Assembly (NCBI GenBank): GCA_018970145.1
Contig: JAGWWY010000009.1
Location: 1-64,000 of the forward strand
DNA length: 64,000 nt
Direction: 5' to 3'
Source of the DNA: Gammaproteobacteria bacterium
GTDB lineage: Bacteria > Pseudomonadota > Gammaproteobacteria > Steroidobacterales > Steroidobacteraceae
A program made the position numbers and the translations under genes. Positions 1 through 64,000 of the stretch are shown piece after piece. Every line of letters begins with the position of its first letter. Within the stretch, counting starts at the first letter, position 1. The notes under the pieces are model-generated. The model made no database searches. It was not told the origin of the DNA and saw nothing but the letters and a program-made list of their open reading frames with translations.

Positions 1-2145
1 GCTGCGCTCGATAGCGCTGGCCGACGCGTCACGCTCACTTTTCGTGATGTATTCCCGAGCAGCACGCAATATCGCATCGAGTCGCAAGCGGCAGGCGCGA
101 GTTTCGTCTCGCGCGCAGTGATCGATGGCACAGGTGGTGCGGGGGCTACGCTGTCGTGGAGTGCTGACATCTCCGAATCGGCCACATTCCGGGTGATCGC
201 GCTGCGCGCCGGGCGCGCCGATGTGACGCTCAAAACCGCGCAGGGTGCGACGACGACCGCAGTGGCTGTCTCGACGGTGGCGCCTGCCATCGTCATTGAT
301 CGAAGCGAACCGCTCACCGGCACGGTGCGCCTCTCGATCGGCAACGGCGTGGCTTATCCGCTCGTCGAGTGGTTCATCAACCTCAATCGCCTCGGTAATG
401 TCGCCGGCACCGCCGGAAACCCGATCAACTGGAACACCGAGTCGATCGCAAGCGGAGAGCATTTGATCCTCGCACGCATCCAGACCGCGACCAACAGTTT
501 CGTCGAGGTGCGTCGGACGGTGCGTGTCGCGAATGTGTCTTTGACCGCGCGTCTCGAAGAGCCGACGGCGGGGGAGATCCAGATCATCGCTCGTGCGAGT
601 TCGACGGCGGGTATCGCGAGTGTCGAGGCCACTATCGATGGAACCTCGCTCGGCAAAGTGACCTCGCCCAATTGCGCGACCTGCGCCGTACCCTCTGAGT
701 CTTACCGCTGGATCCTCGACAAGGGTCGATATCCCTCGGGCAGCTATGCCATTCGGGTCACGGCCGTCGATCGCGAAGGCATCAGCAAGAGCGTCGATCT
801 GACGTTGCAGGTGCGCAATCCGCCGACGTTAACGCTCGATACACCGGGCGATTACGACATCGTGCACTCGCGACTCACAGTGCGCGGTCGAGTGGGCAGT
901 GATCGACCTGGCACGATCCGAACCGTGATCACGCTCGGCAGCGTCACGGTGCTCGACACCACGAGCGTGAACTTCGAAGCGGGCTTCGATCTCTCGGGCG
1001 TACCTGGTGGCGCTTATTCTTTGATCGCGCGCTCGACCGATAGCGCGGGGGTGCAGCAGAGCGTCTCGCGGCAGGTCATCGTCACCGAGAGTGCCGATCG
1101 GCTCTACACGCCGGTGTTGAGTTTGGGGGCGGGTGTGACCTTGCTCTATTCCGATGGCGCGCAGATTCTCTATCGCAATGCAGCGGGTGCTTATCTCTTG
1201 CAGGCGTTGAGTGGCGGTGCGCCCGTGACGCTCGCGGGTGCCGAGTCGGTCGAGTTTGCGACCGATTGGCAGATCGCCTCAGGCCGTGTCTATGCGCAAG
1301 GTCGCGCCGGCGATTGCACCACGCGCTGCATCTACGAGTGGGACAGCGCCGGCTCACGTCGCAACCTCTCGAGCGCCAATCCGTTCGGTAGTGTCTCGGG
1401 TACGCGCTGCTCCGATGAAGATCCGATCGTGCGTGGCAACATCGTGATGTGGGCGAACTGGCTCTGCGGCAAGGGCGCTTACACGCTGTTCGATCGCAGT
1501 TCGGGTTCGTATTCTAAGATCGATGCGCCCGCCAGCGCGAACTACATCGGCAACAACCAGTTCGACGTCAGCACGAGTGGCGGTTCCGCGGTCGCCTACA
1601 TCTGGGCGCAGATGGGCGGCGAGGGGATGAGCTCCACCTTCGATGTGTTTCGTCATACGGGCGGTGCGAGCACGCGCTTGAGTTCACCGGGCACGCGCAA
1701 TGTCTATCCGCGCACCAACGGCACGCGCGTCGTCTGGGAGCAATCACCTATCGGCGGTAATGCCGACGGTTCGGTCGCGCTTGTGAGCGCAGGGCCGCAG
1801 ACCATCGCCTCGAAGGTGACGCAATGGGCGCTCACGCCCCAAGTGCTTGCGTGGCGTGAGATCACCTCGGCGACTCCGGGTGACTTCGGCACCGTTCGAT
1901 ACGAGTATGGTTTGCGAGCCGAAACCAACGGCACTATCGCCACGATCTCGACGCGCTCGTCCGCAGCGCTGTATGCCGCCACTCGATCGTGGGTGCTCTT
2001 TGGTGAGGAGGGTAAGTTTTACCGTTTCGACGCTGCGCAAGGCACGCGCAGTCTTGTCATCGAGGCAGGCCCGCAGGGTCTTTGGGCCAATGATGGCGTC
2101 GTCGTGTTCTCGCTCGGTGGCGGGAAGATTTATCGGGTGCAGTGA
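1..2145 (+). CDS. Ig-like / beta-propeller protein, 3' part (5' end outside window)
   Basis: The reading frame is open from base 1, so the gene starts to the left and 714 residues are seen here. The first half has repeated beta-sandwich, Ig-like segments; one begins at about residue 275 with N-P-P-T-L-T-L-D. The second half has repeated short blades with V-V-W-E-Q, V-L-A-W-R-E and V-V-V-F-S type strands, as in TolB-like beta-propellers. Several Cys (C-A-T-C, C-T-T-R-C) could form disulfides, in keeping with a secreted or surface location. It ends about 70 bases before a lipoprotein gene on the same strand. I do not recognise a specific family; an extracellular binding or adhesion role is inference from domain style. 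Confidence 0.75.
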   Translation, partial: AALDSAGRRVTLTFRDVFPSSTQYRIESQAAGASFVSRAVIDGTGGAGATLSWSADISESATFRVIALRAGRADVTLKTAQGATTTAVAVSTVAPAIVIDRSEPLTGTVRLSIGNGVAYPLVEWFINLNRLGNVAGTAGNPINWNTESIASGEHLILARIQTATNSFVEVRRTVRVANVSLTARLEEPTAGEIQIIARASSTAGIASVEATIDGTSLGKVTSPNCATCAVPSESYRWILDKGRYPSGSYAIRVTAVDREGISKSVDLTLQVRNPPTLTLDTPGDYDIVHSRLTVRGRVGSDRPGTIRTVITLGSVTVLDTTSVNFEAGFDLSGVPGGAYSLIARSTDSAGVQQSVSRQVIVTESADRLYTPVLSLGAGVTLLYSDGAQILYRNAAGAYLLQALSGGAPVTLAGAESVEFATDWQIASGRVYAQGRAGDCTTRCIYEWDSAGSRRNLSSANPFGSVSGTRCSDEDPIVRGNIVMWANWLCGKGAYTLFDRSSGSYSKIDAPASANYIGNNQFDVSTSGGSAVAYIWAQMGGEGMSSTFDVFRHTGGASTRLSSPGTRNVYPRTNGTRVVWEQSPIGGNADGSVALVSAGPQTIASKVTQWALTPQVLAWREITSATPGDFGTVRYEYGLRAETNGTIATISTRSSAALYAATRSWVLFGEEGKFYRFDAAQGTRSLVIEAGPQGLWANDGVVVFSLGGGKIYRVQ

Positions 2146-2217
2146 GTCAAATTACGGCGGATCAATTCTTGACCTCGCCCCATGTTTTTATCTCCCCATT
2201 CAAAAAGGGAGACACCC

Positions 2218-2622
2218 ATGAATTCGAAGACCGGTTTGGTTTTATTTGTTGCCGCCATGTCGCTTGCGCAGGGCTGTGCAACCATCACTCGCGGGACGAC
2301 CGAAGTGCTCGTCATCGAAACAACGCCGTCGGGTGCCGACGTGAGTCTGAGTAACGGCCTGCGCTGTTTCACGCCCTGCGCGCTCGAAGTGAAGCGAAAA
2401 TCCAATCTGGTCGTGGACATCACCAAGTCGGGCTTCGACCCGGTGCGGCTCAACGTGCTCTCGGAAGTTGCCGGGGCGGGCGCCGCCGGCATGGCGGGTA
2501 ATGTGATCTTGGGTGGTGTGATCGGCGCCGGGGTCGATGCCGCCACAGGTGCGACCAAGCGTCTCGTTCCAAATCCGGTTCGGGTCACGCTGAACCCGGT
2601 GGCTCCAAAAAGCGGGGAGTGA
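2218..2622 (+). CDS. Small lipoprotein with PEGA-like domain
   Basis: 134 residues. I start at the ATG at 2218 because GGGAGA lies just upstream; a longer frame from 2182 would hide the signal peptide. Residues 1-19 form a hydrophobic signal ending A-Q-G, with Cys20 as the probable lipidation site, although the lipobox lacks the usual Leu at -3. The stretch E-T-T-P-S-G-A-D-V-S-L-S and the following short beta strands resemble PEGA carbohydrate/peptidoglycan-linked domains. A Gly/Ala-rich segment near residues 85-110 looks like a short membrane or glycine-zipper helix. Its role is unknown; an outer-membrane lipoprotein is the best supported statement. Confidence 0.75.
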   Translation: MNSKTGLVLFVAAMSLAQGCATITRGTTEVLVIETTPSGADVSLSNGLRCFTPCALEVKRKSNLVVDITKSGFDPVRLNVLSEVAGAGAAGMAGNVILGGVIGAGVDAATGATKRLVPNPVRVTLNPVAPKSGE

Positions 2623-2727
2623 GTCGATCGCGGTAACTGCCTTTTAGCGGGTCAATCGGCGTATTTCGAGGCGTGCCTTGATGATGGCCTCATAGGGAGA
2701 CTTTCAAAAGTTTCCTCGGAGGTTGCC

Positions 2728-3123
2728 ATGGCATATGCTATTTCCTTGTACGACGCGCTGGTGAGTATCAACGTTCCGAAGCCGCAGGCGCTTGCGGTGG
2801 TGGAGTCGCTGGAACAAACGATGACGTCCGAGCTGACAACCAAGACAGACCTGCAGCAACTTCGCGATCACACCGATCGCGAGTTCGTCGCGGTGCGAGC
2901 GGATATCCAGCAGCTGCGGGCCGATATGAATCGCGAGTTCGCCGCAGTTCGGGCGGAGATGGCTCGAGGTTTCGAGGAGCAGACGCAGGGACGAGCGGCA
3001 GATGTCGCGTTACTGCGCTCGGAGATGAACGTGGCCATCAGTCGGGCCTCGATGCGCTCGACGCTTTTTATGATGGGGTGGACTTCACTGCTCTTCGCGG
3101 CGATACAATTCCTCGGGTCCTGA
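2728..3123 (+). CDS. DUF1640-like coiled-coil membrane protein
   Basis: 131 residues, preceded by a good GGAGG site ending about 7 bases before the ATG. Residues 1-35 are a helical head, followed by a long heptad-rich coiled coil (about 36-100) with repeated Q-Q-L-R-x-D and E-F-A-A-V-R-A-E units. A C-terminal hydrophobic helix (about 109-129) probably anchors it in the membrane. This head/coiled-coil/TM-tail plan matches the DUF1640 (CCDC90-like) family, whose bacterial members have no firm function. It stands alone between two lipoprotein genes. Confidence 0.75.
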   Translation: MAYAISLYDALVSINVPKPQALAVVESLEQTMTSELTTKTDLQQLRDHTDREFVAVRADIQQLRADMNREFAAVRAEMARGFEEQTQGRAADVALLRSEMNVAISRASMRSTLFMMGWTSLLFAAIQFLGS

Positions 3124-3178
3124 TCGGGATCGATTTTGGGGCTCATTTATTGAGCCACCGATTCCGCATAATGGCGAC

Positions 3179-3493
3179 ATGACAGCACCCAAACTCATCG
3201 TCGCCATCCGAGCTTTGTCGCTTTGCTTGGCCGTCGCGCTCACGGGATGCTCGCTGACGGCAGACGATGGGTATCTGGCCCCGCCTGATATCGCCGCGTT
3301 CGACCGCAGCACTGCTTTGCAATGGGCTCATCGTGAGCTTGGCGCGGCCACCTACCAACAGCTCACGCAAGATACCGAGTGCCGCGAATTTTGCGATGTT
3401 TTCCAACGCGGTTTCGAGCAGGCGCGGCACTCGCGCATCGTGCTGCCCGCCTTGGTTGATCGCTACCGCGAGGCGGAGCGGGTGAGTTCCTGA
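3179..3493 (+). CDS. Small putative lipoprotein, unknown function
   Basis: 104 residues. The N-terminus is a typical lipoprotein signal with a clean lipobox L-T-G-C, placing the modified Cys at residue 24. The mature part is short and charged, with two Cys (E-C-R-E-F-C) that may pair. No family is recognised. Its stop overlaps the start of the next gene by one base (TGATG), so translation of the nuclease-like gene is probably coupled to it. Confidence 0.65.
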   Translation: MTAPKLIVAIRALSLCLAVALTGCSLTADDGYLAPPDIAAFDRSTALQWAHRELGAATYQQLTQDTECREFCDVFQRGFEQARHSRIVLPALVDRYREAERVSS

Positions 3494-4212
3494 TGTCTAT
3501 GACCGATTTCAAACTCTCCCGAACCGGGCTGGAAGATTTCATCAAATGCCCACGCTGCTTCAAGTTGCAGCGCGGGATGGGGCTCAAGGGCCTGCGGATG
3601 GTGCCGCTGACGCTGGCGGTTGCCACCGATGCGCTGCTCAAGAACGAGTTCGACCTCGTGCGCGAAAGCGGTGACTCCCATCCGCTTTGGGAGCGCGAGG
3701 GACTCGATGTGCGTGGCTTTGCGCATCCGGATCTCGAACTTTGGCGCAACAACTTCAAAGGCATCCGAGTGCTCCACGAACCTAGCGGCTGCACGGTGTA
3801 TGGCGCGGTCGATGACGTGTGGCAACACCGCCAAACCGATCACCTGCACATCGTCGATTACAAATCGACCTCCAAACAGGGTACGCCCGATCTCGAAAGC
3901 GGCTTTGGTGCGGGCTACAAGCGCCAGATGGAGATCTATCAATGGCTCTTCCGTCAGGCGGGGTTCGAGGTCAGCCCTATCGGCTATTTCCTCTACGTAA
4001 ATGGCAGCAAAGAAGGGCGGTTTTATGAATCAGGACTCCGCGGCACAATGCAGTTCGAGACCACCGTGCTCGCGCACGAGGGCGACGATAGTTGGGTTGA
4101 GGAGACGATCATCCGAGCCGTTGCTTGCCTCAAAGACGAGAGCCTGCCGGTTAGCGATCCGAGCTGCGACACCTGTCGTTATGTGGCCGAGAGATCGGCA
4201 TTGACGATGTGA
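3493..4212 (+). CDS. PD-(D/E)XK nuclease superfamily protein with two CxxC pairs
   Basis: 239 residues. The RecB-like catalytic core is visible: G-A-V-D-D at 104-108 supplies the metal-binding Asp, V-D-Y-K-S at 121-125 gives the (D/E)-x-K element, and Q145 followed by Y149 fits the helix motif after it. Cys19/Cys22 near the N-terminus and Cys225/Cys228 near the C-terminus could clamp a zinc or an iron-sulfur cluster, as in Cas4/AddB-like nucleases, although those usually have a 1+3 spacing. It is seven bases ahead of a WYL regulator, so the two are likely co-expressed. A role in DNA processing or defence is inference. Confidence 0.75.
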   Translation: MSMTDFKLSRTGLEDFIKCPRCFKLQRGMGLKGLRMVPLTLAVATDALLKNEFDLVRESGDSHPLWEREGLDVRGFAHPDLELWRNNFKGIRVLHEPSGCTVYGAVDDVWQHRQTDHLHIVDYKSTSKQGTPDLESGFGAGYKRQMEIYQWLFRQAGFEVSPIGYFLYVNGSKEGRFYESGLRGTMQFETTVLAHEGDDSWVEETIIRAVACLKDESLPVSDPSCDTCRYVAERSALTM

Positions 4213-4219
4213 GGGACTG

Positions 4220-5197
4220 ATGGCGCGCTTCGAGAAACTGCAGGATCTCTTCGGTATCTTCTGCCGTACGCGCGAGACCCGTTCGCTCGTTTCGCTGTGC
4301 GATGAAATGAACGCCTCACAGGCTACGGTGAAGCGCCTGATCAGCTTCTTGCGTGATCAGCGCGGCGTCGATATCCGCTATGACCGGGAGCAGGGTGGCT
4401 ATCGCCTCGAGCGTAGTCCCGACGATCCGAATGCCGCAGTTCTGCTCGGCCTCACCGGTCGCGAGATCTCAGCACTGCTCGAAGCCGAAGCCTTGCTCGA
4501 GCAGATTCCGCCAGGCTTCGTGCGCGATGAGACGGAGGTCGCGCGCTCGCGTCTCGGCAAGGTGCGAAGGCAAGCCTTCGGTAAAGGCGATCTCAAAGAT
4601 CGCGTTCGTCTGCGGATGTCGCAACTGCGCAGCACGAGCGCCGATGCCTTTGCGACGGTGCTCGCGGCGCTGCGGTCGCGTCGACGTGTCGAGTTCGTAT
4701 ATCGCAGTCGAAGTCGTGACGAGGAGAAATCGCGTAGCGCCTCACCGCTGCGGCTCACCTTCTATCGCAGCAACTGGTATCTCGCCGCGTGGTGTCACGA
4801 GCGCGAAGAGCTGCGCGTGTTCTCGGTCGATCGTATCGCGAAGCCGCGTTGTCTCGCCGAGACCGTCTATGACCCGCCGGCTGAACATGTATCGGCCGAA
4901 CTCGATTCGAGTTACGGCATCTTCACTGGCAAGGCCGATAAGGTCGCGGTGCTGCGCTTCAACGAACTCGCCGCGCGGTGGGTCGCTGAAGAGGAGTGGC
5001 ATCCTGGAGTTCGCAGTGAGCCGCAAAGCGATGGTGGGGTGATTCTGCGCATCCCCTATAAACACGAGACCGAACTCGTCATGGATATCTTGCGTCACGG
5101 GCCCAACGTCGAGGTGCTCGGGCCGATCTCGCTGCGTCATTCAGTGTGTGACGCGCTCACCATGGCCGCTGCTCGATACGCTGAACCAAAACGTTGA
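4220..5197 (+). CDS. WYL-domain transcriptional regulator
   Basis: 325 residues. The N-terminal winged helix-turn-helix covers about residues 5-65 (A-S-Q-A-T-V-K-R-L-I recognition region). The middle WYL domain (about 145-240) contains the signature S-N-W-Y-L-A-A-W and the usual R-x-F-S-V-D-R-I strand. The C-terminal part is the WCX extension. WYL proteins usually sense nucleic-acid or nucleotide ligands and control DNA-damage, defence or metabolic genes. Its closest partner is the PD-(D/E)XK gene just upstream. It converges on the peptidase gene with a 24-base gap. Confidence 0.9.
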   Translation: MARFEKLQDLFGIFCRTRETRSLVSLCDEMNASQATVKRLISFLRDQRGVDIRYDREQGGYRLERSPDDPNAAVLLGLTGREISALLEAEALLEQIPPGFVRDETEVARSRLGKVRRQAFGKGDLKDRVRLRMSQLRSTSADAFATVLAALRSRRRVEFVYRSRSRDEEKSRSASPLRLTFYRSNWYLAAWCHEREELRVFSVDRIAKPRCLAETVYDPPAEHVSAELDSSYGIFTGKADKVAVLRFNELAARWVAEEEWHPGVRSEPQSDGGVILRIPYKHETELVMDILRHGPNVEVLGPISLRHSVCDALTMAAARYAEPKR

Positions 5198-5221
5198 AGC
5201 CGCGCCATCGCGCGTAACGCT

Positions 5222-6637
5222 TTAGCGCCCTGCGAGAGAGCGGACGATTCGGTACCAGTGCTCGAGGCCCTCATAGAACGACTCGACCGGGATGCGCTCG
5301 TCGAGGCCATGGGCGAACTGGTCTTCGGCGCGGATGAAGGTTTCACTGATGCCGTAGGTTGGGATGCCAGCAGCGCGGTAGAAGAGTCCGTCCGTCGCGC
5401 CCGACTCCTGGATCGGAATGATCGGGATCCCGGGATAGCGTGCATGCACCGCCGCGGTCACGGCCTGGATCACATCTTCGCGTAGCGGCGAGGCTTCGCT
5501 GTAATGCGGTTCGTCGATGCTGACAACCTCGATCGACTCGCCGACGATACTCTGTAGTTCGCGGCGGATTCTCTCGGGCGTGACACCCGGAAAAATACGA
5601 CAGTTCACGGTGGCACTGGCTTGTTGCGGTAGCGCGTTCTCGGCATGGCCTGCGCGCAGCATGGTAGCGACACAGGTCGTACGCGTAGCGCCGAGATACA
5701 CCGGGTGCTTCCAAAGCTCATCAGCCGCCGCAGCATCCTCAGGGTTGGCGCCGAACGCACGCATGGCAGCGCCGAGCGCTCCGTCGGTGATCTCGCCCGT
5801 CGCTTTGAAAAAAGCCAGCGTGGTGTCGGACCATTGGACGGGGAACCGATGGCGTTGGATTTTGCCGAGCGCAGCGGCAAGCTCGTAGATCGCGTTGTCC
5901 TCGCGCGGTTGTGAGCTATGACCGCCGGGGTTGTAGGCGCTGACCTTGTAGCTGGCGTAGGTTTTTTCAGCGGTCTGTATGTTGTACGAGCGAGCACGCC
6001 CCGTCGGATCGAGGGTACCACCGCCCGCATCGGTGTTGAGCGCGTATTCGGCATCCACCCAGTCGCGATGTTCGCTCAACAACTTCATCGTCGTAGCGCC
6101 GGTTGTTTCCTCGTCGCCGCTCAGCACCAGCACGAGATCTCGTGTGGGTACGAAGTTCTCGCGTTTCAGTCGCAGGAACAAAGATACCAGCGTCGCGACG
6201 CCGTTCTTCACATCGAGCGCACCACGACCATAGAAATAGCCGTTGGCCTCCTGTAGCTCGAACGGATCTCGCTTCCAATGTTCTTTCAGGGCGGGAACCA
6301 CATCGAGATGAGAGAGCAGCAGGATCGGCTTTTTCGCCGCGCCGGTGGTACTCAGAGCGGCGCGATATCGAACGGCGAGAAAAGCGGTCTCTTCATGCCG
6401 GCCGAGCAGGATGTCTTTGTCGGGGAAGCCCGCCGCCTTCAGTCGATCGGCCAAATATTGTGCGAGTTCGGGTGTTTCGTAGCCGGGCGGAACGCTCTTG
6501 AACGCCATCACCCGCGCCAATAGTGCGCGGGCTTCGAGTTGCTCGGGTGTTCGGCTCGCCGTCAGTACATCGGCCGCATGAGAGGCCGAGGACACGATGA
6601 CGAGAAGCAGGGCGCCGACGAGTGAGGCGCTGCGCAT
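5222..6637 (-). CDS. Secreted M20 family metallopeptidase
   Basis: 471 residues with a cleavable signal peptide (cleavage after A-S-H-A, about residue 21). The two-zinc M20 site is intact: H110-x-D112 in S-H-L-D-V-V-P, bridging D142 in G-R-G-A-L-D-V-K, and the general base/ligand pair E176-E177 in G-D-E-E-T-T-G. This is the layout of periplasmic ArgE/DapE/CPG2-like exopeptidases. Its start codon overlaps the stop of the VOC gene by one base (TAATG), so the two are co-translated. The substrate, probably a peptide or N-acyl amino acid, cannot be told from sequence. Confidence 0.9.
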   Translation of the reverse strand: MRSASLVGALLLVIVSSASHAADVLTASRTPEQLEARALLARVMAFKSVPPGYETPELAQYLADRLKAAGFPDKDILLGRHEETAFLAVRYRAALSTTGAAKKPILLLSHLDVVPALKEHWKRDPFELQEANGYFYGRGALDVKNGVATLVSLFLRLKRENFVPTRDLVLVLSGDEETTGATTMKLLSEHRDWVDAEYALNTDAGGGTLDPTGRARSYNIQTAEKTYASYKVSAYNPGGHSSQPREDNAIYELAAALGKIQRHRFPVQWSDTTLAFFKATGEITDGALGAAMRAFGANPEDAAAADELWKHPVYLGATRTTCVATMLRAGHAENALPQQASATVNCRIFPGVTPERIRRELQSIVGESIEVVSIDEPHYSEASPLREDVIQAVTAAVHARYPGIPIIPIQESGATDGLFYRAAGIPTYGISETFIRAEDQFAHGLDERIPVESFYEGLEHWYRIVRSLAGR

Positions 6638-7029
6638 TACTTCATCCGATGCAGCGCGCAGAGCTTGTTGCCGTCAGGGTCTCGTACGTAAGCAAGATAG
6701 ATAGAGCCGATGCTGCCGGTGCGCACGCCCGGCGGATCCTCGATCGACGTTCCCCCGTTAGCCACCGCGATATCGTGAAACTGCTTCGCTTGTTCGGGTG
6801 AGTCGCACTTGAAGCCGATGGTGCTGCCGTTGGCGGCGGTAGCGGGCTCGCCATTGATAGGCTCGCTGACGCAGAACATGTTTCCGCCCGCTTGATAGAA
6901 GAGCCGCATATGACCGGTCGGTGCCTGGTTACGTGTCGCGGGTTTGGCGCCGAAGACGGCGAGCACGGCATCGTAAAAACGTTGCGAGCGATCGATGTCG
7001 TTGGATCCGATCATGATGTGGCTGAACAT
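6637..7029 (-). CDS. VOC (glyoxalase/dioxygenase) superfamily protein
   Basis: 130 residues, a single VOC unit pair. It opens M-F-S-H-I-M-I-G-S-N-D-I, the typical first strand with a metal-ligand His, and contains R-F-Y-D-A-V-L and the closing D-P-D-G-N-K-L strand. AGGAG sits 7 bases before the ATG. It is coupled to the downstream M20 peptidase gene. Members of this PhnB-like group include resistance proteins and isomerases; the exact reaction is unknown. Confidence 0.85.
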   Translation of the reverse strand: MFSHIMIGSNDIDRSQRFYDAVLAVFGAKPATRNQAPTGHMRLFYQAGGNMFCVSEPINGEPATAANGSTIGFKCDSPEQAKQFHDIAVANGGTSIEDPPGVRTGSIGSIYLAYVRDPDGNKLCALHRMK

Positions 7030-7047
7030 GAGGTCGCTCCTAGGTAT

Positions 7048-7359
7048 TTATCGGGGGTAGGTTTCAGAAGACTGCGGCCACGGCGTGATTTTTTGCAAAA
7101 TCTTGCTGAGTTTACGCGCGGCGATTTCCGTATCGTGTGCGACCTGCGCGCGCAACCAATAGCCATCAGAAAGGCCGAGGAAACGACACAGTCGAAGATC
7201 GGTATCGGCAGTAATCGCTCGTTTGCCCGCGACGATTTCGCTGATGCGCTGCGGTGGGACACCGATCTCGCGAGCAAGTCGATATTGGCTGATTCCCATA
7301 GGAACCAGGAACTCCTCATGGAGTAACTCACCTGGTGTAACCGGAGGCAAGGCGCGCAT
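7048..7359 (-). CDS. higA: HigA-type antitoxin
   Basis: 103 residues. I take the ATG at 7359 (M-R-A-L-P-P-V-T-P-G-E), because HigA proteins start with this P-x-H/T-P-G-E-x-L segment; a longer in-frame opening would run back through the toxin gene. The helix-turn-helix is at about residues 28-60 (Q-Y-R-L-A-R-E-I-G-V and R-I-S-E-I-V-A-G-K-R). It lies 16 bases after the end of the toxin reading frame, the usual higBA order. It is intact while the toxin is interrupted, so it may now act only as a repressor. Confidence 0.88.
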   Translation of the reverse strand: MRALPPVTPGELLHEEFLVPMGISQYRLAREIGVPPQRISEIVAGKRAITADTDLRLCRFLGLSDGYWLRAQVAHDTEIAARKLSKILQKITPWPQSSETYPR

Positions 7360-7375
7360 CTGTGAAACCCGTTTT

Positions 7376-7654
7376 TTAGTGGTAATCGACAATCTCGACC
7401 TCTTCGGCACCACCATCGCGCCAGCGGAAACAAATCCGCCATTGGTCATTGACTCGAATGCTGAAGGTGCCGCTCCGAGAGCCGTGCAGTCCTTCAAGTC
7501 GGTTGCCCGGTGGTACGCGAAGATCAATCAGCCGCTCAGCAATCTCAAGCTATCTTAGCTTTCGACGAGCTATCCGATCGATCCGTGCAAAGCGCGAAAC
7601 AGGCATCCCACGGGCTAGTGCTTCCGTGTCCTTACAACGAAACGATCGAATCAT
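7376..7654 (-). pseudogene. higB: HigB/RelE-family toxin with an in-frame amber stop
   Basis: Read from the ATG at 7654, the frame gives a RelE/ParE-like toxin: N-terminus M-I-R-S-F-R-C-K-D-T-E and C-terminus ending V-E-I-V-D-Y-H, with P-P-G-N-R-L-E-G-L and N-D-Q-W-R-I-C-F in between. The total is 92 codons, normal for the family, with no frameshift. Codon 35 (bases 7552-7550) is TAG, directly after R-R-K-L-R and before L-E-I-A-E-R-L. From the relatives I know, Gln is expected there, so one C-to-T change (CAG to TAG) explains it. Only a 34-residue fragment can be made unless the stop is read through. Sequencing error cannot be excluded. Confidence 0.82.
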
Positions 7655-7655
7655 G

Positions 7656-7685
7656 AGTATTCACGCGCGACGTGATGGCTGTCAA
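7656..7685 (-). promoter_or_regulatory. Candidate sigma-70 promoter of higBA
   Basis: On the minus strand a perfect TTGACA (7685-7680) is followed after 18 bases by AATACT (7661-7656). The expected transcription start falls at or just inside the higB start codon, so mRNA would be leaderless for higB or would skip its start. Only the -35 box is strong, so this is tentative. Confidence 0.3.
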
Positions 7686-7743
7686 GATCCAAGACAGATT
7701 GGTTGGATATGGACGTTTTACTGCAGCGCGGAACTGATGAAAA

Positions 7744-7769
7744 CGTGAGTTTTGCTGTGCAAACTCACG
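7744..7769 (-). terminator. Perfect 9-bp inverted repeat after TonB receptor gene
   Basis: CGTGAGTTT (7744-7752) and AAACTCACG (7761-7769) pair perfectly around an 8-base loop. It lies about 75 bases past the stop of the receptor gene and ahead of higBA. There is no clear T-run on the minus strand, so it may help stop or stabilise the receptor mRNA, or serve as a binding site. Confidence 0.4.
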
Positions 7770-7783
7770 AATGGCTAGGAGGT

Positions 7784-7828
7784 TGACGCTGAGTGGGCCA
7801 TTGTCGATGCAGTGTCCACTCAGCGTCA
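7784..7828 (-). terminator. Perfect 13-bp inverted repeat just after TonB receptor gene
   Basis: TGACGCTGAGTGG (7784-7796) and CCACTCAGCGTCA (7816-7828) pair perfectly with a 19-base loop, starting 16 bases after the receptor stop. It lacks a terminal T-run, so it is either a stabilising 3' hairpin or a terminator of unusual form. With the hairpin at 7744 it makes a tandem pair. I see nothing else in the 189 bases between the two genes except the higBA promoter candidate. Confidence 0.5.
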
Positions 7829-7843
7829 GGGCTTGATCGGCTC

Positions 7844-10819
7844 TTACTTCCCGAAGCTCAACCGAAGGTCGAGGTAGTAGTGACGGCCGTAGTCCGAGTG
7901 CACATCGGACATATAGCCAAAGTAATCGTCCGCCAGCGGTGCTCGCTCGTTCGTGACGTTGTTAACGCCGAATCGCACCCGGCTCTTCACGCCCGAGAGA
8001 TCGAAGCGATAGTCGACCGTCGCGTTGCCCGTGGTCATCGCCGGCAAAATCCAGCGAGTACCATCGGCCAAGGTGACGCCGCTGTCGTAAACACTGCCGA
8101 TGCGGAAGCCCGACAGCGACGCGCTCCAATCGCCTTTGCGCCAACTAAGCGTCAGGTTGTGGCGATTGCGCGGGTTGCCATCCATGCCGATGAGGTTGGC
8201 GAAACCGTCGACCGGGTAGTTGCCCGGCAACGTGCCAGCGGCTTGTGCAGCAACGAGATCACCCGCAAGTCCGCCCGCCGATTGCTCGAGCTCCGTCATG
8301 AATGAGGCAGCGTAGCGAACCGAGAAGCGACCGAGATCGGTGCGCAAGCTGTAGTCGAGCGCCACGTCGATGCCCGCGGCCGTACGCGTATCGAGGTTGG
8401 TGTAGCGATCGTCGATGAAGTTCACATCGCCCGCTGGGCAGATGCCGGCCTTCAGGTAGTTGGCCGGATCAATGTTGAAGCTCGTGCTCGAGCGAACGAC
8501 GGCCGAGTTGCCGGTGAAAGCTCCGCAATTGGTGGTGCCGTTGGCGATACGCGCGAGCAGATCGACGAGCGTGTGGTTCTCTTCACCGAGCAGTCCAATC
8601 GTGTTGGTCTTCTCTATTTCCCAATAGTCTACGCTGAAGGCCAGATCTTCGAGCGGCGCGATCACGAAGCCGACGGAGAAATTCTCCGACTCTTCGGGCT
8701 CGAGCGCATCGCTGCCTTGCGCCAAGCGCAGCGTGCCTTCGCGGCAGGCGGTGGCGCTGACACCGGCTTTTTCGGCGGCGTATTGGCAGACATAGTCCGT
8801 CGTCGTGTTGGTACGCGAGACGATCGACTCGTTGACGGTGATGAGGTTCGGCACGCGGAAGCCTTGCGACCACGATGCACGCAACAACACGTTATCGAGC
8901 GGGCGCCAGCCGAGTGCGACTTTACCGACGGTGGCATCACCCAGATCCGAGAAGTCTTCGTAACGGCCGGCCAACTGCATATCGAGATCTTGCAGCACGG
9001 GCAACGAGAACTCGGTGAACACGGAGTCGGTACGACGATCACCCGAGCTGTCTGGCGTCGGCGAGGAGTTCATGACGTCCGAAATGAATGGGTAAGTTTC
9101 ACCACCGGCTGCCGTAAAGCGGATCGTGCCATCGAGGCGCGGGTCGCGATCGTCGACGAACGACTCTTCGCGAGTCTCGAGGCCGATCACCATGCCAGCT
9201 TTGCCGCCCGGCAGATCAAAGAGGTCATTACGCGAGAACTTGGCATCGAACATCGTGAGCTCGGTTTCGGTCAGACGATAAACGTCGATGAGCGCACGCT
9301 CGATGTTGGAGTTCACGCCGCCGCTGAACGGGTTGTACGCGGCGGCGGTCGAATCGTTCAGGGCCGCTTGCATCAGAGTGTTGCTGATACGGTTGCTCGT
9401 GATGTCATCGTTGGTGGCTTTGTTCCAGGTGACCGCGGCCTCCCAGTCCCAAGTGCCGATCTCGCCGCGAAAGCCCTGCACGATACGGAACATCTCACCG
9501 TCGTTGTCGACGATGCGGCCCTTCTGAGACCAGCGGTAGTTGTCCATCGAGAGCGCAAGGCCCGTGCACGGTACGCGCGGGATCACCGAGGCGGGCAGGC
9601 GATTCGGTGAACCGCAAGGGCCGAACGGGTTGTAGTAGTTCTGCGCGCCGACGACAAGGTTCGAAGCGGCGTTCACGAAGCTGCTCGGACCGCGACGGGT
9701 GATCGTCTCAGATGCGTAGTACATCAACTCGGTGAAGCTCTCGAGTGATTCGTTGAGCTCGTGATCAATGGTCGCGTAGACGTTCAACCGCTCGAGCGCC
9801 GAGCGCAGGTCTCGATCTTCGTTGAGGTTGTACCGAACCGTGCCTTGACCATCGACCGCGCCGCACACCGTTGCGCTGAGGGCGTATTTGCAACGCGGGT
9901 CGCCGACGGGGTAGGTCTCGAATTCACCGGCCGAGTCCCAAATCGTGTTGGTCAGACCAAAAGCCGTGACGGCCGGAACTACGTCGAACTGACCCCACAG
10001 CGAGTTCGCCGAGTCATTGGTGAAGCGCGAGTCGCCTGCCCAACGTGAGTCGGCAGGGATGTAGCGGGTGTAATCGGAGTTTGCCCAACGCGGGTCGTCC
10101 TGCGAGCCCACGCGATCGCGATCAAACCAGCTTGCAAATACATTGAGCTTGGTCCGGCCCTCGTTGAAAGCTTGGCCGAACTCGGCATAGATCGACTGGT
10201 TGCTACGCGAAAAATTCTCGTAGTCCGTATAACGCGCGCCGATGTTGAAGCCTTCGAAATCGCGCTTGATTACCGTGTTGAATACACCGGCCACTGCGTC
10301 GGCGCCGTAGATTGCCGAGGCGCCGTCGCGCAGCACTTCGACACGATCGATGCCATAGGTCGGGATCATGTTGGAGTTGACACTGTTGACCGGGACGAAG
10401 CTGCCGCCAACCTGTTCGGTCTGATACTGCGGCGAGTTCACCATGCGACGGCCATTGAGCAACACCAGCGTGTTGCCCGTGCCGAGGCTGCGCAGATTGA
10501 ATGCGCCGACGTCACCGCCCGCCGAGTTCACACCACCGCTGATGTTGGCCGCCTCGTTGACGAAGTTGTTGCCGTTTTCCGGGATGAGATCGAGCAGTTG
10601 ATCGCCCGAGTCGATGCCAAAGACTTCGATTGTTTCGCTACCGACGATCGAGATGGGCAGGGCGTCCGAGATGACGGCGCCGCGAATTTGCGAACCGGTG
10701 ACGACGACCTCTTCGAGGACCTCGGTGCCCGTTGCAGGCTGTTGTGCTAGCAACGGTGCGCTCGCGCCGATGGTCAGCGCGACGAAGACGTCGACCGCTG
10801 CTCTATTTCTCGATTGCAT
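7844..10819 (-). CDS. TonB-dependent outer-membrane receptor 1
   Basis: 991 residues. The start is set by GGAG at 10826-10829, six bases before the ATG at 10819; the open frame reaches further up but would run into the divergent gene. A signal peptide ends near A-P-L-L-A-Q-Q, then a TonB box (E-E-V-V-V-T-G) leads into the plug, with L-L-N-G-R-R-M and R-V-E-V-L-R-D-G-A-S-A typical of plug strands. The rest is a 22-strand barrel closing with L-D-L-R-L-S-F-G-K. It belongs to the large, loop-rich class common in oligosaccharide and peptide uptake. It is divergent from a gamma-glutamyltransferase-like gene, hinting at peptides or conjugates as cargo; this is inference. Confidence 0.93.
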   Translation of the reverse strand: MQSRNRAAVDVFVALTIGASAPLLAQQPATGTEVLEEVVVTGSQIRGAVISDALPISIVGSETIEVFGIDSGDQLLDLIPENGNNFVNEAANISGGVNSAGGDVGAFNLRSLGTGNTLVLLNGRRMVNSPQYQTEQVGGSFVPVNSVNSNMIPTYGIDRVEVLRDGASAIYGADAVAGVFNTVIKRDFEGFNIGARYTDYENFSRSNQSIYAEFGQAFNEGRTKLNVFASWFDRDRVGSQDDPRWANSDYTRYIPADSRWAGDSRFTNDSANSLWGQFDVVPAVTAFGLTNTIWDSAGEFETYPVGDPRCKYALSATVCGAVDGQGTVRYNLNEDRDLRSALERLNVYATIDHELNESLESFTELMYYASETITRRGPSSFVNAASNLVVGAQNYYNPFGPCGSPNRLPASVIPRVPCTGLALSMDNYRWSQKGRIVDNDGEMFRIVQGFRGEIGTWDWEAAVTWNKATNDDITSNRISNTLMQAALNDSTAAAYNPFSGGVNSNIERALIDVYRLTETELTMFDAKFSRNDLFDLPGGKAGMVIGLETREESFVDDRDPRLDGTIRFTAAGGETYPFISDVMNSSPTPDSSGDRRTDSVFTEFSLPVLQDLDMQLAGRYEDFSDLGDATVGKVALGWRPLDNVLLRASWSQGFRVPNLITVNESIVSRTNTTTDYVCQYAAEKAGVSATACREGTLRLAQGSDALEPEESENFSVGFVIAPLEDLAFSVDYWEIEKTNTIGLLGEENHTLVDLLARIANGTTNCGAFTGNSAVVRSSTSFNIDPANYLKAGICPAGDVNFIDDRYTNLDTRTAAGIDVALDYSLRTDLGRFSVRYAASFMTELEQSAGGLAGDLVAAQAAGTLPGNYPVDGFANLIGMDGNPRNRHNLTLSWRKGDWSASLSGFRIGSVYDSGVTLADGTRWILPAMTTGNATVDYRFDLSGVKSRVRFGVNNVTNERAPLADDYFGYMSDVHSDYGRHYYLDLRLSFGK

Positions 10820-10825
10820 GTCCCG

Positions 10826-10829
10826 CTCC
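10826..10829 (-). promoter_or_regulatory. Ribosome binding site that fixes the receptor 1 start
   Basis: GGAG on the minus strand, six bases before the ATG at 10819. It decides between this ATG and several in-frame upstream codons reaching to 11026. The 66-base gap to the divergent gene (10820-10885) must hold both promoters; I see no clear boxes in it. Confidence 0.6.
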
Positions 10830-10885
10830 ATTTCGTATTGAATTCGGTGTGCAGGCCGTGAGTGGGCCCAAGGGGTAAAGGTTAT

Positions 10886-12634
10886 ATGAATTTGGTGCGT
10901 CAGCGGTATGGGTTTAGTCGGATACAGCAACGTGCCTGTGTTTTTATCGCCACAATATTTTTGTGTCTCGCGGCGGGTGAGGCCGCCGCGCAGCGCCAAA
11001 GCTTGCTCGAGTACCCGAGCATCCACTCGCCGAAGGTGGGTTTGCAGGGCATGGTCGTTTCGCAGAACGAAATCGCCAGTGCAGTCGGAGCGCGAATTTT
11101 AGCCGAAGGGGGCAACGCCTTCGATGCGGCGGTGGCGGTGGGTTTTGCCTTGGCCGTGACGCTGCCGCGCGCGGGCAACATCGGTGGCGATGGATTTCTG
11201 ACTGCCTATGTGGCGAGTCAGCGGAAAGTCACGACGATTGATTTTCGTAGCGTCGCGCCGCAAACGGCGCAGCTTGAAATGTTTCTCGATGCGAAGGGCG
11301 AGGAGAGTGAGTCTGCTTCGGTCGGGTATCGAGCTGCCGCCGTGCCCGGCACGGTCGCGGGGCTCGAGCTTGCGCATAAACGATACGGAAAATTGGCGTG
11401 GGCTCAGTTGGTTGCCCCTGCCGTCGCACTGGCTCGCGACGGCGTGGTGCTCAGCGCCGACGAGGCCTTTGTGTTTGGATGGGGACAGAAACGATTGCAA
11501 GCGAGTGAGGCGGCGCAACGTACTTTCTTCAAAGCGGATGGCAGTGGATATCGCGCGGGCGAGCGTTTGCAGCAAGCGGATCTAGCATGGACACTTGATG
11601 CGATCGCCAAAGGCGGCGCTGATGCTTTTTATCGCGGTGAGATAGCAGCACGCATCGAAGCGGATATGCAGCGCCAGGGTGGGTTGATTACCCGGGCCGA
11701 TTTGGCTGCCTACCGAGCCATCGAGCGCGAACCTTTGAGCACCACTTATCGGGGCTACACCATCTATACGGCGCCGCCGGCGAGCGGGGGCATTACGCTG
11801 TTGACCATGCTGAATATTCTTGAGAACTTCGAGGTCGCGAAGTTGGAACCGGGGTCAGCCGAAGCGGTGCATCTGTTGGCCGAGACGATGCGGCTCGGTA
11901 ACCGCGATCGGATCGCGCATTTGGGTGACACGGCGTTTGCGACGGTGCCACTCGAGGGTTTGGTTTCAAAGAAATACGCAGCTGATCGAGCCAAGCTGAT
12001 CAAGCCGCGCAAGGCCGGCAAGGACTCGGTGATAAAGGCGGGAAATCCGGCCGATTACGAAAGCCCGAGCACGACACATTATTCCGTGGCCGACTCGGCA
12101 GGAAACTGGGTCTCCGTGACCTACACCTTGGGCTCTGATTTCGGTTCGGGCGCGATGATCGAAGGCACCGGTATTCTTCTGAACAACCAGATGAATAATT
12201 TCAGTCACGAGCGAGCTCGCATTGCCTTGCAACGCGGCGAGCCCTTGCCGCCAAATGCCATGGAAGCGGGTAAGCGCATGGTCTCGACGATGACGCCAAC
12301 CTTGGTCCTCAGAGGCGACACTCCTTGGATGGCTGTCGGCACACCGGGGGGCGGTCGCATCGTGAATACCATCCTGCAGGTTGTGGTGAACGCCATCGAC
12401 TTCAAACTGAATATTGACGAGGCCATCCATCAACCGCGCGTATCACAAGTGTCGGGCGCGCTTGAGATCGAGCCGAATTACAATCCGGACACCCGCAAAC
12501 GCCTGGAGAAGATGGGCCACAAGACACGCGCGAGCGAGACCATGGGCAGCGTGCAGGCAATCGTTCTCGAAAACGGCTATTTCTTTGGCGGATCCGACCC
12601 ACGCAGACCCGGTGCAGCGGCGGTCGCGCCGTGA
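10886..12634 (+). CDS. ggt: Gamma-glutamyltransferase-family Ntn hydrolase
   Basis: 582 residues from the ATG at 10886. A signal peptide (about 1-36, ending A-A-A-Q) sends it to the periplasm. The self-processing site is S-T-T-H-Y-S-V: Thr396 would become the N-terminal nucleophile of the small subunit. Other family marks are N-I-G-G-D-G-F, D-F-R-S-V-A-P, L-L-N-N-Q-M and G-T-P-G-G-G-R. Where E. coli GGT has Q-M-D-D this protein has Q-M-N-N (437-438), so the Asp that holds the glutamyl amino group (Asp433 of E. coli) is Asn. The true substrate may therefore not be glutathione. Its stop overlaps the glucokinase start. Confidence 0.9.
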   Translation: MNLVRQRYGFSRIQQRACVFIATIFLCLAAGEAAAQRQSLLEYPSIHSPKVGLQGMVVSQNEIASAVGARILAEGGNAFDAAVAVGFALAVTLPRAGNIGGDGFLTAYVASQRKVTTIDFRSVAPQTAQLEMFLDAKGEESESASVGYRAAAVPGTVAGLELAHKRYGKLAWAQLVAPAVALARDGVVLSADEAFVFGWGQKRLQASEAAQRTFFKADGSGYRAGERLQQADLAWTLDAIAKGGADAFYRGEIAARIEADMQRQGGLITRADLAAYRAIEREPLSTTYRGYTIYTAPPASGGITLLTMLNILENFEVAKLEPGSAEAVHLLAETMRLGNRDRIAHLGDTAFATVPLEGLVSKKYAADRAKLIKPRKAGKDSVIKAGNPADYESPSTTHYSVADSAGNWVSVTYTLGSDFGSGAMIEGTGILLNNQMNNFSHERARIALQRGEPLPPNAMEAGKRMVSTMTPTLVLRGDTPWMAVGTPGGGRIVNTILQVVVNAIDFKLNIDEAIHQPRVSQVSGALEIEPNYNPDTRKRLEKMGHKTRASETMGSVQAIVLENGYFFGGSDPRRPGAAAVAP

Positions 12635-13608
12635 AATCACCGCTTCTCGTCGGCGATATCGGTGGCACTCATGCGCGCTTTGCGCTCTACGAGGGTGGTG
12701 TCGATGGCAACGGCGAACTGCATCTGCATCGCACGCTGTCAGCCGGTGCACATCCGACGTTCGATCAGGCGATCCGCACCTATCTCGACGGTGTGGCAAT
12801 CGACGCGGCGAGCCTCATCGGTGGGGGCTTCGCGGTCGCAGCGCCACTCGATGGTGGCGTTGTTCGCTTCACGAACTCGCCTTGGTCTTTCGTGGGGTCC
12901 GAGTTGCAGTCCGCGTTGAAGCTGTCGCGCCTTACCGTGATCAATGATTTTGAGGCGTTGGCGTTGCGTGTACCGTCTCTCTCGAACGAGGAGAGGCTCA
13001 CCTTGCGTTCAGGAAAGTCGGAGGCTCAAGCGGCCAAGCTCGTGTTGGGCCCCGGCACCGGTCTCGGTGTTGCCGGAATCGTGTCGCTGCCAAGCGAAGG
13101 CGGCCGGTGGCGGGCGGTGCCGGGTGAGGGTGGGCACATCTCGTTTGCACCGAGCGACGATTTCGAGTTTGAACTGCTGCAGTTCCTGAAGGGGCGCTAC
13201 GGGCGAGTGTCGGTCGAGCGCGTCTTATGCGGTGATGGCCTCGCGGCGATTCATCAATTTTTGTTGTCGCGCGCGGGTGTTTCAGACCTGCGCGCGATTA
13301 CCGCCGCAGCGGTCACCGCTCAGGCGCTCGCGGGTGAGCGCCTTGCTCGCGAGTCCGTTTTGCGCTTTCTCGCTGCGCTTGGCAGTTTCGCCGGCGACTG
13401 TGCTTTGATGTATGCCGCGCGCGGCGGCGTCTATATCGGTGGCGGCATCGTGCCGCGATTCGTTTCGTTACTCGAGGAGAGTGATCTTCTCGAACGCTTC
13501 AACGACAAGGGACGAATGTCTCCTTGGGTGTCGCAAATCCCGCTGCATCTAATGACGGACGAGCGTTCGGCCTTGCGGGGCGTGGCGATGGTGGCTGCGC
13601 TGCATTAA
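12631..13608 (+). CDS. glk: Glucokinase
   Basis: 325 residues, GTG start overlapping the upstream stop by four bases (GTGA), so translation is coupled. It phosphorylates glucose to glucose 6-phosphate with ATP. Family signs: phosphate loop G-D-I-G-G-T-H-A-R-F at 8-17, the catalytic segment I-N-D-F-E-A, G-P-G-T-G-L-G-V and G-E-G-G-H-I-S-F, as in the bacterial Glk (non-ROK) group. Length is normal. Pairing with a secreted Ntn hydrolase and a TonB receptor suggests a small uptake-and-use unit, possibly for a sugar-containing compound. Confidence 0.92.
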   Translation: MKSPLLVGDIGGTHARFALYEGGVDGNGELHLHRTLSAGAHPTFDQAIRTYLDGVAIDAASLIGGGFAVAAPLDGGVVRFTNSPWSFVGSELQSALKLSRLTVINDFEALALRVPSLSNEERLTLRSGKSEAQAAKLVLGPGTGLGVAGIVSLPSEGGRWRAVPGEGGHISFAPSDDFEFELLQFLKGRYGRVSVERVLCGDGLAAIHQFLLSRAGVSDLRAITAAAVTAQALAGERLARESVLRFLAALGSFAGDCALMYAARGGVYIGGGIVPRFVSLLEESDLLERFNDKGRMSPWVSQIPLHLMTDERSALRGVAMVAALH

Positions 13609-13642
13609 CCGGTCTACGTGTGCGTCGAGATCATTGAGCCGT

Positions 13643-14992
13643 TTATTTTTCGTTTGACAGGTAACGATCGAGCTCGCGATGGAAATGTCGAATACGGCAT
13701 TCCTGCTCGCTCCAGATCGGACCACGAAATCCCCGTGAACGACTTCCGGCGCCAACGGCATGCACTAGCTCGACGTCTTGATTGAGCACCTCACCGAGAT
13801 CCGCCGATTGTCCCTCGCCGAATCGCTCGATGGGTGGGCGGGTCGCGCCGGTGATATCGGTACCCTTTGGTAATCCCATCCACGCGGGGACAAAGTAGTT
13901 CGGATCGTCGACATGACGAAACATCGTGATGTTGTCGTAGTAGAACTTTTTCGGGTCGTCGGGATGCGGCAGGAACCGCATGATGAAGACGCCTTCCGGG
14001 TGACAACCGATTTGTACGTTCGGGAATAAGCCCGTCGCCCAGCTGTCAGTGAGCTGGCCATCAACGAAGTTGTCGTAGTGAGAGAGGCCCAGGCGTTTCG
14101 CTCTCTCTCGCTTGCTGCGCTGTACGGCTTCGCGCACGCCGCTCGCTGAACCGTGATAAGAGTCGGGATCCATCCCCGCGTCTTGCATCATGAAGCGAAG
14201 CCCGGCATCGACGGATTGTTGGTCCGTAACTCGATGCGATTTGACGCATAGCGGTACGATCATTCGACTGAAGCCATTCGGATAAAGGTCGTATTGGCTG
14301 AAGTCCTCCATGACCGTTTGTGTCTGCGGATGGATGTGGGGTAGGTGATAAGTTTCATAGAAAGAGTCCACACCCACTTTCCAGTTCGCGTTCCATACCG
14401 TCCGGACGTGACGAACTGGATTCATCTCATCGATTCGATAATTTTCGAGATAGCCCTTGGGCAGTCCGATCCAGTCGGTAAGCGGCGCTGCTTTGCCATC
14501 TAAATTCACGAACACCAAGCCGGCATGGGTGTCGCAGCGAATCTCGGTTAGCCCGGGGCGATGTGCGACCAGCGCCGGCGGAAAGGTGGCTTCGTCAGTG
14601 ATGGTCTTGAGCGAGCCATTGCAACCAAATCTCCAGCCGTGAAACGCGCAGGTAAAGTCGCTCACGCTGCCAAAATCGTTCAACGCCACTCTATTGCCGC
14701 GGTGGGAACAGACGTTGTAAAAGGCGCGCAGAGAGCCGTCATCTTGGCGAACGATCAAGACGGACTCGTGTCCGATTTCGAAGGTGAAGTAATCGCCAGG
14801 CTCCCGGACGTCGGCGGTGACTCCCGCTAGCAACCAGACACGCGGCCAGAGCTGCGCCCACTCTCGACGCATGAAATCCTCGGCGTAATAACGAACCGGA
14901 TCGGGCACATCGAGCCCGTTATCGACGGCTTGTCGCTTAGCTTCGAGCGAATCGGCAGGTGCGTTGGGGTTGACGGCGTAGGTGTAGGGCAT
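13643..14992 (-). CDS. Rieske non-heme iron oxygenase, alpha subunit (RO1)
   Basis: 449 residues. The Rieske [2Fe-2S] site is C95-x-H97 (C-S-H-R-G-N) and C115-x2-H118 (C-A-F-H-G-W). The mononuclear iron site follows N-W-K-V-G-V-D, with His216 and His221; the residue three before His216 is Glu213, where naphthalene-type dioxygenases have Asp. That places it near the choline/carnitine monooxygenase branch. The C-terminus ends with Q-E-C-R-I-R-H-F-H-R-E-L-D-R. It needs an electron donor not found next to it. It is divergent from TonB receptor 2 across a 196-base control region. Confidence 0.92.
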   Translation of the reverse strand: MPYTYAVNPNAPADSLEAKRQAVDNGLDVPDPVRYYAEDFMRREWAQLWPRVWLLAGVTADVREPGDYFTFEIGHESVLIVRQDDGSLRAFYNVCSHRGNRVALNDFGSVSDFTCAFHGWRFGCNGSLKTITDEATFPPALVAHRPGLTEIRCDTHAGLVFVNLDGKAAPLTDWIGLPKGYLENYRIDEMNPVRHVRTVWNANWKVGVDSFYETYHLPHIHPQTQTVMEDFSQYDLYPNGFSRMIVPLCVKSHRVTDQQSVDAGLRFMMQDAGMDPDSYHGSASGVREAVQRSKRERAKRLGLSHYDNFVDGQLTDSWATGLFPNVQIGCHPEGVFIMRFLPHPDDPKKFYYDNITMFRHVDDPNYFVPAWMGLPKGTDITGATRPPIERFGEGQSADLGEVLNQDVELVHAVGAGSRSRGFRGPIWSEQECRIRHFHRELDRYLSNEK

Positions 14993-15025
14993 GGGCGCGT
15001 ACCTTTTCCTCTGCTTACTTTTATG

Positions 15026-15043
15026 TGTTGCTTTATAACAACA
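15026..15043. promoter_or_regulatory. Small inverted repeat in RO1/receptor 2 intergenic region
   Basis: TGTTG and CAACA flank an AT-rich 8-base centre (15031-15038). It lies 34 bases upstream of the RO1 start, in the 196-base AT-rich divergent region, and could be a repressor or activator half of the switch. Confidence 0.3.
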
Positions 15044-15067
15044 AAACTATCGTCGAGCAAATTAAAA

Positions 15068-15081
15068 AAACAGTACTGTTT
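15068..15081. promoter_or_regulatory. Perfect 14-bp palindrome, candidate operator
   Basis: AAACAGTACTGTTT is a perfect palindrome in the divergent region between RO1 (start 14992) and TonB receptor 2 (start 15189). Ten of its bases, AAACAGTACT, recur at 43373-43382 between the second TetR gene and the mutase. A TetR-type regulator of the island is a reasonable binder; that link is inference. Confidence 0.5.
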
Positions 15082-15188
15082 GATTTTTTTATATCCTACC
15101 ACCACACTGATACGGTAGCGTGAAAGTTGCGTTTCGGTCTGTCTGCAAGACGAAAGCGAAAAGACAAATTTACACAGGGGATAACAGG

Positions 15189-17738
15189 ATGCTCAACACA
15201 TACGGACGAACTGTGCAGCGCGCGGTTCGATCGAGTCTGCTGGCGAGTGCTCTAACGGTTGCGGCAGCGGCTCATGCGCAGCAACCGGCTGAGGAAGAGA
15301 TTCGTCTCGATGAAGTTACCGTCACTGCATCGCGTGGTGCATCGGCCACGGACCTGCAGTCGACCCCGATTTCGGTATCTGCGGTCACCTCCGCCGATAT
15401 CGATCGATTGGTCGCCAAGGACATCTCGGGGCTTGCCTCGGCAGTGCCGGGTTTCTCAGCCGCTCGAATTACGGCGTTCAACGCTGCATCGTTCGCGATG
15501 CGCGGTGTCGGTTTAACCGACATCATCGTTTATCAAGATTCGCCGGTCGGTGTGCAGGTAGACGACTTCGTTATGCCAAGCGTGCAGACGCAACTTCTCG
15601 ACACGTTCGACATCGAGGGCGCTGAGGTTTTGCGCGGACCGCAAGGTACTCTGTTCGGAAAGAACACGACGGGCGGCGCGGTCAACATCCGTACGAAGCG
15701 CCCCAACATGTCGGAGTTCGGTGCTCAGCTGCGGCTGGGTTATGGCAGTTTCGGTTCGCGACGGATTCAAGCGGCCGTCGATTTGCCGCTGCAGCAGGAC
15801 GTCTTCGCTTTACGTCTCGTCGGCTCGATCGCCGAATCGGACGGCTATTACAAGTTGGGGGCGACTTACGGCCCAATCAACACACTCAACATCTTCGGTG
15901 GTACCTTCGCCCCCTTCAACATCCCGGGTGTGACCGGCCAAAAGGGCGCTGGTACCGGCGAGACGACGGGCGGTGATGACGTTGTCAACGGACGCATCAA
16001 AGCGCAGTGGAATGTGTCGGACGATCTGACCGTGCTGCTGCAGGTCGAAAAGATGCGCGACCGATCGGATGCCGTCCCCGCGTTCAACGACACGCCACCG
16101 GGCGGACCTTATCTTTGGAACGTTCTCGGGTTTACTCGTCCAACGGGCGATCCGCTCGATAATATGGGTTCGACCCAGCGCGGTGATTCACTGCTTGCCA
16201 TGGACAAAGGACAAAAGATCGACGTAGATGGCGTCTATCTGAATGTCGAGTGGGATTTGGGTGCGCATCGGCTGTTCGCGGTCGCTGGATCGCGCGATCA
16301 GGATGAGCATCTCCCGAACACCTATACGGGTGCTGCACCGATCAACTCGATCACCAAGCAGCCGTTGTCTTTGTTCGATGCGACGCGCGATACCACACGC
16401 GAAACCAAGCAGATTGAAGTCCGACTCGCCTCGGACACCGATGGTGCTTTCAAGTACGTGGTCGGCGGATTTCAGCAAACGAACGATGCAAAATTCTGCG
16501 TCGTACAATTGCTCGGTTTCATCGATCTTGCGTTGCCGTTCGCCGCACTTGGCCTGCCTGCTCAGTTCAACAACAACACGCCGCAGGTGTTGTGTAACCA
16601 GCAAGACTCCGATTCGTTGGCCGGTTTCGTCGATCTGACTTATCAGGTCAGCGACAAATTCCAACTCGGTGCTGGCTTCCGCCATACCAAGGACGAGCGT
16701 GAGTGGGCGGGTCGTACTCAAGTCGGCTTCGGTGCCCTCGATCCGAAGAACCCGAACTTGACCGCGGCTCAACTGGGAAATCCGTTGGCTGCTGGCGACT
16801 TCACTCGCTATCCCGGCGGACAAATTGTCAATGCCTCTACCAAGGGCTTCGAGAATCTGCAGCGTAGCTGGTCCGAACCCAGCTGGCGTCTGACCGGTTC
16901 TTATCAGTGGACCGACAGTCTGTTTAGCTACCTGACGATTTCGCGGGGCTACAAGGCCGGTGGCTATAACGATCAGACCGGCACTAGCGGTTTGATGGTG
17001 CCGTCGTTGACCCGCCCGGTGGATCCGGAATACGCGACCAACTATGAATTCGGACTGAAGTTCGAGTCGGAGGATGGTCGATTCCGTTTCAACCCTACGG
17101 TTTTCTCAACTCTGTATGAAGATGCGCAACGCGCGGTCAACATCATCACCAAGAAGGGTGGAGCAGACTTCCAAGAGACGGTGTTCTACAACGCTGCCGA
17201 GGTCAAGTCGCAGGGCATTGAGCTCGAAATGCAGGCGTTGGTAACGGACTCGTTCCGGATCCGTGGCCAGGCCGCGTTTCTCGATGCCAAGTACGACAAG
17301 TTCGTGATCACCCAGCCTGGGCTCGTCGATGCTGTCAGCGGTGGTCAGATTGTGGCATTCAACGGCGACTTCTCCGGTCTGCCGGTGCCGCGCTCGCCGA
17401 AGACCAGCGGAGCTATTTCGGGCACCTACACGACTGATCTGGCCAGTGGTTCGCTGGATGTGACGGGTGAGGTGTACTACGAAGACGCCAACCTGTTCTA
17501 TATCTCCGCCGCTGGGCGTCAGTACGATGCGTACCTCGACGAGAAGACGCTGCTAAATCTATCCGTGACCTACACCGATGGTCAGGATCGATTCTTCGTC
17601 CGTGCCTACGGTAAGAATCTCTCCGATGAGCGATACCGAGTTGCGTCACAATCCGTCGCTACGTTGTGGACCCACACGCAGTGGGGCGCGCCGCGAAGCT
17701 ACGGCATCGAGGTGGGAGTGAACTTCGGCGGTAAGTGA
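15189..17738 (+). CDS. TonB-dependent outer-membrane receptor 2
   Basis: 849 residues from the ATG at 15189 (GGGG about 9 bases upstream); a GTG at 15120 opens the same frame but would spoil the signal peptide. Signal peptide to about residue 32 (A-H-A-Q-Q), TonB box near I-R-L-D-E-V-T-V-T-A, plug with L-R-G-P-Q-G-T-L-F-G-K-N-T-T-G-G-A. The barrel ends R-S-Y-G-I-E-V-G-V-N-F-G-G-K. This is the receptor class common in sphingomonad-like degraders of aromatics and steroids. Sharing a promoter region with RO1 suggests it imports the island's substrate. Confidence 0.92.
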   Translation: MLNTYGRTVQRAVRSSLLASALTVAAAAHAQQPAEEEIRLDEVTVTASRGASATDLQSTPISVSAVTSADIDRLVAKDISGLASAVPGFSAARITAFNAASFAMRGVGLTDIIVYQDSPVGVQVDDFVMPSVQTQLLDTFDIEGAEVLRGPQGTLFGKNTTGGAVNIRTKRPNMSEFGAQLRLGYGSFGSRRIQAAVDLPLQQDVFALRLVGSIAESDGYYKLGATYGPINTLNIFGGTFAPFNIPGVTGQKGAGTGETTGGDDVVNGRIKAQWNVSDDLTVLLQVEKMRDRSDAVPAFNDTPPGGPYLWNVLGFTRPTGDPLDNMGSTQRGDSLLAMDKGQKIDVDGVYLNVEWDLGAHRLFAVAGSRDQDEHLPNTYTGAAPINSITKQPLSLFDATRDTTRETKQIEVRLASDTDGAFKYVVGGFQQTNDAKFCVVQLLGFIDLALPFAALGLPAQFNNNTPQVLCNQQDSDSLAGFVDLTYQVSDKFQLGAGFRHTKDEREWAGRTQVGFGALDPKNPNLTAAQLGNPLAAGDFTRYPGGQIVNASTKGFENLQRSWSEPSWRLTGSYQWTDSLFSYLTISRGYKAGGYNDQTGTSGLMVPSLTRPVDPEYATNYEFGLKFESEDGRFRFNPTVFSTLYEDAQRAVNIITKKGGADFQETVFYNAAEVKSQGIELEMQALVTDSFRIRGQAAFLDAKYDKFVITQPGLVDAVSGGQIVAFNGDFSGLPVPRSPKTSGAISGTYTTDLASGSLDVTGEVYYEDANLFYISAAGRQYDAYLDEKTLLNLSVTYTDGQDRFFVRAYGKNLSDERYRVASQSVATLWTHTQWGAPRSYGIEVGVNFGGK

Positions 17739-17759
17739 CCGCTCGATCGCTGTCAAAGC

Positions 17760-17791
17760 AAGAAGGCCGGCGAAAGCCGGCCTTCTTTTTT
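17760..17791 (+). terminator. Rho-independent terminator of receptor 2
   Basis: AAGAAGGCCGGC (17760-17771), loop GAAA, GCCGGCCTTCTT (17776-17787), then a T-run to 17791. It is a classic GAAA-tetraloop terminator 22 bases after the stop. Because the stem is flanked by A and T runs it could also work for the convergent operon ending at 17824. Confidence 0.9.
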
Positions 17792-17823
17792 AGCGAAAAA
17801 GATTGGCGAGAAAAGTCTTCTAT

Positions 17824-18393
17824 TCAGCCGACCGGCGCGAGGGGGCAATAGTCCTCCTTCTCGACGACATCAACCACGAAGGAAAGCTTCGCCATTCCGC
17901 CGATGATGGCCATCACTACGCCCAGTTCCAAAATCTGCGCTTCGGAAAAGCGCTCGCGCAGACGCGCGAATAAAGCTGGGCTCAGCGCACCTCTCATATT
18001 GGTCAGCACCATCTGGTCTGCGTATTCGATGACGGCCAACTCCGCTGCGTCGAAGAGTTCCGAGTCAACCTGCTCCGCCGCCATCGACGCTGTTTGTGCC
18101 GGCGAGAGTCCCGCTGCGATCGCACCAGGAATATTTTGTTTGTTGCAGGTGCGACAGCCGTGTACGAGCGAGAGCCGCAGTCGTGCGATTTGCTTGTAGC
18201 GCTGCTCGACGACGCCTCCAAAGAAAACCTTCGCGTAGAACTCGTTCATGACGAGATCGAGAAGATGAGGCGCCTGAGCAAAGACCTCGATAAAGGTCGG
18301 CTCACCGGTGAGTGCGTTCAGCATGTCCCAAGCTGGGGCGACGTCTGCGCCCAACTCGGTCCGAGGCGTACGTGTGAATAGCGTGTCCGTCAT
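17824..18393 (-). CDS. Carboxymuconolactone decarboxylase / AhpD-like protein
   Basis: 189 residues from the ATG at 18393, whose bases overlap the stop of the upstream dehydrogenase (TAATG). The CMD helix carries C-R-T-C (in V-H-G-C-R-T-C-N-K-Q-N), the redox pair of AhpD-like proteins; the His normally four residues after the second Cys is Asn. It is the last gene of a five-gene minus-strand unit (RO2, HMGS-DUF35, thiolase, SDR, this). Members act as peroxidase partners or decarboxylases; which one applies is unknown. Confidence 0.85.
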   Translation of the reverse strand: MTDTLFTRTPRTELGADVAPAWDMLNALTGEPTFIEVFAQAPHLLDLVMNEFYAKVFFGGVVEQRYKQIARLRLSLVHGCRTCNKQNIPGAIAAGLSPAQTASMAAEQVDSELFDAAELAVIEYADQMVLTNMRGALSPALFARLRERFSEAQILELGVVMAIIGGMAKLSFVVDVVEKEDYCPLAPVG

Positions 18394-19292
18394 TAGCGAT
18401 CGCCAACTTTGAACCAGTCGGGAATACCTCCTGGCCAGACATCGCCCCACATCTGATTGCCGCCATCGACGACGAGTGTCTCACCAGTGATGAACTTACC
18501 CGTGATATCGGCACCGACATGTACGACGGACTGCGCGATATCGAACGCATCGCCGTACTGACGCAGCGGGTTCGCGTTACCGAATCGGGCGGCAGCCTCC
18601 GGAGGGTAGACGTTCAATCCTTCGGTGGCGATCGAGCCCGGCGAGATGCAATTGACACGGATGCCAAGCGGCGCCCATTCGATCGCGACGGACTTACTGA
18701 GATAGATGACGCCGGCGCGCGCCGCGCAGGTGTGGGCCACTTGCGGCATGCCGCGCCATACATTAGCCACGATATTGACGATTGAACCGCGGCTCTTTTG
18801 ATCGCGCCACGCTTTGGCGGCGGCTTGCATCATCCACCAGGTGCCGTTGAGATTGGTGTCGATGACCGCGTTCCATCCTTTGACGGAGTAGTCGATCGCC
18901 GGTTGCGGAAACTGCCCGCCGCCATTATTTATCTGCAGGTCGAGTTTGCCGAAACGCTGAATGGTCTCATCGATCAGGGCGTTCACCTGTTCGGGATCGC
19001 GAATCGTCATAGCGCGATAGCCAATGTCGCGACCGAGATTCGTGCGGATACTCTCGGCGGTTTCGGCGAGTCGATCTTCTCGGCGGCCACAGATCATCAC
19101 ATCGGCGCCGAGACGAGTGAGCAAAAATGCCATCGCTCGCCCAAGTCCGCTGCCACCGCCGGATATGAGACAAACCTTGCCGGCTAGAAGATCGTCTCGG
19201 AAAGCATGCGGACGCTTTGCGAGCTCCTCATCCGTCAAACCCCATTGACGGGTTGCTGGTGGAGGTCGCTTGAGTGGGGTGGTAGCTGACAT
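18393..19292 (-). CDS. Short-chain dehydrogenase/reductase, enoyl-CoA reductase-like (SDR A)
   Basis: 299 residues with an N-terminal extension of about 35. The nucleotide loop is S-G-G-G-S-G-L-G and the N-N-A-G element is N-N-G-G-G. The usual catalytic Tyr-x3-Lys is missing: the aligned segment reads H-T-C-A-A-R-A-G-V, as in peroxisomal trans-2-enoyl-CoA and 2,4-dienoyl-CoA reductases, which do not use that Tyr. NADPH reduction of an unsaturated acyl-CoA is therefore the best guess. It sits between the thiolase and the CMD gene, and overlaps the latter by one base. Confidence 0.85.
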   Translation of the reverse strand: MSATTPLKRPPPATRQWGLTDEELAKRPHAFRDDLLAGKVCLISGGGSGLGRAMAFLLTRLGADVMICGRREDRLAETAESIRTNLGRDIGYRAMTIRDPEQVNALIDETIQRFGKLDLQINNGGGQFPQPAIDYSVKGWNAVIDTNLNGTWWMMQAAAKAWRDQKSRGSIVNIVANVWRGMPQVAHTCAARAGVIYLSKSVAIEWAPLGIRVNCISPGSIATEGLNVYPPEAAARFGNANPLRQYGDAFDIAQSVVHVGADITGKFITGETLVVDGGNQMWGDVWPGGIPDWFKVGDR

Positions 19293-19311
19293 TCGAGCCT
19301 CGTAGACCTAA

Positions 19312-20514
19312 TTAAAGTGATTTCAAACCGAACAGGGAGACGCTGGCGATATTTCGGTTGGGAATACCGCCGAGGTTGTGGCTGAGGCCGATGCTAGGTG
19401 CAGCCAATTGACGCGGTCCCGCTCGTCCGAGCAACTGGTTGTAAATCTCGTAGACCATCCTGATACCGGAGGCACCAACGGGATGACCAAAGCATTTCAA
19501 ACCGCCGTCGGTTTGGCAGGGATTGCGACCGTTTCGGTCGAAGCAGCCATCGAGGATATCTCGCACCGCCTGGCCCTCATCGGCAAAGCCGAGATCCTCC
19601 ATCAACACCAGTTCGGTAATCGAAAAACAATCATGTACCTCCAGCAGTGACACTTCCCGCCGTGGATCGGTGATTCCCGCTTCGTGATATGCGCGTTGGG
19701 CGGCTAGCCGAGTCGTGGGCGTGTACGCTCCGTCCCAACCCGCATGCGACAACTCGTAACCGTTCGAGGGGACGAGTTGCATGGCTTTGATGACGACAGC
19801 ATCGTGCCGACCCATTTGACGGGCGATTTCCGGCGTAGTGACGATAGCGCAGGCGGCGCCATCGGAGACTCCGCAGCAATCGAGCACGCCGAGCGGCGAT
19901 GCGATCATCGGAGCTGCCAGCACTTGCTCGATGGATATTTCTTTGCGCAAATGGGCTTTCGGCGAAGCCATAGCATTGGCGTGACTTTTCACCGAGACAT
20001 GCGCCATCGCTTGCTTGAGTTGATCGATGGCGATTCCATGCTTCGCCGCGTAGGCGGCACCGAGCTGTGCAAAAGCCCCGGGTGGAGTGAATCCGGGCTG
20101 CCAAAGATCCTCGAAGGTACCTTTGGTTCGTTCAGGTAAGCCGCCAAAGCCAGTATCTTTGAGCTTCTCGACACCCATGGCCAGCGCGATGTCACAGGCA
20201 CCCGCAGCAACAGCATAGGCCGCGCCGCGCAGCGCTTCTGTGCCCGTCGCGCACAAATTCTCAACGCGTGTCACGGGAATGTTCGGCAATCTCAATGCCA
20301 TCGACAACGATAGCGCTGACTTGGAGACGCTTTGTTCATCGTAGAAAACGCCAAGCCACGCCGCGTCAAGTTGATCACGGCCGATACCGGCATCCCGAGT
20401 CGCCTCATCGAAGGCCTCTCGCATCAGATCGTCTGCGCCTGCGTCCCACCGCTCGCCAAATCGAGCGCAGCCCATGCCGATGATGGCGACTTTGTCCCGT
20501 ATGCCTTTCGCCAT
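19312..20514 (-). CDS. SCP-x-type thiolase
   Basis: 400 residues. Cys88 in E-N-L-C-A-T-G-T is the expected acyl-accepting Cys, and H-D-C-F-S-I-T-E-L and G-H-P-V-G-A-S-G complete the SCP-x/lipid-transfer thiolase pattern. The second Cys of classical thiolases is not in its usual place, as is normal for this group. The gene follows the HMGS-DUF35 fusion with a two-base gap, so they probably form a complex, as Ltp2/DUF35 aldolases and the PhlABC acyltransferase do. Role: C-C bond cleavage or formation on a CoA ester. Confidence 0.88.
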   Translation of the reverse strand: MAKGIRDKVAIIGMGCARFGERWDAGADDLMREAFDEATRDAGIGRDQLDAAWLGVFYDEQSVSKSALSLSMALRLPNIPVTRVENLCATGTEALRGAAYAVAAGACDIALAMGVEKLKDTGFGGLPERTKGTFEDLWQPGFTPPGAFAQLGAAYAAKHGIAIDQLKQAMAHVSVKSHANAMASPKAHLRKEISIEQVLAAPMIASPLGVLDCCGVSDGAACAIVTTPEIARQMGRHDAVVIKAMQLVPSNGYELSHAGWDGAYTPTTRLAAQRAYHEAGITDPRREVSLLEVHDCFSITELVLMEDLGFADEGQAVRDILDGCFDRNGRNPCQTDGGLKCFGHPVGASGIRMVYEIYNQLLGRAGPRQLAAPSIGLSHNLGGIPNRNIASVSLFGLKSL

Positions 20515-20516
20515 GG

Positions 20517-21971
20517 TCAGTGACTTCCGTTACGAAATCCGACGACAGGTGCGGCTTTCCAGAAGTATCGACGGAATCCGCGCAGGCGATCGACATCTTT
20601 TAGACGAAAAACGAACCGTACCTCCTGACCGACGGCAGCTTCATTCGGTGCGAAGTCGGTGAATTCGATGAACGCGTTGCCGCCGCTTTCGAACGCGACG
20701 TTACCGTATACCAACGGCGGCCGTTGACTATAGGCAAGCCAGTCTTCTGTGAAAGTCTTGATACGCCCGTGCTGTTCGTTGAGTGCAATGGGATCTTGCC
20801 GGCCAAGTTGACGACAGCTCGGTTCAACACAGGCGCCACTGAGGGGAAATTGGATCGTCCCGCAGCGAACACAGCGACCGCCGGTCAAGGTCAACAGTTC
20901 GTCGTGCCGTCGCCATGCAACCGTTTGTGCCGTACGGTTGTCACGCTCGCTACGCATCCCGAACTCCGGCGTCAACAAGCCGCAGTGTGCGAGAAATCGC
21001 GTGTACGACTGCTCTTCGAGTCGCTCCTGCAGGGCTGTCGCGACTGGTCTTGAACGACGCCATGCGTCGATCGCCGAGGTGACTTCAAACAAAAGCACAT
21101 CAACGCCTTGTCCGAACCCCACGAGTACGATGCGCTCACCAGCGTTAGCCTTCTCCAGAACTGCAGCGAGCATAAGCAGCGGGTGACCCGTGCCGGTGTC
21201 TCCTACTCGATCGTACAGGTTGTCTGCCAGCCGATCTGCCGGTATGCCCGATAGCACCGCAAGTTTTTTACCGACGTTACTCGAGACGTTGACAAGCAGA
21301 TGCGCGACGTCGGTCGGCAACCACGATTTCTCGCTCAGCAGATCGACGATCGCTGCCGGTACCTGCTTTTGCCACCCTTCCTCGCTCACCCAACGCTCTT
21401 CTAGACTGTAGTCGAAGGACGAATCGGCAAGCCGGTGATGGTCAACGAAATCCGCTGCGTGATGACTGCTACCTACATATCGCGCGATGACCGCTCCGTC
21501 GCCGACGAGGAGCGCAGCTCCCGCGTGACCATAAGTCATTTCCTGCTCGCTTCCCGGCTTTGCGAGTCGACGATCCGCTCCGATCACCAGCGTGTTCTTT
21601 GACGATGAGTGGAGCATCGCCTGCGCCAAACTGCTGGTACCGGCGCGTTGTGAGCCGGCAGAATCCTGCGTGCTGACGGTCGACGAGAGCCCGAGCGCGC
21701 CGGCCACGATTGTCGCGTTGCTGCGATCGGCAAACGGCAGTGTCGTCGACGCCAGCACGACGTTTGAGATCGATTGCCGCGCGATGTCGCGCAAGGCTCC
21801 TCTGGCCGCTTCGACACCCATCGTCAGGGTGTCTTCGTCCCAATTGCAGACAGTGCGTTCGCCTCGCTGCCGGTTCAGCCCCGGATTGACCCAAGCCATC
21901 GCTCTTGCCACGACGGCCCGCGGCAGTCGCAAGCTTGGGATGCATACACCGAATGCGAGCACTCCGCGCAT
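20517..21971 (-). CDS. HMG-CoA synthase-like domain fused to DUF35 (Zn ribbon + OB fold)
   Basis: 484 residues. I use the ATG at 21971, one base after the stop of RO2; an upstream codon at 22040 would lie inside RO2. Residues 1-330 are a thiolase-fold domain of the HMG-CoA synthase type, opening G-V-L-A-F-G-V-C-I-P. At the nucleophile position the sequence is A-G-S-Q-R-A-G-T, with Ser107-Gln108 in place of Cys. Residues 345-484 are DUF35: a zinc ribbon (C-V-R-C then C-V-E-P-S-C) and an OB fold. The lost Cys and the neighbouring SCP-x thiolase suggest a partner or decarboxylating subunit rather than a true synthase. Confidence 0.82.
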   Translation of the reverse strand: MRGVLAFGVCIPSLRLPRAVVARAMAWVNPGLNRQRGERTVCNWDEDTLTMGVEAARGALRDIARQSISNVVLASTTLPFADRSNATIVAGALGLSSTVSTQDSAGSQRAGTSSLAQAMLHSSSKNTLVIGADRRLAKPGSEQEMTYGHAGAALLVGDGAVIARYVGSSHHAADFVDHHRLADSSFDYSLEERWVSEEGWQKQVPAAIVDLLSEKSWLPTDVAHLLVNVSSNVGKKLAVLSGIPADRLADNLYDRVGDTGTGHPLLMLAAVLEKANAGERIVLVGFGQGVDVLLFEVTSAIDAWRRSRPVATALQERLEEQSYTRFLAHCGLLTPEFGMRSERDNRTAQTVAWRRHDELLTLTGGRCVRCGTIQFPLSGACVEPSCRQLGRQDPIALNEQHGRIKTFTEDWLAYSQRPPLVYGNVAFESGGNAFIEFTDFAPNEAAVGQEVRFVFRLKDVDRLRGFRRYFWKAAPVVGFRNGSH

Positions 21972-21972
21972 G

Positions 21973-23184
21973 TCAGGCGGCGATCCAGTCCGCCAGCATC
22001 GGCTTAACGCGTAAGTGCTCAGGGATCCGTTCGGGTCCAATACGACGATCCAGCTCCTCGTGCCAGTGGTAGATACGACGCTCTTGATAATTCAAGTTGA
22101 TGCCGCGGAACGCACCGGATTCGACAGACTCCTGAATCTGCTCGGCAAATTGTGTGTCTTCTTCGAGGATGCGTTCGAAATTGCTCAATCGTTGTTCCCA
22201 CAGCGGCGACAACCCCTCGTCACCCCAGTCAGGAGCAAACCAGACGATTTCGATTTCCATGCTCTTGTGACCAGTCGGCCAAAATAAAATGAACGGGTTG
22301 CCGGTTGCGTCGATCGGCGTGACGAGATTCGGGTAGAGGTTGAAGGAGGGGTTGTTCGATAACGTAATTTCGGTCGCTGTCTCGATGCGTCGCATACCTC
22401 GCGTGCCGGGGTCTTGCCAGTCCGGGCGCCGGTTGGGCGTGCACATCAGCGAGTGTCCGCGCTGCCAGAGCGTGATAAACGAGCCGCGATGATCGAGGAA
22501 TCGATCAACGGTATTCTGGTGGATTGACTTCAGGTGATACACCTCGAGAAACGCATCCAGCAGAATTTTGACGTTACACCTCACCGGATAGGATTTCTTG
22601 TGTACGAAACGCACTTGCTGCGGCTGAATTTCCTCGAGCATGTTTGGGATCGGTGCGAGGTGTGGCAGCAACGGTTCTGCAGCACGATCTTCGTTGATGA
22701 AAATCCAATTGCCGATCGATTCGCATCGAACCTCTAACAGCGGAAACTTCGACAAGTCCAAATCCACGAAGTCGCGCTTGTCGCGCAGATTAATCAGACG
22801 GCCATCGAGACCGTAAGTCCATCCGTGATAGCCGCAGACAAGACCCTCGATTTTGCCGCTGCATTGCTTCACCAAGGGCGCCCCTCGATGACGACAGGAA
22901 TTGTAGAACGCGCGGACGACACCGTCTTTGCCGCGCACGACGATGATCGGGGAACCAGTTCGCTTGAAGAGGGTGAAACTACCGGGCTCGGCGATTTCAT
23001 CGGCATGACAGGCGTAGAGCCACGAGCGACGCCAGAGGTATTGCTGCTCAAGATCCAAAAAAGAAGGGTCGGTGTAGCGAGCACCGGGGATCATCGGCAG
23101 TGCGGGGAAACCGCGTGGCGGGGCGGTCCGCTCGCCCTCGGCCCGCATGCCGGCCTTCAACAATTCGACCGTGGCCGCATCCAT
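21973..23184 (-). CDS. Rieske non-heme iron oxygenase, alpha subunit (RO2)
   Basis: 403 residues; AGGAG nine bases before the ATG. Rieske ligands C97-x-H99 (C-R-H-R-G-A) and C117-x2-H120 (C-G-Y-H-G-W). The iron site follows N-V-K, not the common N-W-K, with the pattern E-V-Y-H-x4-H; Glu again replaces the bridging Asp. A later E-E-D-T-Q-F-A-E-Q-I supplies the Asp ligand. It leads the five-gene unit ending at 17824 and is divergent from a GST-like gene. It is clearly different from RO1 and RO3, so it probably acts at another step. Confidence 0.92.
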   Translation of the reverse strand: MDAATVELLKAGMRAEGERTAPPRGFPALPMIPGARYTDPSFLDLEQQYLWRRSWLYACHADEIAEPGSFTLFKRTGSPIIVVRGKDGVVRAFYNSCRHRGAPLVKQCSGKIEGLVCGYHGWTYGLDGRLINLRDKRDFVDLDLSKFPLLEVRCESIGNWIFINEDRAAEPLLPHLAPIPNMLEEIQPQQVRFVHKKSYPVRCNVKILLDAFLEVYHLKSIHQNTVDRFLDHRGSFITLWQRGHSLMCTPNRRPDWQDPGTRGMRRIETATEITLSNNPSFNLYPNLVTPIDATGNPFILFWPTGHKSMEIEIVWFAPDWGDEGLSPLWEQRLSNFERILEEDTQFAEQIQESVESGAFRGINLNYQERRIYHWHEELDRRIGPERIPEHLRVKPMLADWIAA

Positions 23185-23298
23185 TTCTTACAGCTCCTGC
23201 GCGATGATCGTAAACTTATATATCTTACCGCCGCCCGGCGCCGAAAAGAAACAAGCCTGACTGTTTTTTTGTATGGTTGCGGTGTAGAGTCGTGTCGT

Positions 23299-24219
23299 AT
23301 GGCCATACCGATACTTCACCATCACGACCCATCCCCATTCGCCGAAAAAATCCGCCTCTGCTTTGGCATCAAGGGGTTGGCTTGGCGCTCGGTAAGGGTG
23401 TCGATGGTCATGCCTCGGCCGGCCCTGTCGGCGTTGACGGGGGGTTATCGAAAGATACCCGTCATGCAAATCGGGGCAGACATCTACTGCGACACGCGCC
23501 TGATCGTTCGTGAACTCGAGCGGCGTTATCCGGCGCCCAGTCTTTTCCCGGGTGGCAGCATGGGTTTGTCGCTTGCGTTGGCCGCGTGGAGCGATCGGAC
23601 TTTCTTCGACCCCGGTGCGGGTTTGTCGATGGGTCTGAACCGCTCGTCGATTCCGTCCGAAGTGATCGATGATCGCAAGTCCTTTTTCAACTTCATGGAT
23701 TTCGATCAGCTCGAACAGGACATTCCGCACCTTCGCACGCAGTTTCGAGCGGGCCTCGCCATCGTCGAAACCATGCTCGAGGATGGGCGCGCATACGTGC
23801 TCGGCGAATCGGTGTCTTTTGCCGATATCAATGCGTATTTTCCGATCTGGATGGCACGCGGGAATTTTGGCGATGCCGCCGCGATGCTAGCCGAGTGGCC
23901 TAAGCTGCGTGCTTGGGAGCACCGCATGCAATCCTTTGGCAACGGACACCGCAGTGAAATCAGCGCAGACGCAGCGCTTGAGGAAGCGCGCGATTCGCAT
24001 TGCGAGCCCTCGAGAGGTGTCGATGCCAACGATCCTCTCGACCTACGGGAAGGTTGTCCGGTCAGTGTCGTACCAACCGACTATGGCTGCATTCCCGTCG
24101 TAGGCGAGTTGCGATCACTCGACGGTGAGAGGGTGGTGATCAACTTGCGTTCACCCGAGACCGGCGCGATCGCTGTGCACTTTCCGCGTCTGGGTTATCG
24201 AGTCAACGCCCTTGCCTGA
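23299..24219 (+). CDS. Glutathione S-transferase-like protein with C-terminal extension
   Basis: 306 residues from the ATG at 23299; the open frame begins 158 codons earlier but that part is antisense to RO2. Residues 1-75 have the thioredoxin-like GST N-domain (H-D-P-S-P-F-A-E-K-I-R, cis-Pro in K-I-P-V-M, and D-T-R-L-I-V-R-E-L). The helical C-domain runs to about 215. A further 80-90 residues (from about D-A-N-D-P-L-D-L) are not part of a normal GST and look like a small beta domain. It could act in ring opening, dehalogenation or isomerisation with glutathione. Stop-to-stop distance to the CoA-transferase is four bases. Confidence 0.8.
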   Translation: MAIPILHHHDPSPFAEKIRLCFGIKGLAWRSVRVSMVMPRPALSALTGGYRKIPVMQIGADIYCDTRLIVRELERRYPAPSLFPGGSMGLSLALAAWSDRTFFDPGAGLSMGLNRSSIPSEVIDDRKSFFNFMDFDQLEQDIPHLRTQFRAGLAIVETMLEDGRAYVLGESVSFADINAYFPIWMARGNFGDAAAMLAEWPKLRAWEHRMQSFGNGHRSEISADAALEEARDSHCEPSRGVDANDPLDLREGCPVSVVPTDYGCIPVVGELRSLDGERVVINLRSPETGAIAVHFPRLGYRVNALA

Positions 24220-24223
24220 GAGC

Positions 24224-25438
24224 TCAAATCACCCGATCAGCACGCCAGAGGTCGCGTTGCTTGGCGTCGAAGCCAAGCGATTCGAGCACCGCATCGGTGT
24301 GCTCGCCAAGCGTAGGCGGACGTTGACGGATGCCCGTCTGCGATCGCGTGAAGCGCAGCGGCAAGTCGGGAACCGGCGCCGATCTCGGCAACCCGGGGTA
24401 ATCCTCGATGGGTGTGAACCAGCGCATGGCTGCGGCTTGCGGGTCCTCGAGCGCGCTTTGCGGTGTGTAGACGGGTCCGGCCGGTATGCCCGCCGAGTCG
24501 AGTTCGCGCAGTGCGTCGCTAGTCAAGCGCGTCGAACACCAGCGATGCATTCGCTGCAAGATGGCCTCGGAGTTTTGGCCGCGCCCGTCGTCACTCTGGA
24601 AGCGCGCGTCGTCGATCCAACGCGTCAGCTCGCCCGGGTTGTCACGATCCATGAGTTTGGCCCAACGTTTGAAAAGCCCGTTGCCGACGCAGTGTGTGAG
24701 CAGGTGCCCGTCACGAGTCGCGAATACGTCCGAAGGCGCCGAGGTTTGTACGCGGTTGCCGGTGCCAACGCGGTTGATGCCTGTGACGCCTTGCTCGATG
24801 AGATGCGAGCCGAAAACAGCCAACGCCGTCGCCTGCAAGGCAGCGCTGACCTGCTGACCAGACCCGGAGCGATCCCGTTCCATGAGCGCAGCGAGGACGC
24901 CGAACGCCGACAGCACGGCGGTGGCGTAATCGACATACGGAGCAGCCGCTTTCGCAGGGCTGCCCGGCGTGCCTGTGATGTACATCGCGCCGGACATCGC
25001 CTGACCGACGCCGTCGAAGCCACCGCGCGAGGCATAGGGGCCGTGCTCACCGAAAGCGGTTTGGGTCGCGAGAATGATGCGCGGGTTGATACGCTGCAAC
25101 GATGCGAGATCCAACCCCAAAGATCGACAACTCGCGGGCGGCAAATTCACGACGACGACGTCTGCGCCGGCAACCAGTTTTTCAATGATCGGTCTGGCCG
25201 CAGGGTGACCGAGATCCAGAGTGATCGACTTTTTGTTACAACCGGTCTGCATGAAGACCGCGCCCTCACCCTGGGCTGTGACCGGTGCGATGTAGCGATC
25301 CTCACCGCCTTCTGGGCGCTCGATGCGCACCACCTCCGCGCCGAGATAGCCGAGCAACGTCGCGCAGTATGGGCCGGCGACGTAGCGGCCGAAGTCGAGT
25401 ACGCGGATATGACCGAGGATGGATTCGTTTTGATTCAT
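24224..25438 (-). CDS. CaiB/BaiF family (class III) CoA-transferase
   Basis: 404 residues from the ATG at 25438. Family marks: R-V-L-D-F-G-R-Y-V-A-G-P near the start, N-K-K-S-I-T-L-D-L, and the catalytic Asp in G-G-F-D-G-V-G-Q-A-M-S-G. It moves CoA from one acyl-CoA to a carboxylic acid without ATP. Its start codon is only 14 bases from the start of the divergent acyl-CoA dehydrogenase gene, so at least one promoter must lie inside the other gene. Likely job: activating a pathway acid. Confidence 0.92.
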   Translation of the reverse strand: MNQNESILGHIRVLDFGRYVAGPYCATLLGYLGAEVVRIERPEGGEDRYIAPVTAQGEGAVFMQTGCNKKSITLDLGHPAARPIIEKLVAGADVVVVNLPPASCRSLGLDLASLQRINPRIILATQTAFGEHGPYASRGGFDGVGQAMSGAMYITGTPGSPAKAAAPYVDYATAVLSAFGVLAALMERDRSGSGQQVSAALQATALAVFGSHLIEQGVTGINRVGTGNRVQTSAPSDVFATRDGHLLTHCVGNGLFKRWAKLMDRDNPGELTRWIDDARFQSDDGRGQNSEAILQRMHRWCSTRLTSDALRELDSAGIPAGPVYTPQSALEDPQAAAMRWFTPIEDYPGLPRSAPVPDLPLRFTRSQTGIRQRPPTLGEHTDAVLESLGFDAKQRDLWRADRVI

Positions 25439-25452
25439 GGGGGACTTGTGTA

Positions 25453-26613
25453 ATGAACTTTTCGTTGACTGAGGATCAGCTGGCTTTGCAGGAGACCGCG
25501 CGCAAATATGCGCGTGAGAGATTGCCATCTTTCGCCAGTCACTGCGAGATACATGACGAAGCGCCGCCTGCCGAATTGGTGCGTGAATTCGCCGAGATGG
25601 GATTCCTCGGGATCAATGTCTCGAGCAACTATGGTGGACTCGGTCTCGGCAACGTCGAGGCCTTGATTGTGATCGAGGAGCTCGCCAAGGTTTCTGGTGC
25701 GGTCGCTTTTCCGGTGTTCGAGTCGTGTGTTGGGCCTGTGCGTGCGATCGAGCACTTTGCCTCTGAGACACTGCGACAGCACGTGATTCCGGCAGTCTGC
25801 CGGGGTGAAAAAATGGTGGCTGTGTCCATGTCTGAGCCCAACGCGGGATCGGCGTTGACGGATTTGACGACCAAGGGTGTCAGACAGGGCGATCGAATCG
25901 TTCTCAACGGCACAAAACGTTGGTGTTCTGGCGGTGGTCACGCCGACGGCTACGTCGTCTATTGTCGTCTGTCTGATGATCCGGGTCCGAAAGGTATCGG
26001 CGCGGTCTACGTCGAAAAAGCGACGCCCGGGCTTAGCTTCGGCGCACGCGAACATTTGATGGGTTTTCGTGGCGTGCCATCGTCGGATCTAATTTTTGAA
26101 GACTGTGCTGTTCCACTTGATCATGTCGTAGTTCCAGCCGGCGGCTTCAAACAATTAATGGAAGCGTTCGATCTTGAACGCTGCGGTAACGCAACGATGG
26201 CTTTGGCACAAGCCTCGGGTGCGCTCGAGGACGTGATCGCCTATGTGAAAGAGCGTAAGCAGTTCGGCAAACCGATCGTCGAGTTCCAAGCTGTTCAGTT
26301 ACGCCTCGCCGAAATGGCGATGCGGGTCGATGCAGCCCGCTTGTTGATTTGGCGTGCGGCGGCCAATGCGGAAAAGGGGTTGCCGTCGATCCTCGAGTCT
26401 TCCATGGCCAAATGCTTCGCCAACGAGATCGCGCGTGAGGTGTGTGGACATGCCGTGCAATTGATGGGCGGTTACGGCTACTCTCGCGAATATCCAATGG
26501 AGCGGCGTCTGCGCGACGCGTGGGGATGGGGTATCGCGGGTGGCGCGGTTGATATCCAAAAGGTCAATATCGCTGCCGCGATGGTGGGACGTCGCTTCGA
26601 TCAACGTCGCTGA
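25453..26613 (+). CDS. Acyl-CoA dehydrogenase (IVD/LCAD-like base position)
   Basis: 386 residues from the ATG at 25453 with GGGGGA upstream. The FAD-binding pattern is complete (S-M-S-E-P-N-A-G-S, K-R-W-C-S-G-G, R-K-Q-F-G-K-P, M-G-G-Y-G-Y). At the position of the catalytic Glu of MCAD the protein reads I-A-G-G-A-V-D-I-Q, so that Glu is absent. Glu242 in F-D-L-E-R-C matches the base position of isovaleryl-CoA and long-chain dehydrogenases. A branched or bulky acyl-CoA is a reasonable substrate. It is followed by an ABM-like gene on the same strand. Confidence 0.9.
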   Translation: MNFSLTEDQLALQETARKYARERLPSFASHCEIHDEAPPAELVREFAEMGFLGINVSSNYGGLGLGNVEALIVIEELAKVSGAVAFPVFESCVGPVRAIEHFASETLRQHVIPAVCRGEKMVAVSMSEPNAGSALTDLTTKGVRQGDRIVLNGTKRWCSGGGHADGYVVYCRLSDDPGPKGIGAVYVEKATPGLSFGAREHLMGFRGVPSSDLIFEDCAVPLDHVVVPAGGFKQLMEAFDLERCGNATMALAQASGALEDVIAYVKERKQFGKPIVEFQAVQLRLAEMAMRVDAARLLIWRAAANAEKGLPSILESSMAKCFANEIAREVCGHAVQLMGGYGYSREYPMERRLRDAWGWGIAGGAVDIQKVNIAAAMVGRRFDQRR

Positions 26614-26647
26614 GCATCGATCACGAATCCAGTCGGAGGTATCCAAG

Positions 26648-26947
26648 ATGTCGAAAGTCACTTTCGTGTCGCGAATGACGGTCAAAGAGGGGCGCGAAGC
26701 TGAGTTTGTCGAGCGCTGCAACCGATTGCACGCGGCCGTCAAACAATCGGAGCCCGAGACGCTGTACTACGAGTTCTTCAAGTTGCGAGAGCCGCAGCGT
26801 TACTGCGTCATCGAGTCGTTCGCGAATGCGGCGGCAGAGGAGGCTCACATGAGCTCCCCGCTGTTGGTCGAGCACGGACCGGGTATCGTCGACTGTCTCG
26901 CCGAACCTTACGTGCGCGAGTATCTCGATCCGTTCGAGGTGCCTTGA
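26648..26947 (+). CDS. Antibiotic-biosynthesis-monooxygenase-like (ABM) protein 1
   Basis: 99 residues; GGAGGT 7 bases before the ATG. The ABM/ferredoxin-like fold is recognisable from the first strand (F-V-S-R-M-T-V-K-E-G-R-E-A-E-F) and from E-P-E-T-L-Y-Y-E-F-F. These small dimers act as cofactor-free monooxygenases or just bind hydrophobic intermediates. It ends one base before the end of the convergent SDR B gene, with no spacer. A paralogue of the same length lies at 28855-29154. Confidence 0.85.
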   Translation: MSKVTFVSRMTVKEGREAEFVERCNRLHAAVKQSEPETLYYEFFKLREPQRYCVIESFANAAAEEAHMSSPLLVEHGPGIVDCLAEPYVREYLDPFEVP

Positions 26948-27739
26948 TCAACGATCCTTACTTTGGCGCATTGCGGCGTTGATCTCGGACGGTGAGGGAT
27001 TTCGTCGCAAGGTGAGTCCACCGTTGATCTGTAGGGTCTCGCCGGTGACGAAACTCTCGTCACTCGCAAGCCATACCGCTGCATTGGCGACATCGGCCGT
27101 CGTTCCGAGCCGTCCTAGTGGATATTCTTTTCGGAACACGTCAAGCAAGGCGGGAATTGCCGCTTCGCGCGAGGTCATCGGAGTTTCGGTGAAACCTGGC
27201 GCGATGGCGTTGACCTTGATACCGCGCGCACCGAATTCATTTGCGAAGCAGCGTACCAGCGCTTCGCTCGCCGCTTTGGTCGCGATGTAGGCGGCGTGGT
27301 GGTAGAGCAGAGCACGTACCGAGGCTGACGATACCGTGATGATCGAGCCGCCGCCGCTTTTAGACATCTCGGCGACAAAGGCTTGCAGGAAAAAAAACGT
27401 GCCTTTGAAATGCAGTGCAGAGAGTTGATCAAGTTGCTCCTCGGTGGTCTCCAGCAACTTCGCGAGCAAGCCCCATCCCGTACAGTTGATGGCAACATCA
27501 ACCTTTCCATACCGCAAAGCAGTGGTGGCTGCGAGTTTGTCGACATCCGCCTTGTCCGTGACATCGCACAACAGATGATCGCCATCGATCTCGCTCGCGA
27601 GAGAGACTAGGGTCTCTGCGTGTCGTCCCGCTACGACTACTTTGGCGCCTTCGACCGCCAGTCGTCGTGCAATGACTTGGCCCATGTTATCGACACCAGC
27701 TGCACCGAGTATGACCGCCACTTTTCCTGCCAGTCTCAT
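26948..27739 (-). CDS. Short-chain dehydrogenase/reductase (SDR B)
   Basis: 263 residues. AGGAG seven bases before the ATG at 27739 settles the start, which overlaps the VOC1 stop by four bases (ATGA). The cofactor loop is G-A-A-G-V-D-N-M-G rather than the plain G-x3-G-x-G, then S-S-A-S with Tyr and Lys in A-Y-I-A-T-K-A-A. The active-site residues are intact. It is the last gene of the 13-gene minus-strand run. It oxidises or reduces a hydroxyl/keto group, substrate unknown. Confidence 0.9.
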   Translation of the reverse strand: MRLAGKVAVILGAAGVDNMGQVIARRLAVEGAKVVVAGRHAETLVSLASEIDGDHLLCDVTDKADVDKLAATTALRYGKVDVAINCTGWGLLAKLLETTEEQLDQLSALHFKGTFFFLQAFVAEMSKSGGGSIITVSSASVRALLYHHAAYIATKAASEALVRCFANEFGARGIKVNAIAPGFTETPMTSREAAIPALLDVFRKEYPLGRLGTTADVANAAVWLASDESFVTGETLQINGGLTLRRNPSPSEINAAMRQSKDR

Positions 27740-28311
27740 GAGTTCACTCCTGACGAACGTTGATTTTGCAATTCCCGCAAGGGGCGTTGACCATCCCAAC
27801 CGTCAGCTTTACGTGCGACAAACCGGTAGAAGTCGCGCAGCGCATCGGAGGGTTCGTACAGCTCCAAGAAATGTCCGAACACCCGCCGAGTATCTATCAT
27901 GGTGAAAGACACACCGGTCGCGGTACGTGCCGATAGCGCCGTCGCGAAACCGTCAGTTTCTAATTGGTTTGTCGATATGGCGAGATCGTCGACGAAGCAC
28001 GCCACGTGATGCAGACCGGACTGATCGCGCGCAAACTGCTCGCGCAGCACTGAGGGTGAGTCATCGGCTTGCGAGATGAGTTCGATCATCATGTCACCGG
28101 CCTGCCCGTAGGCAGAGGAATGCACGAACGGCCGTGCGACACCGCGATACCACGATTCGGAAAGCGCAATCCGCTCCATCAAGTAAAACGGGCCCCAACC
28201 AAAACGACGGGAGTAGTCGAGCGCAGCGCTTCGGGCGTCGGGGACGTGGTAGGCGAGTTGAACCGGCTGCAGCTGCAGCGCTTTGATCGCAACTGGCGAT
28301 CCTGGCAACAT
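27736..28311 (-). CDS. VOC superfamily protein VOC1
   Basis: 191 residues, from the ATG at 28311, which overlaps the VOC2 stop by one base; a GTG at 28314 is an alternative. It shares with VOC2 the phrases W-G-P-F-Y-L-M-E (there V-G-P-F-F-L-M-E) and W-D-G-x-x-P-L-R near the C-terminus, so the two are paralogues from one duplication. H-H-V-A-C and E-L-Y-E are probable metal-ligand strands. Likely an isomerase, epimerase or extradiol-type step acting on a pathway intermediate. Confidence 0.85.
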   Translation of the reverse strand: MLPGSPVAIKALQLQPVQLAYHVPDARSAALDYSRRFGWGPFYLMERIALSESWYRGVARPFVHSSAYGQAGDMMIELISQADDSPSVLREQFARDQSGLHHVACFVDDLAISTNQLETDGFATALSARTATGVSFTMIDTRRVFGHFLELYEPSDALRDFYRFVARKADGWDGQRPLRELQNQRSSGVNS

Positions 28312-28865
28312 CACCCGATCTTGCGTAGCGGCTTGCTGCCGTCCCAGTTGATGGCGGCCTTGCGAACGATCTCGAAGAAGCCGTCGATCGCAGCGCCGCT
28401 TTCGATCAGTTCGATCATGCAGCCAGGATACGCGCCTGGCCGAGTGTCAGTATCGACGTAGGCAAAGCGAACGCCGTTACCGGTGCTGCCGGACTGCACG
28501 GCATAAACGCCGCACGACTCGAGACGGCGTAGATCGTCGGCGACCGACGCGGTCATTACACCGAAGTGCTGAAGTCCGCCGCGCGACGAGCAATCGGTGG
28601 TGTTGTAGATACTTGGAGTGGCATCGTGTTGGTGGATCAACTCGACTTGGACAGCGCCCCATTGCGCAACCGCAACCGACATATCGATTTCGGTCCGTTG
28701 TCCGCGATAGATACACTCCGCGAAACTGATGTGTTCCATCAGGAAGAAAGGACCGACGCCGATAGAGGTCCAGTAATGCACTGATGCTGGGATATTCGGC
28801 ACGACAAAACCCAGCTGCATGACCGGGCCGAAAGCGGTGACCGCCGTCGGCGTTTCAGCCGACAT
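28311..28865 (-). CDS. VOC superfamily protein VOC2
   Basis: 184 residues, same fold and length as VOC1. The first strand is M-Q-L-G-F-V-V-P-N, the metal site is probably L-Q-H-F-G and M-I-E-L-I-E. Its start overlaps the end of the ABM2 gene by 11 bases and its stop overlaps VOC1, so the three are made together. Two half-similar VOC proteins side by side may form a heterodimer. Confidence 0.85.
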   Translation of the reverse strand: MSAETPTAVTAFGPVMQLGFVVPNIPASVHYWTSIGVGPFFLMEHISFAECIYRGQRTEIDMSVAVAQWGAVQVELIHQHDATPSIYNTTDCSSRGGLQHFGVMTASVADDLRRLESCGVYAVQSGSTGNGVRFAYVDTDTRPGAYPGCMIELIESGAAIDGFFEIVRKAAINWDGSKPLRKIG

Positions 28866-29154
28866 GAGAATAGAAGTCGAGCGTCATGCTATCGGCGCCA
28901 TTTTTGAGGCACGCGAAGATGGGCGGCACAAGCCGATCATGGAACTCGGTTTTCTGGTGATACTCGAATGCGGCCTGATCTTTAAAGCGTGCGTAGACTG
29001 CGTAGATTCCCTGTTTTTCCTGGTGCTTGATGACGTCGTATATCAGCGTGTCAGGCTCGTGCTGGTGGGTAAGTTCCGATAACTCTCGCTGCAGTGCTTC
29101 GAATTCGCCTTCCTTTCCAGCGGTGACTTCGAGCAAGGCAAAAAACGTAATCAT
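28855..29154 (-). CDS. Antibiotic-biosynthesis-monooxygenase-like (ABM) protein 2
   Basis: 99 residues from the ATG at 29154, chosen because AGGAG lies eight bases upstream. Sequence F-F-A-L-L-E-V-T-A-G-K-E-G-E-F and E-P-D-T-L-I-Y-D-V follow the same pattern as ABM1. It may act together with the two VOC proteins, whose genes overlap it. The 34 bases to the ligase gene upstream hold only its ribosome binding site. Confidence 0.85.
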   Translation of the reverse strand: MITFFALLEVTAGKEGEFEALQRELSELTHQHEPDTLIYDVIKHQEKQGIYAVYARFKDQAAFEYHQKTEFHDRLVPPIFACLKNGADSMTLDFYSHVG

Positions 29155-29188
29155 GCGCAGTTCTCCTGTATCGAGAGGGGAAGAGAGA

Positions 29189-30853
29189 TCAGTCCAGACC
29201 GAGCTCGCTGACGAGCGCAGTGCGCAACTTGAATTTCTGGATCTTGCTCGAGGACATCGGCCATTCGGTGACGAAACGGATTTGTCTCGGTACCTTGAAG
29301 CTCGCAATATCCCTGCGACAAAACTCCACTAGTTCGTCCGGGCTCGCCGAGCAGTCGGGTTTTAATTCGACGAACGCAGCGGCGACTTCTGCATATTTTG
29401 CATCGGGGATGCCGACGACCTGTGCCAGTTTGACCGCCGGATGTTTCTGCAGATGCGATTCGATCTCGGCAGCTGCGACGTTCTCGCCGCCGACCTTCAG
29501 CATGTCCTTGAATCGACCGTAGAACATGATCGTACCGGCGGCATCGAGAGCACCGATGTCGCCGGTGTGAAACCATCCATCGCGATCAAGCGCGCTAGCG
29601 GTTTTTTCAGCATCGCGGTAATAACCCTCAAAAAGACTGTAACCGCGCACCAGGACTTCACCACGTTCTCCGACGGGTTGATCGACACCCGTATCCGGAT
29701 CGACGATCCGAACCTCCAACCCGGGGAGTGGTCGACCGAGACGTGTAATTCGTTGTTGCTCAGGCTCACTGGGCGAGCCTGTGGTGACTGTGCCCGAGGC
29801 CTCCGTCATGCCGAAGCTGCCTACCTGCAGTGCGTTTGGCATTGCTGCCATGATCGGCTGCGCTACTCCAGGTGGTTGTACGGCAAAGTTAGAATTCATC
29901 AGTTTGATGCTGGACAAATCTCGCTTCGCGAAATCCTCGTGATAAATGAGTCCTTGCATGATGGTCACGAAACTGGGGTACGTTGCAGTGACTTTGTATT
30001 CCTCCAGCATTCGCAGAGCGAGACCAGCATCGAAGTAACCCATCGTGATGTAGGTTCCGCCCACATCGAAAATCGCGAGCATCGGCAGCACTGCGGCGAT
30101 ATGAAACATCGGTAGCGGTGACCAGAGTGAGTCGTTGGCTGTCAATCGATAGCGGTGCCGGCCCAATGCGATCGAATTACGTACCTGTGCTTCGTGCGTG
30201 ATGAGACAGCCCTTTGGATTGGCCGTGGTGCCCGAGGTATAAAGCATCAGCGCAACATCGCGTACGCGAGTTTGGAGCCGAGTCTTGTGTACTTCGACTT
30301 CGTCGATCGAGTCGGCGAGCGTCCAAAAGGTCGCTTGGTTGACGAAACCAGCCCGATCGCTACCGCCAAGAAGCACGAGATTGCGTAACTTCGGAGCTGC
30401 AGCCAATCGGACCCGCAACGCATCGCTCTGTGTGCCGATATCCGGCAGGGCGCCTTCGAGACGCTCGACAAAGTTCACTTGATCGGCAACCGCGTCTGTC
30501 GTGATCAACGTCACCAGGTCCGCGTTCTCGATGACGTAGCCGATTTCCGCGGACTTGTAGCGCGCATTGATCGGTACGATTACTGCTCCACACAGGGCGA
30601 TGGCGAAGTACAGTTCGACAAACTCCGCGCAGGTGTGCATCAGGATGCCGACGTGGTCGCGGCGTTTGACTCCGAGGGCCTGCAAGCTACGTGCGAGCCG
30701 AATTGACCGGTTCGCCAACTGCGCATAGGTGTAGTGAACCTCTGGAAACACCAGGGCCAACTTGTCCGGATTGCGATCAGCGGCGGTCAGTAGCAAGTCA
30801 CCCATGGTGGTGACATGGATTCGCAGGGACGAGAGATCTTCGGACATGGGCAT
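29189..30853 (-). CDS. Acyl-CoA ligase (AMP-forming), ligase A
   Basis: 554 residues. ATP/adenylate motifs are intact: Y-T-S-G-T-T-A-N-P-K-G, F-G-M-T-E-A-S-G, G-W-F-H-T-G-D-I, and the C-terminal Lys of K-I-Q-K-F-K. It joins CoA to a carboxylic acid through an acyl-AMP. Medium-chain or cyclic acids fit this class. It is the ninth gene of the run from 39743, 11 bases after the PQQ dehydrogenase gene, which could oxidise an alcohol to supply the acid. Confidence 0.92.
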   Translation of the reverse strand: MPMSEDLSSLRIHVTTMGDLLLTAADRNPDKLALVFPEVHYTYAQLANRSIRLARSLQALGVKRRDHVGILMHTCAEFVELYFAIALCGAVIVPINARYKSAEIGYVIENADLVTLITTDAVADQVNFVERLEGALPDIGTQSDALRVRLAAAPKLRNLVLLGGSDRAGFVNQATFWTLADSIDEVEVHKTRLQTRVRDVALMLYTSGTTANPKGCLITHEAQVRNSIALGRHRYRLTANDSLWSPLPMFHIAAVLPMLAIFDVGGTYITMGYFDAGLALRMLEEYKVTATYPSFVTIMQGLIYHEDFAKRDLSSIKLMNSNFAVQPPGVAQPIMAAMPNALQVGSFGMTEASGTVTTGSPSEPEQQRITRLGRPLPGLEVRIVDPDTGVDQPVGERGEVLVRGYSLFEGYYRDAEKTASALDRDGWFHTGDIGALDAAGTIMFYGRFKDMLKVGGENVAAAEIESHLQKHPAVKLAQVVGIPDAKYAEVAAAFVELKPDCSASPDELVEFCRRDIASFKVPRQIRFVTEWPMSSSKIQKFKLRTALVSELGLD

Positions 30854-30864
30854 CTACGCACTTC

Positions 30865-32745
30865 CTATTCGGCAGGACCGAAGGCGAGCAAAACATTACC
30901 CGGCATATGGAAATAGACGCCGTATCCGGAGGCCGCAAACAGCATTCCATCTTGGGCTATCGGACCGGCTCCACCGCCGAACGATCCGCCCGTGGCCGTC
31001 GAACCGCTGACGGTCTTGAAAGATTGAGTCGAGTCGAATTCCCAGATCACGCGACCGGTTGCACTGTCATAGGCCCGCAAGCGTCCGTCCATATGGCCGG
31101 CGAGAACCGCACCTGGAATTGCCGTGATAGCCGCGGAGATGCCCGGCTCGCAAAACTTTCGGCCGTTGCAGACGTTGTTCGCAGGTGTTGCCCACAACAG
31201 CTTGCCGTTGGCGATATCGACAGCATACAGACCGGCCTTTGAGGGCACGGCATGCAGATGTGTTTCGGCTTCCGGGCTGCTCATATCCGAGATCGGCACG
31301 AATAGCGTTTGACCATCGAGAGCCATGCCGAAATGCACGCCACCTTGAATGCCACCGCGACCAACTTTCTGCTGCCAAACCGGTTGTCCGCGCTGAGCTG
31401 GATCAAGAGCGTACACATCGCCCGACTTTTGACCGGCTAATAGCAGATCACGTCCGTTGCGGTCACGCGCGACGATGGTCGCTGCGCCGAAATCAACATC
31501 GGGGCCGTTTTCTACAGGGCAGTTTGGATTATTCGCCATCATGCAGGCGACATTCCAAGCATCGCCGCGCGTTTTTTGTCGATGCCAGAGTAACTTTCCC
31601 GACTGCATATCGAAGGCGAGCAAGGCATCGCTTCGATCGTTCGATGGAGAGGAGTAATTCTCACCGGTTCCGACATAGAGAACGCCGCGAGTTTCGTCGA
31701 TCGATGGGCTGTTCCAAACGGGCGCACCCGAGGGAGCCAGAATCGCAGTGCCAACGCTCGTACGCCCGACTTCTTTCGGTTGTTCATCAATCGTATGGGT
31801 TTTCCACAGCGTGACACCCGTCGCCGCATCGATCGCCATGACCGCACCTCGGAAGGTGCAGCACGGATAGTTGGGGTCTGCGGCTGAAGTGACCTCGAGT
31901 GACGAAACCGGGACATAGAGTTTGTTTTTCAACAAAACGGGCGCACCGGTTACCGTCGCATTCGGATGATCGTCTGCTTTAGCCACCCAGACGAGCTCGC
32001 CGGTGCGCGCATCGACGGCATAGACTCGTGCAATCAAGTCGGCGAAGTAGGCGAGTGGACGTTGTGGTGGAGTCGATGCATCCCACCCGTCAATGACGAC
32101 GGGTGTTCGGACCTCTGCGCTCGCACGAAACGTCCAGCGGATGCAGCCCGATCGCTTGTCGAGCGAGTAAACCGTGCCGTCTTGGCTTCCGACGTAAACG
32201 GCGCCCATGGCGATCGTCGGCTGCGATCGCGCTCGTTGGGCGTTCGGAAAGGCGAATGCCCACTTCAGCTCGAGTTTGCCGAGCGAGGCTGCGGAGAGAC
32301 CGGCGACGTCGGCCGGTATGAAGCGTTGATTCTGTCGGCTCACACCCCATCCCGCCTTGGCCGGCGGTTTTCGCAAATCGAAGTTGGCCGCCTCGCCTGT
32401 GCACATCGGTGCCGCAGTGGCCTGTTTGAACGACTCGAGGGACTGCCCGGTGAGATATTCGGCTACCGCTCGCTTCGCGGCCGCGTCGAGCGGCGCGGAC
32501 TGCGCCTGCATGATGCCTTTCTCCATCGCATGCACGACTGAATCGGGCGCCATCATTTCCAAAAACATTTTATGCGGGGCCTTGGCGACGCTGCCCTCAT
32601 GGCAAGTGGCGCAATGCTGCTCGTAGGGCGCCTTACCCGGATGCGCGGGTGTTTCGGCATGACTGGTCACGGCCAAGCCCACGGTAGAGGCAAGCACGAT
32701 GACCGCTCTGAACGCTGTTTGCGTCGCCCAAAATTCGATCTGCAT
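30865..32745 (-). CDS. PQQ-dependent dehydrogenase with N-terminal cytochrome c domain
   Basis: 626 residues from the ATG at 32745. A signal peptide ends near S-H-A-E, then a cytochrome c domain with heme motif C-A-T-C-H, then a PQQ-type beta-propeller with repeated V-Y-A-V-D-A-R-T-G-E-L-V-W blades. The neighbouring Cys pair in Y-P-C-C-T-F fits the vicinal disulfide next to PQQ in quinoprotein alcohol dehydrogenases. The order cytochrome-then-propeller recalls polyvinyl-alcohol dehydrogenase. It would oxidise an alcohol in the periplasm. Being inside an operon of cytoplasmic enzymes suggests a periplasmic first step. Confidence 0.9.
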   Translation of the reverse strand: MQIEFWATQTAFRAVIVLASTVGLAVTSHAETPAHPGKAPYEQHCATCHEGSVAKAPHKMFLEMMAPDSVVHAMEKGIMQAQSAPLDAAAKRAVAEYLTGQSLESFKQATAAPMCTGEAANFDLRKPPAKAGWGVSRQNQRFIPADVAGLSAASLGKLELKWAFAFPNAQRARSQPTIAMGAVYVGSQDGTVYSLDKRSGCIRWTFRASAEVRTPVVIDGWDASTPPQRPLAYFADLIARVYAVDARTGELVWVAKADDHPNATVTGAPVLLKNKLYVPVSSLEVTSAADPNYPCCTFRGAVMAIDAATGVTLWKTHTIDEQPKEVGRTSVGTAILAPSGAPVWNSPSIDETRGVLYVGTGENYSSPSNDRSDALLAFDMQSGKLLWHRQKTRGDAWNVACMMANNPNCPVENGPDVDFGAATIVARDRNGRDLLLAGQKSGDVYALDPAQRGQPVWQQKVGRGGIQGGVHFGMALDGQTLFVPISDMSSPEAETHLHAVPSKAGLYAVDIANGKLLWATPANNVCNGRKFCEPGISAAITAIPGAVLAGHMDGRLRAYDSATGRVIWEFDSTQSFKTVSGSTATGGSFGGGAGPIAQDGMLFAASGYGVYFHMPGNVLLAFGPAE

Positions 32746-32764
32746 ATGTCCCCCCTCGTTATGC

Positions 32765-33952
32765 CTAGCTGAAGTCGCCGCCCTCGAGTAGATGACTGAG
32801 ATCAGCGAGAAACTTAGCGCCGACTGCGCCATCGATGACACGGTGATCGCACGATAACTGCAGTTGAATCGTGCTAGCGGCAATCAACTTGCCATCGCGT
32901 ACGATGGCGCGAGGCTTCGCAGCGCCGACAGCCAATATGGCCACCTGCGGCGGATTGATGATGGCATCGAAATAGTCGATACCGAACATGCCGAGATTCG
33001 AGACCGTGAAGGTGCCTCCCTCGACATCGTCTTTGGCGAGTTTGCCATCGCGAGCCTTCGCAGCCAGTGCGCGCGACTCCGTGGCGATGGTGGTAATGGT
33101 CTTCGAGTCGACTGCTCGCAGTATCGGTGTCATCAGTCCGCCGGGAGTTGCCACAGCAATACAGAGATCCACCGGTGTGAACTTGAGCAGCGCCTTGTCG
33201 ACAAAGTGGCTGTTCAACCGTTCGTTCTGTTTGAGGGCGAGCGCCGTGGCACGCAGCAGAATATCGTTGATCGATACCTTGGTGTTTGACTTGGCGAATT
33301 CACCACGCAGACGCTCCATTGCCGTCGCATCTACTTCGATACCGACCCGATAGTGCGGTATCGACTGTTTCGACTCGAGCAAGCGACGGGCGATCGTCAG
33401 TCGCATCGAGGTCATGTCTTCGCGAACGGGCGTGGCGCTGTTATCTGTCATCAGTCCGTTGTCGCGGGCGTAGGCCTCGACATCGTCTTTGGAAATACGG
33501 CCGTTCCGGCCTGTGCCCCGGACAAGCCCGATGTCGATTCCAAGCGCCTCAGCCACCCGTTTGGCGATCGGACTGACTCGTAAGTCATCGCTTGCAGCAG
33601 TTACCACGGCGGGCGCCACGGCGGGTGCTTCGTCTGCTGACTCGAACGACGCATCCGCCGCTTTGAAGTTGGTGATGAAGGCATCGACCTCGACATCGCT
33701 CACTTCGGTATCCGTCAATACCCCAAGCAGCGCACCCACGGGTCGTGTATCACCGGTCTCGACCAAAACCCGGCGCAATACACCCTCAGCGGGAGACTCG
33801 ACTGAGTTGACGATTTTCTCGGTCTCCACGTCGAGCAGCGGGTCGCCTTTCTTCAACGTGCTACCGACGGCAACATGCCATGTGTTGAGCGTTCCCTCCT
33901 GCATTTCGATACCCCATTTAGGCATCGTGATGGCTTGTATCCGCTTACTCAT
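32765..33952 (-). CDS. 2-oxoacid dehydrogenase complex E2 (lipoyl acyltransferase)
   Basis: 395 residues from the ATG at 33952; a TTG at 33958 is also possible. The lipoyl domain has Lys46 in V-E-T-E-K-I-V. A peripheral-subunit-binding domain follows (V-S-P-I-A-K-R-V-A, about 125-160), then the catalytic domain with S-C-D-H-R-V-I-D-G. It moves the acyl group from lipoate to CoA. No E3 gene is nearby, so the housekeeping dihydrolipoamide dehydrogenase must be shared. Confidence 0.92.
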   Translation of the reverse strand: MSKRIQAITMPKWGIEMQEGTLNTWHVAVGSTLKKGDPLLDVETEKIVNSVESPAEGVLRRVLVETGDTRPVGALLGVLTDTEVSDVEVDAFITNFKAADASFESADEAPAVAPAVVTAASDDLRVSPIAKRVAEALGIDIGLVRGTGRNGRISKDDVEAYARDNGLMTDNSATPVREDMTSMRLTIARRLLESKQSIPHYRVGIEVDATAMERLRGEFAKSNTKVSINDILLRATALALKQNERLNSHFVDKALLKFTPVDLCIAVATPGGLMTPILRAVDSKTITTIATESRALAAKARDGKLAKDDVEGGTFTVSNLGMFGIDYFDAIINPPQVAILAVGAAKPRAIVRDGKLIAASTIQLQLSCDHRVIDGAVGAKFLADLSHLLEGGDFS

Positions 33953-33954
33953 GC

Positions 33955-34968
33955 TCAACCTGCCTTGAGCAACTGGCGAGCAGCCGCTTCGATGGCTTGC
34001 GGACCGGGAATGTAAGCACGCTCAAGCTCTCGCGCAAACGGGACCGGTGTGTGTGGCGGCGTCAGTTGCACGACGGGCGCTCGCAGCGCATGGAAGGCAT
34101 TGCTCGCGACAAGCCCCGCAATATCGGCTGCGACCGAGCAACGCGGTGGCGACTCGTCGATGATCATCAGTCGACCGGTTCCCTCGAGACTCTCGTAGAT
34201 GGTTTCATCATCCAAGGGTGAGAGCGTGCGCGGATCAATGAGATCGGCGGTGATGCCATCTTTGGCCAACGCATCCAAAGCTTTTTCGGCAAAGCTGACC
34301 ATACGACCAATGGCGACGATAGTCAGATGTTCGCCTTGTCGGACGATATTCGCTTCGCCAAAAGGGATCGTGTAATCGCCCTCTGGCACAACCGATTTAC
34401 GCGGATACAGTGCCTTATGCTCAAAGAAAATGACTGGATCGTCATCGCGGATGGCGGTCAACATCAGACCCTTCGCGTCGTAGGCATTCGATGGCACCAC
34501 GACCTTCAAGCCTGGCACGCCGGTGACCATGGCGTACATCGACTGGCTGTGCTGCGCGCCCATGTTCATACCGGCCCCCGTGGCAGTCCGTATGACGATG
34601 GGGCAAGCGGTTTTGCCGCCGAACATGTAGCGAAACTTCGCCGCCTGATTGAACACTTGGTCGAAACAAACACCGAGAAAATCGGCAAACATCAGCTCGG
34701 CGACCGGGCGCAGACCGGCTAGCGCGGCGCCATTGGCCGCACCGACGATGGCTGATTCGGAGATTGGCGTGTCGATCACGCGCTCTTCGCCAAAACGCGG
34801 CAGCAAACCCTTGGTGACACCGAACACGCCGCCGGCCGCATCGCGTTGACCGGAAGTACCTCCGGCGCCACCGGATACGTCCTCGCCGAGCACGATCACT
34901 CGCGCGTCACGCTCCATTTCGAGATGCAAGGCTTCGTTAATTGCATCGCGCATCGACAGTTGTCGCAT
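33955..34968 (-). CDS. 2-oxoacid dehydrogenase E1 beta subunit
   Basis: 337 residues with AAGGAA upstream. It has the transketolase pyrimidine-binding part (V-L-G-E-D-V, R-V-I-D-T-P-I-S-E) and the C-terminal domain (D-L-I-D-P-R-T-L-S-P-L-D). With the E1 alpha gene 25 bases upstream it forms the thiamine diphosphate decarboxylase. The closest named relatives I recall are acetoin (AcoB) and branched-chain/pyruvate E1 beta. Confidence 0.92.
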   Translation of the reverse strand: MRQLSMRDAINEALHLEMERDARVIVLGEDVSGGAGGTSGQRDAAGGVFGVTKGLLPRFGEERVIDTPISESAIVGAANGAALAGLRPVAELMFADFLGVCFDQVFNQAAKFRYMFGGKTACPIVIRTATGAGMNMGAQHSQSMYAMVTGVPGLKVVVPSNAYDAKGLMLTAIRDDDPVIFFEHKALYPRKSVVPEGDYTIPFGEANIVRQGEHLTIVAIGRMVSFAEKALDALAKDGITADLIDPRTLSPLDDETIYESLEGTGRLMIIDESPPRCSVAADIAGLVASNAFHALRAPVVQLTPPHTPVPFARELERAYIPGPQAIEAAARQLLKAG

Positions 34969-34993
34969 CGGAATTTCCTTGAGAATTCGTCGT

Positions 34994-35962
34994 TCAGTAA
35001 GAGACGTAGACGTCCGTCTCGAGTTCGGCAGGAGAGGGCGGCGCCGCGCTGCGCGCCGTCGTCACCGCCGTATCGATCTGCGTCGCGACGTCTTGGTCGA
35101 TCGCGTCGAGATCTGCATCGCTCAGCCAAGCCTCTGAGGTGACGCGCTGGCGGAAGTTCTGTAGGCAATCGAGAGTCGCGCGGTGACGAGCCACCTCGTC
35201 CTTGGCGCGATACAGCATCGGATCACCCTCGAAGTGACCAAAGAATCGAGTCGTACGCGGCTCGATCGTGCTCGGTCCTTCACCACGTCTCGCGCGTAAG
35301 GTGGCGCGTCCCATTGCCTCGTAGACGGAGAAGAAATCGCCGCCGTCGCAGACTTCGGCGGGCATGCCAAATCCGCGCGCACGGCCCGCGATATCCTTCG
35401 AGCCGACTGCGTAATCCGCGCCGGTGTGCTCCGAATAGCCGTTATTTTCGAAAACGAAAATAGCGGGCGCCTTGAGCACGACCGCGAGATTCATCGCTTC
35501 GAAGACCGTGCCTTGATTGGCACTGCCGTCGCCGCCGAATGCAACGGCGACGTGCCCGTTTTTCTGAACCTTACAGGCGATCGCAGCGCCAACGGCGATA
35601 GGCGGTCCGCCACCGACGATGGCGTTGGCACCGAGCATACCCTTGCTCATATCGGCGATGTGCATGGAGCCGCCTTTGCCCTTGCAGAGCCCGTCAGCGC
35701 GTCCGTAGATCTCGAGCATCATGCCCGTGACGTCACAACCTTTGGCGATGCAGTGACCGTGACCCCGATGCGTACTGGCTATCCAGTCTTGATCAGTCAA
35801 TCGTTCGCAAACGCCGACCGCGACCGCCTCCTGCCCAGAATACAGATGGGTAAAGCCCGGAATCTCGCCGGTTTGGATTTCGAGGTGCAATCGCTCCTCA
35901 AAATCGCGGATGGTCCGCATTTGACGATAGGCTCGGATCAGGAAATCGCGCTCGAAGACCAA
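34994..35962 (-). CDS. 2-oxoacid dehydrogenase E1 alpha subunit (TTG start)
   Basis: 322 residues. Thiamine diphosphate motif G-D-G-S-A-N-Q-G and N-N-G-Y-S-E-H are intact, and G-K-G-G-S-M-H-I is typical of acetoin-type and pyruvate-type E1 alpha. The start is a TTG at 35962: AGGAGG lies about seven bases upstream and no in-frame ATG is near. A rare start may hold expression down. A 92-base gap separates it from RO3 and may contain a second promoter. Confidence 0.9.
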   Translation of the reverse strand: MVFERDFLIRAYRQMRTIRDFEERLHLEIQTGEIPGFTHLYSGQEAVAVGVCERLTDQDWIASTHRGHGHCIAKGCDVTGMMLEIYGRADGLCKGKGGSMHIADMSKGMLGANAIVGGGPPIAVGAAIACKVQKNGHVAVAFGGDGSANQGTVFEAMNLAVVLKAPAIFVFENNGYSEHTGADYAVGSKDIAGRARGFGMPAEVCDGGDFFSVYEAMGRATLRARRGEGPSTIEPRTTRFFGHFEGDPMLYRAKDEVARHRATLDCLQNFRQRVTSEAWLSDADLDAIDQDVATQIDTAVTTARSAAPPSPAELETDVYVSY

Positions 35963-35968
35963 GGCTGG

Positions 35969-35975
35969 CCCTCCT
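35969..35975 (-). promoter_or_regulatory. Strong ribosome binding site ahead of TTG start
   Basis: GAGGAGG-like sequence on the minus strand, about seven bases before the TTG at 35962. It decides the start of E1 alpha and compensates for the weak codon. Confidence 0.65.
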
Positions 35976-36024
35976 CATGGCTCGTTGCAACGACCACACT
36001 CTACGGCAGCGGTAAAAAACGATC

Positions 36025-36051
36025 AACTGTGACGGTTACCAACACAGCTGA
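36025..36051. promoter_or_regulatory. Possible operator in gap between RO3 and E1 alpha
   Basis: In the 92-base gap 35963-36054 the sequence CTGTG, 11 bases, CACAG forms an inverted repeat with GGTTACC in its centre. GTTACC also forms one arm of the repeat at 39802-39807. A weak candidate for an internal control point in the 13-gene run. Confidence 0.25.
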
Positions 36052-36054
36052 CTT

Positions 36055-37437
36055 TTATTTAGCGCTGCCGACACGCCCCTCGAGGTAATCGTCCAGCACC
36101 TTGTGAAAGTGGCGGATACGCAGCTCTTGGCTGCCGATCCACAAGCCCTCGAAGCCGCTCGAATGCATGCCTTCCTGCACGCCGGGCAGATTCTGCGCGT
36201 CCTGGTCGAGAACGAGGCCGATCGACTTGTCACCGTGTTGAAAGTGTTGGTGTTTCGGCCGCGCTGGACGTTCGGCGCCATCGGGCAGCAATTCGAAGGT
36301 CCAGATGTCGTAGAACATCTGGTTGGGATCGGTTGGGTGCGGGCGCTGACGAAACAGCATCAGATCGTCGGCGTGTACGTTGAGCGTCACATTCGGAAAG
36401 ATGAGGTAATGGTAGTCGTCAGTCAGTTGGTCGTCATTCAACTGTGAATAGTCTTTCCCCATCGACGCGCCTGTGCGCCGCTTGTGCGCCTGTACGTCGC
36501 GACGAAGGTTTTCGAGTGGCTCATCGTAATCGGCCGGATCCATTCCCGCCGTTTTCATGATGCTCTTGATCGGGTCCGGTATCGACGGCGGCTTACGTAC
36601 TCGTGGACTGACTGTGCCGAACGGGATCAGATAACGATTGTGTCGGTCGTAGCAGTCGATCTGAATGTCGAGGTCGTGCAAGTAGTACAAAAGTTGCGGG
36701 TGGATACCCTGAACGTGATAACTCTCGTTAAAGGCGTCAACGGACGCTTTCCAGTTGCAGGACCACTCGACGGTGATGTCTCGAGTAAGCACCATTTTCG
36801 GCACTTGGTAAGGGTCGAGGTGCTGCGGGATCGGATCGAGAAAGGTTCGCAGAGGTTCGACGTTCGGATCGAGGCTGAACCAGACGAACCCGCCCCACGT
36901 GTCGCACGGTAGTCCGCGCAGTCCGCGGCATGGGGGCGCGCCTTGCGGGAAGGTGTCCAAGTCGGGTATGCGAACGAATCGACCGTCGATGCCGTATTCC
37001 CAATGGTGGTACTGGCATTTGAAAGTCTCTGCACTTGAGATTCCGCTCGGTCGTAAGCGATTCCCGCGATGCAGGCAAACATTGAAAAACGCGCGCACGG
37101 AACCATCGATCTGTCGCACCAACAGTATGGATTCGCGGCCAATTTCGGTGGCGATGTAGTCGCCGGGCTCCGGAATGTCGGCCTCGAGTCCGCCAAGTAG
37201 CCATACTTTGGTCCACATGTGCTGCCATTCGCGCTGCATGTGGTCCGCGGACGTGTATCGCTCTTTCGGAATAATGAGCGTTGGCAGATCGGGATCCGGT
37301 GCTTTCGCTGTCGGTGTCCCGGGACCATCCGACTCCGGGACGCGACGTACTTTGCGATAGTTCGGCGCCTTGGATCGCTCTTTCAGTTCCTGCAATTCCA
37401 GCTCGGTCAAGGAATCGGACTTTGGATCGTTCGTCAT
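36055..37437 (-). CDS. Rieske non-heme iron oxygenase, alpha subunit (RO3)
   Basis: 460 residues from the ATG at 37437, which overlaps the ThuA stop by four bases. Rieske ligands C121-x-H123 (C-L-H-R-G-N) and C141-x2-H144, but the second motif reads C-Q-Y-H-H-W with His145 where Gly is usual. The iron site is N-W-K-A-S-V-D followed by E-S-Y-H-x4-H; Glu replaces the bridging Asp. It resembles RO1 more than RO2 in length, in the P-G-D-Y segment and in the H-F-H tail. It has an extra charged N-terminal 50 residues. It is the fourth gene of the run. Confidence 0.92.
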   Translation of the reverse strand: MTNDPKSDSLTELELQELKERSKAPNYRKVRRVPESDGPGTPTAKAPDPDLPTLIIPKERYTSADHMQREWQHMWTKVWLLGGLEADIPEPGDYIATEIGRESILLVRQIDGSVRAFFNVCLHRGNRLRPSGISSAETFKCQYHHWEYGIDGRFVRIPDLDTFPQGAPPCRGLRGLPCDTWGGFVWFSLDPNVEPLRTFLDPIPQHLDPYQVPKMVLTRDITVEWSCNWKASVDAFNESYHVQGIHPQLLYYLHDLDIQIDCYDRHNRYLIPFGTVSPRVRKPPSIPDPIKSIMKTAGMDPADYDEPLENLRRDVQAHKRRTGASMGKDYSQLNDDQLTDDYHYLIFPNVTLNVHADDLMLFRQRPHPTDPNQMFYDIWTFELLPDGAERPARPKHQHFQHGDKSIGLVLDQDAQNLPGVQEGMHSSGFEGLWIGSQELRIRHFHKVLDDYLEGRVGSAK

Positions 37438-38198
37438 GACTGTGAACTCGTGGGCATCGCCCAGCAAATGCCTCGACGCAGCAGCTCAATGAAGGCGGGC
37501 GTATTCCAACTGCCGCGTTCGACGGTCGGGTACTCCTCCATCAACGGTCGCATATCGTACTGACCGCGGGCGTGGCCGAGCGTGAAATACAAGACCGATC
37601 CACTACCCACCTGCTTGAGATACAGCACCGGTCTCGGTTCGTCTTGGGTCCAATCCGAGTCTACGAACAGCGGCGTTTCACCGGTCCATCGCGTCTGCAA
37701 CAACACTTCGATCGGTGGATGCAGTGCACTGAGATACAGTTCGTCATCAGCTGAAAACGCCTCGATACCTGCCACCAACGGATGACTCGGATCGGTCACC
37801 TCCACGCGGTAAGGCGCGATCGGCGGGTGTGCGAGAAACTGACTGCCCAAGGTTTGCATCAATGTCGGGACGACGCGTGGCGCCGTCCACGCCTTGTCTT
37901 GCTTCGACCACTTCAGTACCGAGTTGGTCCCATGCAGGGCGAACCAGCGCTTGCCCGAGGCAACCCAGCGATTCAGGCGGTTGGCTGTTTCCTCATCCGG
38001 CATCACATCGACCGTGTAAGTCAACAGCAAATCGGCGCGTTCGATCGCCTCGATGTCCCTGTAGTCCCCAGCAACGAGAGTTCGTATCCGCGGGTGCTCC
38101 CCGAGAAGATTCAGCAGCTGGCTGCGGACGAAATCGATATCGTGGTATCGACCACCGACAATCAGATACGCATCGACACGAGCTGGCAGTAAGGCCAT
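37434..38198 (-). CDS. ThuA-like protein (class I glutamine amidotransferase fold)
   Basis: 254 residues. It opens A-Y-L-I-V-G-G-R-Y-H-D and has W-F-A-L-H-G-T-N in the place of the ThuA A-L-H-x-(A/G) strand, followed by late strands D-E-L-Y-L-S and F-T-L-G-H-A-R-G as in ThuA domains. ThuA proteins go with sugar oxidation but also occur in many catabolic operons with unknown task. There is no nucleophile Cys at the elbow. It is four bases from the SDR C stop and overlaps RO3, so it is part of the same message. Confidence 0.8.
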   Translation of the reverse strand: MALLPARVDAYLIVGGRYHDIDFVRSQLLNLLGEHPRIRTLVAGDYRDIEAIERADLLLTYTVDVMPDEETANRLNRWVASGKRWFALHGTNSVLKWSKQDKAWTAPRVVPTLMQTLGSQFLAHPPIAPYRVEVTDPSHPLVAGIEAFSADDELYLSALHPPIEVLLQTRWTGETPLFVDSDWTQDEPRPVLYLKQVGSGSVLYFTLGHARGQYDMRPLMEEYPTVERGSWNTPAFIELLRRGICWAMPTSSQS

Positions 38199-38201
38199 GA
38201 A

Positions 38202-38963
38202 TCAGTACTGGACGCGCTTGGTAAATCCGTTGTCAGCGACGACATTAGCGCCCGTGATGATCGACGCTGCAGGGCTGGCTAAAAAGGCCACTACACGTGC
38301 TACTTCGTCGGGTGAACCGAAGTGCCCGTTGGGCATCGCGCGCAACGTCGAGTCATACATTTTCTGATTGGTGCTCTTGATCATTTCCCAAGCACCACCC
38401 TCAAAATAAATGGGACCCGGTGAGACGGTGTTAACACGAATATTCTTGCGTCCGATGAACTGGGATAACTGTTTTGAATACGTAATCAGCGCCGCCTTCA
38501 TGGCGTTGTAGGCCATCGGTACGTAAAAGGTTTCCAACGCGTTGGTTGAGCTGATGATAACGATACTGCCGTGCCCCGACTTTTCGAGATGCGGGGTTAA
38601 AAATTCACACCCACGGACCGTGTGTAGCACGTCGACTTCGAAGCACTTCCACCAGTTCTTTTCCGAGTCCATGCCGCCGCCGGCGCTGACGTTCGGGATG
38701 AAGATGTCACAGCCACCGAGCTGCGCGACGCTGCGCTCCAGCCACGCTTTGTACGCATCAGCATCGCGAACATTGACGGCTCCGCCAATCACCTGGGTGC
38801 CTTTGGTTGCGACTTCGCGTACCGCGCTCTCGACCTCATCTTCACTGCGCGCGCAGAGAGCAATGTCACAGCCCTCTCCCGCTAGCAGATCGACGATGGC
38901 TCGACCGATACCCTTGGTGGCGCCTGTAACGATGGCGCGTTTTCCTCGCAGACCCAAATCCAT
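38202..38963 (-). CDS. Short-chain dehydrogenase/reductase (SDR C)
   Basis: 253 residues. Cofactor loop T-G-A-T-K-G-I-G, catalytic S-S-T-N and Y-N-A-M-K. The N-N-A-G element reads P-N-V-S-A-G-G, which is unusual. Second gene of the run, 21 bases after SDR D. Having two consecutive SDR genes suggests oxidation of a diol or successive hydroxyl groups. Confidence 0.9.
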   Translation of the reverse strand: MDLGLRGKRAIVTGATKGIGRAIVDLLAGEGCDIALCARSEDEVESAVREVATKGTQVIGGAVNVRDADAYKAWLERSVAQLGGCDIFIPNVSAGGGMDSEKNWWKCFEVDVLHTVRGCEFLTPHLEKSGHGSIVIISSTNALETFYVPMAYNAMKAALITYSKQLSQFIGRKNIRVNTVSPGPIYFEGGAWEMIKSTNQKMYDSTLRAMPNGHFGSPDEVARVVAFLASPAASIITGANVVADNGFTKRVQY

Positions 38964-38984
38964 GCTGATTACTCCGATCGGTGC

Positions 38985-39743
38985 TTATTGAATGGTGAGA
39001 CAGTTATCGAGAACGAGTTCCGCTCCGTTGATGAATCGCGATTCGTCCGAAGCGAGGAATACCACGACGTTAGCGACATCGAGAGGTCGACCGAGCCCCG
39101 GCCCACTTTGCGTATAAAACTCATCCGGGATGCCAAGTAATTTGTTCGCCTCGGCAACCATGGGAGTGTCGGTCGCACCCGGGTGTACCGAATTGCAGCG
39201 GATATTGTATTTTTGCATCTGACACCAAACGGCGATCGCTTTGGTCATGCCACGCACAGCACCCTTTGCCGCCGAGTAGGCAAAGAACACTGGGTAGCCG
39301 AGATGGGTCGCCACGGATGCCATGTTGATGATCGAACCACCACCGGTGGTGTGCATGGCGGGAATGGCGTGTTTGCAACCCAAAAAGACGCCTTCGCTCA
39401 TCACGGCGTTGTGCAATCGAAATTGCTCGAGCGTGGTCGATTCGGGTGTGGCGGGGATCACGAGGCCGGCGTTGTTGACCAAGATATCGAGGCGGCCGAA
39501 CTGCTTCACCGTTTCTCCGACGACGAACTCCCAACGCGACTCATCGCGGACATCGTGCTGCAGAAAAGCGGCACTGCCGGCTCGTTGCGCGTTGAGATCG
39601 GCGGCAAGCTGCTCGCCTTCGGCGGTTTTAATGTCCGTGATCATCACCTTCGCACCTTCACGCACCAGCGCCTCGCAATCGGCCTTACCGAGACCCTGAG
39701 AACCACCGGTTACAATGGCGACTTTGTTGACTACGCGACCCAT
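38985..39743 (-). CDS. Short-chain dehydrogenase/reductase (SDR D)
   Basis: 252 residues, ATG at 39743 with AGGAG seven bases ahead; the upstream extension is discarded. Loop T-G-G-S-Q-G-L-G, N-N-A-G, Ser in N-M-A-S-V and Y-S-A-A-K are all intact. It is the first gene of the 13-gene minus-strand run and divergent from TetR1, which probably controls it. Confidence 0.9.
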   Translation of the reverse strand: MGRVVNKVAIVTGGSQGLGKADCEALVREGAKVMITDIKTAEGEQLAADLNAQRAGSAAFLQHDVRDESRWEFVVGETVKQFGRLDILVNNAGLVIPATPESTTLEQFRLHNAVMSEGVFLGCKHAIPAMHTTGGGSIINMASVATHLGYPVFFAYSAAKGAVRGMTKAIAVWCQMQKYNIRCNSVHPGATDTPMVAEANKLLGIPDEFYTQSGPGLGRPLDVANVVVFLASDESRFINGAELVLDNCLTIQ

Positions 39744-39785
39744 GTTGGCACTCCTGATTCGGCACGCAAGAAGGAATAAACTTTC

Positions 39786-39807
39786 GGTAACCGGCGGCGA
39801 CGTTACC
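39786..39807. promoter_or_regulatory. Inverted repeat GGTAAC-N10-GTTACC, candidate TetR operator
   Basis: Perfect 6-base arms 10 bases apart, 43 bases upstream of the SDR D start and about 110 upstream of TetR1. The size and place fit an operator controlling the large operon and the regulator itself. The rest of the 176-base region shows no other clear structure. Confidence 0.45.
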
Positions 39808-39919
39808 AAGCAGCTCTGTCGGTTTCAATCATCTTTGACTTTTTTAGCGTGCCTCTGTCATCGTTCGGAGATGTCGTCCGATCTCGCGATGGCAAGGGCG
39901 AGGACGCCAGAGGGAGAGC

Positions 39920-40564
39920 ATGGGTCGAAAACGTGAAGCGGTAGCCGCAGACCAAGACGTCGTTGGTTGGCAAGCGCAAAAAAGTGCGGCAACGCGTAAT
40001 CTCATCGTCGAGGCTGCTATCAAGTGTTTCGTGGAACTTGGCTACTCGAGCACGACAACTACCGTGATCGCCGCCAAGGCCGGGCTTTCGCGTGGTGCGA
40101 TGCTGCATCACTTCCCGTCCAAGATCGACATCGTCAGAGCGGCCGTCTCCCACCTGCACGCCAAGCGTCTCAAGGCGTTTCGTCGAGCGGCACAACGAAA
40201 TCCCGTTGAGGGCGATCGTATTCGCGCAAACCTCGACGCCTATTGGCAACATGTTCGGCACCCGATGTTCGTCGCGTTTTTCGAGTTGGTTGTCGCTGCG
40301 AGAACGGATCCGGAGTTGGCAGAAATTCTTCGTCCAGCTCAGGAAGCCTTCGAGGACGAATGGCATCGCACCGCGCGCGAGGTCTTCACCGACTGGCAAA
40401 CCGACGATGAGACTTTTGATGTCGCACTCGATCTCACTCGGTATGTTCTTGAGGGCATGGCGATCAGCTTTCTCGTCCACAAAGAGACGGAACGCGATCG
40501 GCGCGTTGTCGATTATTTAGAACAAAAGCTGCGCGAATTGCGTGATAGCCACCGTCATCGCTGA
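39920..40564 (+). CDS. TetR-family regulator 1
   Basis: 214 residues; GGGAG just before the ATG. The DNA-binding part is at about residues 24-72 (V-I-A-A-K-A-G-L-S-R-G-A-M-L-H-H-F). The ligand domain is helical. Divergent from the 13-gene operon, it is the obvious candidate regulator. Its 3' end overlaps the convergent NTF2-like gene by 10 bases. Confidence 0.92.
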   Translation: MGRKREAVAADQDVVGWQAQKSAATRNLIVEAAIKCFVELGYSSTTTTVIAAKAGLSRGAMLHHFPSKIDIVRAAVSHLHAKRLKAFRRAAQRNPVEGDRIRANLDAYWQHVRHPMFVAFFELVVAARTDPELAEILRPAQEAFEDEWHRTAREVFTDWQTDDETFDVALDLTRYVLEGMAISFLVHKETERDRRVVDYLEQKLRELRDSHRHR

Positions 40565-41106
40565 GGAAACTGCCGATAATAGTCTTGCCACGTGCTCGAA
40601 GCTTCGGGGAAATCCGCCGGGAGTGGCTCGAGATAGGCCCGATTTCGATCCCGCTGTCCGAGGCTTCGAGGGTATTCGTCGGGAGACAAATAATAGAAAA
40701 AGTGCAGCGTGCGTCGCGCGAAGCGCCAACGATCTTCCTCGAGACGGTAATCGTCTTCGTAGCGTAGAGCTGCCAACAGTGCAACACCGTTGCGAACAAC
40801 CTCCGCGTGCGAGTTCACCCAGCCGTGGGCTGCATCGGGATTCAGCGGATCGAACTCGACGACGGCGTCGTGAGTGAAGTGGTTACTAGGCCCCAAAACC
40901 GCGAACCTGCGATGAAATTGGTCCACGATCGCCTCGCGACCTCGCGCAGCGATTTTGCCGTCGACCGATTCGAAACGGCCGTCCTGCGTGAATAGCAGGG
41001 GAATACCGACAATGTCGCGTTGATCGACCAGTCGGCAGTAGTTCGCTACCAGCAGACGGATCGATTCCCGATCTTCGAGACGACGAATTCTTTGCTCTAA
41101 CTGCAT
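40555..41106 (-). CDS. NTF2/SnoaL-like protein 1
   Basis: 183 residues from the ATG at 41106. The alpha+beta cone fold is seen from the helix E-D-R-E-S-I-R-L-L-V-A-N-Y-C and T-H-D-A-V-V-E-F. Family members are ketosteroid isomerases, dehydratases and ring-hydroxylase beta subunits, so it could be the small subunit of a Rieske enzyme or an isomerase. Its start lies six bases from that of the divergent MaoC gene. Confidence 0.82.
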   Translation of the reverse strand: MQLEQRIRRLEDRESIRLLVANYCRLVDQRDIVGIPLLFTQDGRFESVDGKIAARGREAIVDQFHRRFAVLGPSNHFTHDAVVEFDPLNPDAAHGWVNSHAEVVRNGVALLAALRYEDDYRLEEDRWRFARRTLHFFYYLSPDEYPRSLGQRDRNRAYLEPLPADFPEASSTWQDYYRQFPQR

Positions 41107-41112
41107 GGGGTG

Positions 41113-41592
41113 ATGTCCGTGACCAACATGACCAATCAACTGCGTTATTTTGAAGATTTACACGAGGGCGAACAGGCCGAGTCGCGCGAGGCTGTCGTGG
41201 ACTTCGACGAAATGCTCGACTTCGGGCGCCGTTACGATCCGCAATATTTCCATACCGACCCCGAGGCCGCCAAGGCATCGCCGTTTGGTGAGGTTATCGC
41301 ATCCGGACTTTACACCTGTGTGTTCTGGCGTAGGCTCGATCACGAGATCAGCGCTGATCTGGCGTGGATTTGCGGCGTCGCGTGGAAGGACACCCGCTGG
41401 CACAAGGCTGTGCGAGGTGGCGATCGCCTGCGCGCGCGCTGGGTCTGTCGCTCAAAACGCCTCTCGGCTTCGGATCCGACTCGAGGCATCGTCGAGATGG
41501 GCTACTCACTTGTGGATGCACACGGTTCAACCGTGTTTTCCTGTATCAGCGTCAACCTAATGGCGCGAAAGCCTGATACACCCCCTAACTAG
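41113..41592 (+). CDS. MaoC-like (R)-enoyl-CoA hydratase
   Basis: 159 residues from the ATG at 41113 (an ATG at 41128 is an alternative). The hydratase motif is intact: Asp42 and His47 in Y-D-P-Q-Y-F-H-T-D, followed by P-F-G-E-V-I-A-S-G. It adds water to an enoyl-CoA. It overlaps the convergent ferredoxin gene by four bases at the 3' ends. Confidence 0.9.
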   Translation: MSVTNMTNQLRYFEDLHEGEQAESREAVVDFDEMLDFGRRYDPQYFHTDPEAAKASPFGEVIASGLYTCVFWRRLDHEISADLAWICGVAWKDTRWHKAVRGGDRLRARWVCRSKRLSASDPTRGIVEMGYSLVDAHGSTVFSCISVNLMARKPDTPPN

Positions 41593-41909
41593 GCCGGTAA
41601 TGCCACTTCGATCATCCCTTGCTCATTTACGCGAGTGTTGAAGGCTTGTAGCGGCGTGTTGGCAGGTGCGCCAAGCACTGCGCCGGAACGACAGTCGAAC
41701 GAGGCGCCATGCAGGGGGCAGATCAAACGGTTGCCGCGCAATCTGCCTTCGTGCATCAAGGCGAAGGCATGAGAACAAATACCATCGAGGGCGAAAATGC
41801 CGTCCTTCGTTCGGCAAACGACCAGTTGACGGCCGGCGATTTCGAGACCGTGTTTATGCCCTTCCGCGAGATCTTTCAGCGCGATCGCGGCATGCCACAG
41901 CACCGTCAT
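41589..41909 (-). CDS. Rieske [2Fe-2S] ferredoxin
   Basis: 106 residues, soluble. Cluster ligands C45-x-H47 and C64-x2-H67 (C-P-L-H-G-A-S-F-D), spacing 16, typical of the ferredoxin partners of ring-hydroxylating oxygenases. It directly abuts the enoyl-CoA hydratase gene. It is the only separate electron carrier in the window for three oxygenases; no reductase gene is present. Confidence 0.92.
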   Translation of the reverse strand: MTVLWHAAIALKDLAEGHKHGLEIAGRQLVVCRTKDGIFALDGICSHAFALMHEGRLRGNRLICPLHGASFDCRSGAVLGAPANTPLQAFNTRVNEQGMIEVALPA

Positions 41910-42701
41910 CTACCGCCCCTTGAACTCGGCTGCGCGCTTGCCCGCAAAGGCGGCAAATCCTTCCTTGGCGTCCGTCGTGTCTGCGGCGAGACTCGCCATC
42001 GACCGCGACTCGAGCGCCAACTGCTGTTCGAGCGCATTGCTGTAGGTGTCGGCGAGCAATCGCTTCACCTCGCCGTGAGCGCGGGTGGCGCCGGCAGCGA
42101 GGGTGGTGGCGATCTCGGTCGTGGTGGAGATCAGCTCGGCATCCGGCACGACGCGGGTGACGATGCCGCGTTGGCAAGCGTCGCTTGCGGTGAGCACGGG
42201 ATTCAGCAGCATTAATTCTTTGGCTCTCTGCAAGCCGACCAGTCGCGGTAAAAAATACGAGCCACCGCCATCGGCCGACATGCCGATACGAGTGTACGCG
42301 AGAGTGAATTTGGCAGATTCGGCCGCCACCACCACATCCCCGGAGATGGCGAGACTGAAGCCGGCACCCGCTGCCGTGCCGTTGATCGCGGTGATCAGCG
42401 GCGCATCCATGCGCGCAAAGCGCGACACCGCCGCATGCAGCGGTGCGGTGATGCGCCGCAACAGTTCAGGAGCGCCATCACCGGCATTGGCAAACGACTG
42501 CACATCCCCGCCACCGCTGAAAAAGCGTCCTTTGCCGGTCAGCACGACTGCCCGTATCTCCGGGTTGCCGTCGCAGCGGATGGCTGCCGCGAGCAATTCC
42601 TCCGCCATCTCCGCGCTTACCGTATTGGCAGTCTCCGGGCGTGCGAGCGTGATGAAGGCGATCTGCTTTTCAACTCGAAATTCGATAGTGGTAAAGGACA
42701 T
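41910..42701 (-). CDS. Enoyl-CoA hydratase/isomerase, PaaG-like
   Basis: 263 residues. Crotonase marks F-S-G-G-G-D-V and the oxyanion loop G-T-A-A-G-A-G. Neither usual hydratase Glu is present; a single Asp144 in S-A-D-G-G-G-S fits isomerases of the PaaG/ECI type. So double-bond or epoxide isomerisation is more likely than hydration. Its gene follows TetR2 by 15 bases and precedes the ferredoxin. Confidence 0.88.
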   Translation of the reverse strand: MSFTTIEFRVEKQIAFITLARPETANTVSAEMAEELLAAAIRCDGNPEIRAVVLTGKGRFFSGGGDVQSFANAGDGAPELLRRITAPLHAAVSRFARMDAPLITAINGTAAGAGFSLAISGDVVVAAESAKFTLAYTRIGMSADGGGSYFLPRLVGLQRAKELMLLNPVLTASDACQRGIVTRVVPDAELISTTTEIATTLAAGATRAHGEVKRLLADTYSNALEQQLALESRSMASLAADTTDAKEGFAAFAGKRAAEFKGR

Positions 42702-42716
42702 GCGGTGACTCCTGAA

Positions 42717-43346
42717 TTAACGCGGGGCAAGGCCCAACTCGAAGATATCCAGTACGCGCGTGGCGATTTCACTCGGCGTTAGCGCATCGTTAGCGCGGTG
42801 CCAGTGCGCGATCCAGTTAAGTGACCCAGCCAACGCGAATGCGGTCATTTTTTGATCGCAGGGGCGAATCGATCCGTCCTCGACGCCTTGCTGGATCAAG
42901 CGCCGCAGCCCGCGGTCGACCTGGGTTTTCAATTGCTTGATTTGGCGGCTCATCGTCTCGCTAAGGCCTTCTTCCTCGAGGCGTACCATGCACCAGCCGA
43001 AATCGCCCGTGACCGCGATGGCGTACTGCGAGGCGACGGTCATGAGTCGCTCACGACCAGAGCCGCCTTGGGTTTCGGCGGCGCGAAAACCCGAAAGAAT
43101 TTCGTCGACCCCTTGGCGAAAGCATTCGAACAAAAGTTCTTCTTTGCTGGCGACGTAGCTGTAGATCGTTGGCTTGGTGACATTGAGTGCTTGGGCCAGA
43201 TCGTCGAGCGAGGTGTTGTGATAGCCCCTCGCTGAGAATGCCCGAGCGGCTGCGCGGATGACGGCATTACGTTTCCCGTCGCGCTCAGCGGAACGAATCG
43301 AGGTGCCGCTCCAAGGGCCGGAGTTGGCGCGAGAGGTAGCCTTCAT
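42717..43346 (-). CDS. TetR-family regulator 2
   Basis: 209 residues from the ATG at 43346. Helix-turn-helix at about 40-75 (S-L-D-D-L-A-Q-A-L-N-V-T-K-P-T-I-Y-S-Y). It is divergent from the mutase gene and leads the crotonase-ferredoxin unit. Similar TetR proteins regulate fatty-acid and acyl-CoA metabolism. A palindrome-like element lies 10 bases before its start. Confidence 0.92.
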   Translation of the reverse strand: MKATSRANSGPWSGTSIRSAERDGKRNAVIRAAARAFSARGYHNTSLDDLAQALNVTKPTIYSYVASKEELLFECFRQGVDEILSGFRAAETQGGSGRERLMTVASQYAIAVTGDFGWCMVRLEEEGLSETMSRQIKQLKTQVDRGLRRLIQQGVEDGSIRPCDQKMTAFALAGSLNWIAHWHRANDALTPSEIATRVLDIFELGLAPR

Positions 43347-43355
43347 ACGGCGAGT

Positions 43356-43381
43356 GTACTTTATCCGACGGTAAACAGTAC
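43356..43381. promoter_or_regulatory. Imperfect dyad between TetR2 and mutase genes
   Basis: GTACTTTA (43356-43363) and TAAACAGTAC (43372-43381) are near mirror images with a two-base offset. The stretch AAACAGTACT at 43373-43382 is identical to ten bases of the palindrome at 15068. In the 73-base divergent region it is the best candidate for a TetR2 site. Confidence 0.45.
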
Positions 43382-43419
43382 TATACCCACAAGTAAAGTC
43401 ACGCCTCGGAATATTGATC

Positions 43420-46400
43420 ATGAGCGACCTTGCCACGATTCGTGAATCGGGACCAAGCGACGACGACGCTGAGCGCGGCACCGTGCAGACGCCGTTGCGT
43501 TTCGTTACGGCGGCCTCTTTATTTGACGGGCACGACGCGGCCATCAACATGATTCGCCGCTTGCTGCAATCGCAGGGCGCTGAAGTCGTCCACTTGGGAC
43601 ATAACCGTTCGGTCGCCGATATCGTTCGGGCGGCGATCGAGGAGGATGCTGACGGTATTGCGGTCAGCTCCTACCAAGGCGGGCACAACGAATATTTTGC
43701 GTACATGGTCGACATGTTGCGCGAGCGGGGCTGCGAGCACATTCGAGTCGTCGTCGGCGGTGGCGGCACGATCGCGCCCCATGAAATTTTGGCACTCGAG
43801 GCGCACGGCATCGAAAAAATCTATACGCCAGAGGACGGCCGCACCTTGGGGCTGGTCGGCATGATTGCCGATGTCATTCGTCGAGTGGGTGCGAGCACCC
43901 GCCCGGCCTACCGGCTCGGCACCTTCACGGCTGACGATCATCGACAACTCGGACGGACGATTTCGGTTCTCGAGCGATCCGTGCGAGATGCAGAGCCCGC
44001 GGTGGTCGATGATTTGCGCGCTAATGTTCTCGCAGCGATTGCGAGCAGCACGCGCCGCGCGCCGGTGATCGGTCTCACCGGCACCGGCGGGGCCGGCAAA
44101 AGCTCGTTGAACGACGAGCTCATCCAGCGCTTCGTGCGCCACTTCCCGGATGCGCGTATCGCGGTCGTTGCAGTTGATCCCACCCGTCGTCGCTCCGGCG
44201 GCGCGTTGCTCGGTGATCGAATCCGCATGAATAGTCTGGCTGCGCCCCACGTCTACATGCGATCGCTCGCCACGCGTCGTCGTAATCTGGCCACCTCGGC
44301 CGTCCTGAAAGACGTCATTGCGCTCTATCAGCTGGCCGGTTTTGATTTGATCATCGTGGAGACTGCCGGTATCGGACAAAGCGATACCGAGGTGATCGAT
44401 TTAGTCGATTTGCCGATCTACGTGATGACGAGCGAATACGGTGCCGCCTCGCAGCTCGAGAAAATCGACATGCTCGATTTTGCCGAGATGGTCGTTCTCA
44501 ATAAATTCGAGCGTCGTGGTGCAGAGGATGCGCTGCGAGATGTGAAAAAACAGTGGCGCCGCAATCACCCCGATCAGTGGCATGCGTCGGACGAGGATAT
44601 CCCGGTCTATCCCACCATCGCCTCGCGCTTCAACGACCCCGGTGTCAACAAGCTGTTTGCTGCGATCTGCGCACGGCTCGATGGCAAAGGTATTAGTGCG
44701 CGCCCGTGGCGCGTCGAGAACCCCGGTCCGACGACTTTCACTTCTCGCGATCCACTGATCCCGGGCTCGCGTGTGCGCTACCTCGCAGAGATCGCCGAGG
44801 GTGGTCGTAAGGCTGACGCCACGATCGAGCGACTCGCTGCAGCGGCCAGCCGTGCCTACGCTCTATACGAGAGTCTGCGGGTCTTGGGGGATGCGGAGTT
44901 GCCCACGTTGGCGCGGCCGTTTGCTACAACGTCAAGCAGCGCCGATGCCGGGCTCTCGCGTCTGCGAGTCGAGTACAACGCAGCGTTGGAGGCCATCGGG
45001 CCCGAAGGGCTTGGTGAGTTGCGCGCTTGGTCGTCGCGTGTCGCGGCCGTGACGGATGAGCACTACGTGTACTCGGTTCGTGGTAAGGACGTCGCCGGGG
45101 AGAACTATGTCGAGACGCTGAGCCACAACCGAATTCCGAAGTTGCTGGCGCCCAAGCACAAAGACTGGGGTGACATTCTGCGTTTCGTTCTTCGAGAGAA
45201 TCTACCCGGTGCGTATCCTTATACCGCGGGTGTGTACCCCTATCGTCGCGAACAGGAGGACCCCATCCGCATGTTTGCCGGTGAGGGCAGCCCGGAGAGA
45301 ACCAACCGGCGCTTCCATTATTTGGCGCGTGGGCAGAGCGCAACTCGTCTCTCAACGGCATTCGATTCGACGACACTCTACGGCGAGGATCCGGACACCC
45401 GACCTGATATTTATGGCCGCACCGGCAACTCGGGTGTCTCGATCGCGACGCTCGATGACATGAAAAAACTGTACTCGGGTTTCGACCTGTGCGCGCCCAC
45501 AACCTCAGTATCGATGACCATCAATGGTCCGGCGCCGATGCTGCTTGCCATGTTCATGAATACGGCGATCGATCAGCAGGTCGAGCGTCACCTCAAGCAG
45601 GCGGGACGCTGGGGCGAGGTGCAGCGGTACCTTGAGCAGAGAAACATCAAACAGGACAGACAGACACAGCCGGTTTATCGCGGTGAACTACCCGAAGGAC
45701 ATGATGGGTCTGGTCTTGGCTTACTGGGCGTGTGTGGTGAGGAATTGGTCGGTGTCGCGTTGTCTTCGGAGGAGTACGCCAAGATCCGTTCGAGCACGTT
45801 GTCGCAGGTGCGCGGAACAGTGCAAGCGGACATTCTCAAGGAAGACCAAGCGCAGAATACCTGCATCTTCTCGACGGAATTCGCGCTGCGCATGATGGGT
45901 GATGTGCAGCAGTTCTTCATCGACAACGGCGTTCGGAATTTCTACTCAGTCTCGATTTCTGGGTATCACATCGCCGAGGCGGGAGCGAACCCAATTAGCC
46001 AGTTGGCGTTCACGCTCTCTAACGGTTTCACGATCGTCGAGTACTACCTCTCGCGTGGGATGAAGATCGACGACTTCGCTCCCAATCTGTCTTTCTTCTT
46101 CTCGAACGGTATGGATGCGGAATACGCTGTGATTGGCCGCGTCGCGCGACGAATCTGGGCGCGAGCCATGCGCGAGCGCTATGGCGCTGCGCCGCGCAGC
46201 CAAATGATGAAGTATCACATCCAGACCTCGGGCCGATCGTTGCATGCGAGAGAGATCCAGTTCAACGATACCCGTACGACGCTACAAGCCATGTATGCTT
46301 TGTTCGATAACTGCAACTCGTTGCACACCAACGCTTATGACGAGGCATTGACGACGCCGACCGAGGAGAGTGTGCGGCGCGCCGTTGCGATTCAGTTGAT

Positions 46401-46914
46401 CATCAATCGCGAGTTGGGTCTCAATAAAAATCACAATCCATGGGCTGGGTCGCTACTGATCGACTATCTCACCGACATGGTCGAAGAGGCCGTTTACAAA
46501 GAATTCGAGTCGATCAGCGAACGTGGTGGTGTCTTGGGGGCCATGGAGACGATGTACCAGCGCGGCAAGATTCAGGAAGAGAGTCTCTACTACGAGACCC
46601 TCAAGCACGACGGTCGCTTGCCCATCATTGGCGTCAATACGTTTCTCTCAGAAAACGATGCCTCTGCCGAGCACGCCACGGTCGAGTTGATTCGGTCAAC
46701 TGAAGAAGAAAAGCAGGGGCAAGTTAGTGCAGTGAAAGCCTTTCAGCTGCGCAACTGCGGCGGCTCACCTGAAGTATTGAGTCGCTTGCAGAGTGTGGCG
46801 GCGGCAGGGGAGAACATTTTTGCCTCGTTGATGGATGCGGTGCGCTACGCATCGCTCGGGCAAATCAGCCATGCGTTGTATGCAGTAGGCGGTCGCTTCC
46901 GGCGCAACGTATGA
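43420..46914 (+). CDS. icmF: Fused B12-dependent acyl-CoA mutase (IcmF type)
   Basis: 1164 residues in IcmF order: B12-binding domain (D-G-H-D-A-A-I-N, with the cobalt-ligand His), a MeaI-type G-protein chaperone (P-loop G-T-G-G-A-G-K-S-S, N-K-F-E), then the TIM-barrel mutase (V-S-M-T-I-N-G-P-A-P-M, Q-T-S-G-R-S-L-H-A). It interconverts branched and linear acyl-CoA, for example isobutyryl- and butyryl-CoA. At the substrate pocket the protein has V-Y-P-Y-R-R where the IcmF sequences I recall have V-F-P-F. It is about 60-80 residues longer than most. The last 50 bases overlap the opposite BtuF-like gene. Confidence 0.92.
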   Translation: MSDLATIRESGPSDDDAERGTVQTPLRFVTAASLFDGHDAAINMIRRLLQSQGAEVVHLGHNRSVADIVRAAIEEDADGIAVSSYQGGHNEYFAYMVDMLRERGCEHIRVVVGGGGTIAPHEILALEAHGIEKIYTPEDGRTLGLVGMIADVIRRVGASTRPAYRLGTFTADDHRQLGRTISVLERSVRDAEPAVVDDLRANVLAAIASSTRRAPVIGLTGTGGAGKSSLNDELIQRFVRHFPDARIAVVAVDPTRRRSGGALLGDRIRMNSLAAPHVYMRSLATRRRNLATSAVLKDVIALYQLAGFDLIIVETAGIGQSDTEVIDLVDLPIYVMTSEYGAASQLEKIDMLDFAEMVVLNKFERRGAEDALRDVKKQWRRNHPDQWHASDEDIPVYPTIASRFNDPGVNKLFAAICARLDGKGISARPWRVENPGPTTFTSRDPLIPGSRVRYLAEIAEGGRKADATIERLAAAASRAYALYESLRVLGDAELPTLARPFATTSSSADAGLSRLRVEYNAALEAIGPEGLGELRAWSSRVAAVTDEHYVYSVRGKDVAGENYVETLSHNRIPKLLAPKHKDWGDILRFVLRENLPGAYPYTAGVYPYRREQEDPIRMFAGEGSPERTNRRFHYLARGQSATRLSTAFDSTTLYGEDPDTRPDIYGRTGNSGVSIATLDDMKKLYSGFDLCAPTTSVSMTINGPAPMLLAMFMNTAIDQQVERHLKQAGRWGEVQRYLEQRNIKQDRQTQPVYRGELPEGHDGSGLGLLGVCGEELVGVALSSEEYAKIRSSTLSQVRGTVQADILKEDQAQNTCIFSTEFALRMMGDVQQFFIDNGVRNFYSVSISGYHIAEAGANPISQLAFTLSNGFTIVEYYLSRGMKIDDFAPNLSFFFSNGMDAEYAVIGRVARRIWARAMRERYGAAPRSQMMKYHIQTSGRSLHAREIQFNDTRTTLQAMYALFDNCNSLHTNAYDEALTTPTEESVRRAVAIQLIINRELGLNKNHNPWAGSLLIDYLTDMVEEAVYKEFESISERGGVLGAMETMYQRGKIQEESLYYETLKHDGRLPIIGVNTFLSENDASAEHATVELIRSTEEEKQGQVSAVKAFQLRNCGGSPEVLSRLQSVAAAGENIFASLMDAVRYASLGQISHALYAVGGRFRRNV

Positions 46915-47773
46915 AGTCGGCGAGGTAGTCGATTCCGGCGATGGCGCGCGAGCCGTACCACGAGACCATCTCTCCATCGATCAGTTCGACCGGGACCCCG
47001 GGCAACGCCGCGAGGATCTCCGCCAGATGTTTCTCGCGGAAAGGAAACGGTTCGCTGCTCAGAAGCACGCGGTCAATCGCGCCCTGGCACTGGGATAATT
47101 GCAGCGATGGGTAGCGTCTTGCGTCGTTTTCAGGCTGCCACGTGACCCAGCCAAACAAGGCGAGCATCCGTGAGATGTAGGTATCACGCGAGACTGTCAT
47201 CCAGGGATCGCGCCAAATCAAATACAGCACCGACTCTGTTGCTTTATTTGAGATCGCCCTGCAGTGGTGATCGCGACGCGTGCGATAGGCCGCGCACAGC
47301 GACTCGGCTTGGTGCTCGCAGCGGAAAATAGCGCCGAGCAGCCGAAATAAAGCGAGATTATCGTCTGGCCCCCGCGGATGCGTGACAACTACCGCCGGGA
47401 CGAACTGGCTGAGCTCGTCGACCGTTTCGCGTCGATTCTCGTCGATGTTGACGATGAGATGCGTAGGCTCAAGTCGACGAATCGCCTCGATATCGACATC
47501 TTTGGTTCCGCCGATCTTCGGAATGGCACGAACGATGTCGCGTGGATGGATGCAAAAGCCTGTGCGTCCGACGAGTTGCTTGCCGAGTCCGAGATCACAG
47601 AGTAGTTCGGTGATGCTAGGCACTAGCGAGACGATGCGACTCGGTCCAGAGGCGGGAAGATGCAGGTTGCCGAAATCATCTTGAATCACCACAAGATGGT
47701 GCCACTTTCCAAGCGCGGCTCCAACGTAGTTGTCGTTACCTCGAGGCAGACTTTCTTTATAAGACTCTTCCAT
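46865..47773 (-). CDS. BtuF-like helical-backbone metal/cobalamin-binding protein
   Basis: 302 residues. The segment R-I-V-S-L-V-P-S-I-T-E-L-L-C-D-L-G-L is the standard start of the substrate-binding domain of B12 and iron transport. There is no signal peptide or lipobox, so it should remain in the cytoplasm. Its tail overlaps the mutase by 50 bases, an arrangement linking B12 binding to a B12 enzyme. Function as a cytosolic corrinoid carrier is inference. Confidence 0.82.
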   Translation of the reverse strand: MEESYKESLPRGNDNYVGAALGKWHHLVVIQDDFGNLHLPASGPSRIVSLVPSITELLCDLGLGKQLVGRTGFCIHPRDIVRAIPKIGGTKDVDIEAIRRLEPTHLIVNIDENRRETVDELSQFVPAVVVTHPRGPDDNLALFRLLGAIFRCEHQAESLCAAYRTRRDHHCRAISNKATESVLYLIWRDPWMTVSRDTYISRMLALFGWVTWQPENDARRYPSLQLSQCQGAIDRVLLSSEPFPFREKHLAEILAALPGVPVELIDGEMVSWYGSRAIAGIDYLADFIRCAGSDRLLHTTHG

Positions 47774-47825
47774 GGGACATCGGTCCCGGGCACACTCGGT
47801 AGGTGAGCCAAACGGGGGGAGACCG

Positions 47826-48980
47826 ATGCAGGCTTGGATTCATGACGCCGTGCGTACGCCGCGCGGCAAGGCGCGGCCGGATGGCGGGCTCGCGAGTCAG
47901 CAACCTTATGACTTGGTGGGCGCGCTCGTCGCTGCGTTGCAGTCTCGCGGCGGATCGCCGCGCGGTGTCGAATCGCTGATTCTCGGTTGCGTCGGGCAGA
48001 TCGGCGATCAGGGCGGCAATATCGCACTCGTCTGCAAACTCCATGCGGGCATCGACGAGTCGGCGAGTGCGTTCACGCTAAACAATTATTGCGTCTCGGG
48101 TTTGACTGCGATCGGGCTTGCCTCGAGGCAGGTCGCTGGCCGTGATGCGTCGGTATTGGCTGGCGGCGTCGAGATGATGTCGCGTGTTCCGTTCATGGCG
48201 GACAAGGCCGGCTACTATACGGATGCCAGTTTTCCGAAGCGATCACGCTATGTGCCGGTGGTGCTCGCTGCCGATCGTTTGGCCGAGGCGCAAGATATTT
48301 CGCGCGTGGAGCTCGATCGCCTCGCGCTGATTTCTCAGCAACGGGCCGCCGCCGCCGAGATGGTGCCGGCCTTTGCCGCTTCGCGCATCACGATCGACGC
48401 GCTGGCGCACGACGAGTGCATCCGTCCGCAGACCAGTGCCGAATCGCTTGCGGCAATGGCGCCAGGATTTGCCGCGCTCGCCGAGCATTATGCGGCGGCG
48501 CTCGATGGACCGATCGATCATCGCCACACGATCGCGCACGCACCGCCGGTTTGCGATGGCGCGGGTCTGGCGCTCGTCGGGGGATCACCCGAGATCGGCG
48601 GGCGACGAGCACGCGCTCGGGTGTTGGCCTATGCAGAAGCCGGTGGTGATCCGCATGCCTCCTTGCTCGCTGGTATGACGGCGATGCATCGCGCGCTCGA
48701 GCAGGCGGGACTGACGCTAGATCACATGGATCGCATCGAGTTCATGGAATCGTTCGCCGTGACGATGGCGATTTTTCTGCGTGACCATGCGGTCGATCTG
48801 GCGAAGGTCAACGTCGCTGGGGGCCACATGGCCAAAGGTCACCCGATGGGAGCTTCGGGTGCGATTCTGCTCTCGAGCTTGCTCGATAATCTTGATCAAT
48901 GCGGTGGTCGCTACGGACTCGTAGCCTGTACTGGCGCAGGTGGTGTGGGTGCTGCGATGGTCGTGGAGCGAACGGTTTGA
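47826..48980 (+). CDS. Acetyl-CoA acyltransferase (thiolase)
   Basis: 384 residues from the ATG at 47826 (GGGGAG before it). Nucleophile Cys89 in N-N-Y-C-V-S-G, G-H-P-M-G-A-S-G and second Cys in A-C-T-G-A-G-G: a full thiolase set. It cleaves 3-ketoacyl-CoA. Its stop overlaps the start of the transporter gene by one base. Confidence 0.92.
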   Translation: MQAWIHDAVRTPRGKARPDGGLASQQPYDLVGALVAALQSRGGSPRGVESLILGCVGQIGDQGGNIALVCKLHAGIDESASAFTLNNYCVSGLTAIGLASRQVAGRDASVLAGGVEMMSRVPFMADKAGYYTDASFPKRSRYVPVVLAADRLAEAQDISRVELDRLALISQQRAAAAEMVPAFAASRITIDALAHDECIRPQTSAESLAAMAPGFAALAEHYAAALDGPIDHRHTIAHAPPVCDGAGLALVGGSPEIGGRRARARVLAYAEAGGDPHASLLAGMTAMHRALEQAGLTLDHMDRIEFMESFAVTMAIFLRDHAVDLAKVNVAGGHMAKGHPMGASGAILLSSLLDNLDQCGGRYGLVACTGAGGVGAAMVVERTV

Positions 48981-50302
48981 TGGGTGCCCCGAGTGCTGAT
49001 GCGGCGCCGTGGCCGAGTCCACTGCGTGCGTGGATCGTGGTCGGCCTGTTGATGGTGGCCTACACGAGTTCCTTCATCGATCGTCAGATCATGAGTCTCT
49101 TGGTCGAGCCGATTCGGGCCGATCTTGGCATCACGGATACGCAGTTCAGTCTGCTCGCCGGTCTCGCCTTCTCGATCTTCTACAGTGTGATGGGCTTGCC
49201 GCTTGGTTGGCTCGCCGATCGCATGAGTCGACGCATGATTATCCTCGTTGGCATGATCGCCTGGAGCATCATGACCGCGTTGTGTGGTCTCGCGACGAGT
49301 TTCCTCGCGTTATTCATCGCCAGAGTGGGCGTTGGCATCGGCGAGGCTGCATTATCGCCAGCCGCGTATTCTTTGATCTCCGATTATTTTCCACCTGAAC
49401 GACGCGCTCGAGCCATCAGTGCCTATGCGATGGGTCCGTATCTCGGCTCCGGCTTGGCATTGATCATCGGCGGTCAGGTCATCGAAGCAGCTAGTCGTAT
49501 GGGTCCGTTCACCATCGAGGGCCTTGGAACCTTCGCCCCGTGGCAGGCGGTTTTTTTCGCGGTCGGTTTGCCGGGCGTGATCATCGCTTTACTCTTTTTG
49601 TTGATTCGCGAACCCGAGCGTCGGGGGCTCGCGCCGAAAAGTGCGGATATTGGGCTCGTCTCGTTTATCGGGCGACGTCGGTTGTTGTTCCTGCTGCTGT
49701 TTCTCGGTTTTTCGGTCTTCGGGATCGCGGGGATTTCTTTTCTCGTATGGATTCCGGCGGTCGCGATCCGCGTGCATGGCTGGACCCCGGGTGACATCGG
49801 GCTCGCTTACGGCGTGATCTTGCTGGTGCTGTCGGTGCCCGGCGTCTACGTGGGTGGCTGGGTGTCGGATAAGCTCACAGCGCGCGGGCAGATCGATGCT
49901 CCCTTGATTGTCGCGATCGCAATCATGCTCTCGCTCACACCGCTCGTGGTGATCACACCGATTTTGGGGGACATGAAGTGGCTGCTCGCGAGCCTTTCGG
50001 TCGTGAGCTTCGGCTTCGGTATGCTGAACGGACTGCCAGGAACGACGCTACAACTGGTCGTACCGAACCAATTGCGCGGGCAGATCATTGCCGCTTATTT
50101 CCTGATCGGCACGATGATGTCGCTCGGTATCGGCCCGACCATCGTCGCTTTCGTGAGCGACGCGATGCTTGGCGGCCCTTCGCAAATCGGCGTATCACTC
50201 TCGATCGTGAGCGGCATCACAATCGTCGCATCCGCAGCCATGCTCAATTACTGCCGAGCGGGCTTTCGTGAGGCGGTGATGATCGCTCGGCAGTGGCGCT
50301 GA
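48980..50302 (+). CDS. MFS transporter (spinster-like)
   Basis: 440 residues with about 12 hydrophobic helices. The MFS A-motif reads G-W-L-A-D-R-M-S-R-R, and F-I-D-R-Q-I-M-S-L-L is typical of the spinster-like branch often found in catabolic clusters. Co-translated with the thiolase. It could import the substrate across the inner membrane or export a product. It ends three bases before the convergent ligase gene. Confidence 0.9.
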   Translation: MGAPSADAAPWPSPLRAWIVVGLLMVAYTSSFIDRQIMSLLVEPIRADLGITDTQFSLLAGLAFSIFYSVMGLPLGWLADRMSRRMIILVGMIAWSIMTALCGLATSFLALFIARVGVGIGEAALSPAAYSLISDYFPPERRARAISAYAMGPYLGSGLALIIGGQVIEAASRMGPFTIEGLGTFAPWQAVFFAVGLPGVIIALLFLLIREPERRGLAPKSADIGLVSFIGRRRLLFLLLFLGFSVFGIAGISFLVWIPAVAIRVHGWTPGDIGLAYGVILLVLSVPGVYVGGWVSDKLTARGQIDAPLIVAIAIMLSLTPLVVITPILGDMKWLLASLSVVSFGFGMLNGLPGTTLQLVVPNQLRGQIIAAYFLIGTMMSLGIGPTIVAFVSDAMLGGPSQIGVSLSIVSGITIVASAAMLNYCRAGFREAVMIARQWR

Positions 50303-50305
50303 GAA

Positions 50306-52045
50306 CTAATTGCCGTTGGCGCTCTCGGCGATGTGGGTGAGTTCGCCTCGCAGCACTTTGCCGACGCTGTTACGCGGCAGTTGAGCAACGACGCGGACGC
50401 GCTCGGGGAATTTGAACATCGCCAAGCCGGCGATCCGGAAGTGCTCGCAAATCGACTCGAGTGTGACTTCGACGCCAGGTCTCGGGACGATGACGGCGCA
50501 GATTTTCTCCCCCATGATCGGATCCGCGTAGCTCGCTACCGCCCCCTCGAGCACACTCGGCATTTGCGAGAGCAGGTTGTCGAGTTCTTCCGGTGCGATC
50601 TTCACGCCGCCGCGAACGATGATTTGTTTGAGGCGACCGACGAAGCGATAAAAGCGCAGATCGTCACCTTCACCACAGAGCTCGAACAGATCGCCGGTTC
50701 GAAACCAGTTGTCACCCGTGAAGGACTGCGCGGTGATCTGCGGCGCGCGGTAGTAGCCGTCGAATACCGTGGGCCCCGTGATCTGCAGTTCACCCGGTTT
50801 GCCCGCATCGACGATTTCTTCTCCGGTGTCCGGGTTGATGATACGGGTGCGGATGTGTACCGGTGGCGGTGAGGCCCACGAGATTTCGTCGCGTCCGAAG
50901 CGCGGAAACCAGCGCGCGCGGTGCACCGGGTCGCTAGCGTTCTCGGCGTTGCTGATCAGCGACACGCCCTCGTTGGAGCCGAAGTTGTTACAGATCTCGA
51001 TACCGAAGCGATCGCGATAGCCTGCGATCATTTCCGGATCGAGCGGTGCCGAGCCCGAACCAATGCAACGTAGTGAGGACAGATCGACGGTTGCCAACAG
51101 TGCCTCGTTCTTCAAGAGCATGTTGAGCAGCGCCGGCGGTGCGATCGCATACTGTGGGCGCTCGATGGCGATTTGTTTGAGGTAGGTCGGCAGGTCGAGC
51201 GGGTGATGCAGCACCAGCGTTCCGCCGTTATGCATCCAGCTCATGAAGCAGCCGCCGATCGCAGCCATGTTGATAAGCGGGAACGGATTCAGCAGCACTT
51301 CACCCGGTTGGATCCCTGCGCCGCGCAGATGCGCGAAACTGATCGCATACCAATGATTGTGGGAGCGCGGTACGCCTTTGGGTGTACCTTCGGTACCGGA
51401 CGTCCAGCAGATCGTGGCGATGTCGTCGGCATCAACGACGGCGGCTTGGACGGCGTTGTGCAGCTCTGCGATTGACTCTGCATCGAGAGCAGCGGCTTCA
51501 AAGGCGGTGGCGCCTCGTGGCGTTTGGGTAGTCGAGGTGGCGCTACGCAAGCTCAACACCTGAAGCGTCAGTCCATCCTTAGCCAGGTCAGAGCTCAAAG
51601 CCAAGGCGATCCCGATCTGGTCAGTACCTTTGAGCTGATCGATTGTCAGAATGGCTTTCGCATTCGTCAGACGAACGATTTGCTCGAGCTCGTGACGTCG
51701 AAATTGCACCGGCACCGGGCTTACAACGATGCCAAGGCGCATGGCGGCGATGTAAAGCAACGGATACTCGGCGATGTTCGGCAGTTGCGTGACGAGCACG
51801 TCGTCTTTGCCGAGACCTAGCCGCGCGAGACTCAGTGAGTAGCCATCGGCAAGCGACGCAGCAGCCGCGAAACTCAGTCTATTCGCCGGGGTGCCGACGA
51901 GGTCTGCGCGATTCGGGGCATCGACGAGGGCGAGACGCTCGGGATTCGCTCGTGCATTTACGTCGAACAGGTCGTGAATGCGGGTGTCGCCCCACCAACC
52001 GCGCGCGCGGTAGTCGCGGATTTTCTCTGCTGGAGTCGTACGCAC
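50306..52045 (-). CDS. Acyl-CoA ligase (AMP-forming), ligase B
   Basis: 579 residues from a GTG at 52045: GGGGG lies eight bases upstream and a TATACT -10 box at 52085-52090 would put the mRNA start downstream of the rival TTG at 52117. Motifs W-T-S-G-T-E-G-T-P-K-G, N-F-G-S-N-E-G-V, N-W-F-R-T-G-D-L and the C-terminal N-S-V-G-K-V-L-R are intact. It resembles benzoate/2,3-dihydroxybenzoate-type ligases. The gene neighbours an NTF2-like gene read in the other direction. Confidence 0.9.
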   Translation of the reverse strand: MRTTPAEKIRDYRARGWWGDTRIHDLFDVNARANPERLALVDAPNRADLVGTPANRLSFAAAASLADGYSLSLARLGLGKDDVLVTQLPNIAEYPLLYIAAMRLGIVVSPVPVQFRRHELEQIVRLTNAKAILTIDQLKGTDQIGIALALSSDLAKDGLTLQVLSLRSATSTTQTPRGATAFEAAALDAESIAELHNAVQAAVVDADDIATICWTSGTEGTPKGVPRSHNHWYAISFAHLRGAGIQPGEVLLNPFPLINMAAIGGCFMSWMHNGGTLVLHHPLDLPTYLKQIAIERPQYAIAPPALLNMLLKNEALLATVDLSSLRCIGSGSAPLDPEMIAGYRDRFGIEICNNFGSNEGVSLISNAENASDPVHRARWFPRFGRDEISWASPPPVHIRTRIINPDTGEEIVDAGKPGELQITGPTVFDGYYRAPQITAQSFTGDNWFRTGDLFELCGEGDDLRFYRFVGRLKQIIVRGGVKIAPEELDNLLSQMPSVLEGAVASYADPIMGEKICAVIVPRPGVEVTLESICEHFRIAGLAMFKFPERVRVVAQLPRNSVGKVLRGELTHIAESANGN

Positions 52046-52084
52046 CTCAGAATCCCCCTTGGCTGGTGTGACGTCTCGGGTCAA

Positions 52085-52090
52085 AGTATA
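52085..52090 (-). promoter_or_regulatory. Candidate -10 box of ligase B
   Basis: TATACT on the minus strand, matching the sigma-70 -10 in five of six bases. No good -35 at proper spacing was found. It supports the GTG start at 52045 with a leader of about 33 bases. Confidence 0.35.
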
Positions 52091-52141
52091 ACTGTGGTCT
52101 AATTGTGAAAGCGACAAAAGTCGGTTTCAATGGAGGGGCGC

Positions 52142-52663
52142 ATGAACAGACGCGATTGGTTTACCGCAGCACCGGTTGCCGCAGTGGTCATAGGAGGTAG
52201 AGATGCCATGGGAGCCACCGATATGAGCGCGACGAGTGGCGTGCACTTTGAGCATGTCAAATCCTTGATCATGGGTTGGCGTCGCAAGGATCTGGCTGCG
52301 GTGCTCGAACTCTGTGCGGACGACATCGTGTGGTATTCACACGTAGGCAGCCCGCCGATCGTCGGCAAGACCGCGATGCGAGGCTTCATGGAAAAGCTTT
52401 CGGATCAGATGCCGGTCGTGCGCTGGCGCATTTTCCACTATGCCGAGAGTGGGGATGTGGTCTTCACCGAGGGTGTCGATGACTTCACCGCACCGGACGG
52501 CAAGACTGTGACGATTCCTTACGCAGGGGTGCTGCGTTTCCGAGGCGGTCAGATCGTTGAGTGGCGCGACTATTTCGATCGCGCGTCCTTCGATCGATTC
52601 AAGGCGGGAGAGCCGCCGGCCGAGCACATGAGCGCGCTCATGAATCGACCGGCGCTATTTTGA
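52142..52663 (+). CDS. NTF2/SnoaL-like protein 2 with a Tat-like leader
   Basis: 173 residues; GGAGG close before the ATG at 52142. The first 30 residues, starting M-N-R-R-D-W-F-T-A-A-P, look like a twin-arginine signal, then the SnoaL-like cone fold with W-Y-S-H-V-G-S-P-P-I-V-G-K and V-E-W-R-D-Y-F-D. The closing W-R-D-Y-F-D is shared with the protein at 63216, so they are paralogues. Export would be unusual for this family; a later start without the leader (M-S-A-T-S-G) is possible. Confidence 0.82.
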   Translation: MNRRDWFTAAPVAAVVIGGRDAMGATDMSATSGVHFEHVKSLIMGWRRKDLAAVLELCADDIVWYSHVGSPPIVGKTAMRGFMEKLSDQMPVVRWRIFHYAESGDVVFTEGVDDFTAPDGKTVTIPYAGVLRFRGGQIVEWRDYFDRASFDRFKAGEPPAEHMSALMNRPALF

Positions 52664-52668
52664 CGGAC

Positions 52669-53430
52669 TCAGCGTCCTGTACTGATAGTCGTGGCGTGCA
52701 GCATCTTCGCCATGCGTCTCTCTAGCCCTTTCGGGTCGAGCTGCAAGGCGGCGCGCACGTCCACGGCCATACGATCGGTGTCTAGTTCGTCGATTTTGCG
52801 CTCGGCGGCCGTCAGGCCGATGCGGGCAATATCGGCAGGGTTTTCTTTGGCGCCTTGTACATGTGCCGCCATGCGAGTGTCGACGGATCCGACGATCAGT
52901 GCGGCAACGTGCGTGCCCTGACTCGCGAGCTCAGCTCGCGCCGAGGTCGACAGCATACGCGCAGCCGCTTTGGAGGGTGAGTAGGCGCCCATGTTCGGCA
53001 CGGCGACGATGGCGGCGGCCGAGAGCACGTTGATCACTGCGCCACCGCCGTTGCGTGCGAGCGTCGGTGCGAAGGCGCGAATCAAGGCCAGCGGTCCGAA
53101 GAAGTTCACGTCCATTTCGGCGCGCGCATGGGACATGTCTGCAGCGCCAATCAGCAGGTTGTTACTGAAAAGGCCCGCGTTGTTGATCAGCAGATTCACA
53201 TCGGTGCAGCCAGCGGCGGCGGCTGCAATCTCGGCGGGGTCGGTGACATCAAGTTCAATGGCGACACATCGCCCCGGAAATTCCTGCTCGAGATGAGCTG
53301 CAGAGCCGCGATCGCGACTGCCGACATAGACCCGCGCCGCGCCTTTCTCGGCGAGCAATACCCGGACGAAGCCTTCGCCAATGCCACGATTACCGCCGGT
53401 GACGAGGGCGACGCAGTTTTCGAGATTCAT
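52669..53430 (-). CDS. Short-chain dehydrogenase/reductase (SDR E)
   Basis: 253 residues from the ATG at 53430, four bases after the stop of the upstream ligase. Loop T-G-G-N-R-G-I-G, N-N-A-G, then V-L-S-A-A and Y-S-P-S-K: intact active site. It converges with the SnoaL gene. Probably oxidises a hydroxyl of the product made by ligase C. Confidence 0.9.
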   Translation of the reverse strand: MNLENCVALVTGGNRGIGEGFVRVLLAEKGAARVYVGSRDRGSAAHLEQEFPGRCVAIELDVTDPAEIAAAAAGCTDVNLLINNAGLFSNNLLIGAADMSHARAEMDVNFFGPLALIRAFAPTLARNGGGAVINVLSAAAIVAVPNMGAYSPSKAAARMLSTSARAELASQGTHVAALIVGSVDTRMAAHVQGAKENPADIARIGLTAAERKIDELDTDRMAVDVRAALQLDPKGLERRMAKMLHATTISTGR

Positions 53431-53434
53431 GGGT

Positions 53435-55237
53435 TCACAGTTCCGGTTGTTGGTAGAGCCGATCGACATCTGCGGCGCGTCGCAACAGAGCGACGCGTTG
53501 GTTGATAGTGCCCTTATCCGACACTTCATGGGCATCGACGCTCGGCGGCTCGCGCAGGATCGCGAAGCTCGTGATGCGCTCACTCGCGCCGCGTCCCTGG
53601 TTGAAGCGGTATAGCCGTGCGGTGATCTCGGCGTCGAGCGCGATGTCACTCACAGCCGTACTCGCGGCTTTGGGCCACACCAGGATCGCCAGGCGATCGC
53701 GGTTCTCACCGCAGACGAGGATGTCAGATACGAACGGGGAGAGCGCTTCGATCAACTGTGCACGCAGTCGTCCTGCCGACACCCAAGTTCCGCTCGAGAG
53801 TTTGAACTCCTCGGCCAGACGCCCCGCAAATTTCAAGCCTTGACCGAGATCGCCCGGGTCGTGCAGCTGTGCGGCATCGCCGGTGCGATAGAAGCCCTCG
53901 TCGTCGAAGATCTTGCGATTTTCGTCGGCGCTGAGGCCGAGGTAGCCCGGGGTGATCATCGGGCCTTTGAGGCGCACCTCGTAGCGATCGGCATTCGGTA
54001 CTAGCTTGAGTGTGAGCCCAGGCATGGGCAGGCCGATACCGACTTCCTCGGTCGGGAAGTAGATCGCCATGCAACCGGAGGAGGTTTCGGTGGCACCGTA
54101 ACCGGTGGTGAAAAAGATTCTTTCGCCGACTGTATCGACGGCCAGTTGCTGGAAGCGATCGTAGAGCGATTGTGGCAGGCCTGCGCCGCCGTACAAGGCG
54201 AGACGCAGACTGCCGAAGAAGCGTCGGCGCAGGTCGTCATCCTTCTCGATGGCGTCAGCCAGCATGGCGTAACCGAAAGGAACGTTGACGTAGAACTTGG
54301 GCGCGATTTCCTTGAGATTCTGCAGCGACTCGTCGAAGGCGCCTGGCATCGGACGACCGCCGTCGATGTAGAGCGTACCGCCGCTCGTGAGTGTTCCCAT
54401 CTTGGTGTAGGCGCCCGAAACATGGTTCCAAGGTAACCAGTCGAGCATGACATCGTCCCAGCCGGCGGTCGCACCCAGTACTTGCTGGCCTTGGGCGAGG
54501 TTCGAGGCGAGCATGCGTTGCGTCTGGATCACCGCTTTCGGCAAACTCGTGCTGCCGGAGGTGAGCATGTATAGGGTGGGTTCGTCGGGCTCAATGGTCT
54601 CGATCGACTCGGCCACGGCCGCCGTGATGGCGGTGGCGAGCACACTCGCCGTGGCAAACCGCTCGCCGCTGCCAACGAGACGCGTGATCGCATCGGGGTT
54701 GTCAGTGATGATCGCCGCATCGCCGAAGTCGACGTTCTCCAAGGCTTTTTGATATAGCGCCGTCTGCTCAGCAAATACAACCGCGGGTCGTACCAATTGG
54801 ATGACATGCTTGAGGCGACCATAATCTCCGCCCATCAGGGCGTAATTGACGCTGACCGGGCAAGCGGGGATGCGCGCGCTCATCGCACCGTATTTGATGA
54901 TCGCGTGCGCGATGGAGTTGCCGGAGAGGATTAGGACCGAGCGCTTCCGGTCGATACCTCTTGCCAGTAGCCAGGCCGCGACGGCCTGCGCGCGTGAATT
55001 GATTTCGGCGTAGCTCGCGTGAGTCCATGGAGCATTTTTTCCACCGCGTCGCTCAGCTAAATAGGTCTTTTCCGGATGACGGGCTGCTCGCTGGGCCAGC
55101 ACCTTCGGCAAGTTGCTGAGGTAACTCGCGAGCGGCAGCTCGGGCGTGACCAGAATGCAGCCATCGGCGCGACGCTCGATTCGCATCGCAGACGATGGAA
55201 AAAAAGTTTTTTTGAACGGCGCGTTCGGGCGAGTCAT
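53435..55237 (-). CDS. Feruloyl-CoA synthetase-like acyl-CoA ligase (ligase C)
   Basis: 600 residues. The phosphate loop L-T-S-G-S-T-S-L-P-K and the segments G-F-Y-R-T-G-D-A-A-Q-L and F-K-L-S-S-G-T-W-V-S-A-G-R-L-R match the feruloyl-CoA synthetase branch. This group activates ferulate and related aromatic acids. The usual companion hydratase-aldolase is not near, so another aromatic or cyclic acid is possible. Confidence 0.88.
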   Translation of the reverse strand: MTRPNAPFKKTFFPSSAMRIERRADGCILVTPELPLASYLSNLPKVLAQRAARHPEKTYLAERRGGKNAPWTHASYAEINSRAQAVAAWLLARGIDRKRSVLILSGNSIAHAIIKYGAMSARIPACPVSVNYALMGGDYGRLKHVIQLVRPAVVFAEQTALYQKALENVDFGDAAIITDNPDAITRLVGSGERFATASVLATAITAAVAESIETIEPDEPTLYMLTSGSTSLPKAVIQTQRMLASNLAQGQQVLGATAGWDDVMLDWLPWNHVSGAYTKMGTLTSGGTLYIDGGRPMPGAFDESLQNLKEIAPKFYVNVPFGYAMLADAIEKDDDLRRRFFGSLRLALYGGAGLPQSLYDRFQQLAVDTVGERIFFTTGYGATETSSGCMAIYFPTEEVGIGLPMPGLTLKLVPNADRYEVRLKGPMITPGYLGLSADENRKIFDDEGFYRTGDAAQLHDPGDLGQGLKFAGRLAEEFKLSSGTWVSAGRLRAQLIEALSPFVSDILVCGENRDRLAILVWPKAASTAVSDIALDAEITARLYRFNQGRGASERITSFAILREPPSVDAHEVSDKGTINQRVALLRRAADVDRLYQQPEL

Positions 55238-55246
55238 TCGAGCACC

Positions 55247-55777
55247 TCAAAAGCGCTCGTACGACGGGTCGGTCTCTCCCTTGCTACCCATGCGCATGCC
55301 AGGCTGACCCGGTATGAACATGCCGCCGACCCAGCCTTCGCGTGACGGAGTGTCTCGGTTCCAATCGAAGATGGTGCGGCGATGAGCGATCTTCCAGTCG
55401 CCTTGGCGTCGCTCAAAGCGATCAATCAGACGACCGCCGGTGAAGGTATCGAAGCGTTCGCCGTTGATATTCATGCGCGCCAGCGTCACGAGATAGGTCT
55501 CGACATAAGCGAGATCGTCGGTGACGAAGTCGAAGTGGGTGTTGCCGAGCACGTGCTGCATCGAGTCCATCAGTCGAATACGTGGAATGGCGCCATCGAC
55601 ATATTCGTAAGCGTTTCCCGTGTAGCGACCACCGTGCTCCTCGATGGCATCGGGGTGGTAGCAACTTTTGAGTAGCGGGCCATCGCCGCGATCCACGCCG
55701 CGGGCGTATTTGGAGAGCACCTCACGGATCGCTTCCTTGTCCAAGAGACGCGCCAAGCGCGGATCGAGATCGTTCAT
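55247..55777 (-). CDS. NTF2/SnoaL-like protein 3
   Basis: 176 residues from the ATG at 55777. The helix D-K-E-A-I-R-E-V-L-S-K-Y-A-R-G-V-D-R-G-D is the family opening (bile-acid dehydratase/SnoaL_4 style). It lies nine bases upstream of ligase C in the same direction, so they likely work in sequence. Confidence 0.88.
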   Translation of the reverse strand: MNDLDPRLARLLDKEAIREVLSKYARGVDRGDGPLLKSCYHPDAIEEHGGRYTGNAYEYVDGAIPRIRLMDSMQHVLGNTHFDFVTDDLAYVETYLVTLARMNINGERFDTFTGGRLIDRFERRQGDWKIAHRRTIFDWNRDTPSREGWVGGMFIPGQPGMRMGSKGETDPSYERF

Positions 55778-55848
55778 GCAATGCGCCCCCTCACGGCGGG
55801 TATGATGACCCGCAACTTTCATTGCAAGACTGACAAGGAAACGCACCC

Positions 55849-56751
55849 ATGGTCAAGGACCCTCGATGTGAAGGTCGTGTCGTCATCGTCACGGGAGCGG
55901 GCGCCGGACTCGGACGTGCGTACGCGCTGCACTTGGCGAGTCTCGGTTGGCGTGTCGTCGTCAATAATCGTAATCGAGCATCGAGTGCGGATGCCGTGGT
56001 GTCGGAGATACGCGCGAGTGGCGGTGAGGCGATCGCGCAGTACGACGATGTGTGCAGCGAGGGCGCAGGCGCGCGGATGCTGCAGACGGCGCTCGATGCC
56101 TGGGGACGACTCGACGCGCTCGTCAACAACGCCGGGGTGGATCAGCACGCGCCCTTCCACAAGATCAGCCTCGAGGATTTTCGGCGAATCTTTGCGATCA
56201 ACTTCGAGGGGACCGTGGCGATCACGCACGCGATCTACCCGCATCTGCGCGCTCAAGGATCAGGGCGGATCGTCGTGTCGGTTTCGAGCGCGGGATTGCA
56301 TGGACTGCACGGACTCTCGGCCTATGCGGCATCCAAAGCCGCTTTGATTGCATTTATGCGCAGTCTGGCTGCCGAGGCGGCTCCAAAGGGAGTTCTGGTG
56401 TCGGCCATCGCCCCTTACGCGGCCACCCGCATGACCGAGCCCCACTTGAACGACGAGCTGCGCGAGCGGATGTCGGTCGCGAGTGTGGTGCCGTTTCTCG
56501 CCGGCCTGATTCACCCTGAAGCGACCGCGTACGGGCAGACGTGGGTCGTGGGTGCGGGCTGGGCGCGCCGAGCTTCGAGTGTCGAGTGGGGACGGGGCCA
56601 CGCTGTACCTACGGCTTCGATGCCGATAATCGCCCGTGCGGCGGACGTTGCGTCATCGCCACCACAGGAGTACGCGGATGCCCTGGCCGCTCACGCCGAT
56701 TTTTTGGTTTGCGCGCAACAGGGCTTGCATCGGGTCGGCGGAGGGGAGTAG
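55849..56751 (+). CDS. Short-chain dehydrogenase/reductase (SDR F)
   Basis: 300 residues. Loop T-G-A-G-A-G-L-G-R-A-Y-A resembles the (3R)-hydroxyacyl-CoA dehydrogenase part of multifunctional enzyme 2; catalytic V-S-S-A and Y-A-A-S-K are present. The last 60 residues extend past the normal fold. It is divergent from SnoaL-like 3 and followed by TonB receptor 3. Confidence 0.9.
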   Translation: MVKDPRCEGRVVIVTGAGAGLGRAYALHLASLGWRVVVNNRNRASSADAVVSEIRASGGEAIAQYDDVCSEGAGARMLQTALDAWGRLDALVNNAGVDQHAPFHKISLEDFRRIFAINFEGTVAITHAIYPHLRAQGSGRIVVSVSSAGLHGLHGLSAYAASKAALIAFMRSLAAEAAPKGVLVSAIAPYAATRMTEPHLNDELRERMSVASVVPFLAGLIHPEATAYGQTWVVGAGWARRASSVEWGRGHAVPTASMPIIARAADVASSPPQEYADALAAHADFLVCAQQGLHRVGGGE

Positions 56752-56864
56752 CCTCAGAGTCCGAAAGGTTCCGTTATGCAAGTCAGCGCGGTGGGTCTAG
56801 GGGATCTGCCGCACAGGGTTGCTCGAAGTACCTACATCAAAAACGTCATTTGGGGGACAACAGC

Positions 56865-59366
56865 ATGACGCTTCGCAATCGCCGTTGGATTCGCTCGGGC
56901 ACGACACCCGTCGCTGCGGCCATCATCGTGGCTTTGACGGCCACATCGACTCCTTCCTATTCGCAAGGCCTCGAAGAAATCGTGGTGACCGCACAGCGTC
57001 GTGAGACCGCGCTGCAAACGACGCCGATCGCGATCAGTGCCTATGGCGGTGCCGCCTTGGCCGACGCCAAGGTGTTCTCGGCGGGCGATCTCGCGGCCAC
57101 AGTGCCGGCGTTTTCATTGACAGCGGGCACGCCGCTCGATATTGAGCTGAATATCCGCGGTATCACCAACACGCGTCTTGACTCGCCCTCGGCTGACCCC
57201 TCGGTAGGCACCTTCGTCGATGGCATTTACATGGGTCGTACGGGTGACCTGAATTACGATTTCTACGACCTTGAGCGTGTTGAGGTCATTCGTGGTCCGC
57301 AGGGCGTGCTACTCGGTAAAAACGTGGTAGGCGGCGCACTCAGCATCATGACTGCCAAGCCGAAGTTTGATCAGTCCGGCTCGCTCACCGTTGGTTACGG
57401 CAACTACCAGTCAAAGCTCGTTAGCGGCTACGTCACGGGTGGCATGACCGATTCGGTAGCGGGTCGATTCTCGTTCCAGTACCGCGATCGGGATGGGTTC
57501 GGGTACGACAAGTTGCATGATCGCGACGTCGAAGATCTCTCGTCGGTGCAGATGCGCGCTCAGTTCCTCTACGACCCGGAGGGCTCGGATTGGACCGTAC
57601 GCGGCATTTTCGGGTTCTACAAAGACAACACTAACGGTGTGAACGTAGTGGCGATCGAGGGCGGTACGCCGAGCTGCGAAACCAGCTACTTGCGGACCAA
57701 CTGCACGCGCCCTTGGAGCAACCTGCGCGCTTATCTCGGCTTGACCGATCCGCGTGTGAACGTGGCGACAAGCATACAGTACAAGGGTGACGCGACGCCG
57801 ACGAGCCAATTCATGCGTCGCGATGGTTTCGCCGTGACGCTCGATGTGCAGCGCGACTTTGAAGGCTTCACCTTCAACTCGCTCACGGGCTATACGAATG
57901 GTGAGAGCGCGCAGCTGTATGATCAGACTGGCGCTGGTCCTGAGGCACTCGGCTGGAGTATCACCAACTGGCAAGCCTACATGACGTACATGAACAACCG
58001 ATACGGTACCCGTCCTGCGGTATCCAACAACGGTCAGTTCTTGTTTGCGCAGCCGGTGGCTGAAGCTGTCGATGCGACGCAGCTCAGCCAAGAGTTCCGT
58101 TTGACCTCGGCCAACACCGATTCGAAGCTCGACTGGATCGTCGGGGCGTTCGTCAAGAAAGACGAAATCGACAAGACGGACCGCTTCATCGGTGAGAACT
58201 TCCTCGGTTCCTTGCTGCCGGGCGGTAACAATCCGCTGTCGACCCTCTCAGGCGAGAACAAGTGGATCAACCAGGGCGAAATCGAGAACGCAGCGGCGTT
58301 TGCGAGCCTGGGTTACAAGCTGACCGAGACGGTCAAGATCAGCGCGGGTCTTCGCTATACCCAAGACAAGAAGTCCGGCTCGGTTCAGGGTATCGTCGTC
58401 GAAACAGGCGATCGCTTCAGCCCGAACGATCCGCGCCCGAACGTGACCATCGAAGGCCTCTGTCGTCGTCCGGACGGCACGGTCGTCAGCCCGACGCCCG
58501 CGGCTTGTGCGGCGCCGAACAAGTGGGTGTACGAGGAGGGAAGCGGCTTCACAACGCCGTATTCGGCTAAGTGGAACGAGTCGACGCCGCAGGTGACGAT
58601 CGATTGGTCGCCGAGCGAGAACACGTTCGTTTATGCCACCGTCGCCAAAGGCTTCAAGGGTGGCGGTTTCGACGATACGCCGGCGAATCCGGCGCAGGCG
58701 TCCACCCCGTTCGATCCTGAAGAGGCGACCAACTACGAAGTCGGCTTCAAGACCACGCTGCTCGATCGTCGCATGCGCTTGAACGCGTCGGTCTTCAAGA
58801 TGGACTACAAAAATCTGCAGGTCACGCAGACGAACGCAGCCTGTCTTTGCAATCTGACCGACAACGCGGCGAGCGCCGATATCAAGGGCATTGAGGCGGA
58901 GTTGGAGTTCCTCGCGACCGACGCGCTGCGTCTGTCGCTCGGCGGCTCTTACGTCGATACCGAATACGTCGACTTCCTCGAGTCGGCCATCAACCCGACG
59001 ACCGGTACCCGTCTCGATAGCTCGGGTAACCGACTGCAGCGTACTCCGGAGACGCAAGTGAGCGTCGGGCTCGACTACACCACGGGCTTCGGTTCTTATG
59101 CTGACGCCCTGAAGTTCAGCCTGAACTACAACTGGCAGAGCGATCTGTTCTGGGCGACCGACAACATCGCCACGGAGCCTTCCTACGGCTTGCTCGATGC
59201 GCGCATCCAGCTCGCACCGAAAGACGCCGATTGGTCGGTGTCGCTCTGGGGCAAGAACCTCTCGGATGAGCTCTATCGTGTAAACATCATCCCGTTTTTC
59301 GGCGAGGAAGTGTCGCAGTTCGGTCCGCCGCGGACCTACGGTCTCGACATCGCTTGGAAGTTCTGA
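56865..59366 (+). CDS. TonB-dependent outer-membrane receptor 3
   Basis: 833 residues from the ATG at 56865 with GGGGGA upstream. Signal peptide to about S-Y-S-Q, TonB box E-E-I-V-V-T-A, plug with V-I-R-G-P-Q-G-V-L-L-G-K-N, and barrel ending T-Y-G-L-D-I-A-W-K-F, with the terminal Phe favoured for barrel assembly. It resembles receptor 2 in size and motifs. Probably the importer for the second catabolic set. Confidence 0.93.
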   Translation: MTLRNRRWIRSGTTPVAAAIIVALTATSTPSYSQGLEEIVVTAQRRETALQTTPIAISAYGGAALADAKVFSAGDLAATVPAFSLTAGTPLDIELNIRGITNTRLDSPSADPSVGTFVDGIYMGRTGDLNYDFYDLERVEVIRGPQGVLLGKNVVGGALSIMTAKPKFDQSGSLTVGYGNYQSKLVSGYVTGGMTDSVAGRFSFQYRDRDGFGYDKLHDRDVEDLSSVQMRAQFLYDPEGSDWTVRGIFGFYKDNTNGVNVVAIEGGTPSCETSYLRTNCTRPWSNLRAYLGLTDPRVNVATSIQYKGDATPTSQFMRRDGFAVTLDVQRDFEGFTFNSLTGYTNGESAQLYDQTGAGPEALGWSITNWQAYMTYMNNRYGTRPAVSNNGQFLFAQPVAEAVDATQLSQEFRLTSANTDSKLDWIVGAFVKKDEIDKTDRFIGENFLGSLLPGGNNPLSTLSGENKWINQGEIENAAAFASLGYKLTETVKISAGLRYTQDKKSGSVQGIVVETGDRFSPNDPRPNVTIEGLCRRPDGTVVSPTPAACAAPNKWVYEEGSGFTTPYSAKWNESTPQVTIDWSPSENTFVYATVAKGFKGGGFDDTPANPAQASTPFDPEEATNYEVGFKTTLLDRRMRLNASVFKMDYKNLQVTQTNAACLCNLTDNAASADIKGIEAELEFLATDALRLSLGGSYVDTEYVDFLESAINPTTGTRLDSSGNRLQRTPETQVSVGLDYTTGFGSYADALKFSLNYNWQSDLFWATDNIATEPSYGLLDARIQLAPKDADWSVSLWGKNLSDELYRVNIIPFFGEEVSQFGPPRTYGLDIAWKF

Positions 59367-59379
59367 TGATCTGATCGAG

Positions 59380-59416
59380 AAGGCGGGGTGCTCATCTAGG
59401 GCACCCCGCCTTTTTC
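59380..59416 (+). terminator. Rho-independent terminator of receptor 3
   Basis: AAGGCGGGGTGC (59380-59391), a nine-base loop, GCACCCCGCCTT (59401-59412) and a run of T. Fourteen bases after the receptor stop. Confidence 0.9.
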
Positions 59417-59470
59417 TTTGGGGCTGATTATTTTAGCCCTCTGTTTGAGCCCTCTATTTGAGGTGATGCC

Positions 59471-61588
59471 ATGGCTGAAGTGACCGCGATCTGCCGCTTT
59501 TGTCACGCGACCTGTGGCCTGGTCGCAACGCTCGAAAATGGACGTATCAGCAAGCTCATTGGCGATCTCGATAACCCGATGTACACGGGTTATAGCTGCA
59601 TCAAGGGACGCAACTACCACGAGTTTCACGCATCTCCCGATCGCATCTTGAAACCGCTGCGGCGTAATTCGTGTGGTGATTTCGAGCCGGTCGAGAGTGG
59701 TGAGGCGCTTGTCGAGATCGCCGCGAAGACGCGAGCGATCTTGGAGCAATACGGGCCGCGCTCGATCGCGATGTACGGCGGCACGTTTAGTCACTTTTGT
59801 CCCGCGGGTGTGATGCTGCGCGAAGCGTTCATGGACGCGATCGGCTCGCCGATGCGCTTCTCGAACGCCACTATCGATCAGCCCGGCAAACCGATCTCCA
59901 TGGCGCTGCACGGCAAGTGGGGCGCAGGTCCGCAAGATTTTGCCGAAGCGGATGTCTGCCTGCTCGTTGGCGCCAATCCGCTGGTATCGATGTGGGGCGG
60001 TATCCCCTCGTTCAATCCCGCGCGACGCTTGCACGAGGCGCGCAAGCGAGGCTTGCAGCTGATCGTCATCGATCCGCGCCGATCGGAGACCGCGCGCAAG
60101 GCCGATCTGCATCTGCAGTGTCTGCCGGGGCAGGATGCGCCGCTCCTTGCGGCGATGTTGCGGGTGATCATCGAAGAAGGTCTCTACGACCGGGCTTTCG
60201 TCGAGGCAGAAACAGCAGGCTTCGCGCAGTTGCGTGAGACCGTGGCGGCCTTCTTGCCTGAACGGGTTGCTGCCGTCGCAGGCGTAGCCGCTGACGATAT
60301 CGTCACGGCGGCGCGAATGTTTGCCGCGGCGAAACGAGGTAACGCGACCAGCGGCACGGGCCCGAGCATGGCACCCCATGGCGTCTTGATGGATTACCTC
60401 GTGCTCGCCCTCAATACGATTTGCGGACGCTGGGTCAAAGCCGGTGAGCGTATGCCGAATCGCGGTGTGCTCTTCCGACAGTTCTCAGGCGTGGCACGCG
60501 CCGAGAAACCGCGTTCGGCCGCCGGTTTTGGGGAGGCGCTGCGGGTGCGTGGTTTGACCGATACCGCAGCGGGCTTACCGACCGCCGCGCTGGCCGACGA
60601 GATTTTGACGCCGGGCGAGGGGCGGGTACGAGCGCTGTTCGTGATCGGTGGTAATCCGTTGCTGTCGTGGCCGAATCAAGCAAAGACGCGTCGCGCACTC
60701 GAGTCGCTTGAGTTGCTGGTTGTCGTTGATCCGATGCTCTCAGCGACGGCTCGACATGCGGATTACGTCATTGGACCGCGTTTCGGTTTCGAGTCACCTG
60801 CGATCACCTTTGGAAACGAAGGGATTACCGTCTATGGCTTGTCGCTCGGTTACCCTGAACCCTATGCGCAGTATCAACCTGCGTTGATCGAACCGCCCGC
60901 GGGGAGTGATGTGCTCGAAGATTGGCGTATCTTCTTTGAGATCGGCAGACACATGGGTATGCCGCTCGCGTTTCGCGGCCACCCATTCGACATGGCATCG
61001 CCGCCGACGACCGATCAACTGCTCGAGACCTTCGTTGCAAAGAGTCGGGTGCCGCTCGAGGAGATCAAGCGGCATCCGCATGGTGCGATTTTCCCGGATC
61101 CGAAACCGCTCGCGGACTCGAAACCGTTTGATTGGCCGTATCGGCTGCAGCTTGCGGCTGCCTCCATGATGCAGGAGTTGACGGCGGTGGCCGCTACGTT
61201 AACGGTCGCGGCTGCGCAGATCGACCGCGACTACCCTTGGTTGCTCGTGACGCGACGCGAGCATGCCGTCTACAACTCGGTAGGTCAGCGTCTACCCGCG
61301 TTGCGCAAACGACTCTCGCACAACCCCGCATATGTGCATCCTCTGGACGCAGGCGCGCTCGGACTACTCGATGATATGCCGATCGAGATCGAATCGCGCC
61401 ACGGACGTACTCGGGCGCGAGTGCGTTTAGCGGACGACATTCGACGCGGCGTGATTTCTTTGGCGCATGGGTTCGAGGATGCGAACCCGGCAGCGCTCAT
61501 CGACGATGCGAACGATTTCGATGCCTTGAGCGGTCTACCGCGCATGAGCGCCATCCCGGTGCGCATCCTGCGCGCCGCCGCTAGCTGA
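59471..61588 (+). CDS. Molybdopterin (bis-MGD) oxidoreductase with [4Fe-4S] cluster
   Basis: 705 residues, no Tat signal, hence cytoplasmic. The N-terminal cluster motif is C8-x2-C11-x3-C15-x27-C43. Guanine-dinucleotide-binding segments L-V-G-A-N-P, I-D-P-R-R-S and I-G-G-N-P-L are present. Where many relatives have a Cys or Ser ligand to molybdenum this one has S-N-A-T-I-D-Q-P-G-K (131-140); Asp136 is a possible ligand. It belongs to the DMSO reductase family; reaction unknown, perhaps hydroxylation or hydration of a cyclic compound. It follows a terminator, so it has its own promoter. Confidence 0.88.
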   Translation: MAEVTAICRFCHATCGLVATLENGRISKLIGDLDNPMYTGYSCIKGRNYHEFHASPDRILKPLRRNSCGDFEPVESGEALVEIAAKTRAILEQYGPRSIAMYGGTFSHFCPAGVMLREAFMDAIGSPMRFSNATIDQPGKPISMALHGKWGAGPQDFAEADVCLLVGANPLVSMWGGIPSFNPARRLHEARKRGLQLIVIDPRRSETARKADLHLQCLPGQDAPLLAAMLRVIIEEGLYDRAFVEAETAGFAQLRETVAAFLPERVAAVAGVAADDIVTAARMFAAAKRGNATSGTGPSMAPHGVLMDYLVLALNTICGRWVKAGERMPNRGVLFRQFSGVARAEKPRSAAGFGEALRVRGLTDTAAGLPTAALADEILTPGEGRVRALFVIGGNPLLSWPNQAKTRRALESLELLVVVDPMLSATARHADYVIGPRFGFESPAITFGNEGITVYGLSLGYPEPYAQYQPALIEPPAGSDVLEDWRIFFEIGRHMGMPLAFRGHPFDMASPPTTDQLLETFVAKSRVPLEEIKRHPHGAIFPDPKPLADSKPFDWPYRLQLAAASMMQELTAVAATLTVAAAQIDRDYPWLLVTRREHAVYNSVGQRLPALRKRLSHNPAYVHPLDAGALGLLDDMPIEIESRHGRTRARVRLADDIRRGVISLAHGFEDANPAALIDDANDFDALSGLPRMSAIPVRILRAAAS

Positions 61589-61626
61589 AACTCGCACGTG
61601 TCGCTAAAGCGCGCGTCGTCCGGGTC

Positions 61627-63207
61627 CTAGAGGCGTTCGCGTCTGAGTCGAATACCCGCTTTTTCCCGATCCCAGGTGTCAGCCGTGACGCCCTCGTCGC
61701 GGAAGACGATCTTGCGCGGTTTGTTGGTCTCGGTCTTCGGGATCTCGTTCACGAGCCGTATGTAACGCGGGATCATGAAGTAGGCGAGCAATGGCGAGAG
61801 AAACTCAATGAGTTTTGCCATATCGAAAGGCTCGCCCGCTTTGGGCTTGATCACGGCGAGCACGTCTTGCTCGGCTACTTCGTTGGCCACACCGACGACG
61901 ACCACTTCATCGACTTGCGGAAATTGTCGGATCGCATTTTCGACTTCGAAGGAAGAGATGTTTTCGCCGCGACGGCGGATCGTGTCTTTGATGCGATCGA
62001 CGAAGTAATACTTGCCTTGCTCGTCTTGGCGGAAGAGGTCGCCGGTGTGGAACCAGCCGTTGCGCCAAGCACGCGCCGTAGCGTCGGGCAGGCCGTCGTA
62101 TCCCGCGTTCATGTTCCACGGGATATCACTGCGACAGATGAGTTCGCCGATCTGCCCGCTCGGGACCTCGATATCGTTCTCGTCGACGAGACGACATTCG
62201 ATGCCGCTACGCGGCCAGCCGCAGCTGCCATCGGGCGGCGCGTTCATGTCGGTCATCAAGGGCGTGGACACTTCGGTCATGTTGAAGCCGGTGAGGTAGT
62301 CGAAGCCGAAGCGCTTGGCGAACGCGATGGTCTCCTCGTTCACTGGGAACATCGTGATGTACTTGAGCGGATTGTCGGCATCATCCGCACGCGGCTCGGC
62401 TTTCGAGAGAAACGCCGCCATGACGCCGATCAGACCCGAGGTGGTGCTGCATTGACCCTCGCGCACCTGATTCCAGAACTGGGTGGTGCTGAAGCCCTCA
62501 ACCAGATAGAAACTGCCCGAGCGTACGAGTGCGCAGGTGATCGAACTTGTACCGCCGACATGGAACATCGGCAGGTTTATCAGGATGCACTCGCCATCCT
62601 GCAGATAGCCGTAGTTCACGACGGCGGTGGTATATCCCTGCAGATACGGCGAGAGCACGCCCTTGGATGGACCGGTCGTGCCGGAGGTGTAGATGATGCT
62701 CTGGATATCCCAGTGCTCGATCGGAGTGCTGTCGTCGAGCGCGTTCGAATCGCCTTGCAGCGCGTCGACGTCTGTCAAAACCTGCTGCAGTTTCGGCGTT
62801 TGCAGCCCTTGCAGACGTTGTGTGAGGCTCGGATGCGCAAGCATCACCGAACCGCCCGCGGCATTGATCACGTGCTCGAGCACCTTGCCCTTGTAGGCGG
62901 TGTTCAACGGGACGTAGATGGCTCCCAAATAGTTGATGGCAAACCATGCGAGTACGATGGGCTTGCCGCTCGGCAGCCAGACGAAGACGCGATCTCCTTT
63001 GCGCACTCCGCGCGCCTGCAAGCCTTGAGCAAGACGGCGAACCTCATCGCGACAAGCGGCGTAGGACCATTGTGTGCCATCCTCGAAGCGCGCGAAGCGG
63101 CGATCAGGGAAGCGAGCGGCTCGGCTATCGAGCATGTATTTGAGGACGCAGTCCTCGCGCGCGGGGGTGATGGTGTTGAACCACACCGGACGATTTTGGG
63201 CACTCAT
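61627..63207 (-). CDS. Acyl-CoA ligase (AMP-forming), ligase D
   Basis: 526 residues from the ATG at 63207. Motifs Y-T-S-G-T-T-G-P-S-K-G, G-F-N-M-T-E-V-S, G-W-F-H-T-G-D-L and T-E-T-N-K-P-R-K are intact. It resembles crotonobetaine/carnitine-type ligases. Eight bases separate it from the SnoaL gene upstream. Confidence 0.9.
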   Translation of the reverse strand: MSAQNRPVWFNTITPAREDCVLKYMLDSRAARFPDRRFARFEDGTQWSYAACRDEVRRLAQGLQARGVRKGDRVFVWLPSGKPIVLAWFAINYLGAIYVPLNTAYKGKVLEHVINAAGGSVMLAHPSLTQRLQGLQTPKLQQVLTDVDALQGDSNALDDSTPIEHWDIQSIIYTSGTTGPSKGVLSPYLQGYTTAVVNYGYLQDGECILINLPMFHVGGTSSITCALVRSGSFYLVEGFSTTQFWNQVREGQCSTTSGLIGVMAAFLSKAEPRADDADNPLKYITMFPVNEETIAFAKRFGFDYLTGFNMTEVSTPLMTDMNAPPDGSCGWPRSGIECRLVDENDIEVPSGQIGELICRSDIPWNMNAGYDGLPDATARAWRNGWFHTGDLFRQDEQGKYYFVDRIKDTIRRRGENISSFEVENAIRQFPQVDEVVVVGVANEVAEQDVLAVIKPKAGEPFDMAKLIEFLSPLLAYFMIPRYIRLVNEIPKTETNKPRKIVFRDEGVTADTWDREKAGIRLRRERL

Positions 63208-63215
63208 TCGGTTGC

Positions 63216-63584
63216 TCAAGGCTGCAGTTGCTTCATCAACGTGGCCATATCGAAGTAATCGCGCCACGAGCACACTTTGCCATCGCGAAAACGAAACACG
63301 GTCATGAAGGGTAGACTGATTGGCTTGCCCTCCTTGACGTAGTTCTCGACGCCTTCGAGCATGCCGACATCACCCTCGACCACGATGGCGTGGATGTCGT
63401 AGCGCTTGTTCGTCATGCCTTTGGCGAACTTGTCGAGAAACTGCACGACGGCGTGTTTCCCGACCAGGTCTTTACCCGGCATGATGCCCGCGACCACATC
63501 GTCGGTGCACAGCGCCATCACGGCGGTAACGTCGTCTCTCACCCAAGCAGCGTAGTACTCGCGGATGGTCTCGGTGTGACTCAT
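63216..63584 (-). CDS. NTF2/SnoaL-like protein 4
   Basis: 122 residues, GAGGGG before the ATG at 63584. Helix T-E-T-I-R-E-Y-Y-A-A-W-V-R-D-D and closing S-W-R-D-Y-F-D; strongly related to the mature part of the protein at 52142. Read together with ligase D. Isomerase, dehydratase or binding role. Confidence 0.88.
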   Translation of the reverse strand: MSHTETIREYYAAWVRDDVTAVMALCTDDVVAGIMPGKDLVGKHAVVQFLDKFAKGMTNKRYDIHAIVVEGDVGMLEGVENYVKEGKPISLPFMTVFRFRDGKVCSWRDYFDMATLMKQLQP

Positions 63585-63684
63585 GTGTCGTCCCCTCTTG
63601 CGTCGATGCGACGCTGCAGTCAGGATAGAAGTATTAGGTTCTGTTGTGCAAGTTACCGGAGCCTTGGCGGGAGGGGGAATCAAT

Positions 63685-64000
63685 TTGGCTCGTGTGCAAA
63701 TGCCCACGGTGGATCAGGTGCGTGAGCTGCCGGAGCTCGTCCGCCATGTCGTACCAGCGTCTTGGGAGGACCTCAACGGTCACGTCAACGTCCAGCACTA
63801 CACGGCGCTGTACGACATGGCCGGCTATCCGTTCATGGACATGATGGGGATCAGTGCCGAATACGTGCGTGACAGCCGCGTCGGCATGTTCGACCTCGAG
63901 CACCACATCTGGTTTCTCGACGAGATGCACGTGGGCGATGTGGTCACGGGGCACGCCTGCCTCGTGGCGCGAGGTCCGAAGCGGGTGTTGTCAGTGATGT
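63685..64000 (+). CDS. Hotdog thioesterase, 5' part (cut by window end)
   Basis: The frame is open to the right edge, 105 residues seen. I favour the TTG at 63685, with GGGAGGGGG eight bases ahead; GTG 63694 and ATG 63700 are alternatives. The motif D-L-N-G-H-V-N-V-Q-H-Y is that of acyl-CoA thioesterases of the 4HBT/YbgC type, followed by M-G-I-S-A-E-Y. It would hydrolyse an acyl-CoA made by the neighbouring ligase. Divergent from SnoaL-like 4 with 100 bases between. Confidence 0.8.
   Translation, partial: MARVQMPTVDQVRELPELVRHVVPASWEDLNGHVNVQHYTALYDMAGYPFMDMMGISAEYVRDSRVGMFDLEHHIWFLDEMHVGDVVTGHACLVARGPKRVLSVM

Follow-up and report, generated by a model that had tools for sequence, protein, structure and literature searches.

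What does a protein related to HMG-CoA synthase (HMGS) do when its catalytic Cys is gone and a thiolase gene adjoins its own? The question is raised by positions 19312-21971 of the window, the whole stretch of 64,000 nucleotides from a Steroidobacteraceae bacterium analysed here; the genome that carries the gene pair is 2.4 Mb in size. We propose that the two proteins form a putative two-component, CoA-dependent SCP2-type thiolase complex with a non-catalytic scaffold, a reading to which we assign a probability of about 0.66.

Domains of the Fusion Protein and Loss of the HMGS Active Site

The span consists of exactly two minus-strand genes, separated by 2 bases, which encode a fusion protein and a thiolase. 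Their features are as follows.

20517..21971, minus strand: HMGS-like/DUF35 fusion protein, 484 aa; ATG at 21971, stop ending at 20517
21042..21971, minus strand: HMGS/KASIII-like domain, about residues 1-310, from Foldseek of the AF2 model; predicted to be catalytically dead
21744..21746, minus strand: Thr76 of the fusion, at the position of the HMGS catalytic Glu; Thr in 112/115 homologues
21636..21659, minus strand: A-G-S-Q-R-A-G-T, fusion residues 105-112, placed by alignment to Cys114 of 6esq and to 115 homologues
21648-21650, minus strand: Gln108 at the nucleophile Cys position, from the same alignment to 6esq and 115 homologues
20532..20921, minus strand: DUF35 domain with zinc ribbon, OB fold and terminal RRYFWK motif, from profile against PDB, Pfam, AF2 and Foldseek
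20814-20873, minus strand: zinc-ribbon Cys367/370/381/386 of the DUF35 domain
19312..20514, minus strand: SCP2-type thiolase, 400 aa; NCBIfam PRK06157, 645 bits
20251..20253, minus strand: thiolase nucleophile Cys88; Cys in 102/102 homologues
19624..19635, minus strand: thiolase HDCF motif, His294-Phe297, with the acid/base Cys296; His, Asp and Cys in 102/102
19480..19488, minus strand: thiolase GHP motif (His344); 100/102, two gaps

The first-pass annotation had described an HMGS-DUF35 fusion, and this was borne out by matches to PRK04262, PhlA, archaeal HMGS, the DUF35 chain of 6esq and PhlB. The N-terminus of the fusion matched NCBIfam PRK04262 (1.9e-49, 168.5 bits) and TIGR00748 (118.9 bits), in both cases below the curated cut-offs of 244 and 353, respectively. 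In a sequence search of the PDB, PhlA was the best match (2.6e-28), with archaeal HMGS at 3.4e-17. The AF2 model of the fusion was only moderate in confidence (pLDDT 77.5, with block means of 51 and 41 across residues 171-190), and Foldseek with its HMGS-like domain returned PhlA (5mg5) first (E 1e-23), then archaeal HMGS 6esq (E 1e-21) and MucA. The resemblance to PhlABC suggested earlier was therefore recovered by both sequence and predicted fold.

The AGSQRAGT segment aligned to FACKAGT of archaeal HMGS, with Gln108 in place of Cys114, and the absence of the nucleophile claimed in the first-pass annotation was thus confirmed. The other two triad residues are missing too: Thr76 occupies the place of Glu82, and Asn228 that of the catalytic His. 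That annotation had not mentioned their loss. Among 115 distinct homologues, the Cys position was occupied by Gln in 66, Leu in 24, Arg in 17 and Thr in 3, with Met, Pro, Gly and Ala once each and one gap. An earlier set of 104 relatives, overlapping partly between two genome collections, gave Gln in 61, Leu in 26, Arg in 16 and Met in one. A Cys-bearing member, which would have contradicted the claim, was sought and found in none of the 115 distinct sequences, Actinobacteria and haloarchaea included. The position of the catalytic His was mostly Pro in these homologues, and His was retained in only 7. The homologues came from Alpha-, Beta- and Gammaproteobacteria, from Rhodococcus, Mycobacterium and Streptomyces plasmids, and from three haloarchaea; at least 558 relatives of the fusion were confirmed in hundreds of genomes. 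The loss of the triad is old and family-wide, and is neither a peculiarity of the window fusion nor the product of chance or a sequencing slip.

A true HMG-CoA synthase was ruled out for the fusion, given the missing Glu-Cys-His triad and the scores below the curated cut-offs. Public annotations name such proteins 'OB-fold domain-containing protein', 'KAS III C-terminal domain protein' or 'HMG-CoA synthase'.

Other parts of the dead domain are conserved: D177, R180, E191, R193, G257, G260 and G289 are near-invariant in fusions from Bacteria and Archaea, and the motif VDH..R...DY.EERW is kept. The conservation of this motif and of Thr76 may leave room for an active role of the HMGS-like domain.

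The C-terminus of the fusion, a four-Cys zinc ribbon followed by an OB fold, is a DUF35 domain. It matched the DUF35 chain 6esq_E at 6e-7 as a single sequence and at 7e-13 by profile; the profile also matched PhlB (1.6e-10) and the DUF35 domains of MucABC, ChsH2 and Shy. Pfam zf-ChsH2 was matched by 59 of 60 fusion relatives and OB_ChsH2_C by 55 of 60, and the window fusion as a single sequence fell just under the cut-offs for both. A separate AF2 model of this domain reached pLDDT 83, and its best Foldseek matches were 6esq DUF35, PhlB, MucABC and BbsA.

The Thiolase Subunit Keeps a Complete Active Site

The first-pass annotation had stated that the thiolase keeps Cys88. We confirmed this, and found that Cys88, His294, Asp295 and Cys296 are invariant across 102 thiolases, with His344 present in 100 and a gap in two. 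The nucleophile Cys, the HDCF motif and the GHP His of an SCP2-type thiolase are all present in the window thiolase; the catalytic function of HDCF is assigned by homology (PMC12329534). The best PDB matches were acetyl-CoA acetyltransferase 7yvy, archaeal acetoacetyl-CoA thiolase 6esq_A (8e-50) and SCP2-thiolase. The window thiolase matched archaeal and SCP2 thiolases at 1e-46 to 1e-50, whereas PhlC matched only at 5e-15. The PhlC used here was taken from Pseudomonas; the PhlA encoded in that genome is a 100% match to 5m3k. This PhlC carries YDLL, GHASG and His56, whereas the window thiolase carries HDCF and GHPVG and has no equivalent of His56; the PhlC-type residues His56, Tyr298 in YDLL and Ser349 in GHAS are missing from it. 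By its residues, the catalytic subunit is a CoA-type SCP2 thiolase with a predicted activity to match.

The Gene Pair Is Coupled and Lies in Catabolic Clusters

The two genes belong to a tight minus-strand run of Rieske oxygenase, fusion, thiolase, SDR and CMD/AhpD-like protein, with gaps of 1, 2, 19 and 2 bases. The other members of the run, and further genes of the conserved cluster, are listed below.

21973..23184, minus strand: Rieske oxygenase alpha subunit, first gene of the run, from Pfam/PDB; 1-base gap to the fusion
18393..19292, minus strand: SDR of the run; nearest to peroxisomal trans-2-enoyl-CoA reductase, 2,4-dienoyl-CoA reductase and a citronellol-catabolism SDR (PDB 6lln)
17824..18390, minus strand: carboxymuconolactone-decarboxylase/AhpD-like protein, last gene of the run
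13643..14992, minus strand: second Rieske oxygenase alpha subunit
15120..17738, plus strand: TonB-dependent receptor
24224..25528, minus strand: class III (CaiB-like) CoA-transferase
25450..26613, plus strand: acyl-CoA dehydrogenase
29189..30853, minus strand: AMP-forming acyl-CoA ligase

In 99 of 104 loci the thiolase gene lies directly downstream of the fusion gene, on the same strand and no more than 200 bases away; across distant taxa the gaps are mostly below 100 bases. Of the five exceptions, three are at contig ends (L008 and L032, apparently the same contig, and L094). In L104 the thiolase is 4.3 kb from the fusion, and in L079 no thiolase was found in the 4.2 kb downstream of it. Because these two loci break strict pairing, constant co-expression of fusion and thiolase is not universal. 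In haloarchaea the two genes adjoin in reversed order. When fusion and thiolase were compared by mirror-tree, r was 0.81; shared ancestry alone can yield such a value, and it is given no weight here.

The window cluster (Rieske, TonB receptor, CoA ligase, CaiB-type, ACAD, ABM, VOC) partly recurs in Steroidobacteraceae and other loci, and Niveispirillum cyanobacteriorum has the same kind of cluster. More distant pairs are located in MaoC/SDR/ACAD/CoA-transferase/enoyl-CoA hydratase clusters of Variovorax, Sphingomonas, Azoarcus, Tistrella and Rhodococcus. The pairs sit in CoA-dependent, catabolic, beta-oxidation-like settings. None of the two Rieske proteins, the CoA ligase, the CoA-transferase, the ACAD and the SDRs matched a curated NCBIfam family above its cut-off, and we therefore claim no substrate.

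Comparison with Known Thiolase/DUF35 Complexes

PhlACB (PpATase; 2,4-diacetylphloroglucinol acyltransferase), CsATase (9skh) and MucABC (9vbo) resemble the window pair in combining a Cys88 thiolase-like subunit, an HMGS-like subunit without Cys and Glu, and DUF35. At the Glu, Cys and His positions of the triad, PhlA has Cys, Gly and Gln, and MucA has Cys, Glu and Gln. In PhlA, Gly115 replaces Cys and Cys83 replaces Glu, and mutagenesis and structure showed that only PhlC is catalytic (PMC6392133). The division of labour that had been proposed as new for the window pair is therefore the one already established in PhlACB. PhlACB differs in being three separate, CoA-independent proteins, whereas the window has the HMGS-like and DUF35 parts in one chain, CoA-type thiolase residues and a catabolic setting.

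The archaeal thiolase/HMGS/DUF35 complex (6esq), which the first-pass annotation did not mention, has the same three modules and a thiolase active site comparable to that of the window, and among these complexes it is nearest to the window thiolase and to the window DUF35 domain. Unlike the window pair, it has an active HMGS (Glu82, Cys114, His), keeps its modules on separate chains and serves mevalonate synthesis. In the archaeal and Phl complexes, DUF35 holds the thiolase and HMGS/PhlA together (PMC12329534). The benzoylsuccinyl-CoA thiolase BbsAB (7pxp) joins an SCP2-like thiolase to DUF35 in a degradative, beta-oxidation-type pathway, and both subunits are detectably related to those of the window; unlike the window pair, it has only these two subunits, with no HMGS-like domain among the chains matched. 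The retro-aldolases Ltp2-ChsH2 and Sal-Shy of steroid and bile acid catabolism also have a thiolase fold and a DUF35 partner, but there the further partner is a MaoC hydratase instead of an HMGS-like domain.

A maximum-likelihood tree, whose bootstrap had not converged, whose MucA branch is long and which samples PhlA/MucA and archaeal HMGS thinly, placed archaeal HMGS outside a clade of PhlA/MucA and all fusions (97/91). Within this clade, the fusions (99/95) and the acyltransferase subunits (99/94) were sister groups. Trp27, Gly148 and Gly260 are common to fusions, PhlA and MucA, and absent from archaeal HMGS. The simplest reading would be a single loss of HMGS catalysis, followed by fusion to DUF35 on one branch.

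Discussion

The domain content, the family-wide loss of the triad, the complete thiolase active site, the coupling of the two genes and their catabolic setting can all be read from the sequences. Thiolysis and condensation cannot be told apart in this way, and the thiolytic direction is what we infer. In the mechanism that we propose, all chemistry would take place in the thiolase: Cys88 would accept the acyl group, and the acid-base steps would fall to His344 and to His294/Cys296 in HDCF. The most likely direction would be degradative, with cleavage of a 3-ketoacyl-CoA that the cluster's oxygenase, ligase, CoA-transferase, acyl-CoA dehydrogenase and SDR would supply. The dead HMGS-like domain would be a structural, pocket-forming partner, as PhlA is. 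DUF35 would bridge this domain to the thiolase and probably help to bind CoA or the acyl chain, like the separate DUF35 subunits of the archaeal and Phl complexes. The three parts would enclose a cavity as in PhlACB (PMC6392133), with CoA probably bound at the interface between them, as in 6esq. The fusion would provide, as one polypeptide, what those complexes divide between two of their three subunits.

Since PhlA is the best match in sequence and fold, lies in the sister clade and shares the dead HMGS subunit, the pair might instead be a C-acyltransferase of the PhlACB/MucABC type. It would then catalyse CoA-independent transfer (phenol/beta-dicarbonyl) or retro-Claisen deacylation of a Rieske-made aromatic intermediate, and the Rieske oxygenases do suggest aromatic or alicyclic substrates. 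We consider this improbable: the thiolase lacks the PhlC-type residues, is far nearer to archaeal and SCP2 thiolases than to PhlC, and the clusters hold CoA ligases and CoA-transferases. The HMGS-like domain could also have a new activity of its own or carry a ligand, holding a second acyl-CoA or an intermediate in a remodelled pocket around Thr76. Thr in 112 of 115 homologues and the near-invariant residues exceed the needs of a bare scaffold, but neither the former Cys position nor the former His position holds a plausible nucleophile or base as a fixed residue, and PhlC alone is catalytic in PhlACB (PMC6392133); this idea, too, seems unlikely.

The first-pass annotation had pointed to the Cys-to-Gln change in polyketide loading modules. 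On such a KSQ-like reading, a malonyl- or methylmalonyl-type thioester would be decarboxylated in the HMGS domain by virtue of Gln108 and would supply the thiolase. The hallmark of such decarboxylases, known from polyketide loading modules, is a fixed Gln at the Cys position with the catalytic His kept. In the fusion family Gln is the commonest residue (66/115) without being fixed, which speaks against a decarboxylase of the KSQ type: relatives with the same gene pair freely have Leu, Arg, Thr, Met or other residues there, and the partner His is lost. The hint has very little left to recommend it. Physical independence of the two neighbouring proteins can draw on L079 and L104, in which the fusion has no adjacent thiolase, but adjacency in 99 of 104 loci with short gaps in distant taxa, and the homologous subunits in the solved complexes 6esq, 5m3k and 9vbo, make it most improbable. 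The analogy drawn earlier to the Ltp2-ChsH2/Sal-Shy retro-aldolases holds for the thiolase fold and for the DUF35 domain, which matches those of ChsH2 and Shy, but not for the chemistry. In Sal, Gly stands in for the nucleophile Cys, and the motifs of Ltp2 and Sal are YDHF/YDCY (PMC12329534), whereas Cys88 and HDCF are invariant here. A retro-aldolase is scarcely credible.

The preferred reading, a CoA-dependent thiolase with a non-catalytic partner, bears on estradiol degradation. In the edc operon OpA of Novosphingobium (Caenibius) tardaugens, the reported genes encode, in order, an acyl-CoA dehydrogenase, a hydroxyacyl-CoA dehydrogenase, an 'HMG-CoA synthase' (EGO55_13555) and a thiolase (EGO55_13550), followed by BadI-like, enoyl-CoA hydratase, lipid-transfer, ChsH2-like and P450 genes (PMC7793797). 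Its adjacent thiolase and 'HMG-CoA synthase' genes are like the window pair. The authors left EGO55_13555, one of two edc genes that they could not place, without a role, and they remarked that condensation made no sense there (PMC7793797). The estradiol degrader Novosphingobium sp. ES2-1 (PMC12507874) carries the pair on plasmid p3 (L147) in the gene order reported for OpA, and its fusion is 32% identical to that of the window and likewise lacks the Cys. From gene order and annotation, our reading predicts that EGO55_13555 is the non-catalytic partner of EGO55_13550.

Dead HMGS-like subunits (PhlA, MucA), DUF35 partners and SCP2 thiolases are already known, and the genes are annotated publicly. 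What is apparently undescribed is the fused two-gene form with an intact thiolase, together with how widely it occurs and the part it plays in CoA-dependent catabolic clusters, among them, judging by gene order, edc; a search of openly accessible papers turned up no biochemical work on the fusion protein. A bolder and rather doubtful extension is that dead HMGS, DUF35 and thiolase form a remodelled joint pocket, with Thr76, for bulky polycyclic or alicyclic 3-ketoacyl-CoAs, and represent a widespread two-component class of catabolic thiolases in Bacteria and haloarchaea that includes the estradiol gene. Should the tree hold, a single loss of HMGS catalysis preceded the split between the Phl/Muc and catabolic branches, and the fusion to DUF35 came later. 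Bacteria that degrade pollutants or steroids commonly carry the pair. If the fusion is the non-catalytic half of a thiolase, the annotation in hundreds of genomes would be corrected, and EGO55_13555 would gain a testable role.

Results

Within the HMGS-like domain of the fusion protein, confidence in the single-chain AF2 model was lowest at residues 176-194, and these residues were also among the most conserved stretches of the whole protein:

21390-21446, VDHHR...DYSLEERW stretch, fusion residues 176-194 (from conservation and the single-chain model)

Binding of a partner or ligand may be needed for this segment to become ordered. Zinc-ribbon cysteines of the DUF35 domain were missing in several fusion proteins (L111, L116, L120, L122, L127 and L148). 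Zinc binding is therefore not a requirement in every member of the family.

Among other HMGS-like proteins, L139 (~315 aa) was also found to lack the nucleophile Cys (GSAQAG), and a DUF35 part was not evident in it. It may represent a different sort of dead HMGS that does not belong to the fusion family. Sampling 399 genomes of Pseudomonas, the genus of the 5m3k PhlA sequence, gave phlA homologues (L156; E <= 1e-60) in 15.

The cluster around the window pair contained the following recurrent or tandem genes, and no obvious Rieske beta subunit or reductase was seen among the inspected ORFs.

13643-14992 and 21973-23184, a pair of distinct Rieske oxygenase alpha subunits, recurrent in the cluster
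27736-28865 (-), two Glyoxalase_4 (VOC) proteins in tandem

In two MAG contigs, the thiolase gene did not directly follow the fusion gene:

L079:10001-15682, fusion locus; thiolase absent from the 4.2 kb available downstream of the fusion gene
L104:10001-17000, fusion locus; thiolase gene 4.3 kb downstream of the fusion gene, with other genes between

Both loci bear on the question of whether the fusion could work at a distance.
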